Shown here: positions 1-32,666 of the stretch, piece after piece
Layout: every line of letters starts with the position of its first letter
Numbering within the stretch: position 1 is the first letter of the stretch
NCBI GenBank assembly: GCA_012729975.1
Contig: JAAYBW010000207.1
Span: 1 to 32,666, forward strand
DNA length: 32,666 nt
Reading direction: 5' to 3'
Source: Clostridiales bacterium
Lineage (GTDB): Bacteria > Bacillota > Clostridia > Oscillospirales > Oscillospiraceae
Notes under the pieces: model-generated
The model's input: the letters and a program-made list of their open reading frames with translations, nothing else
Told to the model about the DNA's origin: nothing
Databases searched by the model: none
Position numbers and translations under genes: made by a program

Positions 1-7
1 ATTTCGT

Positions 8-36
8 ATTGTACCACACGCAAATTTTTAAAGCAA
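8..36 (-). promoter_or_regulatory. Sigma-A-type promoter pointing out of the left edge
   Basis: On the minus strand TTGCTT (31-36) and TACAAT (8-13) are separated by 17 bases, with a TG one base before the -10 (extended -10). Transcription would leave the window at base 1, so the gene it serves is not visible. Bases 37-120 are AT-rich and show nothing else I can support. Confidence 0.45.
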
Positions 37-123
37 TATTCAAGATGCACGAAATTATTTCGTCGATAATGCATTTTTAGCATTATAAACTTGCAAAATG
101 CCTATACTAAAAGCCATAAGCTG

Positions 124-162
124 CTAAAAATATCGGCATAGCCGAATTATTCGGCTATGCCG
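124..162 (-). terminator. Rho-independent terminator of the minus-strand CNNM operon
   Basis: A perfect 13-bp stem (134-146 with 150-162) closes on a three-base loop. Read on the minus strand it is followed by ATATTTTTAG. It lies about 55 bases past the stop of the last gene of the minus-strand group (216), so it probably ends that transcript. Confidence 0.85.
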
Positions 163-215
163 GATTAAAAAATCCACTATCAGCGGGCAATATTTATACG
201 TAAAATTTCGTTTAT

Positions 216-1496
216 TTATCCGCTTTCTTCAAGATCGGCAGGGTGATTAACGGTTATCTTCAGCTTTTCCACCCTCATTGACTCGGCTTCAAGGACCTCG
301 ACCGTAAATATATCGTAACTGAAGGTATCGCCGACCTCGGGAAAGCGGTCCAGAATCTCTATTGCCCATCCGCCGACCGTAGTGTATTTGCTGTTGAAAT
401 CTTTGTGTTCATAACCGACGAACTCAAAGAAATTGGTTATAGTCATGGTGCCGTCTACAATGTAGCAGCTTTCCTTGTCGACCTCAACCTCGTTTTCTAT
501 TTCATCGGATTCATCAAAAATGTCGCCGACTATCTCTTCAAGTATGTCCTCTAGAGTCAGTATGCCCATAGTTCCGCCGTATTCATCAACCACTACGGCC
601 ATTTGAAGCTGCTTGCGCTTGAATTCCATAAGGATTGAGGAAATATTTCTCGTTTTATGAACAAAGACTGCGGGAGTCAATAAAGGTATAATATCAATCA
701 CGGCTTTCGGGTCTGCGATTTTCGCTTTCATCAGCCGCTTGGTCGGCAGTATTCCGATAATGTTATCAATGGTTTCGCGGTATACGGGGATTCTCGAGTA
801 GCTCATTAGGTCGGGATCGTTGATCAGTTCATTGATATCATCTTCAATGTCAAAAGCGTCTACATCAACCCGTGGTATAAAAATCTCCAGCGCCGTCACA
901 TCGGGGAACTCAATGGCGGATTTGATGAGCTCACCTTCTTTTTGCGTAAACACGCCCTCGTCCTCTATCGTTTCAAGAAGCGTTACGAGCTCTTCGTCGG
1001 TAACTTCCGGTTCGGTATCCTTTGGTGTCCACGAAACGGAAAGCCTGTCAACAAAAAGAGATATGAGCTTAATAAAAGGACTGAAAACAAACATTGTGAC
1101 GCGCAAAGGCCCGGAATAGGGTTTAACAAGCGAGTCAGCCATATATTTGCCGGCTATCTTCGGGAGAATCTCACCGAAGACAAGCAATATCGCAGTTGCT
1201 ATAAGAGAGGATACATCGGCACTCATGTCAAGATACTCAACGGCAATAACCGCGAGAGCCGATGAAAAGGCAATGTTGACAAGGTTATTGCCGACAAGCA
1301 CGGTGGATAAAAATCTAGTGAAGTTTTCTGAAATGAATACAGCGCGTTTCGCCCTTTTCGAACTGCAGTCGGCTGAAAGCGAAAGTCGTCGCCAGTTCGC
1401 GGAAGCATAAGCTATTTCGGAACTCGAAAAGAACGCGGACATCGCGACGAGTACGATAAGGAAAATACTTATAATTATAATTGATACTATACTCAC
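216..1496 (-). CDS. CNNM/CorC (HlyC) family membrane protein, full length
   Basis: A 426-residue protein of the CNNM/CorC family (older name hemolysin family). Known members are linked to magnesium or cobalt homeostasis at the cell membrane; the substrate here is not shown by the sequence. Residues about 1-190 form the hydrophobic DUF21 membrane domain, beginning with a strong helix at 5-22. A tandem CBS pair follows at about 205-330, with the typical EYGGTMGILTLEDILEEIVG stretch ending the second CBS. The C-terminal CorC_HlyC domain (about 340-420) is present, so the architecture is complete. Its ATG overlaps the stop of the upstream paralogue (1493-2515) by four bases, which implies translational coupling. 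The two may form a heteromer; that is inference. Confidence 0.9.
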   Translation of the reverse strand: MSIVSIIIISIFLIVLVAMSAFFSSSEIAYASANWRRLSLSADCSSKRAKRAVFISENFTRFLSTVLVGNNLVNIAFSSALAVIAVEYLDMSADVSSLIATAILLVFGEILPKIAGKYMADSLVKPYSGPLRVTMFVFSPFIKLISLFVDRLSVSWTPKDTEPEVTDEELVTLLETIEDEGVFTQKEGELIKSAIEFPDVTALEIFIPRVDVDAFDIEDDINELINDPDLMSYSRIPVYRETIDNIIGILPTKRLMKAKIADPKAVIDIIPLLTPAVFVHKTRNISSILMEFKRKQLQMAVVVDEYGGTMGILTLEDILEEIVGDIFDESDEIENEVEVDKESCYIVDGTMTITNFFEFVGYEHKDFNSKYTTVGGWAIEILDRFPEVGDTFSYDIFTVEVLEAESMRVEKLKITVNHPADLEESG

Positions 1497-2515
1497 TTCT
1501 GTCTGACGACCTCCTTGGAAGTGAGGATAATATCATCCTCGTCGTATATTTCGCCGACCAGCTCTTCGATAATGTCCTCCATCGTTACAATGCCAAGGGC
1601 TGTGCCGTCATCGGCGGAGACTATTGCGATATGCGTTCGTCTTCGGCCAAGTTCCTCGAAGACCGTATCAAGTTTTGCATCGGGCGAAATCTTATATGGC
1701 ATATTCATAAGCGCGGCTGTGTTCACCGGCAGATTATTCGCAAATCGGAAAAGGCAGTCTCTGACGCGCAGCACCCCGATGATACGCTCGGGTGCACCGG
1801 CATAGACAGGTATCCTCGAATACTTTTTGTTGAGAATCAGTGCCTTCAGGTCATCCTGACGGACAGAGATATCTACTGATACTGCCTTGTCGATCGGGGT
1901 CATTATTTCATTAACGGATATGTCGGAAAATTCGATAGCGCTTTTTATCAGCCTGCTTTCTTCCGGTTCGATGAGTCCCTCCTCCTGTATACTGTCTACA
2001 ATGTTGCTGAACTCGTCCTCGGTGCAGCTCGGCGAGTCGTCGCATTTCGGAAAAAGCATGATAAATACTTTGCCTAAGCCCGAAAACAGAAGATTAGCAG
2101 GAGTAAGTATCGTCATCAGCGCCCTAACGGGCAACGAAACTGCCAGAGCACACGCATCGCTGTTTGCTCTGGCAAAGCTTTTTGGAATCGTTTCACCGAA
2201 AAGAAAGATAACAACCGTTAATAAAACGGTGGACAGTACGGCACCGCCGGTACCCATAATGCGCACGAAAATTATAGCTGCAATGGAAGACGCGAATATG
2301 TGGCAAAGGTTGTTCCCGATGAGGATAGTAGTGAGCATATTATTGAAATCGTCAATAACACGCAGCGCGCGCGCGGCGCGCTTGTCACCATCCTCGGTTC
2401 TTTTTCTGATGCGTAGTTTGTTGCAGTAGGAATAAGCCGTTTCGGAGGCCGCGAAAAAACCGCTGAGTATTATAAGTACTATTAGCAGAATACTTCGTGG
2501 TATTGTGTCGTCCAT
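1493..2515 (-). CDS. CNNM/CorC family membrane protein lacking the C-terminal domain
   Basis: A 340-residue paralogue of the next gene in the operon. It has a DUF21 membrane domain (about 1-185, opening with a hydrophobic helix and the SGFFAASETAY motif) and a CBS pair (about 200-325, ending MEDIIEELVGEIYDEDD). It stops about 12 residues after the second CBS, so the CorC_HlyC domain that normally follows is missing. The stop is embedded in the four-base overlap with the downstream start, so this looks like the natural end and not a frameshift. The ATG at 2515 has a GGAG about 13 bases upstream, a rather long spacing. A promoter lies at 2554-2581. The substrate is unknown. Confidence 0.87.
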   Translation of the reverse strand: MDDTIPRSILLIVLIILSGFFAASETAYSYCNKLRIRKRTEDGDKRAARALRVIDDFNNMLTTILIGNNLCHIFASSIAAIIFVRIMGTGGAVLSTVLLTVVIFLFGETIPKSFARANSDACALAVSLPVRALMTILTPANLLFSGLGKVFIMLFPKCDDSPSCTEDEFSNIVDSIQEEGLIEPEESRLIKSAIEFSDISVNEIMTPIDKAVSVDISVRQDDLKALILNKKYSRIPVYAGAPERIIGVLRVRDCLFRFANNLPVNTAALMNMPYKISPDAKLDTVFEELGRRRTHIAIVSADDGTALGIVTMEDIIEELVGEIYDEDDIILTSKEVVRQK

Positions 2516-2553
2516 TAAGGGAAATCAACTCCATAGAAAATAATTTCAGTTTT

Positions 2554-2581
2554 ATTTTAGCATACTGCCCGGCAAATGCAA
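2554..2581 (-). promoter_or_regulatory. Sigma-A-type promoter for the two CNNM genes
   Basis: On the minus strand TTGCAT (2576-2581) and TAAAAT (2554-2559) are 16 bases apart, with TGC just before the -10 (extended -10). Transcription would start near 2547, about 30 bases before the ATG at 2515. The CNNM pair could therefore be expressed separately from the upstream sporulation gene. Confidence 0.5.
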
Positions 2582-2610
2582 GCATATCAGGCGCAACGGG
2601 GCTAACTAAT

Positions 2611-2820
2611 TTATAAATCAAAGCTGTCTGCTTTGATATTGTCGGAGTGCAGGGGTTCAGGCAGATCGGGTATCCGCTTAAGCGGGTCATAATCAAATGA
2701 GCGGCATTTGTCCCAAAGCGGTACAATACCCTTCTTTATACATATAACGTTATCGTCATCTATTGCGGTGCCGTGCAGGCAATGCGCGCAGCAGCGCTCG
2801 ATATTTTTCCTGAAAAGCAT
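2611..2820 (-). CDS. Small Cys-rich conserved protein, function unknown
   Basis: A protein of about 69 residues with no membrane segment or signal. It carries a CCAHC cluster near the N-terminus, then two more single Cys in the order IC...KC, and a YDPLKRIPDLPEP segment. The Cys spacing suggests metal binding, which is inference. I recall similar short proteins with Cys residues and a YDPLKR ending in Clostridia, but know no function for them. An ATG at 2835 is in frame, but its following bases are the GGAGG that sits about six bases before the ATG at 2820; I therefore take 2820 as the start. It lies 21 bases after the ylbJ-like gene, in the same direction, so is likely co-transcribed with it. 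Confidence 0.65.
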   Translation of the reverse strand: MLFRKNIERCCAHCLHGTAIDDDNVICIKKGIVPLWDKCRSFDYDPLKRIPDLPEPLHSDNIKADSFDL

Positions 2821-2841
2821 GGTAACCGCCTCCATAACGGA

Positions 2842-4026
2842 TTATATATCATTTGTATTCTTTTTTCTACTTGAATTTGCATATCCGGCCGCATATAAGG
2901 CTGCCGGCAGAGCGAGCACCGCAGCTGCACAGCAGAATGATATCAGCGCCGTGCGGCGGAAGTCAAGGTCCGCTATACTGTCTATCTGAGCGGCAAGCGC
3001 AAAGGCGACCAGAGCGTCGGGATAAAAGATTTTAAAGACCATAATGGCGATAACTGCAGATATGACCGCGTGAAGCAGTTTTCCGAGTATGTAGCTTTTT
3101 GCGGTCAGTCCAGTGTCGCGAAGGAAGGACAGTACCTGAAAATGAACCGATAAACCGGCCCAGCCAAGCATGAAGGCTGCCATAGCGGCGCTGCGGCTAA
3201 GTCCCGCAGCAGCGTCTTTCAGGCTCCAGACACCTGAAGTCAGTTCTATTACGCCGATTATAAACTGCTCGGCCGTATTGTCGCTAACGCCTAAGGGACG
3301 CAGCAAAAAAGCCGCAGCCTGCGCAATGGCCGGAATGATACCCGATAAAAAAAGCAATTTAATAAAAACCGAGAAAAAAATAACGAATCCGCATATATTA
3401 AAAGTCGCGGAAAATGAGTTAACTATTGATTTGATTAAAATATCCGCTTTATTAGTTACAGGCCTGAAGGCGGTTTCTTCAGATGCAGAGCGCATAACCG
3501 AGACTCCGCCCCATTTTCTGAAAATAAGGCCTACTGCGACGGAAGCGAGAATGTGAGACAAATATAGCAGCAGCCCGACCCGGCTGTCCATGAATACACC
3601 CGCTCCTACCACGCCGAGAATGAACGCGGGGCCGGAGTTGTTGCAGAAGCTCAGCATGCGTTCGGCTTCAATTCTGCTGCATTTACGTGCCCTGTAAAGC
3701 GATATAGCCGTTTTCGCCCCTACAGGATAACCGCCTACAAATCCGAGTATCATTGCCGACGAGCATGCGCCTCCGATGTTGAATACCCTCCGCATGAGGG
3801 GACGGGTGAGACGACCGAGAGTGTCGGCAATACCCATTTCGATTATCAGCGAAGAGACGACAAAAAAAGGGAAGAGTGAAGGTACTAATGCGTTCAGGCA
3901 AAGCGATATGCCTTCCTTGCCCGCGGATATGCATTGCTGAGGAAACAAGACCAGCCCGACGGTGACAGCGAGGAGGCCGAGAATTGTCAGAAGATCTGCG
4001 ATATTTGTTTTTTCACGATTATTCAC
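2842..4026 (-). CDS. ylbJ: Sporulation integral membrane protein, YlbJ-like
   Basis: A 394-residue polytopic membrane protein with about eight hydrophobic segments. It contains the nucleoside-recognition (Gate) type repeats typical of the YlbJ/SpmA/SpmB group, including the conserved GFVGGYPVGAKT stretch and the later LTSGVWSLKD segment. In Bacillus subtilis ylbJ is a sigma-E gene needed for normal spore development. Its transported substrate is not established. The start is a GTG at 4026 with GGGGAG about 10 bases upstream. The gene is divergent from yqfC, another sporulation gene, and a sigma-E-like promoter can be read between them. The family call is firm; equivalence to YlbJ is likely. 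Confidence 0.85.
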   Translation of the reverse strand: MNNREKTNIADLLTILGLLAVTVGLVLFPQQCISAGKEGISLCLNALVPSLFPFFVVSSLIIEMGIADTLGRLTRPLMRRVFNIGGACSSAMILGFVGGYPVGAKTAISLYRARKCSRIEAERMLSFCNNSGPAFILGVVGAGVFMDSRVGLLLYLSHILASVAVGLIFRKWGGVSVMRSASEETAFRPVTNKADILIKSIVNSFSATFNICGFVIFFSVFIKLLFLSGIIPAIAQAAAFLLRPLGVSDNTAEQFIIGVIELTSGVWSLKDAAAGLSRSAAMAAFMLGWAGLSVHFQVLSFLRDTGLTAKSYILGKLLHAVISAVIAIMVFKIFYPDALVAFALAAQIDSIADLDFRRTALISFCCAAAVLALPAALYAAGYANSSRKKNTNDI

Positions 4027-4055
4027 TGATCATCATCTCCCCGATACGGTTTTAA

Positions 4056-4084
4056 AGTATATGTGTGCCTCATAAAAATTATCA
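4056..4084 (-). promoter_or_regulatory. Possible sigma-E promoter for the ylbJ-like gene
   Basis: On the minus strand TGATAAT (4078-4084), a 14-base spacer and CATATACT (4056-4063) resemble the sigma-E pattern known from Bacillus (KMATATT-14-CATACANT), with seven of eight matches in the -10. It is 30 bases from the GTG start. ylbJ is a sigma-E gene in Bacillus, so the site is plausible, but AT-rich intergenic DNA gives chance matches. I found no equally good site facing yqfC. Confidence 0.4.
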
Positions 4085-4110
4085 GCGGTAAATTAACTGG
4101 AGGTTGCATA

Positions 4111-4383
4111 ATGGGGAAAATTAAGGATGGAATCATGCGTAACGGTCTTTCATGGCTTTCGGGTATGCCGCAGACGGATATCACAGGCGACGGAAGAATA
4201 CGCATTGAAAATCACAGAGGTATTTATAATTTTACATCGGAGTCGGTTACGGTTGACGCTCCCGGTATGAGCATAATCATAACCGGCGATCATCTGGATA
4301 TCCGATACATGAGCGGTGAATCGATTGAAATCACGGGAAGGATAAGTAATATCGCCTATAACCATAACGGTGATTTGCGATGA
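4111..4383 (+). CDS. yqfC: Sporulation protein YqfC (YabP/YqfC family)
   Basis: A protein of about 90 residues in the YabP/YqfC family, made in the mother cell in known sporeformers. The sequence shows the family's beta-rich pattern: an RIRIENHRGI strand, then an SVTVDAPG strand, the GDHLDIRYMSGESIEITG core and a final short strand. I chose the ATG at 4111 because AGGAGG-like purines (TGGAGG, 4099-4104) sit at good spacing; the reading frame could extend upstream to 4063 but with no ribosome site. The stop overlaps the yqfD start by four bases. Pairing with yqfD and then phoH is the conserved Firmicutes order and supports the name. Confidence 0.9.
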   Translation: MGKIKDGIMRNGLSWLSGMPQTDITGDGRIRIENHRGIYNFTSESVTVDAPGMSIIITGDHLDIRYMSGESIEITGRISNIAYNHNGDLR

Positions 4384-5552
4384 GGACAGCTTTTGAAGTT
4401 TTTATAGGTACGACAAATGTCAGGACAAGGGGGATCAGGCCGGAGAGGCTCCTAAATCTGCTCACATCCCGGGGAATACCGTTCAGGAATGCATATCGGG
4501 ATAAAAACGGTGATCTGTGTTTTCGTATCGAAAGACAGTACAAAAACAGGGTGAAAGCGTATTCGCTTGAATGCTCTCTGGAAGCCGAGTTCACGCGAAT
4601 ACGAGGAGTAATGCCGTTTGCGGCAGGATTTAAAAAAAGATATGTACTGCTGGCGGGGCTATTTTCAGTAATATTTGCTGCCTACACCGCTTCTCTTTTT
4701 GTATGGGACATAGATATCAGCGGCAATAAGCGTGTTAAGGATACTGAGATACTCTCGGCTCTCTCGGAGGCGGGGTTTTCAGTGGGAGTATTCGGCCCGA
4801 AGGTCGACCGTGAGTATATACGCGGAAAGGTTCAATACTCGGTGAGAGAACTGTCGTGGTTGACGATCAACATCAAGGGGTGCAGAGCACAAGTGCTGGT
4901 GCGTGAACGCAGGGAGGCCCCGGAAATTACAGATATGTCATTACTTGCTGATATTAAGGCCGAAAAGACAGGAGTAATTATCAGTGTTGACGACTTTTCT
5001 GGAACTGCGCTTGTAGACAAGGGTGATACCGTCCTCAAGGGGCAGATACTTGTAATCGGACAGATGACAGGCAGGACAGGCGAGGTTAGACCTGTTCGAG
5101 CAATTGCCGACGTCACGGCCAGGACCTGGTATCAATTTTCGGCATCGATGCCGCTCTTGTGTATGGGAAAAAACTATACCGGAGAGGAGTTAGAGCGCTG
5201 CGAACTGATACTGGCCGATAAACGTTTACGTTTTTATTTTGGTAGTGGTAATCCGGACGGATTTTATGATAAAATAGTGGAAAATAAAGAATGGAACTTA
5301 TTCGGTGACTTTCTTCTGCCATTTCGTATAAACCGGATTAAATACAGCTTTTATAAGCCTTATACGTACGAAATATCGGAAGAAATCGCTGAGCGGCAGC
5401 TTAAAGAACGGCTATATGAGCGCCTTACGGAAGCTGTTAATAATGGGAGTATAGTTCAAGCGGAGTATATTACCCGGCGCGACGGAGATTTGCTGACCGT
5501 TACGCTGAGCGCAGAGTGCGCGGAACTGATATCACAAATATCTGTCCGATGA
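4380..5552 (+). CDS. yqfD: Sporulation protein YqfD
   Basis: A 390-residue protein of the YqfD family, which is tied to mother-cell sporulation; its biochemical role is not established. A single membrane segment lies at about residues 95-112, followed by the WDIDISGNKRV motif. The large remainder is soluble and probably lies outside the membrane. Its ATG overlaps the yqfC stop (ATGA), and its own stop is only 17 bases before the phoH start, so all three are likely one transcript. Length agrees with the family's usual value of about 390-400 residues. Confidence 0.9.
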   Translation: MRTAFEVFIGTTNVRTRGIRPERLLNLLTSRGIPFRNAYRDKNGDLCFRIERQYKNRVKAYSLECSLEAEFTRIRGVMPFAAGFKKRYVLLAGLFSVIFAAYTASLFVWDIDISGNKRVKDTEILSALSEAGFSVGVFGPKVDREYIRGKVQYSVRELSWLTINIKGCRAQVLVRERREAPEITDMSLLADIKAEKTGVIISVDDFSGTALVDKGDTVLKGQILVIGQMTGRTGEVRPVRAIADVTARTWYQFSASMPLLCMGKNYTGEELERCELILADKRLRFYFGSGNPDGFYDKIVENKEWNLFGDFLLPFRINRIKYSFYKPYTYEISEEIAERQLKERLYERLTEAVNNGSIVQAEYITRRDGDLLTVTLSAECAELISQISVR

Positions 5553-5569
5553 GAGGAAGAGCCTTACAA

Positions 5570-6565
5570 ATGATTGAAAAGGTCATAAGCGTAGATAGAA
5601 TTGAAAATATTATCAATGTATTCGGGTCGTTTGACGAAAACTTACGTATTATAGAGAGCGATCTCGGAGTAAAAGTTACCGACAGAAATTCCGAACTGAG
5701 GGTTTCGGGCGAGGCCGAAGCCGTGCTGATGGCGGAAAGCTCGATTGAGGGATTGATGTCGCTCGCATCAAAGGGCGAAAATATAACCGCCCAGAACGTG
5801 CACTATATATTAAGTCTTGTCAGATCCGGAAGAACCGAAGAGATAGGCGCGCTGGCAAACGATGTCGTATGTGTAAATGCGAAAGGTAAACCTATTAAAG
5901 CGAAAACTTTGGGGCAAAAAAAATATGTGGATGCCATAGGAGCAAACACAGTAACTTTATCCGTAGGGCCGGCCGGCACAGGGAAGACATATTTAGCCGT
6001 AGCCTGTGCCGTAAGCGCATTCCGCGCAAAGAAGATCAACAGGATTATACTGACAAGGCCCGCCGTCGAAGCCGGTGAGAAGCTCGGCTTTTTACCGGGT
6101 GATCTGCAAAATAAGGTTGACCCATATCTAAGACCGCTGTATGATGCCCTGTTTGATATGCTTGGGCCGGAAACCTACGGAAAGTATCTGGAGCGGGGGA
6201 ATATTGAAGTTGCTCCTCTGGCTTATATGAGAGGACGCACGTTAGATGACAGTTTCATAATACTTGACGAAGCGCAGAACACTTCCCGTGAGCAGATGAA
6301 GATGTTTCTCACACGTATCGGCTTTGGCTCAAAGGTAGTCATAACAGGGGATATAACACAGACAGACCTGCCCAGGGATAAGGTCAGTGGGCTGAAGGAA
6401 GCCATTAAAGTACTTAAGGATATAAACGATATCGCTATATGTACTCTTACAGGTGCAGATGTCGTAAGGCATATTCTGGTTCAGAAAATCATTGCCGCTT
6501 ACGAAAACTATGAGAAAAAGTTTCCGATGCCGGAGCAGAAAAAGACATATAGGAGAAAAAGCTGA
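5570..6565 (+). CDS. phoH: PhoH-family ATPase (YbeZ-like)
   Basis: A protein of about 331 residues with a KH-like N-terminal part (about 15-60) and a PhoH P-loop ATPase domain. Walker A is GPAGTGKT at 133-140 and Walker B is FIILDEAQN at about 227-235. PhoH/YbeZ proteins partner with the YbeY ribonuclease in RNA handling and ribosome maturation, and ybeY follows directly. I chose the ATG at 5570 because GAGGAAG (5553-5559) is well placed before it. An ATG at 5549 overlapping the yqfD stop is also in frame and would add seven residues. The stop overlaps the ybeY start by one base. Confidence 0.92.
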   Translation: MIEKVISVDRIENIINVFGSFDENLRIIESDLGVKVTDRNSELRVSGEAEAVLMAESSIEGLMSLASKGENITAQNVHYILSLVRSGRTEEIGALANDVVCVNAKGKPIKAKTLGQKKYVDAIGANTVTLSVGPAGTGKTYLAVACAVSAFRAKKINRIILTRPAVEAGEKLGFLPGDLQNKVDPYLRPLYDALFDMLGPETYGKYLERGNIEVAPLAYMRGRTLDDSFIILDEAQNTSREQMKMFLTRIGFGSKVVITGDITQTDLPRDKVSGLKEAIKVLKDINDIAICTLTGADVVRHILVQKIIAAYENYEKKFPMPEQKKTYRRKS

Positions 6566-7068
6566 TGAAGCGCATAGCCGTAAGTGTAAGGCGGGGTAAG
6601 CCGGGACTAAGAATCGGTTTTGCCGGATATTTAATAAGGCGTGCGCTGCGGGCCGCACTTGCCTGTGAAGGCGTGAACTTGCTATGCGAGGTGTCTGTGC
6701 TCCTGACCGACGACGAGGGAATAAAAGCAATAAATCTAAAAAGCCGCGGCATAGACAGTTCTACGGATGTCCTGTCATTTCCGGCAAGCGAGCTTAAAGC
6801 AGGGGATTTTAATGCCGATTCCTGCGAGACAGACCCCTACAGCGGAAGAATATTTTTAGGTGACATAGCAATATCGCTGGAGCGGGCGATATTACAGGGC
6901 AGGGAGTATGGCCACGGTGTGAAAAGGGAGATAAGCTATCTGGCGGTGCATTCGCTTCTGCACCTTCTGGGTTATGACCATCTTGACGAGGGAGAAAATA
7001 AAATGCGGATGCGGGAACACGAAAAAAAGGCGATGCATCTGCTGGGATACGATAAGGCGGATAATTGA
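6565..7068 (+). CDS. ybeY: Endoribonuclease YbeY, rRNA maturation factor
   Basis: A 167-residue zinc-dependent endoribonuclease that takes part in 16S rRNA 3'-end maturation and ribosome quality control. The signature HSLLHLLGYDH supplies the three zinc ligands H129, H133 and H139. The STDVLSFP motif at about residues 66-73 is also typical. An AGGAG lies about ten bases before the ATG. The gene starts on the last base of the phoH stop (TGATG) and era starts one base past its stop, so the three are tightly coupled. No dgkA or cdd gene lies between ybeY and era, unlike in Bacillus. Confidence 0.95.
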   Translation: MKRIAVSVRRGKPGLRIGFAGYLIRRALRAALACEGVNLLCEVSVLLTDDEGIKAINLKSRGIDSSTDVLSFPASELKAGDFNADSCETDPYSGRIFLGDIAISLERAILQGREYGHGVKREISYLAVHSLLHLLGYDHLDEGENKMRMREHEKKAMHLLGYDKADN

Positions 7069-7069
7069 T

Positions 7070-7966
7070 ATGGGAAATAAAGGATCGGCATTGATTACAA
7101 TCGCAGGCAGGCCGAATGTAGGCAAGTCTACACTGATCAACAGATTAACGGGCGAAAAGATTGCTATAGTGACGAATAAGCCGCAGACAACCCGGAACCG
7201 GATATACGGTGTAATCAATGCGGACGACGTACAACTCGTCTTTGTTGATACACCGGGTTTCCACAAACCGCGAAATCAGCTCGGCGAAATCATGGTAAAC
7301 ACCGTTCGCGAAAGCCTTTTAGGTGTGGATGTCATCATGCTTGTAGTTGATCCGATAGCCGAACCGGGTATGCAGGAACTGAAACTGATAGAGCTTGCAA
7401 AAGCCGCGAAGACACCTGTAATTCTTGTAATCAACAAGATAGACACGGTAAAAAAAGAAAATCTTCTGGCGGTTATCGCTTCTTACAACTCCGCGCACGA
7501 TTTTAACGAGATTATACCGATATCGGCAAAAACCGGAGAGGGCCTGGATGAACTAGTGAAAGTCCTGCGTACTTTCGTTAATGAAGGCCCGAAGCTGTTC
7601 CCGGATGATATGGTGACTGACCAGACGGACAGGCAGATTGTCGCAGAGCTTATACGAGAAAAACTTCTCTATTGCCTTGAACACGAAATACCCCATGGTA
7701 CTGCTGTGGAGATAACCGCATTTTCGCAGCGTGACAGCGACATTATCGATGTCGAAGCTACTATCTATTGTGAAAAGCCCGGCCACAAGAGCATTATTAT
7801 CGGCAAAAACGGAACCATGCTCAAAAGAATCGGTGAGCTGGCAAGAACCGATATTGAAAGATTCATGGGCTATAAAGTATACCTTCAGACCTGGGTAAAG
7901 GTTAGGGAAAACTGGCGTGACAGGAGCGCTATGATCACCAACATGGGATATGACGGTAAAAAATGA
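7070..7966 (+). CDS. era: GTPase Era
   Basis: A 298-residue GTPase that binds the 3' end of 16S rRNA and helps assemble the small ribosomal subunit. It has G1 GRPNVGKS (13-20), G2 within KPQTTRNRI, G3 DTPG, G4 NKID and G5 SAK, then a C-terminal KH domain with GHKSIIIGKNG at about 239-249. I place the start at the ATG at 7070, directly after the ybeY stop; the longer upstream reading would overlap ybeY by 95 bases and add a non-Era N-terminus. The ribosome site there is weak, consistent with translational coupling. The stop overlaps the recO start by four bases. Confidence 0.95.
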   Translation: MGNKGSALITIAGRPNVGKSTLINRLTGEKIAIVTNKPQTTRNRIYGVINADDVQLVFVDTPGFHKPRNQLGEIMVNTVRESLLGVDVIMLVVDPIAEPGMQELKLIELAKAAKTPVILVINKIDTVKKENLLAVIASYNSAHDFNEIIPISAKTGEGLDELVKVLRTFVNEGPKLFPDDMVTDQTDRQIVAELIREKLLYCLEHEIPHGTAVEITAFSQRDSDIIDVEATIYCEKPGHKSIIIGKNGTMLKRIGELARTDIERFMGYKVYLQTWVKVRENWRDRSAMITNMGYDGKK

Positions 7967-8697
7967 ATGCCTCCGTAAAAGCGCTCGTCCTGCGCGAGAC
8001 AGAGTATAAAGAAAGCAGCCGAATCCTGACTGTCCTGTCGGATTCCCTAGGCAAGCTGACGCTCGTTGCCAAGGGCGCGAAGCGCCGCGGAAGCCGTACT
8101 GCCGCGGCTGCGCAGCTTCTGACTTATTCGGAAATGTCTATTTCCTGCAGCCGGGGCAGATGGTATCTCAACGAGGCTGCAACCATTGAGATATTTCCGG
8201 GTCTTAGGAACGACCTTCGAAAGCTGACTTGCGGCAGCTATTTCGCGGAGCTTCTGGAAACGGTAGGCGACGAGGATTCGCCGGACCCCGAGATACTCAG
8301 GCTCGGACTTAACTGCCTGAACGCGCTCAGCGAGGGCAGCAGAGAAGATCGGCTTGTAAAGGCGGTCTTTGAGATGAGGCTGATGTGCCTTGCAGGCTAT
8401 GAACCTTCACTCGACGCCTGTGCAGTGTGCGGGGATGAAAGCGAAAATAACCCGTTTTTTGACATTAGCGGCGGTGTGCTTTTATGCGGTTCCTGCGCCG
8501 GCGGCGATGCATTTCGACTCTGTGATTCCTCACTTGCCGCACTGCGCCATGTAACCTCCTGCCAGGCACAAAGGATACTTTCGTTTCGTTTAAGCGGCGA
8601 GGCGCTAAACAGATTTTGCTATGTATGTGAGCAATATGTTACACATCATCTTGAAAGGCATTTTCACATACTTGATTACTTAAATAACCTGGAGTAA
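7963..8697 (+). CDS. recO: DNA repair protein RecO
   Basis: A 244-residue RecO, which with RecR helps load RecA onto single-stranded DNA coated by SSB. The N-terminal OB fold (about 1-80) begins with the characteristic ALVLRETEYKESSRILTV pattern. A zinc finger is formed by C153, C156, C175 and C178. Length is typical. Its ATG overlaps the era stop (ATGA), the order era-recO found in many Firmicutes. mutS2 begins three bases after its stop, which joins two DNA-maintenance genes to the ribosome-assembly operon. Confidence 0.93.
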   Translation: MNASVKALVLRETEYKESSRILTVLSDSLGKLTLVAKGAKRRGSRTAAAAQLLTYSEMSISCSRGRWYLNEAATIEIFPGLRNDLRKLTCGSYFAELLETVGDEDSPDPEILRLGLNCLNALSEGSREDRLVKAVFEMRLMCLAGYEPSLDACAVCGDESENNPFFDISGGVLLCGSCAGGDAFRLCDSSLAALRHVTSCQAQRILSFRLSGEALNRFCYVCEQYVTHHLERHFHILDYLNNLE

Positions 8698-8700
8698 GAA

Positions 8701-11073
8701 ATGGACTTATATGACAAATCGATAAAAACCCTTGAACTGCCGGCGGTGCTGGAGATGCTCAAAGCCGAAGCGGTAAGCGAGGCCGCGAAGAACCGCGCTG
8801 CCGACCTAAGACCCTCGTCGGACCCGATTGAGGTGGCTGAAAGCCTTTCGGAGACGACCGAGGCAAAACGGATGATATCACTGAAGGGTAACCCGCCTTT
8901 TTCTGCAATCAGAGAAGTAGCGGGTTCGCTTATGAGGGCTCGTATGGGCGGCATGCTCAATACACGGGAGCTTTTGGATATAGCCCTTGTATTGCGCTGT
9001 GCCAGGACTGCGGCGGCATATGGCACAGGACATGCGGCGGGTGCGGTTGATCGCCTTTTTTGCTCACTCAAAGCAAACAAATACCTTGAGGATAAAATTT
9101 CGCTTTCAATAATCGGCGAGGATGAGATCGCGGATTCCGCGAGCAGTGAGCTTGCTTCCATAAGGCGCCATATCCGGGCCGCGAACGCGAGGGTCAGGGA
9201 TGTGCTGCAGAAAATCATAACATCAACATCACATCAGAAATCCCTCCAGGAGCCGATAATAACGATGAGAGGAGACAGGTACGTAATACCTGTCAAAGCT
9301 GAATACCGCAATTCAATACCCGGACTGGTACATGATATATCCTCAAGCGGGGGTACCATCTTTGTTGAACCGATGCAGGTTGTTTCCGCAAATAATGAGA
9401 TCAAGGAGCTTCAGGCTAAAGAAAAAAGGGAAATCGAGCGTATATTAATGGAGCTGTCCGACGAAGCCGCATCATTCGAGGAAAGTATAATGGCGGACTT
9501 CGGGATTCTGGTAAAGCTTGACCTGATTTTTGCCAAAGCCAAGCTTTCATACTTGCAGAAGGGCTCGGAAGCGGAGCTGTCAGACTCAAACAAGATATCT
9601 TTGCGCCGAGCGCGCCATCCGCTGCTTGACAGAGAAAAGGCGGTACCGGTAGACATAACGCTGGGTGACGGCTGTGATACTATGATTATTACCGGGCCGA
9701 ACACCGGCGGAAAGACGGTCACACTTAAAACGCTGGGACTTTTATGCCTGATGACGCAGTGCGGGCTTCATATACCTGCCGATTACGGCAGCTGTATGCC
9801 GGTCTTTGGGAAGATACTGGCTGATATAGGCGACGAGCAGAGCATCGAGCAGTCTCTGTCCACATTTTCATCGCATATGACCAATATCGTAAGTATACTA
9901 GCCGAAGCCGACGAAAGATCATTGATCCTTTTTGATGAGCTTGGAGCAGGCACGGACCCGGTTGAGGGAGCCGCTCTGGCGGTGTCGATAATCGAATACG
10001 CCCGCTCGGCGGGAGCTATGCTCGCGGCGACGACACACTATGCGGAGCTTAAGCTTTACGCGACGACAACACCCGGTGTCATTAACGCTTCGTGTGAATT
10101 TAATGTTGAGACGCTGCGGCCGACATACCGTCTTATTATGGGAATTCCGGGAAAGTCCAATGCTTTTGAAATCTCCAGACGGCTGGGCCTTTCGGAAGAG
10201 ATAATAGCCGACGCGGCCGGAAGGATCGATAGCGGCAACACCAGTCTTGAAGAGGTGCTGGAATTGCTGCAGAAAGAAAGACAGGAGATGGAACGGCGCA
10301 ATGAGGAAGCCCGCATAGCTCTGCTGAAAGCCAAAGATGACTCCCGAAAGGCCGAGGAAATCAGGAAAAGTCTTGAAGCGGAAAAAGAGAAAGCCGCACT
10401 TATTGCCAGAAGAGAGGCTGACAGGATAATAGCACAGGCGAGGAAAACGTCGGAAGAAGTTTTCGCGGAGATTTCTCAAATGCGAAAGCGGGATGTTTCT
10501 GAAGAGAACATCAGAAAGCTCAACGATGCCCGCGCGGATATAATGAAAAAGCTCAACGAAGCTGAGCAGACTTACGGATTAACGGAAGAACCGGGGGAAG
10601 AACCCGAATCCCCCGCACGTGATATAAAAGCCGGAGACACGGTAGAGATTAAAAGACTGGGCAGCCGGGCGGAGGTCATTTCGGTCGCTGCGGACGGTTC
10701 GCTAACCCTTCAGGCAGGTATAATGAAGATAACTGCTAAGCCCTCTGAAGTAAAGCTCATTGAAGGAATAACAAACCAGATAAAAAAATTTGCGGAAAAA
10801 ACAGAGGCTGCCTTAAGGAGCATCAGTGTTTCGCCGGAAATCGACCTGAGGGGAATGAGCGGCGAGGAAGCCGTACTGATTGCGGAGAGGTATATAGACA
10901 GCGCTGTTATGTCAAAGCTTAATACCGTAACAATAATACACGGAAAGGGGACGGGAGCGCTTAGAAACGCGGTTAGTGCGATGCTCAGGAAAAGTCCGCA
11001 TGTAAAAAGCTTCAGGCTCGGGCATTTCGGCGAGGGGGAAACAGGCGTTACCGTCGTTGAGCTCAAACAATAA
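8701..11073 (+). CDS. mutS2: MutS2 (endonuclease / ribosome-collision factor)
   Basis: A 790-residue MutS2. Known homologues restrain recombination in some bacteria and split collided ribosomes in Bacillus subtilis; which applies here is not visible. The order is an N-terminal MutS core and clamp (about 1-310), an ABC-type ATPase with Walker A GPNTGGKT (332-339) and the LILFDELGAGTDP Walker B/D-loop, a long charged coiled coil (about 510-630), a KOW-like segment (about 645-690), and a C-terminal Smr domain with DLRG (715-718) and HGKGTG (747-752). All domains are intact and the length is usual. It sits three bases downstream of recO. No terminator was seen after it; the HPr gene has its own promoter. 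Confidence 0.95.
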   Translation: MDLYDKSIKTLELPAVLEMLKAEAVSEAAKNRAADLRPSSDPIEVAESLSETTEAKRMISLKGNPPFSAIREVAGSLMRARMGGMLNTRELLDIALVLRCARTAAAYGTGHAAGAVDRLFCSLKANKYLEDKISLSIIGEDEIADSASSELASIRRHIRAANARVRDVLQKIITSTSHQKSLQEPIITMRGDRYVIPVKAEYRNSIPGLVHDISSSGGTIFVEPMQVVSANNEIKELQAKEKREIERILMELSDEAASFEESIMADFGILVKLDLIFAKAKLSYLQKGSEAELSDSNKISLRRARHPLLDREKAVPVDITLGDGCDTMIITGPNTGGKTVTLKTLGLLCLMTQCGLHIPADYGSCMPVFGKILADIGDEQSIEQSLSTFSSHMTNIVSILAEADERSLILFDELGAGTDPVEGAALAVSIIEYARSAGAMLAATTHYAELKLYATTTPGVINASCEFNVETLRPTYRLIMGIPGKSNAFEISRRLGLSEEIIADAAGRIDSGNTSLEEVLELLQKERQEMERRNEEARIALLKAKDDSRKAEEIRKSLEAEKEKAALIARREADRIIAQARKTSEEVFAEISQMRKRDVSEENIRKLNDARADIMKKLNEAEQTYGLTEEPGEEPESPARDIKAGDTVEIKRLGSRAEVISVAADGSLTLQAGIMKITAKPSEVKLIEGITNQIKKFAEKTEAALRSISVSPEIDLRGMSGEEAVLIAERYIDSAVMSKLNTVTIIHGKGTGALRNAVSAMLRKSPHVKSFRLGHFGEGETGVTVVELKQ

Positions 11074-11095
11074 GTATCCGGGGCATTAAAATATG

Positions 11096-11124
11096 TTGAC
11101 TCCAATGCAATGATTTGATATTAT
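11096..11124 (+). promoter_or_regulatory. Sigma-A promoter of the HPr gene
   Basis: TTGACT (11096-11101) and TATTAT (11119-11124) are 17 bases apart, with TGA just before the -10 (extended -10). Transcription would begin near 11131, leaving a leader of about 28 bases that contains AAAGGAG before the ATG at 11159. Confidence 0.7.
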
Positions 11125-11158
11125 TTTACCGGAAAGGCAATGAAAGGAGCGTTCGAAG

Positions 11159-11422
11159 ATGTACACCAGAAATGCGGTCGTTAACAATCAGGTAGGTCTT
11201 CATGCGAGGCCCGCAACATTTTTTATACAAAAGTCGAACGAGTTTAAAAGCAGTATTTGGGTTGAAAAAGACGAGCGCAGAGTCAACGCGAAAAGCCTTC
11301 TGGGAGTCCTTTCTCTGGGAATTGTAAAGGGATCGGAGATAACGCTGATTGCCAGCGGCGAAGACGAGAAAATTGCTGTCGATACTCTGGTTGAGCTTAT
11401 TTCATCCGAATTTCCCGAATAA
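11159..11422 (+). CDS. ptsH: HPr-family phosphocarrier protein
   Basis: An 87-residue HPr-family protein. In the PTS, HPr passes phosphate from enzyme I to sugar permeases; in Firmicutes its Ser form is also a catabolite-control cofactor. Here the active His is present (H15 in GLHARPAT) and so is the regulatory Ser (S46 in AKSLLGVL), so both modes are possible. A Crh-type regulatory protein would lack the His, so HPr is the better reading. No enzyme I, HPr kinase or permease is nearby. The gene is monocistronic, with an AAAGGAG ribosome site, its own promoter and a strong terminator. Confidence 0.9.
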   Translation: MYTRNAVVNNQVGLHARPATFFIQKSNEFKSSIWVEKDERRVNAKSLLGVLSLGIVKGSEITLIASGEDEKIAVDTLVELISSEFPE

Positions 11423-11437
11423 CTGAAATATGATATG

Positions 11438-11468
11438 ACCTCCCGCGAAATCAGCGGGAGGTTTTTTC
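11438..11468 (+). terminator. Rho-independent terminator of the HPr gene
   Basis: A perfect 9-bp stem (11438-11446 with 11454-11462), a seven-base loop and a run of T residues at its 3' side. It lies 15 bases past the HPr stop. Confidence 0.9.
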
Positions 11469-11495
11469 TTGTTTTATCATGAAAACTGTTATAAT
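11469..11495 (+). promoter_or_regulatory. Probable promoter of the dehydrogenase-transketolase operon
   Basis: A consensus TATAAT (11490-11495) is preceded by TG with one base between (extended -10). The best -35 is weak: TTGTTT at 11469-11474 with a short 15-base spacer. The site follows directly on the HPr terminator and is about 70 bases before the GTG start at 11564. Confidence 0.5.
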
Positions 11496-11563
11496 ATCGA
11501 TTTAGCGGAAAGTATTGCCCGAGTCAATATTGCCCGGGTATTATTTACGGGAGGAGAAGTCAA

Positions 11564-12622
11564 GTGAAATCCATTCAGGTTATAAAAGTCGGCAGCCTTC
11601 GGGATCCGAACCCTGAAAAGCGGGGTAAAATAAAGGTGGTTGATATACCGGAACAGCAGCTTGGCGATGAGGACGTTCGCATCAAGGTAGCTTATTGCGC
11701 TATATGCGGGAGCGATCCTCACCTTGTTGAGAATATCTTCGGCTGGGAGGTCCCTTTCGGGATGGGACACGAGCTGTCCGGAGTCATAACCGAAGTCGGT
11801 CCAAAAGCGACAAAAAAAGGGCTTAAAGTCGGGGACAGAGTTTCGGGTAATTTCCTTAAGTTCTGCGGTACCTGCTACTACTGTCAAAACGGACAGCAGC
11901 AATTTTGCACGCATGCAGATGAATCCAATAATCCCGGGTTTTCGGAAACGATTGTCTGGCATGAATCCCAGGTATACAAGCTGCCGGATGACGTGAGTCT
12001 GAAAATGGGGTGCCTGCTTGAGCCTACATCTATTGCTGTTCGCGCTATGGATAAGGCGGATATAAAATTCGGGCAGCGAGTCGCAATATGCGGAGGAGGA
12101 CCTATCGGCCTGTTCACGCTTCAGGCAGTCAGTCTGTCCGGCGCTACGGATATCACTTTGATTGAGCCTATTGCCGAGCGGCGGGATCTGGCAAGGAAAT
12201 TCGGAGCATCACATGTGGTGGATCCCGCAGACGAAAACGTCAAAGCCGCTGCCGAGCGCATTACCGGCGGTCTGGGCTTTGATGTGGTATTTGACTGCAG
12301 CGGAAGCGTAAAAGCCGTGCGGGATCTTCCGTATATAACGGCAAAAGGCGGCAAGCTGCTGTACTGCGCCATGTACCCCAATGATTATGAGATGCCGCTG
12401 AATCTGTATAAGTTCTGTTATTATAATGAGATCACAATAAGCGGGCTGTATGTCGCTCCGTATGCTTTCCCGCGTGCACTGCAGATTTTGCCGAGGATGA
12501 GGTACGATGACTTCATAACGAAAGTATTCGACCTGGAAGACGCAGAAGCGGCATTTGAAGCGCAGATAACCGGTAAATGGCCGAAAATACTCATACGATG
12601 CAATAAAATCGAGGGAGAATGA
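11564..12622 (+). CDS. Zinc-dependent medium-chain dehydrogenase (sorbitol/threonine dehydrogenase-like)
   Basis: A 352-residue medium-chain dehydrogenase that should oxidise or reduce a polyol, sugar or related alcohol with NAD(P). Predicted catalytic zinc ligands are C48, H69 and E70 or E153 (LLEPTS); structural zinc is bound by C101, C104, C107 and C115. The Rossmann motif is GGGPIG at 177-182. The substrate cannot be told from the sequence. The GTG start has a strong GGAGGAGAA eight bases before it. It ends one base before the ATG of a split transketolase, so dehydrogenase and transketolase probably act on the same carbon route. No transporter or sugar kinase is present beside it. Confidence 0.88.
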   Translation: MKSIQVIKVGSLRDPNPEKRGKIKVVDIPEQQLGDEDVRIKVAYCAICGSDPHLVENIFGWEVPFGMGHELSGVITEVGPKATKKGLKVGDRVSGNFLKFCGTCYYCQNGQQQFCTHADESNNPGFSETIVWHESQVYKLPDDVSLKMGCLLEPTSIAVRAMDKADIKFGQRVAICGGGPIGLFTLQAVSLSGATDITLIEPIAERRDLARKFGASHVVDPADENVKAAAERITGGLGFDVVFDCSGSVKAVRDLPYITAKGGKLLYCAMYPNDYEMPLNLYKFCYYNEITISGLYVAPYAFPRALQILPRMRYDDFITKVFDLEDAEAAFEAQITGKWPKILIRCNKIEGE

Positions 12623-12623
12623 G

Positions 12624-13493
12624 ATGTATAAATACAACATAGACATGGATCTCGTCCGTTTCCTGGAAGAAAAGGCTCTCAAGATACGCAAGGACCTTGT
12701 TACTTTTGTTTACAGAATAGGTATGGGACATCTGGGCGGAGAACTGTCGATGGTAGAGGTTGCCGTGGCACTCTATTACCATTACATGAATTATGATGTG
12801 ATGGATCCGAAAAAACAGGACAGGGATCGTTTCGTACTCAGCAAAGGTCACTGCAGCGAGACGCTTTACTCAATTTTTGCTGATCTGGGAGCATACACGC
12901 AGGATTATATGGTCGAACACTTTGAGGTGCTTGACAAAACGAAGTTCGGTATGCATACAAACAGGAAGTATGTTCCGCAAATAGAACTGTCCGCCGGATC
13001 ACTCGGACACGGTCTTTCGGTCGCTTTAGGTATGGCGCTTGCAGCGCGTAAGCAGAAAAAAGGGTGGCGCACATTCGTAATGGTAGGCGACGGAGAGCTT
13101 AACGAGGGAAGCAACTGGGAAGCTATTATGGCTGCCGCGCATTATCGGCTTGCAAACCTCGTCTTGATAATTGACAAGAACAAGCTGCAAATGACGGGGA
13201 CGACGGAGCAGGTTATGAATATTGACCCGCTTGATAAAAAGCTCGAGGCCTTCGGCTGGCAAGTTAAAGATATTGACGGCAACAATATGTACTCAATCTG
13301 CGAAGCACTTCAGAGTCTACCTCCGGCCGACCCGATATCAAGAAGAAAACCGGTTGCCATAATATCAAATACTCTCAAAGGCAAGGGTGTTGATTTCATG
13401 GAAGGCAATGCAAAGTGGCACGGCGGCGGAATCGCTAAAGAACAATGCGATGAAGCTTTGTGCTGTATAGATGATAACAGAAAGTGTTGGTGA
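12624..13493 (+). CDS. Transketolase, N-terminal (thiamine diphosphate-binding) subunit, set 1
   Basis: A 289-residue protein matching the N-terminal, ThDP-binding third of a transketolase. It shows GHLGGELS (35-42), SKGHCSETLY, the SAGSLGHGLS stretch, and the ThDP/Mg motif GDGELNEG (155-162) ending at NKLQ (186-189). Its partner, which supplies the other half of the active site, is the next gene. Transketolases move two-carbon ketol units between sugars. It follows the dehydrogenase stop by one base, with GAGGGAG upstream. It differs clearly in sequence from the second set at 22741-23595, so it is not a recent copy. Confidence 0.9.
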   Translation: MYKYNIDMDLVRFLEEKALKIRKDLVTFVYRIGMGHLGGELSMVEVAVALYYHYMNYDVMDPKKQDRDRFVLSKGHCSETLYSIFADLGAYTQDYMVEHFEVLDKTKFGMHTNRKYVPQIELSAGSLGHGLSVALGMALAARKQKKGWRTFVMVGDGELNEGSNWEAIMAAAHYRLANLVLIIDKNKLQMTGTTEQVMNIDPLDKKLEAFGWQVKDIDGNNMYSICEALQSLPPADPISRRKPVAIISNTLKGKGVDFMEGNAKWHGGGIAKEQCDEALCCIDDNRKCW

Positions 13494-13496
13494 CAT

Positions 13497-14465
13497 ATGG
13501 CCGTATTAACAACCTTTGATTTTGACCAGATGCTCTCAAACGCGCGTGAAGCATACGGTGAAGAACTTTTGAGAATGGCGGACGACGGCCTGGATTTTGT
13601 CTTCACGTACTCTGACAACGTCGCGCCATCTTCGAGCGCGGGGAAACTGGTTGCCAAGTATCCGGAACGCTGCTTCAATTTCGGTATAGCCGAGCCTAAT
13701 CAAGTCGGTGCTTCCTGCGGTTTGGCGCTTGGCGGAGAGATAGTTTACTCGCAGGTTTTCGGTCCGTTCCTGTCTCTTCGCGCAGCGGACCAGATTCATA
13801 CGGATATTGCCTACAATGACGTTAATGTTCGTCTGATCGGCACACATGCCGGTGTGACAGCGGGCGGCGGCCCAACGCATAACTGCATAGCGGACCTCGC
13901 GCTCTACAGAGCGATACCGAACCTGACCGTAGAAGTGCCGGCGGATGCGGGCCAGTGCTGTAAAATAGTAAGGCAATCGCATTCATTTGAGGGGCCGATG
14001 ATTATAAGGATCGACCGCGGCGGTTCACCAAACGTTTACGCGGATAATAACTATGAGCTTGTTATCGGAAAGGCAATCGAAACTCTTCCCGGCGCGGATG
14101 TTACGCTCATATCAGCCGGCTCAAGCGTGTACTGGTCATTGATGGGAGCAAAGATTCTGCGCGAGAAATACGGAATCAGCGCAAGGCTTATCGATATGCA
14201 TACAATAAAGCCTCTTGACACGGATATGATTAAAAAGTGCGCTGGCGAGACCGGAGCGATCGTTACGGTAGAGGAGCATTCGATAAACGGCGGACTGGGA
14301 AGCGCGGTTGCCGAGTATCTGATGGAGTCAGGCTTTTCGGGGAGATTTAAAAGGATCGGCTTGCCTGATGAGTTTGCCGTACTCGGTGAGACGGAAGCGG
14401 TATATGAGTATTACGGTATGGATCCAAAGGGTATAGCGGAAAAGGTACGCTTACTTCTCAAATAA
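13497..14465 (+). CDS. Transketolase, C-terminal (pyrimidine-binding) subunit, set 1
   Basis: A 322-residue protein matching the middle and C-terminal domains of transketolase. The catalytic Glu that activates ThDP is E66 in NFGIAEPNQVG, and the substrate-contacting His lies in GGGPTHN. The C-terminal part carries the usual VTLISAGSSVYWSLMGAK and VEEHSINGGLGSAV signatures. It begins three bases after its partner's stop; the ribosome site is weak, so translation is probably coupled. A bidirectional terminator follows at 14565-14606. Confidence 0.9.
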   Translation: MAVLTTFDFDQMLSNAREAYGEELLRMADDGLDFVFTYSDNVAPSSSAGKLVAKYPERCFNFGIAEPNQVGASCGLALGGEIVYSQVFGPFLSLRAADQIHTDIAYNDVNVRLIGTHAGVTAGGGPTHNCIADLALYRAIPNLTVEVPADAGQCCKIVRQSHSFEGPMIIRIDRGGSPNVYADNNYELVIGKAIETLPGADVTLISAGSSVYWSLMGAKILREKYGISARLIDMHTIKPLDTDMIKKCAGETGAIVTVEEHSINGGLGSAVAEYLMESGFSGRFKRIGLPDEFAVLGETEAVYEYYGMDPKGIAEKVRLLLK

Positions 14466-14564
14466 TCAATAGAACCCGGATTGATTTATAAAGAGTGCGG
14501 CGTGTAAATAGGAGTCTATTTAAAAAGTACCGCGCGCATGCGGCGTGCATGCCGGGCGCACATA

Positions 14565-14606
14565 ATAAAAAATCCTTCGGTCGCCTGACGACCGGAGGAT
14601 TTTTTT
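14565..14606. terminator. Bidirectional terminator between convergent genes
   Basis: A 13-bp stem with one G-T pair (14571-14583 with 14589-14601) and a five-base loop. T residues follow it on the plus strand, and an A-rich run before it gives TTTTATTATG on the minus strand. It can serve both the transketolase operon and the convergent M14 peptidase gene. The rest of 14466-14671 contains a GC-rich stretch with two GCATGC sites but no gene. Confidence 0.85.
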
Positions 14607-14671
14607 ATCAGTCGGTGCGCAGATTACAATAGGCTGACTGCCTGTGAGAAGAAGATGATCGAATATCCGTG

Positions 14672-15949
14672 CTAAACCACATATAGCACATATGCCATAA
14701 CCGGTTCGTTTTGCGCATAGATTGTGTCGAATTGTGAAATCGGCACAGGGCTTGTTCCGATGCCTGCTTCAATGGTGTATCCGGGTTTGTTGAAATCCTG
14801 AATGAACCAATCCTTATATCCCGCAAATGACGAGATGTAGGGTGTAAGCTCAAGTGAATAACCGCTGAGTCTTGCCATTTCCTCGCCGATTTTTCTTGAA
14901 TTTTCGGGTTCAAAGTCAAGAAACTTCCAGTAAATAACTTCGCCTTGAGTATGGTATGATATTGTTATACTAAAATTTCTTTCTTTCGTAAAGTTGAATA
15001 AAGCTTCACTTTCCGGTTCTGTAAGAACCGCACTGCCGACGTAATCGCGCGGACCCGGTTTTGTGAAGCCCTGTGAAAACTTGATTTCCCTTGCCTGCTC
15101 CCATCCGGCAGGGTACTGAAGATTTAAATCCACTCCTCTGATGTTTGCTTTCCACCCTGCGGGAAAATCTATGAGAGGGTAATTTGCCGATAGCGCTGCG
15201 GCTCTTTTATACAGCAATTCGCCTGGTGCTGTTTCACCTGTCACCAGATCAACCCCGTCCGGGTTTACCATGGGTATTAGGAGCATTTGTGAGGTAGAAT
15301 AAAGCTCTGCCGCACTGTGTCCGCCGATATTTGTTCCGGATATTACCGCGGAAGCGTAGTTCTCAAGAAATTTCATTACTAAGGGAGAGGTTATCCATTC
15401 GTTAGCGTGATGAGAGGCATTAACGAATACCTCCGGTTGACCCTTTCCCATTTTCAAATAAGGGATATCTTTACCGGATACGCTCAAACCCGCGGTACCC
15501 GATGAGATGAAGGGATACCTGGCTTTCAGACCCGCAATGCAGTAGCTTAATACAGTTGACGTAAATCTTATATCGCCGGGAACCACCGAAAATGATAGTG
15601 GTATTATGAGCGTTTGGCCGATTTGTAAATTAAAAAAATCGACGCCGGGATTGGCTGCTTCTATTGCGCGAATTTGCGATCCGTAGCGACCGGCCAATCT
15701 GTAAAACGTGTCCCCGCTCTTAACCCTGATTATGGTAAAACCCGTCAGCCACGGTTCCAGTGCTCCCCATGTCAGCGGGCCTGCAATCCCATCAGGTTTC
15801 AGCCCGTGATTATTTTGAAATATCACAAGAGCATTATACGTCATCTGTCCGAAAATGCCGTCTAAAACCAGTGCGGCTCCGGTTCGATTAAGCGCTTTTT
15901 GAAGAAGCTCTGTTTGCGCTCCTTTCATACCGATATGCAGCGTTTTCAA
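14672..15949 (-). CDS. M14 zinc peptidase with peptidoglycan-binding and LysM domains
   Basis: A protein of about 425 residues that probably cuts the stem peptide of peptidoglycan, like the gamma-D-glutamyl-diamino acid endopeptidase I of Lysinibacillus. From the N-terminus: a PG_binding_1 repeat (about 1-68), a LysM domain (about 72-118, VKSGDTFYRLAGRYG), and an M14 carboxypeptidase-type domain. Zinc ligands are H181 and E184 (HHANEW) and H333 (SYHTQGE); E394 in YTIEAGIG is the catalytic Glu. I place the start at TTG 15949 because GAGGTGAT lies seven bases before it and the protein then opens directly with the repeat. The ATG at 16021 is in frame but has a cramped ribosome site. No signal peptide is seen, as in some sporulation peptidases. 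Confidence 0.85.
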   Translation of the reverse strand: MKTLHIGMKGAQTELLQKALNRTGAALVLDGIFGQMTYNALVIFQNNHGLKPDGIAGPLTWGALEPWLTGFTIIRVKSGDTFYRLAGRYGSQIRAIEAANPGVDFFNLQIGQTLIIPLSFSVVPGDIRFTSTVLSYCIAGLKARYPFISSGTAGLSVSGKDIPYLKMGKGQPEVFVNASHHANEWITSPLVMKFLENYASAVISGTNIGGHSAAELYSTSQMLLIPMVNPDGVDLVTGETAPGELLYKRAAALSANYPLIDFPAGWKANIRGVDLNLQYPAGWEQAREIKFSQGFTKPGPRDYVGSAVLTEPESEALFNFTKERNFSITISYHTQGEVIYWKFLDFEPENSRKIGEEMARLSGYSLELTPYISSFAGYKDWFIQDFNKPGYTIEAGIGTSPVPISQFDTIYAQNEPVMAYVLYVV

Positions 15950-16175
15950 CTGATCAATCACCTCATTGTTAACAACATATGTTATTAAACCCGGTAAAAT
16001 TACAACAGCAATGCTAAACATTTTCCTTAAAGCTTCTGGAATGCGGCAATATGCTTGATGTATATTTCAGGATAACCATCGTTGAGCTTATTTGACATTG
16101 TGAAACTCCGTTATTTCCGTCGGGTGCAGGCATATTATCAATGTCCGCTTAGCGGATATAACGGAGGGCAAGAAA

Positions 16176-17207
16176 ATGGAAAAAACTAAAAACTTAAAAA
16201 TCAGAGTAATAGCGTTGACAGCGGCGCTGGCTGTCATGCTTTCGGTACGCGCATCCGCTTTTGAAAAAAAGAGATTGCTGTTGCCTATGGGCTCGGCAAT
16301 AGGTATCTCTTTAAAATGCAGCGGTTTGATGGTAGCCGGATTTTTATGTGTGGGTGAAGGAGAAAAGGCTCGTTCGCCGGCTCAGGAAGCGGGAATAAGG
16401 CCGGGGGATATAATAACGCGAATCGGTGAGGAGAAGCTTGAATCTGCTGCGGAACTCAAGGCTATACTCATTGAGAAGGGCATGAATGACGCGGAGCTCC
16501 ATATAACAAGAGGGAAAAAAACGCTTACGGTGTTTGTAACCCCTCAGGAGGGTGAAGACAACAGACCGGAACTGGGGATATGGCTGCGCGAGGGTATTAC
16601 CGGAATAGGAACAGTAACTTACATTGATCCGACAACAGGAGCATTCGGATCACTGGGTCACAGCGTGTCCGATCCTCAAACAGGCATTATTTTACCAATA
16701 TCCGGAGGCGTTGTCACAGGGGTCAGTATAACTTCCGCGGTTCGGGGAGAAAACGGATTTCCGGGCGCGCTTATAGGAAATTATGACTACTCGTCGATTC
16801 TGGGTAAGATTACTGTTAATTCGCCTGAGGGTGTATTCGGATTCTTCTCGGAAATCCCGATGTTTGAAGATAATCGACTAATGGAGGCCGCAGACAGGGA
16901 AGAAGTCAGAGTCGGCGATGCGATTATCCTGTCCACCGTGTGCGGAGAAGCACCTGTTTCATATAATGTCAAAATATTGAGAATATACCCCGAAGGCGAT
17001 GACAGCGGTCGGGATATGCTGATAGAAATCTGCGACGATCGTTTAAACGGGATAACCGGCGGAATAGTACAGGGAATGAGCGGCAGCCCGATAATACAAA
17101 ACGGCAGGCTTGTGGGCGCGGTTACTCATGTTTTGCTGTCGGAACCTAAAAAAGGATATGCAATATCAATAGAAAAAATGCTGAAATCTGCCGATTTATC
17201 TCGCTAA
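16176..17207 (+). CDS. spoIVB: SpoIVB serine peptidase (sigma-K checkpoint)
   Basis: A 343-residue S55 peptidase. In known sporeformers it is made in the forespore, crosses into the intermembrane space and triggers pro-sigma-K processing by relieving BofA/SpoIVFA inhibition. It has an N-terminal hydrophobic segment (about 9-26), a PDZ domain (about 65-125) and the SpoIVB peptidase domain. The predicted catalytic residues are H162 (LGHSV), D287 and S302 (QGMSGSP). It is shorter than the 426-residue Bacillus protein. GGAGGG precedes the ATG. A CATATTA at 16131 resembles a forespore -10 element but I see no matching -35. spo0A follows, the usual order; recN, the usual upstream neighbour, is absent. 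Confidence 0.95.
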   Translation: MEKTKNLKIRVIALTAALAVMLSVRASAFEKKRLLLPMGSAIGISLKCSGLMVAGFLCVGEGEKARSPAQEAGIRPGDIITRIGEEKLESAAELKAILIEKGMNDAELHITRGKKTLTVFVTPQEGEDNRPELGIWLREGITGIGTVTYIDPTTGAFGSLGHSVSDPQTGIILPISGGVVTGVSITSAVRGENGFPGALIGNYDYSSILGKITVNSPEGVFGFFSEIPMFEDNRLMEAADREEVRVGDAIILSTVCGEAPVSYNVKILRIYPEGDDSGRDMLIEICDDRLNGITGGIVQGMSGSPIIQNGRLVGAVTHVLLSEPKKGYAISIEKMLKSADLSR

Positions 17208-17308
17208 ATAAAAAGTATATGTTTTTTCAATAAACCTCTTGATTTACGTGCCAATTTATGGTACTTTATTGGCAACACGGTTCGGTCTTGGCGGACTGCG
17301 GCAGATAG

Positions 17309-17340
17309 TGTTGAACGCCGTATAAACCGTTGTATATAAA
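17309..17340 (+). promoter_or_regulatory. Probable spo0A promoter with overlapping 0A-box-like site
   Basis: TTGAAC (17311-17316) is followed by TATATA (17333-17338, spacer 16) or TATAAA (17335-17340, spacer 18). TGTTGAA (17309-17315) overlaps the -35 and differs from the 0A box TGTCGAA at one base, so Spo0A could act on its own promoter. A second, weaker candidate, TTGATT (17239-17244) with TACTTT (17262-17267), lies upstream beside a 7-bp inverted repeat (17249-17255 with 17268-17274). I found no clear sigma-H promoter. Confidence 0.45.
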
Positions 17341-17368
17341 TAGCGAAAGGTTTCCCTTGCCGGCCCAC

Positions 17369-17386
17369 CGCTGTAATCTTGTAGCG
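17369..17386 (+). other. Small hairpin in the spo0A leader
   Basis: A 7-bp stem with two G-T pairs (17369-17375 with 17380-17386) and a four-base loop lies 20 bases before the ribosome site of spo0A. The leader does not match a riboswitch class I know. It may be only a minor fold. Confidence 0.25.
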
Positions 17387-17417
17387 CTTATGCGTTCAGA
17401 AAAACGGAGGAGATCTT

Positions 17418-18209
17418 GTGGAAAAATCAGTCAGGTTAATGATCGCGGATGCAGGAGAGGAGTTTCGTATACTGGCCGCCGGAGCAGTTGCCGGTGAGGG
17501 AGATATCGAATTGGTTGGCACATCGGGCGACGGTGCGGAGACGCTCCGTATGGTCGGTGAGCTGCAACCGGATGTACTATTACTTGATATCGTGCTTCCG
17601 AAGATGGACGGATTGTCGATTATCAGAAATATTTCGGCAGGCAGCGGATATAAGCCGGCGATTATAGTAGTATCGTCATTTATGAATGACCGGGTTATAG
17701 CGGAGGCCGCCGAACTCGGAGCCCATTACTTTATTTCCAAGCCTTGCGATATGGGCGAGCTGATGAGCAGAATAAGAAAAGCGGGGGGAGCCGACAGGAA
17801 GCCGGCCGAACCCGTAACCCTTCCCGCTTCCGTAGCGCGCCATCCTGAAAAACACATTGACAGTATGGTTACGGAAGTGATCCATGAAATCGGAGTGCCG
17901 GCTCATATTAAAGGGTATCAGTACCTGAGAGAAGCCATAATCCTCACCGTAAATGATATGGATCTTATTAATGCCGTTACGAAAGCGCTTTATCCGCAAG
18001 TAGCGAAAAAATTCCATACTACTTCAAGCAGAGTAGAGCGGGCAATAAGACACGCTATCGAAGTAGCTTGGGATAGGGGTGACCTTGAGATACTGCAGAA
18101 GTATTTCGGGTATACTGTATCAAATGTAAAAGGAAAGCCGACAAATTCTGAGTTTATCGCACTTATATCAGACAGGCTTCAGCTGCATATGAAGGAGAAC
18201 AGGATTTAA
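17418..18209 (+). CDS. spo0A: Stage 0 sporulation response regulator Spo0A
   Basis: A 263-residue master regulator of sporulation. The receiver domain (about 5-125) has the phosphoacceptor D57 in [13 protein letters not shown]86 in place of the usual Thr, and K108 in FISKPCD. The effector domain (about 145-263) contains the strongly conserved [16 protein letters not shown] and [16 protein letters not shown] recognition segments, so 0A-box binding should be intact. The acidic pocket is unusual: Bacillus has adjacent D10 and D11, while here D11 is followed by A12 (IADAGEEF). The GTG start has GGAGG eight bases upstream. It lies 210 bases after spoIVB and has its own likely promoter. Confidence 0.96.
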
Positions 18210-18236
18210 TAATTTTAATATCGGTAAAGACAATTC

Positions 18237-18266
18237 ATCCCTCCCAACTTTACAGCCGGGAGGGAT
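18237..18266. terminator. Hairpin between convergent spo0A and mnmA
   Basis: A perfect 9-bp GC-rich stem (18237-18245 with 18258-18266) with a 12-base loop lies between the two convergent stops. Neither side has a clear T run, so termination is likely but not certain. Confidence 0.5.
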
Positions 18267-18289
18267 TATACTATGCCTTAATGGCTTAT

Positions 18290-19297
18290 CTACCTTATCT
18301 CGGCGCAGCCGACGAGACGGTCCGCATCATAGAATACAGCTGTCTGACCCGGAGCGGGCGGCCTGATCGGCAAATCAAAGTCAATCAGTAAACCTTCGTT
18401 TGTGCTTGATACGGATGACATGACTTCGGATTTCGAGTGGCGTGTTTTTACAGAGAACCTTGCGGGCAGCTCCGGAACTATGCCGGAAGTCCAAAACGGG
18501 GAAAGGGTACGGGCCTGAGTCGTTGAAAACGCCTCACCGGAAGAAAGCGTAATAGTATTTGTACAGACATCTATGTTTGAAACGTACAAGCGATTGCCTT
18601 TAGATACCCCGAGACCTCGTCGTTGACCGAGGGTATAGCGGTGTATTCCTTTGTGTGAGCCGATAATATTTCCGAAGTCGTCGAGAAAGTCACCGGAAGG
18701 AGCAGATGCGCCGCGAGCCTGCAGCCAGGCAGCGTAATTTTTATCGGGTATAAAGCAGATATCCATGCTGTCGGGGGTTGTGGCGCTTGAAAGAGAAAAT
18801 GAAGCGGCAAGAGACCGCACCTGTGATTTGCTGTAATCGCCCAACGGAAGCACAAGCTGCTTAAGTATATCCTGGTTGAGTCCGCAAAGCATGTAGGACT
18901 GGTCGTTTTCGGAACAGCCTTTGTAAATGTGATAAGAGTCCCTATAAAGGCATACACGCGAATAATGCCCGGTCGCGATGCGCTCGCAGCCGTTTTCCTT
19001 CGCGGCACGCAGTATTGCGGGAAATTTAACGGCAGGATTGCAGATTATACAGGGGTTAGGAGTTCTGCCTTCCAGATAGGAGCCTTCAAACGGCTGGCAG
19101 ACAAGGTTCTCCAGACTGTCCCTTATATCGGTGACAATAAGCTCGATGCCGAGCTCATGCGCAGCACTCGCGGCGAGTTCGGCGCCGCCCGTGCCCGCGT
19201 CGAGATATATTCCCACCGCTTGCGCGCCGGACCGGATAAGAAGTGACGCGGCAACCGAGGAATCAACTCCTCCCGAGAGGCCTATGGCTATCTTCAC
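18290..19297 (-). CDS. mnmA: tRNA-specific 2-thiouridylase MnmA
   Basis: A 335-residue enzyme that thiolates U34 of tRNAs for Lys, Glu and Gln. The PP-loop SGGVDSS (8-14) activates the base with ATP. The catalytic Cys is C86 in NPCIICN and the second Cys is C181 in MDICFIP; TGHYSR (109-114) is also typical. It is about 25-30 residues shorter than common MnmA proteins, mainly because the segment after the first beta strand (around residues 33-42) is reduced. The ATG overlaps the mnmG stop by four bases. MnmG modifies position 5 of the same uridine, so the operon makes both halves of the hypermodified base. No cysteine desulfurase is nearby. Confidence 0.92.
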
Positions 19298-21171
19298 AGG
19301 CCGCTTTCCTTCCTTTCGATATGAATCATCAAAGCCACGAGATCAGAGGGACTGACCCCTGATATACGTGATGCCTGTCCGAAGTTTCTGGGTCTTATAC
19401 GGTCAAGCTTATGGCGCGCCTCGGTACGTATACCGTTTATGGATAAGTAGTCGATATCCTCCGGCAAAGGACGGCTTTCCATTCGCCTGAACTCCTCAGC
19501 CTGCTTTTTCTGCCGCTTTATATATCCCTCGTATTTAAGCGTTATCTCGACCTGCCTGAGTATTACGGGAGGTAAAAGCGGTCTGAGCGGGTCAAACGAC
19601 GCCAGTGATTCGTAATTTACCTGCGGTCGTCTGAGGAGCTCCGCAAGGTTTGCTCCCGAAGTCAGCGGTGAGGTGCCGAGTGATATCAGCAGTTGATTTA
19701 GCCCTTCGGAGGGAGAAAGGTATGTTTTCGTCAGTCTTTCGAGTTCGGTTTCTACCTGCGCATATTTTTCGAGTACTTTATTGTGGCGCTCCTCAGATAC
19801 AAGACCTAATTTCCTTCCCTTTGCGCTCAGGCGAAAATCAGCGTTATCCTGTCTGAGCAGCAGTCTGTATTCGCTTCTTGAGGTCATCATCCTGTAAGGC
19901 TCGTTGGTGCCTTTAGTTACCAGGTCGTCGATGAGCGCACCTATATAAGCCTCGCTCCTGTCGAGTATAAAGGGCTCTCTGCCGAGAATTTTTAGTGCGG
20001 CGTTTACTCCGGCTACGAAGCCCTGTACAGCGGCCTCCTCGTATCCCGAGGTGCCGTTAAACTGCCCGGCACCATAGAGATTTGAAACGCGCTTTAGTTC
20101 AAGCGTGTTCTTAAGTTCCAAAGGGTCTATACAGTCATATTCAATGGCATATGCGGCGCGCATTATCTCTGCTTTTTCAAGCCCGCTTATCGTGTGAAGC
20201 ATTTGTATCTGAATATCTTCCGGAAAAGAAGAGGAGAGTCCCTGTATATACATTTCCTCGGTTTCAAGTCCCATAGGCTCTATAAAGAGCTGGTGGCGGG
20301 TCTTGTTCGGGAAAGTCATTACCTTGGTTTCTATTGAGGGGCAGTAACGTGGGCCGATGCCTTCAATTACGCCGGAGTACAGTGGACTTCTGTGCAGATT
20401 AGCCCGAATTATCTCATGCGTACGCTCGTTGGTATAAGTCAGGTAGCATACAGCCCGGTTTTCCCGGACAAAAGGAGTATCAAACGAAAAAGGTTCCGGA
20501 TCTGAGTCACCCGGTTGTATTTCCATTTTTGAATAGTCAATACTCCTGGAATTTACTCGCGGAGGCGTACCTGTTTTAAAGCGCCTCAGAGGTATTCCCA
20601 AACGCTCTAAGGATTTGGAAAGCGCGGCAGCGGCGTACATCCCGTCAGGGCCGCCCTCGCGAATGTTCTCGCCGCTGATCGTCCTCCCCGAGAGGTATGT
20701 GCCGGTGGCGATGACAATTGCTTTTGTATGCCATAGAGCGCCGTTACAGGTTATAAGAGCTGCAACCTCTCCGTTTTCGGATATTATATCCGTTACTTCA
20801 GCCTGTATCAGCCTCAGATTTCGTTGAAGCTCGAGAGTATGCTTCATTACCTTCTGGTATTCTCTGCGGTCTGCCTGCGCGCGCAGGGAATGGACCGCCG
20901 GACCTTTGCCGAGATTCAGCATGCGGTATTGTATACAGGTCAGATCTGCCGCGCGGCCCATTTCACCGCCCAGAGCATCGAGTTCACGCACAAGATGGCC
21001 CTTTCCGGTTCCGCCGATAGCCGGATTGCAAGCCATATTTCCGACTGAATCCAGATTTATCGTAAAGCAGACTGTCTTGAGTCCTAAGCGAGCCGACGCC
21101 AGTGCGGCTTCTATACCGGCATGACCTGCTCCTATAACCGCAACATCGCAGGTTCCTGCATTATAAGACAT
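19294..21171 (-). CDS. mnmG: tRNA uridine-5-carboxymethylaminomethyl modification enzyme MnmG (GidA)
   Basis: A 625-residue FAD enzyme that works with the GTPase MnmE to add the carboxymethylaminomethyl or aminomethyl group at C5 of wobble U34. The FAD-binding GAGHAG lies at 14-19, and [24 protein letters not shown] and QLFIEPMG stretches are typical of the family. The C-terminal helical domain, which binds MnmE and tRNA, is complete ([15 protein letters not shown]). AAGGAAG precedes the ATG and a good promoter lies at 21200-21228. mnmE is often the upstream neighbour but is not in this window. Confidence 0.96.
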
Positions 21172-21199
21172 AAAACGCTTCCTTTCAGTGCTTATGCTT

Positions 21200-21228
21200 A
21201 TATTAAGATATACTCATTTCATTTGCAA
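21200..21228 (-). promoter_or_regulatory. Sigma-A promoter of mnmG-mnmA
   Basis: On the minus strand TTGCAA (21223-21228) and TAATAT (21200-21205) are 17 bases apart, about 30 bases before the mnmG ATG at 21171. Confidence 0.55.
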
Positions 21229-21255
21229 CAAAAACAGCGTGCGGCAAGATATACA

Positions 21256-21283
21256 TTGACAAGACGGCGCTGCGGTATATAAT
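21256..21283 (+). promoter_or_regulatory. Sigma-A promoter of glyS
   Basis: A consensus TTGACA (21256-21261) and a consensus TATAAT (21278-21283) are 16 bases apart. The start would be near 21290, leaving a leader of under 30 bases. That is too short for a T-box, so glyS is probably not under tRNA-sensing attenuation here. Confidence 0.8.
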
Positions 21284-21317
21284 CTTTTAATATGAAATTT
21301 CCCAAGCGGAGGTAATT

Positions 21318-22718
21318 ATGAATAACAAAGAGAAAACCATGGATAAAATTGTCGCACTGTGCAAAAACAGAGGCTTTATATTCTCCGGCAGCGAGATATA
21401 CGGCGGTCTTGCCAACACATGGGATTACGGTCCGCTTGGAGTGGAATTTAAAAATAACATAAAAAAAGCCTGGTGGAAAAAATTTGTCCAGGAGAATGAA
21501 TATAATGTAGGATTAGACGCTTCAATACTGATGAATCCTCAGGTTTGGGTTGCATCCGGACATGTTGTTAATTTCAACGACCCGTTAATCGACTGCAAAA
21601 GCTGTAAAATGCGCCATCGTGCCGATAAACTCATTGAGGAATGGTGTGCCTCAAACGGTGTAAATGGAACGACTGTTGAGGCTATGGATAATGATGCAAT
21701 GGTCGATTTCATCAACGAAAACAAAATCGTGTGCCCTGGCTGCGGGAAATCCGACTTCACGGGCATACGTAAGTTTAACCTCATGTTCAAAACTCATCAG
21801 GGTGTTACAGAGGAAAGCGCCACAGAGGTCTATCTGCGCCCGGAGACAGCGCAGGGAATATTCGTTAATTTCAGCAACGTGCTTCGCACAACGAGAAAAA
21901 AGATACCGTTCGGAATCTGCCAGATTGGCAAGAGCTTTAGAAACGAGATAACACCCGGCAATTTCACATTCCGAACAAGAGAGTTTGAGCAGATGGAACT
22001 GGAATTTTTCTGTGAGCCCGGTACAGATCTTGAGTGGTTCACATACTGGCGCACATTCTGCCGCGACTGGCTGCTAAGCCTCGGCATGAAAGATGAAAAC
22101 CTCCGCCTGCGGGATCATGACGCCGAAGAGCTGAGCTTTTATTCCAAAGCAACAACAGATTTCGAATTTCTTTTCCCCTTTGGCTGGGGTGAGCTTTGGG
22201 GAATTGCGGACAGGACCGATTACGACTTGTCACAGCATCAGAAGGTTTCAGGGCAGAACCTGGATTACTACGATCAGGATAAGAACGAGCACTATGTTCC
22301 GTATGTTGTGGAACCTTCGCTGGGAGCCGACAGAGTAGCGCTGGCTTTCCTTGTAGACGCTTACGACGAGGAAGTAGTAGACGCCGAAAAAAATGATGTT
22401 CGGGTCGTACTTCATATCCATCCGGCGCTGGCCCCGGTGAAGTGCGCGGTTCTTCCTTTGTCTAAAAAGCTTGGAGAACCCGCGCAGGCGATATATAGAG
22501 GGCTGCTCCGCAAGTTTAACGCGGAGTATGATGAGGCGGGAAGTATAGGAAAACGCTATCGCAGGCAGGATGAGATAGGAACGCCGTTCTGTGTGACTTA
22601 CGATTTCGACAGCGAGACGGATAATTGCGTTACAGTACGCGACAGGGACACTATGCTGCAAAAAAGGGTACCAATATCAGAGCTTGACGCATATATCACT
22701 GCAAGACTGGAATTCTAG
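21318..22718 (+). CDS. glyS: Glycyl-tRNA synthetase, alpha2 type
   Basis: A 466-residue class II synthetase that charges tRNA-Gly. It is the single-chain dimeric type, not the two-subunit GlyQ/GlyS type of Bacillus. Motif 2 is seen as [19 protein letters not shown] and motif 3 as [13 protein letters not shown]. Two Cys pairs, C93/C96 and C139/C142, sit in an insertion and may bind zinc. The C-terminal anticodon-binding domain starts near residue 370. The ATG at 21318 has CGGAGG eight bases upstream; ATG at codon 8 is an alternative. The transketolase set 2 genes follow after 22 bases. Confidence 0.95.
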
Positions 22719-22740
22719 TTTCGAGAGGTGGTAACCGATT

Positions 22741-23595
22741 ATGGATCGAATTAAGGCAAAGGAACTGAGAGTATTTGCCGAGGAAATACGCGTGGAAACA
22801 TTAAAGACAATCGGCTGCGCGGGTTTCGGCCATGTGGGCGGCGCCATGTCAATCGTGGAAACCGTTGCCGTGCTCTATGGCGACATAATGAAATATGACC
22901 CGAAAAATCCCGGCTGGCAGGACAGAGATAAGCTTATTTTGTCAAAAGGCCATGCGGGCCCCACACTTTACGCGGTGCTGGCTATGAAAGGTTTTTTCCC
23001 GAAAGAGATGCTTACCGAGCTTAATAAAGGCGGAGGCAGGCTTCCGAGTCATGTAGACCGCAATAAGACTCCCGGAATCGACATGACAGCCGGCTCACTC
23101 GGGCAAGGTCTGTCCGTAGCGGCGGGTGTTGCTTTGGGCGATCGGATGGACGGCAGAGCCAGCCGTACATTCGTAATAGTCGGAGACGGCGAGCTCGACG
23201 AAGGTCAGAACTGGGAAGGAATTATGTTCGCAAAACAGTTTAAGCTGGATAATTTGATTTGCCTTGTGGACGCGAACGGTCAACAGCTTGACGGGTATAC
23301 AAAAGATATAATGGATTTAGGCAGTATAGCCGATAAACTGCGGTCATTCGGCTGGAACACACAGGATGTGGACGGGCACGACATCTCACAGATATACGAT
23401 GCGATAATCGCTGCATCGGATATCAAGGGAATTCCGTCAGCGATAATTTTGCATACAAAAAAAGGACATGGCTGCACGTTCGCGGAGGGAGTGCTGGCTA
23501 ACCATCACATCAATTTCAAGTGCGAGCAGATTGACGAAGCCCTTGAAGCAGCTCAAGCGACTCTTGAAAAGGCAAAAAAAGCCTTATATACGTGA
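22741..23595 (+). CDS. Transketolase, N-terminal (thiamine diphosphate-binding) subunit, set 2
   Basis: A 284-residue N-terminal transketolase subunit. It carries GHVGGAMS (30-37), LSKGHAGPTLY, TAGSLGQGLS and the ThDP motif GDGELDEG (148-155) with N179 as the likely Mg ligand. It has the same domain plan as the gene at 12624 but is quite different in sequence. It lies 22 bases after glyS with a GAGAGGTGGT ribosome site and no promoter that I can see between, so it is probably read from the glyS promoter. Together with its partner it may provide the pentose phosphate transketolase, or act on another ketose; the sequence does not decide. Confidence 0.9.
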   Translation: MDRIKAKELRVFAEEIRVETLKTIGCAGFGHVGGAMSIVETVAVLYGDIMKYDPKNPGWQDRDKLILSKGHAGPTLYAVLAMKGFFPKEMLTELNKGGGRLPSHVDRNKTPGIDMTAGSLGQGLSVAAGVALGDRMDGRASRTFVIVGDGELDEGQNWEGIMFAKQFKLDNLICLVDANGQQLDGYTKDIMDLGSIADKLRSFGWNTQDVDGHDISQIYDAIIAASDIKGIPSAIILHTKKGHGCTFAEGVLANHHINFKCEQIDEALEAAQATLEKAKKALYT

Positions 23596-23607
23596 GGAGG
23601 AGAGAGA

Positions 23608-24570
23608 ATGTTTAAAGTAAAACCCGTTATTGAAAATTCTCCGGTTCTCATGAGAGATGCATATTGTTCCGCTTTGTCGGATCTTGCCGAAAAGGATTCC
23701 CGAATAGTCGCATTGGATGCCGACTTGGTAAGCTCTTCCGGGATGAAGCCTTTTTTTGATAAATATCCCGATCGTGCGATACAATGCGGTATAGCCGAGG
23801 CAAATATGATAGGGGTAGCGTGCGGACTGTCTTTGATGGGAAAGGTTCCGTTTATTCACAGTTTCGGGCCGTTTGTCACCCGAAGGGCATGTGATCAGAT
23901 ATTTATATCCGCATCGTACGCAAAACTTAACATCCGGATACTGGGCTCAGACCCGGGTGTGACCGCTGCTTATAACGGCGGGACCCATATGCCTTTTGAA
24001 GATATGGGTGTTTTGCGCAGTATTCCCGAAATTACCCTGCTGGAACCGTGTGATCCGGTTGCCGTAGCCGATATTGTCTCACAGCTGGCTGATCTGTACG
24101 GGGTGTACTATATGCGCATGGCGAGGAAAAACGTCCCCGGCGTATATGAAGCGGGAAGCTCTTTTGAAATCGGGAAAGGAAACATCCTGAGAAACGGATG
24201 CGACGTAACGATAATTGCCAGCGGTATTATGGTTGCCGAAGCGTTAAAAGCCGCGGTAATGCTTGAGGAAGACGGTGTTTCCGCCAGGGTCGTCGATATG
24301 TTCACCTGGAAGCCGATGGACACTCAGCTTGTTTTAAGATGCGCCGAGGAGACCGGTGCCATTGTAACAGCGGAAAATCATAATATAATAGGCGGGTTGG
24401 GAAGTGCGGTATCGGAAGCCGTTGTCTCAACCCTTCCGGTACCGGTCAATATGGTAGGTGTTAACGACAGATTCGGACAGGTCGGCTCAGAGGATTTCCT
24501 GCGCAGGGAGTACGGCCTTACCGCTGAAAGAATCGCGGAATCGGCAAAGCAGGTAATAGAACGCAAATAG
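23608..24570 (+). CDS. Transketolase, C-terminal (pyrimidine-binding) subunit, set 2
   Basis: A 320-residue partner of the preceding gene. The ThDP-activating Glu is E64 in CGIAEANMIG; the usual substrate His is in GGTHMPFEDMG. The C-terminal domain shows VTIIASGIMVAEALKA and TAENHNIIGGLGSAVSE. It starts 12 bases after the N subunit with a strong GAGGAGGAGAG ribosome site, unlike the weak site of the set 1 C subunit. A terminator follows at 24625-24662. Confidence 0.9.
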   Translation: MFKVKPVIENSPVLMRDAYCSALSDLAEKDSRIVALDADLVSSSGMKPFFDKYPDRAIQCGIAEANMIGVACGLSLMGKVPFIHSFGPFVTRRACDQIFISASYAKLNIRILGSDPGVTAAYNGGTHMPFEDMGVLRSIPEITLLEPCDPVAVADIVSQLADLYGVYYMRMARKNVPGVYEAGSSFEIGKGNILRNGCDVTIIASGIMVAEALKAAVMLEEDGVSARVVDMFTWKPMDTQLVLRCAEETGAIVTAENHNIIGGLGSAVSEAVVSTLPVPVNMVGVNDRFGQVGSEDFLRREYGLTAERIAESAKQVIERK

Positions 24571-24624
24571 CTTATTACATCCGACTGAGCGCAGATTAGT
24601 TATTTCGGACGGTCATGAATATGT

Positions 24625-24662
24625 AAAGTCCTTCCCGGTTTGCGCAGGGAAGGACTTTGTTT
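24625..24662 (+). terminator. Terminator after the glyS-transketolase operon
   Basis: A perfect 12-bp stem (24625-24636 with 24647-24658) with a 10-base loop, followed by GTTTAATAAATAAT. The stem's own CTTT ends add to the U tract. It may also stop the convergent bofA transcript, though less efficiently. Confidence 0.8.
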
Positions 24663-24710
24663 AATAAATAATCGCCGCAGTGCATTAACGATTCGTATTC
24701 ACCGCAAGTG

Positions 24711-24980
24711 CTATGTAATCAGAAGCCATCTGATAAAGAGAATGAGCGCGAGACCGGGAGCGCCCAGCAATCCGATGGTGATTGCATTAAGCGGATTGAT
24801 TCCGATACCTAAGCCGACGAAAGCTCCGAGCCAGTTATATAAAAACAAAGCGGCGAATCCGACAGCCGTATTAAGCAGCGTTTTAAAAAGGAGTCTCAAC
24901 TCTGAGCTGAATATGCGGCACAGGACCAGGACTACGATGACCGCGGCTAAGACGAGAGCGAGTTTTACTGCAATGGTCAA
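24711..24980 (-). CDS. bofA: Pro-sigma-K processing inhibitor BofA family protein
   Basis: An 89-residue membrane protein with two or three hydrophobic helices. The second half matches the BofA pattern (LLNTAVGFAALFLYNW, then GIGINPLNAITIGLLGAPG). In Bacillus, BofA holds the SpoIVFB protease inactive in the mother-cell membrane until SpoIVB relieves the block; spoIVB is about 8 kb away in this window. Its ATG overlaps the stop of the upstream yaaL by four bases, which is the known yaaL-bofA arrangement. Neither SpoIVFA nor SpoIVFB is in the window. Confidence 0.88.
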   Translation of the reverse strand: MTIAVKLALVLAAVIVVLVLCRIFSSELRLLFKTLLNTAVGFAALFLYNWLGAFVGLGIGINPLNAITIGLLGAPGLALILFIRWLLIT

Positions 24981-25279
24981 GAACTGTCACCCCCTCGGGG
25001 CTTATGAGAGGTAATTTTCTCGGAAAACGATAACGATTGAGCATTAGTATTACCGATTGTTTTTATCATTCTTACCAGATAAGCGTATTTGGATTGGAGA
25101 GAATTTATCTCATAGACACTGGCTTCTATCAGTTCCGGTTCCACGCTGGAGTTGAAATTTCTATATGCGCCGGCGAGGCACCTTTTTAAATCAGCCAGAT
25201 CCAACATCAGCGATGACAGTTCCGCTCTCCGGGCAGCTGCCATTTTTGCGGCTTCACGCCGACTTAAACCGGAACGCAT
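24977..25279 (-). CDS. yaaL: YaaL-like DUF2508 family protein
   Basis: A 100-residue soluble, mostly helical protein of the DUF2508/YaaL family, function unknown. The family core is visible as AYRNFNSSVEPELIEASVYEINSLQSKY-type residues at about 38-65 (NFN, then PELI, then YEIN, then the Q..Y pair). AAGGGGTG lies seven bases before the ATG at 25279. The stop overlaps the bofA start. In Bacillus and many relatives recR precedes yaaL; here the upstream gene is a divergent topoisomerase, so the pair has been separated from recR. Confidence 0.8.
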   Translation of the reverse strand: MRSGLSRREAAKMAAARRAELSSLMLDLADLKRCLAGAYRNFNSSVEPELIEASVYEINSLQSKYAYLVRMIKTIGNTNAQSLSFSEKITSHKPRGGDSS

Positions 25280-25311
25280 AATAAAACACCCCTTACGCAG
25301 ATATTGTATTC

Positions 25312-25339
25312 ATTATATGACTATTATAAACCAAAAAGC
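25312..25339 (-). promoter_or_regulatory. Possible sigma-E promoter of yaaL-bofA
   Basis: On the minus strand CATATAAT (25312-25319) matches the sigma-E -10 pattern at seven of eight positions. GCTTTTT (25333-25339), 13 bases upstream, is a poor -35. The site is weak, but bofA is a sigma-E gene in Bacillus. Confidence 0.28.
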
Positions 25340-25390
25340 GGAAAAGATATGCGGTTCCATCGCAGAACCGATCCGCTGATGAAAAGAAGC

Positions 25391-25410
25391 GCTATATCGC
25401 GCTATATCGC
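25391..25410. repeat. Tandem 10-bp near-palindromic repeat before the topoisomerase promoter
   Basis: GCTATATCGC occurs twice with no gap, flanked by GC on both sides, so GCGCTATATCGC appears twice with overlap. Each 12-mer is a palindrome apart from one mismatched pair. The array ends 15 bases before the -35 of the topoisomerase promoter and could be an operator; it lies in the 208-base divergent region with yaaL. Confidence 0.5.
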
Positions 25411-25425
25411 GCCGGTTATGATATC

Positions 25426-25454
25426 TTGAAATATTATGTATACTATGATATAAT
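25426..25454 (+). promoter_or_regulatory. Near-consensus sigma-A promoter of the topoisomerase operon
   Basis: TTGAAA (25426-25431) and a consensus TATAAT (25449-25454) are 17 bases apart, with TGA just before the -10 (extended -10). Transcription would begin near 25461, leaving a leader of about 27 bases containing CGGAGGA. Confidence 0.82.
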
Positions 25455-25487
25455 AAAATACAATATATTGTGTTTCGGAGGAACTAC

Positions 25488-27470
25488 ATGGCTAAAAAAA
25501 CATCCGAGTACGGCAACGACAGCATATCAGCATTAAAGGGCGCTGACAGAGTCAGGAAACGCCCGGGGGTTATCTTTGGCTCGGATGGCCTTGAAGGATG
25601 TCAGCATAGTGTATTCGAAATACTCTCAAACGCTATTGACGAAGCCCGACAGGGCTTCGGTGACACGGTAATCCTTACTAGATATGAAGACGGATCGATA
25701 GAAATCGAGGATTTCGGCAGAGGCTGTCCGGTCGACTATAATCCGATCGAACAGCGCAATAACTGGGAGCTGGTCTTCTGTGAGCTCTACGCCGGAGGAA
25801 AATACAGCAACGACGAGGGAGAAAATTACGAGTATTCACTGGGATTAAACGGCCTTGGCTCGTGCGCGACTCAGTACTCTTCGGAGTATATGGATGTCAC
25901 GGTGTGGCGGGACGGCAAGAAGTATTCGCTGCACTTTGAAAAAGGAGAAAATATCGGCGGCCTGTCATTTATACCAGAAAACAAAAAGCGTACGGGAACA
26001 CGAATTCGATGGAAACCGGATGCGGAGGTTTTCACAGACATAAATATTCCGGATGAGTATTTCCAGGACGTCATGCGTCGGCAAGCTGTTGTTAATGCCG
26101 GCGTTACTTTTCGATTGTGTATCGAAAAAGACGGTGCCATACAGACCAGCGAGTATAAATATGAGGGCGGTATCAGCGAGTATGTTTCCGAGTTGGCGGG
26201 AGACGGTGCCTTAACTCAGCCATACTATATCGAAAGCGAACGCAGGGGAAGGGACCGGGAGGACATGCCTGATTACAAGGTCAGGATGTCCGCGGCCTTC
26301 TGCTTTTCAAATGTGGTTAACATAACTGAGTATTATCATAATTCATCATGGCTCGAGTACGGAGGCTCTCCCGAAAAAGCCGCAAAGAGTGCGTTTGTTT
26401 CCGCTGTCGATTCATATCTGCGTAAACAGAATAAATACCAGAAAAACGAGAGTAAGGTTACATTTGCCGATATACAAGACTGTCTCGTGCTTGTCACAAA
26501 CTGCTTTTCAACTCGGACCTCATACGAAAACCAGACAAAAAAATCAATAACAAACAAGTTCATTCAGGAAGCGATGACTGAATTTTTCAAGGAGAAGCTT
26601 GAGGTTTATCTTATCGAAAACCGCAGCGACGCGGAAAGGATTGCCGAGCAGATTCTACTTAACAAGCGAAGCCGTGAAACAGCTGAGAAAGCGCGGCTGA
26701 ACTTAAGAAAAAAAATATCCGGGGGACTGGATATAACCAGCCGGATACAGAAGTTTGTGGACTGCAGATCCAGAGATCCGCAAAGGCGCGAGCTGTATAT
26801 AGTCGAGGGCGATTCCGCGCTCGGGTCATGTAAGCTTTCGCGGGATGCGGAATTTCAGGGAATTATGCCTGTAAGAGGCAAGATACTAAACTGTCTTAAG
26901 GCGGATTATGATAAAATATTTAAAAGCGAAATTATTACCGATCTTTTGAAGGTCCTCGGCTGCGGAGTTGAGGTTCATACGCGGCACTATAAGGAACTGA
27001 GCAATTTCGACATTGAAGCCTTGCGGTGGGATAAGATAATTATATGTACCGATGCTGATTATGACGGATATCAGATACGCACATTAATTCTTACGATGCT
27101 GTACCGGCTCACTCCGACGCTTATTAAGTCCGGACGCGTATATATCGCTGAAACACCCCTGTATGAGATTAACAGCACCGGAAAGACCTATTTTGCTTAT
27201 GACGACAGGGAAAAGAACGATTTACTCAAAAAGCTCGGAAGTGCCTCATATACTATCAGCCGTTCAAAGGGGCTTGGGGAAAACGATCCCGAAATGATGT
27301 GGATGACAACAATGAACCCCCAAACGCGCAGACTTATTAAAATCACACCGTCAGACGCGGATGAAACCGCCTATACTTTTAACATGCTGCTCGGAGATAA
27401 CCTGCCTGCCAGGAAAGAACATATTGCATGCGACGGCTATAAATATCTGGAGATGGCTGACATCTCCTGA
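25488..27470 (+). CDS. Divergent type IIA topoisomerase, ATPase subunit (GyrB/ParE-like)
   Basis: A 660-residue GyrB/ParE-type subunit. The GHKL ATPase has GADRVRKRPG (18-27), the catalytic Glu E44 and Mg-binding N48 in FEILSNAIDEA, and the ATP-lid GLNGLGS. The TOPRIM domain keeps the acidic residues but is altered: EGDSALGSCK where EGDSAGG is usual, and DADYDGYQIRT where DADVDGxHIRT is usual. A C-terminal tail like that of ParE (SKGLGE and the MNPQTRRL segment) is present. The ATG at 25488 has CGGAGGA ahead; an ATG at 25470 is in frame but lacks a ribosome site. It pairs with the next gene. It looks like an extra paralogue and not the main gyrase, which is inference. Confidence 0.88.
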   Translation: MAKKTSEYGNDSISALKGADRVRKRPGVIFGSDGLEGCQHSVFEILSNAIDEARQGFGDTVILTRYEDGSIEIEDFGRGCPVDYNPIEQRNNWELVFCELYAGGKYSNDEGENYEYSLGLNGLGSCATQYSSEYMDVTVWRDGKKYSLHFEKGENIGGLSFIPENKKRTGTRIRWKPDAEVFTDINIPDEYFQDVMRRQAVVNAGVTFRLCIEKDGAIQTSEYKYEGGISEYVSELAGDGALTQPYYIESERRGRDREDMPDYKVRMSAAFCFSNVVNITEYYHNSSWLEYGGSPEKAAKSAFVSAVDSYLRKQNKYQKNESKVTFADIQDCLVLVTNCFSTRTSYENQTKKSITNKFIQEAMTEFFKEKLEVYLIENRSDAERIAEQILLNKRSRETAEKARLNLRKKISGGLDITSRIQKFVDCRSRDPQRRELYIVEGDSALGSCKLSRDAEFQGIMPVRGKILNCLKADYDKIFKSEIITDLLKVLGCGVEVHTRHYKELSNFDIEALRWDKIIICTDADYDGYQIRTLILTMLYRLTPTLIKSGRVYIAETPLYEINSTGKTYFAYDDREKNDLLKKLGSASYTISRSKGLGENDPEMMWMTTMNPQTRRLIKITPSDADETAYTFNMLLGDNLPARKEHIACDGYKYLEMADIS

Positions 27471-27493
27471 ACTGAAAAACAAGGACTGAGAAG

Positions 27494-29734
27494 ATGCCCC
27501 GAAAAAAGAAGCCGGAAGGCGAAACCTCAAAAAAACCGGTCACCGGAATTATCGGTCTTCAAGCGCGGGTGCTGGAGCAGCCAATCACCGACACGCTTGA
27601 GGCAAACTATATGCCATATGCAATGAGCGTTATCGTTTCTCGGGCAATACCCGAAATAGACGGTTTTAAACCCTCACAGCGAAAGCTGCTTTACACTATG
27701 TATAAAATGAACCTCCTTACGGGCGCGAGGACGAAATCGGCGAACATAGTAGGCCAGACGATGCGCCTGAATCCACACGGGGACTCGGCGATATACGAAA
27801 CGATGGTGCGTATGTCGAAGGGTTACGAAGCCCTGCTTATTCCTTTTGTTGACTCTAAGGGCAGCTTCGGAAAGGTGTATTCCCGGGACATGGCATATGC
27901 CGCGTCCAGGTACACTGAAGCGAAGCTTTCTCCCGTATGCTCTGAGCTGCTCCGAGATATCGACAAAGATACAGTCGATTTTCAGGACAACTACGACGGA
28001 AGCGTTAAGGAACCGGTACTCTTGCCAACGACATACCCGAATGTGCTGGTATCGGCAAACACGGGCATCGCGGTCGGAATGGCGAGCCAAATATGCGGCT
28101 TTAATCTTGTCGAGGTTTGTGAGGCGGCCTGTGAGTATATTAAGGATCCGGATTGCGACCTTATGAGCATACTCAAGGCACCGGACTTTCCGACCGGCGC
28201 GGAGCTTATATACGACAGGGATCAACTTAAAGCCATTTACGAGACCGGCAGAGGCAGCATTAAATTAAGAGCGAAGTGGAGATTCGACAGTAAGAACAAC
28301 CTGATAGAGATATATGAGATACCTTATACCACAACTGCCGAGGCTATAATCGACAAGGTGGCTGAACTCATAAAGCTCGGTAAAGTGCGCGAGATAAACG
28401 ACATGCGTGATGAAACAGATCTGTCCGGACTTAAGTTGGCAATTGAACTTAAAAGAGGCACGGATCCCGAGAAGCTCATGGGCAAGCTAATGAAGATGAC
28501 TCCGCTGATGGATACATTCTCGTGTAATTTTAACATTCTTATTGCCGGAATGCCGCGTGTGATGGGTATAGCGGAGATTTTAGAGGAGTGGATCGCCTGG
28601 CGAACCGAATCTATACGCAGGCGCGTATGGTTCGATATACAGAAAAAGTCGGAAAAGCTTCATCTGCTAAAGGGTCTCGAGAGAATTCTGATGGATATCG
28701 ATAAGGCTATAGCCATAATAAGGAATACCGAATCGGAGGCCGAAGTTGTTCCGAACCTTATGATCGGATTCGGAATAGACGAACAGCAAGCGGAATACGT
28801 TGCGGAAATCAAGCTTCGCAACATCAACAGAGAATACATTTTAAAACGCATAGACGAGGTCTCGCGCCTTGAGGAGGAAATTGCGGATCTCAAGGATATT
28901 GCCGCAAGCCGCGCCCGGGTCAGGCGAATAATCACGGATGAACTCAAAAGCGTAGCGAAAAAATACGGATCCCCAAGGAAAACGGACATAATATATGACA
29001 GCGCCGCATCAGACATTCCGCTAGAAGAGGAACCGGAGGATTATCCGGTTACGCTTCTGCTTACCAAACAAGGGTATTTTAAGAAAATGACACAAAACTC
29101 GCTGCGCATGAACAGTGAGCAAAAGTACAAGGAAGACGACGGTCCAAGACAGATATTTGAAGGCAAAAACAGGACCGAGCTTCTGGTTTTTACCGATAAA
29201 TGCCGGGTTTATAAAACACGGGCCAGTGATCATGACGATACGAAAGCTTCAGCGCTCGGGTCATACCTGCCGTCGGTTCTTCAGATGGATGAAGGCGAGA
29301 GCGTCATATGTATGTATCCGGCCGGAGAGTACAAAAGTTCCCTGATATTTTTCTATGAAAACGGCAAAGCGGCAAGAGTACCTATATCCGTTTATGCGAC
29401 AAAGACTAACAGAAGAAAGCTTACAGGCGCGTATTCGGATAAAAGTCCGGTCAGAAGCATTCTGCTGGTCGAAAAAGAGTTTGAGGTCGCAGTCTATTCC
29501 ACTGAGGGAAGAGTTGCTGTGTTCAGCACCGCGTTGCTTGCGCCTAAGGCGACGCGCGATTCTCAGGGTGTATTTGTGATGACTTTAAAAGCAAAGTTCA
29601 CTCTGGATCGCGCCGTGCCTTTATCAGATACATCCATTACGAATTATTCGAGGTACAGGGTCAGGAAACTGCCGGCATCCGGCGCGATGATAAAACCTGA
29701 GGATTCCGAGATGAGGCAGCTTAGCATTTTATAA
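27494..29734 (+). CDS. Divergent type IIA topoisomerase, cleavage subunit (GyrA/ParC-like)
   Basis: A 746-residue GyrA/ParC-type subunit that should cut and pass DNA together with the preceding gene product. The catalytic pair is R139-Y140 in AASRYTEAKL. In the drug-binding region S98 and E102 are seen (HGDSAIYE), a ParC-like arrangement. The coiled coil (about 370-490) follows, and the C-terminal part (about 500-746) is short and lacks a recognisable GyrA box, so supercoiling activity is doubtful and a topoisomerase IV-like role more likely. It starts 23 bases after the ATPase subunit, with AAGGA about 12 bases before the ATG. A Lys-rich N-terminal tail precedes the conserved core. Confidence 0.88.
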   Translation: MPRKKKPEGETSKKPVTGIIGLQARVLEQPITDTLEANYMPYAMSVIVSRAIPEIDGFKPSQRKLLYTMYKMNLLTGARTKSANIVGQTMRLNPHGDSAIYETMVRMSKGYEALLIPFVDSKGSFGKVYSRDMAYAASRYTEAKLSPVCSELLRDIDKDTVDFQDNYDGSVKEPVLLPTTYPNVLVSANTGIAVGMASQICGFNLVEVCEAACEYIKDPDCDLMSILKAPDFPTGAELIYDRDQLKAIYETGRGSIKLRAKWRFDSKNNLIEIYEIPYTTTAEAIIDKVAELIKLGKVREINDMRDETDLSGLKLAIELKRGTDPEKLMGKLMKMTPLMDTFSCNFNILIAGMPRVMGIAEILEEWIAWRTESIRRRVWFDIQKKSEKLHLLKGLERILMDIDKAIAIIRNTESEAEVVPNLMIGFGIDEQQAEYVAEIKLRNINREYILKRIDEVSRLEEEIADLKDIAASRARVRRIITDELKSVAKKYGSPRKTDIIYDSAASDIPLEEEPEDYPVTLLLTKQGYFKKMTQNSLRMNSEQKYKEDDGPRQIFEGKNRTELLVFTDKCRVYKTRASDHDDTKASALGSYLPSVLQMDEGESVICMYPAGEYKSSLIFFYENGKAARVPISVYATKTNRRKLTGAYSDKSPVRSILLVEKEFEVAVYSTEGRVAVFSTALLAPKATRDSQGVFVMTLKAKFTLDRAVPLSDTSITNYSRYRVRKLPASGAMIKPEDSEMRQLSIL

Positions 29735-29750
29735 TACGGAGGACAGGTTT

Positions 29751-30617
29751 GTGATGATTAAGAAGCAGTTCCGGTCTGTTCTGAAGCCTTCTTTATTAGT
29801 TATAATCGGTTCGGCTCTGTACGCACTTGGCTATAACATGTTTGTATATCCGAACGCGCTTGTTACGGGCGGAATAACAGGTATTTCAACGGTTATCAAC
29901 TACGTTACGGACATTATACCGGTCGGCGTTCTTATTATTATCTTTAACATACCGATATTTATTATCGGGGGAAAGATACTCGGATGGCGTTTTTTGATTA
30001 GCTCTGCGGCGGGAATGATTTTAGTATCGGCGTTTATAGACATTTTCTCGATATTCAGTCCGGTAATGACAAAGGAACCGCTTCTGGCCGGTGTTTTCGG
30101 CGGGGTTCTGACAGGTTTAGGGCTCGGTATAGTTTTTTCCGCGGGAGCTTCCACCGGGGGTACCGATATACTGGCAAAGATTGTTCGTAAAAATTTTATG
30201 TTTCTCAATATGGGGCACATAGTACTTGCAATGGACGTAGTCATCATCGGAATTTATTCGATCATTTTCGGAAAATACGATCTCGCTTTATACTCTGTTA
30301 TGATGATCTATGTTGAAACCCGTATTATCGACGTAGTTTTATACGGTCTCAATTACGGCAAGGTTGTTTTTATAATAAGCGAAAAAGCGGAAGAAATATC
30401 CCGCGAGATATGCGGCAAACTGCAGCGCGGCGTCACTAAGCTCTACGGAAGAGGCGGTTGGTCAAATGAAGATAAAACCGTCTTGCTGGTCGCTATAAAG
30501 AAAAGACAAATTGTTGACCTAAAGCGAACCGTTAAAGAAATTGATCCGCGGGCTTTTGTTATCATGTCTGAAACCAGAGAGGTTTTGGGTATGGGTTTTC
30601 AGGATTTCGAGGAGTAA
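29751..30617 (+). CDS. YitT-family (DUF161/DUF2179) membrane protein
   Basis: A 288-residue membrane protein with about five or six hydrophobic helices in residues 1-200 (including the FVYPNALVTGGITGIS and GASTGGTDILAKI motifs of the family) and a soluble C-terminal DUF2179 domain (about 205-288, ending EVLGMGFQDFEE). The function of the family is not settled. GGAGGA is seven bases before the GTG at 29751; the ATG at 29754 is equally possible. It lies 16 bases after the topoisomerase subunit and three bases before the lipoprotein gene, so probably shares their transcript. Confidence 0.88.
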   Translation: MMIKKQFRSVLKPSLLVIIGSALYALGYNMFVYPNALVTGGITGISTVINYVTDIIPVGVLIIIFNIPIFIIGGKILGWRFLISSAAGMILVSAFIDIFSIFSPVMTKEPLLAGVFGGVLTGLGLGIVFSAGASTGGTDILAKIVRKNFMFLNMGHIVLAMDVVIIGIYSIIFGKYDLALYSVMMIYVETRIIDVVLYGLNYGKVVFIISEKAEEISREICGKLQRGVTKLYGRGGWSNEDKTVLLVAIKKRQIVDLKRTVKEIDPRAFVIMSETREVLGMGFQDFEE

Positions 30618-30620
30618 GGA

Positions 30621-31934
30621 TTGAGATATGTGATATTTCGAATAAAGACCGCAGCAGCTGTCATCTTGCTTGCGGCTATGTTGTCGGGATGCGTTTCCAT
30701 GTATAACAGGGAATACAGCGTGGTAACGGAACACACAGGAGAGTATTACGACACCGAGGAAGACGACAACGTCCAGGAAATCAGCAATTACAGCGGCATG
30801 AGAGCTGCATTGCTGAAGTTTGTGGGCAGTGCGACGGAATACGGTATAATAACAACAAAAAATTATAACGGCGATCCGCAGGGAGACATATCGGATGCAT
30901 GCAGGGAGGTTTTAAATGAAACACCTCTGGGAGTTTATGCAATCGATTATATAAGCCATGTCTGCACAAGAATACTGTCATATTATCGTATAGAGGTAAG
31001 TATTACTTATAAGCGAACTCAGGCGGAAATAGATTCAATCCTTGCGGTGAGCAGCGCAAGTCAAATGTATTCGGAGCTGCGCAGCGCGGCACTTGACTAC
31101 AAAAATACAATCACGTTCAGTACTATCGCATCAGCTGTAACCGAGGAAGATCTTGCCGGATATATAGAGGACTTATACAGAAACACTCCTATACAAATGG
31201 CTGAAATGCCGACTGTAACGATTGAGGCGTATCCTTCAATCAATGCCGTACAGAAAATAATCGAGATTAAACTTAATTATTCCCAATCTGCCGATATACT
31301 CAAGGAGCGATTGGCACAAACGCGGTCGGCGGCCGCGCAGCGAATAGTCGGCGCACTTGATTTACCTTATGCTCAGCAAACATTACGTTTGTGCGAGGTT
31401 ATCGCTGAAGGCGCTGAATACTCGTCCGGCGGATCCACCGCTTATGATGCCCTTGTAAACGGAATCGTCGATTCTGAAGGTTATGCCATGGCTTATAAGC
31501 TCCTGTGCGATATCGTCGGAGTAAGTTGTATCGTTATTCAAGGGCGTTTAAACAGTGAGCAGCACTTTTGGAATATTGTAGAGGTTGACGGTAATTGCTA
31601 TCATATTGATGTATGCAGTTTTGATAAATCGGGGCCTGAGGAAGCATTCCTGAAAAGAGACAGCGATATGTGGGGAGATTATTGGTGGGATACGGAAGAG
31701 TATCCGACCTGCGAGGGAGAACTGACATATCAGGAGCTTGTAAACCCGCCTCAAGCGGAGAATGTGATCGACGCAGCCGGTGGGGAACCGGCGGGCGAAG
31801 ACGGATATGATGACGCGGTTCCCGATGAGGCGGCTGTCCCGGACGAGGAAGAGCCTGAATCTCAGGATGATTCCCTGCCGATCCCTTCCGATTCGCCCGA
31901 AGAGATTCCTGAACCAGAAAGCTCCGAACCGTAA
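30621..31934 (+). CDS. Lipoprotein with a transglutaminase-like domain and an altered active site
   Basis: A 437-residue predicted lipoprotein. The signal peptide ends in LSGC (C24 lipidated). Residues about 60-245 are mixed and not recognised. Residues about 265-335 match a transglutaminase-like fold: TAYDALVNG, then GYAMAYKLLCDIVGV, then HFWNIVEVDG and YHIDV. The expected catalytic Cys (usually xCEGYA) is S285 here (DSEGYA), while H315 and D330 are kept, so it may be inactive or a binding protein. The last 55 residues are rich in Asp, Glu and Pro. The TTG start has GGAG six bases upstream and is needed to keep the signal peptide. It is the last gene before a convergent PAP2 gene. Confidence 0.8.
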   Translation: MRYVIFRIKTAAAVILLAAMLSGCVSMYNREYSVVTEHTGEYYDTEEDDNVQEISNYSGMRAALLKFVGSATEYGIITTKNYNGDPQGDISDACREVLNETPLGVYAIDYISHVCTRILSYYRIEVSITYKRTQAEIDSILAVSSASQMYSELRSAALDYKNTITFSTIASAVTEEDLAGYIEDLYRNTPIQMAEMPTVTIEAYPSINAVQKIIEIKLNYSQSADILKERLAQTRSAAAQRIVGALDLPYAQQTLRLCEVIAEGAEYSSGGSTAYDALVNGIVDSEGYAMAYKLLCDIVGVSCIVIQGRLNSEQHFWNIVEVDGNCYHIDVCSFDKSGPEEAFLKRDSDMWGDYWWDTEEYPTCEGELTYQELVNPPQAENVIDAAGGEPAGEDGYDDAVPDEAAVPDEEEPESQDDSLPIPSDSPEEIPEPESSEP

Positions 31935-31937
31935 ATA

Positions 31938-31977
31938 TTAAAAGACCGCAGGCTCTTATTCTCGGAGTCCGCGGTCT
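31938..31977 (-). terminator. Terminator of the PAP2 gene
   Basis: A 7-bp outer stem (31943-31949 with 31971-31977) with a partly paired interior. On the minus strand it is followed by TTTTAATATT, so it best fits the PAP2 transcript. On the plus strand there is no T run after it, so its effect on the lipoprotein transcript is uncertain. Confidence 0.6.
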
Positions 31978-32040
31978 GATGTCAAGCAGGAATAACCAGG
32001 GTCATGGCCGATAATACTGATCTGCTTATTTTGATCGGTT

Positions 32041-32616
32041 TTACTCTTCGAGGCCATGATTCTGCCTCTTAAATTTTCTCTTGCACAGATAGTCTGTAAC
32101 AATACAAACTATAAACGCGCCTGTTGTGCCTATAAGCACTCCCGCAATTATGTCGCTGGGGTGATGAACACCCAGATATACCCTGGATAACGCTATCATT
32201 GAAGCCGGGAAATATATGAGCCATCCCTTTCTTTTCGCGTATCTGCATATACAAAAGGCAGCCGCAAAGCTGCTCGTCGAGTGACCCGAAGGAAAAGAAT
32301 ATGAATTGGCGTCGGCAAAGCGCTTTAGCCCGTTACTCAAGCCGTCTATATAATCGAAGGGCCTGGTTCTTTCTACTGTAATTTTCAGCACGAGATCACT
32401 TATTACCCAGCTCAAAGCGACGCATAGCAAAAGCCGGATACCCAGTGCTCTGGTACTTTTGTTCAATAATAACACCGCAGTAAGAAAAAGCCATATGAAT
32501 CCCTTATTGCATATGATTGAAAAGAATCCGAAGATCGCGGTCAACAGGGGAGTCCTGACGCTGTTCTGGATAAAAATCAGGATATCGATGTCAAGACCCG
32601 AGATTAAGTCTATCAA
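32041..32616 (-). CDS. PAP2-family membrane phosphatase
   Basis: A 191-residue membrane phosphatase. Members of this family hydrolyse lipid phosphates such as undecaprenyl pyrophosphate or phosphatidate; the substrate here is not visible. All three motifs are complete: K78 with R85-P86, PSGH at 109-112, and R145, H151 and D155 in the SRVYLGVHHPSD segment. About five hydrophobic helices are present. The start is a TTG at 32616 with a good GGAGG nine bases upstream. A terminator hairpin lies only three bases before that ribosome site, so expression may depend on read-through. Confidence 0.9.
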   Translation of the reverse strand: MIDLISGLDIDILIFIQNSVRTPLLTAIFGFFSIICNKGFIWLFLTAVLLLNKSTRALGIRLLLCVALSWVISDLVLKITVERTRPFDYIDGLSNGLKRFADANSYSFPSGHSTSSFAAAFCICRYAKRKGWLIYFPASMIALSRVYLGVHHPSDIIAGVLIGTTGAFIVCIVTDYLCKRKFKRQNHGLEE

Positions 32617-32633
32617 TTCTGTTATCCTCCGGT

Positions 32634-32660
32634 AAAAAAAGCCGCCGGTAGACCGGCGGC
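32634..32660 (-). terminator. Terminator of an off-window minus gene, abutting the PAP2 ribosome site
   Basis: An 8-bp GC-only stem (32641-32648 with 32653-32660) with a four-base loop is followed on the minus strand by seven T residues (32634-32640). The upstream gene lies beyond the right edge. Only three bases separate the T run from the GGAGG of the PAP2 gene. Confidence 0.8.
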
Positions 32661-32666
32661 CATTTG

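Follow-up and report, generated by a model that had tools for sequence, protein, structure and literature searches.

A dehydrogenase-linked split transketolase operon from a Clostridiales bacterium and its kinship to desmolase-type genes

Introduction

Transketolases are usually assigned to the pentose phosphate pathway. A locus of a Clostridiales bacterium (assembly GCA_012729975.1, contig JAAYBW010000207.1) raises the question of what such an enzyme does when its two halves are encoded directly behind a zinc dehydrogenase. The locus lies in a stretch of 32,666 nucleotides that was analysed as a whole and is referred to here as the window. The initial annotation had read the three genes as one unit for an unusual ketose or polyol; its observations were confirmed, and its interpretation was partly supported.

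Results

Operon Layout and the Dehydrogenase

Three consecutive ORFs on the + strand encode a zinc MDR dehydrogenase (DH; 11564-12622, 352 aa, GTG start), a transketolase N half containing the ThDP/metal-binding domain (12624-13493, 289 aa), and a transketolase C half containing the pyrimidine-binding and C-terminal domains (13497-14465, 322 aa). The two halves are referred to as set 1. The gaps of 1 base (DH/N half) and 3 bases (N half/C half) given in the initial annotation agreed with the ORFs, and the Pfam domains (ADH_N and ADH_zinc_N in DH; Transketolase_N, E 1.5e-40; Transket_pyr and Transketolase_C) agreed with its reading of a dehydrogenase plus a split transketolase. The upstream border is formed by a terminator-like hairpin of the HPr gene (11437-11463, + strand), directly behind which lies the extended -10 match TGTTATAAT (11487-11495, + strand). 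The candidate promoter proposed earlier is present as a match, but it is weak evidence when taken alone because two matches of this type occur in the window versus 1.55 expected by chance; moreover, a scan for -35/-10 pairs listed none at this site. The terminator predicted behind the operon was recovered as a strong hairpin with a T-run (14567-14606, + strand; -24.3 kcal/mol, z -5.96), which may also terminate the convergent peptidase gene beyond it (14672-16021). An Rfam scan of the window returned zero families at the gathering score.

DH was classed as a zinc MDR dehydrogenase by its ADH_N and ADH_zinc_N domains and its candidate zinc-ligand residues. Residues H69, E70, C101, C104, C107, C115, and E153, which we take to be zinc ligands, were invariant in a four-row alignment. 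NCBIfam equivalogs (IolM, Tdh, IdnD, and others) gave listed matches far below their cut-offs, the best scoring 174 of 450 bits. DH was about 35% identical to DesC (PDB 4OH1) of the steroid desmolase system, and in a DH tree built from 92 of 124 rows plus DesC, with many odd-numbered DH loci left out and a long-branch warning, the window DH was placed outside the DesC clade, in a sister clade with a support of 97.

Conservation across Related DH Loci

A set-1-type N half directly follows DH in 40 of 80 related DH loci, indicating that the adjacency is not due to chance. In 20 loci, a more distant split transketolase is located no more than about 400 bases from DH, and the other 20 have no adjacent transketolase. 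Among the set-1 clade members, as their records name them, are MAGs from the guts of sheep, roe deer, and horse as well as Treponema, Paenibacillus, and Clostridium ljungdahlii. Additional genes among the 40 set-1-type loci were an SDR (33/40), an upstream GPH symporter (15/40), and an AraC regulator (15/40), and the fuller operons consist of GPH, DH, N, C, and SDR. All three additional genes are absent at the window locus, and an SDR ortholog occurs elsewhere in the genome, unlinked to the operon.

The claim of a unit thus stood as far as conservation is concerned, while the wording "single purpose" proved too strong because DH can occur without the transketolase: a close set-1 C half was found elsewhere in none of the 15 genomes searched (best 51%), which came from 16 DH loci without any transketolase in the locus piece examined. 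The neighbourhood survey suggested earlier gave the same divided answer, with an adjacent N half of the same type in half of the loci and no adjacent transketolase in a quarter. Two pairs of loci that share an upstream gene or neighbourhood (L030/L037 and L018/L023) also differ, the transketolase being present in one member and absent in the other. DH might accordingly be the central component, alone or paired with the SDR for alcohol epimerisation, and the transketolase an optional neighbour without a direct metabolic link; the SDR is indeed kept near DH in 5 of the 20 loci lacking an adjacent transketolase. Set against this model, which we regard as distinctly unlikely, are the split transketolases found beside DH in 60 of the 80 loci, which show two gene orders and, as named in their records, span several phyla, and the des operon, in which the same enzyme classes are functionally joined.

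Flanking genes were considered as a clue to the substrate and rejected. In a hand-picked subset of neighbours, carbamoyl-phosphate synthase, an SNF2 helicase, an RCC1-repeat protein, AlaRS, a hydrogenase, a chemotaxis receptor, and others had no common theme. A URO-D-type methyltransferase family (family 15) was observed near the operon in L045, L048, L056, L068, and L082.

Active-Site Residues of Set 1

Residues such as H26, H66, H100, R358, H461, E468, and H473 are given in E. coli numbers. The numbering of S385, D469, R520, and R91 follows PMC5073344. In set 1 the cofactor residues are intact and substrate residues are altered. The ThDP/metal residues H26, H66, H100, D155, E160, N185, and H261, together with E411 and H473, were retained in 38/38 rows of the set-1 clade. 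S385 and H461 were likewise conserved in all 38, R520 in 37, and R358 in 31, the other 7 rows having Lys. The phosphate-orienting residues R-S-F-H-R (RSFHR) are present in the window. Arg91, Glu468, and Asp469, which are present in CHTK and human transketolase, were changed in every one of the 38 rows: Glu replaces Arg91 (Glu101 of the window N half by alignment and sequence, codon 12924-12926, + strand), Glu468 is gapped with one residue fewer, and Asp469 is Gly. The last two changes lie in the active-site loop HAGVTAGGGPTH of the C half (13845-13880, + strand), which keeps the His461 equivalent. The predicted C-half structure (pLDDT 84.9 overall) is uninformative about the shape of the altered loop because residues 119-127 fall below 50. 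Loss of Arg91 and Asp469 does not prove a new substrate, since the set-2-clade transketolases have also lost this pair, with Asn at both positions in 19/20 rows.

Phylogeny and the Second Transketolase

In both the C-half and the N-half trees, set 1 was placed inside the 38-row clade (SH-aLRT 99 in each). A larger clade of 41 rows joined these 38 with L140, a des-type operon, and two further rows, with supports of 99 and 100 in the two half-trees; these are quick trees with long branches, L140 among them. Both trees separated set 1 from the ordinary transketolases (CHTK, human, and housekeeping copies), so the phylogeny proposed as a check did not place it with the ordinary pentose phosphate enzyme. 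The 38 rows count the window itself and, from L066, the set-1-type copy. The C tree left out rows below 290 aa, ORFs above 450 aa, and duplicate loci, so that L006, L007, L013, L024, L025, and L055 do not figure among the 38; 67 of its 111 rows formed a mostly DH-linked transketolase family, the rows having been gathered largely via DH loci. In the N tree, the "all DH-linked" rows were not one clade under the grouping used. Rows were grouped by identity, and L163, one of 20 "set2clade" rows, belongs with the ordinary enzymes, which accounts for odd counts there. L103 and L104 were placed under "CHTK-like" and shown again as their own group, and the "type2/other" group (30 rows) also contains L063, L090, L091, L092, L102, and L113.

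The name "set 1" had implied a second set, which was located in the window at 22741-23595 and 23608-24570. Searching with set 2 recovered a split transketolase copy in 28 of 31 genomes of the window's family, and set 2, rather than set 1, is the general transketolase of this genome. This bears on an alternative in which set 1 would be an additional transketolase of the ordinary sugar-phosphate kind, tied to a polyol dehydrogenase by nothing more than a common promoter; an isoform induced for pentose or hexitol fermentation would be one example. Such an enzyme would be expected to look as set 1 does in its RSFHR residues and in all checked cofactor residues. However, its position outside the ordinary enzymes in both half-trees, the three substitutions throughout the clade, and the general role already held by set 2 make this alternative unlikely.

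A phosphoketolase of 787 aa is encoded in the window's genome, in which no match to transaldolase was found. Phosphoketolase coupling was rejected as a general set-1 feature: true hits (E below 1e-100) occurred in 4/40 set-1-type genomes, 2/15 genomes having DH without the transketolase, and 6/25 controls, the controls being hand-chosen from the window's family and order at 82-100% completeness and the locus-derived genomes having no completeness given. Coupling with set 1 in this genome alone is possible.

Discussion

Proposed Function

The gene set, its conservation, and its kinship to des-type genes are established here. We infer the reaction, its acceptor, and its direction, and consider that the operon is, on balance, a desmolase-like ketol-cleaving module, a reading held with modest confidence. 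For a few clostridia, the link had already been drawn in 2013. DH would yield an alpha-hydroxyketone by oxidising the secondary alcohol adjacent to a terminal CH2OH group. The SDR, found in relatives and here perhaps represented by the unlinked copy, might act on the carbon oxidised by DH, but from the opposite face, or dispose of the product. The split ThDP transketolase would then take off CO-CH2OH, the C2 ketol, and transfer it to an aldose phosphate such as glyceraldehyde-3-phosphate, giving xylulose-5-phosphate and an aldehyde or ketone shortened by two carbons. This module would require no substrate kinase or isomerase, which would fit the absence of both noted in the initial annotation; the suggestion made there that a dehydrogenase works with a C2 ketol transferase, on what is probably an unusual substrate, is supported. 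Several observations argue against a desmolase-like module: the DH loci without an adjacent transketolase, the two discordant pairs, the lack of GPH symporter, regulator, and SDR at the window locus, the low identity of DH to DesC, the loss of the Arg91/Asp469 pair in set-2-clade rows as well, and the quick trees with long branches. In addition, almost all of the 38 rows retain the phosphate-orienting pocket, a feature also consistent with an ordinary sugar-phosphate enzyme.

More tentatively, and with considerable doubt, steroid-17,20-desmolase could be one specialised branch of a large, mostly DH-linked transketolase family (Clostridia, Actinobacteria, and others) that strips a C2 ketol from unphosphorylated side chains, for example, of polyols or lignin-type aryl-glycerols, with set 1 as a widespread member. 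The aryl-glycerol idea comes from just two cues, namely, carriers named Sporobacter, Papillibacter, and Lactonifactor, and engineered D469 variants accepting aromatic aldehydes. Sporobacter termitidis uses methoxylated aromatics (PMC8359953). If the family view is true, it would suggest a general anaerobic C-C cleavage next to a ketol that needs no oxygen, substrate kinase, or isomerase. DesAB was the only characterised relative of the DH-paired transketolases found in the open-licence PMC literature. Such a family would also make it easier to distinguish true steroid desmolases from similar-looking genes in gut metagenomes, and it supplies residue marks for sorting annotations, namely, Glu in place of Arg91, the loss of one residue at Glu468, and Gly in place of Asp469.

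Comparison with Known Systems

The split-gene transketolase of Carboxydothermus hydrogenoformans (6YAJ/6YAK) has the same N/C chain split and the same fold; it was the best PDB match of both set-1 halves and, for the C half, ranked first in fold comparison as well. Identity was 39-41%, and it differs from set 1 at Arg91, Glu468, and Asp469. In E. coli transketolase, replacement of D469 opens the pocket to aromatic aldehydes (PMC5073344). Compared with the S385/D469/R520 variants of that enzyme, set 1 natively has Gly at the D469 position; unlike them, it is additionally missing Glu468 and carries Glu in place of Arg91, while S385 and R520 are kept.

Another two-subunit transketolase from anaerobic Firmicutes is SqwGH, which acts on 6-deoxy-6-sulfofructose in sulfoquinovose breakdown and whose ketol donor is a non-phosphorylated sugar derivative (PMC11659671). 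That set 1 is a sulfo-sugar enzyme of this kind is highly improbable, since it keeps RSFHR where SqwGH, known here by its motif and description rather than by sequence comparison, has RAFDR, and neither sugar isomerase nor sulfonate families were among the window proteins scanned.

The desmolase operon, desABCD/desEAB of Clostridium scindens and Butyricicoccus desmolans, combines an MDR dehydrogenase with a split transketolase, as set 1 does, and set-1 relatives at other loci add a GPH symporter and an SDR. In contrast, the set-1 order is DH-N-C, some relatives have an AraC-type regulator, and the GPH-type transporter (DesD) is not in the window operon. The des-type reference, which stood in for authentic C. 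scindens DesAB, was a putative des operon, des-type by sequence, from genome L065 (recorded as Agathobaculum massiliense); no 4OH1 match at 1e-100 was found in 299 Lachnospiraceae genomes. The L140 operon contains LysR (by sequence), SDR, N half, C half, DH, and GPH, thereby having its enzyme classes in common with the fuller set-1 operons, and its DH is 66% identical to DesC. These shared classes, the sister position of DH to DesC, and the grouping of set 1 with L140 would suit a true steroid-17,20-desmolase operon (DesCAB). Nevertheless, the set-1 halves are only 41% (N) and 46% (C) identical to those of L140, versus 75-82% among recognised DesA proteins (PMC5408610). L140 has Gly at S385 and Lys at R358, where set 1 keeps Ser and Arg. 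Neither a DesD-like transporter nor LysR was among the window proteins scanned, DH is distant from DesC, and the clade carriers, from ruminant and horse gut MAGs to Treponema, Paenibacillus, and C. ljungdahlii, are not a steroid-specific set, leaving very little probability for a true desmolase. Steroids are an unlikely substrate of set 1, plant-derived polyols or other side chains being likelier. The closest studied relative of the operon is the gut-bacterial system that cleaves the steroid hormone side chain, and the set-1 version probably removes two carbons from some other compound.

Organization of the Three-Gene Unit

Three same-strand genes occupy positions 11564-14465, with intergenic gaps of 1 and 3 bases and a single strong terminator hairpin at the end (z -5.96), confirming the unit proposed in the initial annotation. 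The first gene encodes a zinc medium-chain dehydrogenase of 352 aa (DH; 11564-12622), and the second and third encode the N half (289 aa) and C half (322 aa) of a split transketolase, set 1. The unit is flanked by an HPr gene on one side and a convergent M14 peptidase gene on the other. A terminator-like hairpin lies behind the HPr gene and precedes the extended -10 match at 11487-11495. As evidence for the promoter proposed earlier this match is weak, since the window holds two such matches where chance alone would give 1.55. An Rfam scan of the window returned no family at threshold.

Linkage of the Dehydrogenase and the Transketolase

Genome contigs were scanned with four DH sequences, and the best 80 of 196 relatives were kept. 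Among these 80, a set-1-type N half (at least 58% identity) started directly behind DH at 40 loci, a more distant N half lay no more than 400 bases behind DH at 7, and a more distant C half preceded DH at 13. A split transketolase thus lay beside DH at 60 of the best 80 loci, and at the other 20 nothing transketolase-like adjoined DH. Four of the 20 (L063, L073, L075, and L080) carried a transketolase pair some kilobases away. For the other 16, a search of 15 genomes found no close C half elsewhere; the best matches were 51% and 50%, the rest were at most 47%, and in two genomes nothing reached the cut-off. Across the order, only 3 of 197 genomes, one of them the window's own, had a DH match at E 1e-60 or better, indicating that the module is patchy.

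Locus L030 shares the chromosomal neighborhood of the window and has the order DH-N-C-SDR; L037, in the same neighborhood, has DH-SDR with no transketolase between. Similarly, L018 and L023 share a gene family upstream of DH, and only L018 has the transketolase. That the transketolase is an optional neighbor of DH is an explanation we consider decidedly unlikely.

Of the 40 set-1-type loci, some of them cut by contig ends, 33 had an SDR nearby, 15 had a GPH symporter upstream, and 15 had a nearby AraC-type regulator. The SDRs were closest to KduD models, under their cut-offs, and the symporters matched GPH above the cut-off. None of the three was present at set 1 in the window. An ortholog of the L030 SDR (69% identical) was located near the end of another contig of the window's genome, preceded by a thymidylate-synthase-like gene (PF00303) and, by eye, a glycyl-radical-activating-enzyme-like gene. 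The sole PF13347 match above the cut-off in this genome was weak, to a 511-aa transporter. The genome gave no transaldolase match and has one phosphoketolase; a general phosphoketolase coupling was not supported (4/40 set-1-type, 2/15 DH-without-transketolase, and 6/25 control genomes). The flanking genes that were scanned gave no clue to the substrate.

Other arrangements were also observed. At L010:6819-16365, a DH among those most similar to the window's (80%) has no transketolase and adjoins a substrate-binding protein of the Bmp type (PnrA-like), which is followed by ABC-transporter-like genes; upstream lies a thymidylate-synthase-like gene of the same Pfam family as that preceding the unlinked SDR of the window's genome. 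In a second cluster type (L065, L066, L073-L075, and L080-L082), DH occurs with a distant split transketolase, a different transporter, and a further MDR dehydrogenase that is about 40% identical to DH. Actinobacterial loci (L069, L071, L072, L078, L079, L083, L084, L087, and L089) have the order N half, C half, DH; L083 also has ABC-transporter-like genes (by sequence), an SDR, an epimerase-like TIM barrel, and aldehyde dehydrogenases.

Set 1 and the Presumed General Transketolase

Positions 22741-24570, behind the glycyl-tRNA synthetase gene, encode another split transketolase, set 2. A set 2 query matched a split C half in 28 of 31 genomes of the family, namely the window's own and 27 more that showed 40-78% identity (57-78% in 7 of them); the remaining three had a DXS-sized match only. 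We therefore regard set 2 as the general enzyme and set 1 as accessory. A second split C half, 33-37% identical to set 2, occurred in four other genomes of this search. The window's genome contains the N halves of sets 1 and 2; a third match, a weak one, falls in a frame of 628 aa that we take for DXS. ORFs of 124 aa (24640-25014) and 437 aa (30621-31934) had no Pfam match at E 0.001.

In a C-half tree of 111 rows, gathered largely via DH loci, set 1 belonged to a clade of 38 rows (SH-aLRT 99). This clade was nested in one of 41 rows that also took in L090/L091 and L140, a des-type locus (99), and the latter in turn in one of 67 rows (99) that excluded set 2, the Carboxydothermus hydrogenoformans split transketolase (CHTK), and the human enzyme. 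Linkage to DH is known for the majority of the 67 rows but not for every one, a share biased by the gathering of rows via DH loci; L090, L103, and L113 showed no MDR dehydrogenase in the short pieces available, which extend about 0.6 kb upstream and 1-1.5 kb downstream of the pair. The N-half tree (108 rows) recovered the same 38- and 41-row clades (99 and 100), and the wider grouping did not form one clade. All three trees, including that of DH, were quick (IQ-TREE for the C half) and had long branches. The cofactor and catalytic positions checked were all kept in the 38-row clade, as they would be in an ordinary transketolase isoform; given the separate placement, we regard that identity for set 1 as unlikely.

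Active-Site Residues

In E. coli numbering, S385 and H461 were kept in 38/38 rows of the set-1 clade and R520 in 37/38, and position 358 was Arg in 31/38 and Lys in 7/38. The Glu468 position was missing, Asp469 was Gly, and Arg91 was Glu in all 38. PMC5073344 describes a D469-R91 salt bridge in the E. coli enzyme and reports that D469 replacement makes room for aromatic aldehydes. The retained phosphate residues suggest a phosphorylated acceptor, and the changes around Arg91 and Asp469 may point to an unusual donor.

In the 6-deoxy-6-sulfofructose transketolase SqwGH, a His-to-Asp change at position 461 has been read as a sulfofructose mark. Set 1 keeps this His, and it is highly improbable that it is a sulfo-sugar enzyme. 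In set 2 and its near relatives, position 461 is Asp and positions 469 and 91 are both Asn (19/20 rows; the exception, L163, is misgrouped). Because these rows also do not have the Arg91/Asp469 pair, yet are apparently the sole split transketolases of several genomes, altered residues are not in themselves proof of a new substrate. Many other transketolases ("type2/other", 30 rows) have no R520 (Gln 13/30, Val 10/30) and often no H461 (Gly 13/30).

Comparison with the Steroid Desmolase

We take set 1 as a desmolase-like ketol-cleaving module, judging from homology and gene context. DH would make an alpha-hydroxyketone, and the transketolase would transfer the ketol from this compound to an aldose phosphate. 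The SDR would act either on the same carbonyl or on the one that results, and the symporter, where present, would import the substrate.

The best PDB match of DH was 4OH1 (E 2e-67), described in PMC13348027 (2026) as Clostridium scindens DesC, a cortisol 20-alpha-hydroxysteroid dehydrogenase encoded in the same operon as the transketolase-family desmolase DesAB. Ridlon et al. 2013 (PMC3735941) noted desC relatives in other clostridia, including C. ljungdahlii, beside transketolase halves and a Na+/melibiose-type transporter; the association is thus already known in outline. The des-type operon L140, in the genome of L065, consists of LysR (by sequence), SDR, N half, C half, DH, and GPH, and its DH is 66% identical to DesC. 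L142, which came from searching the same genus, combines a DesC-like DH (48%) with an SDR and a GPH-like transporter; its N half shares 53% identity with set 1, and the locus is an intermediate. We consider a true steroid desmolase a very remote prospect for set 1. L140 shares the gap of the set-1 clade at position 468; its residues at 469, 385, 358, and 91 are Tyr, Gly, Lys, and Asn, respectively. In the DH tree (93 rows), the four rows of the DesC group form the sister of a group of 55 that includes the window (97 and 97). The set 1 unit is real, conserved, and accessory, and it is related to DesABC yet distinct from it.
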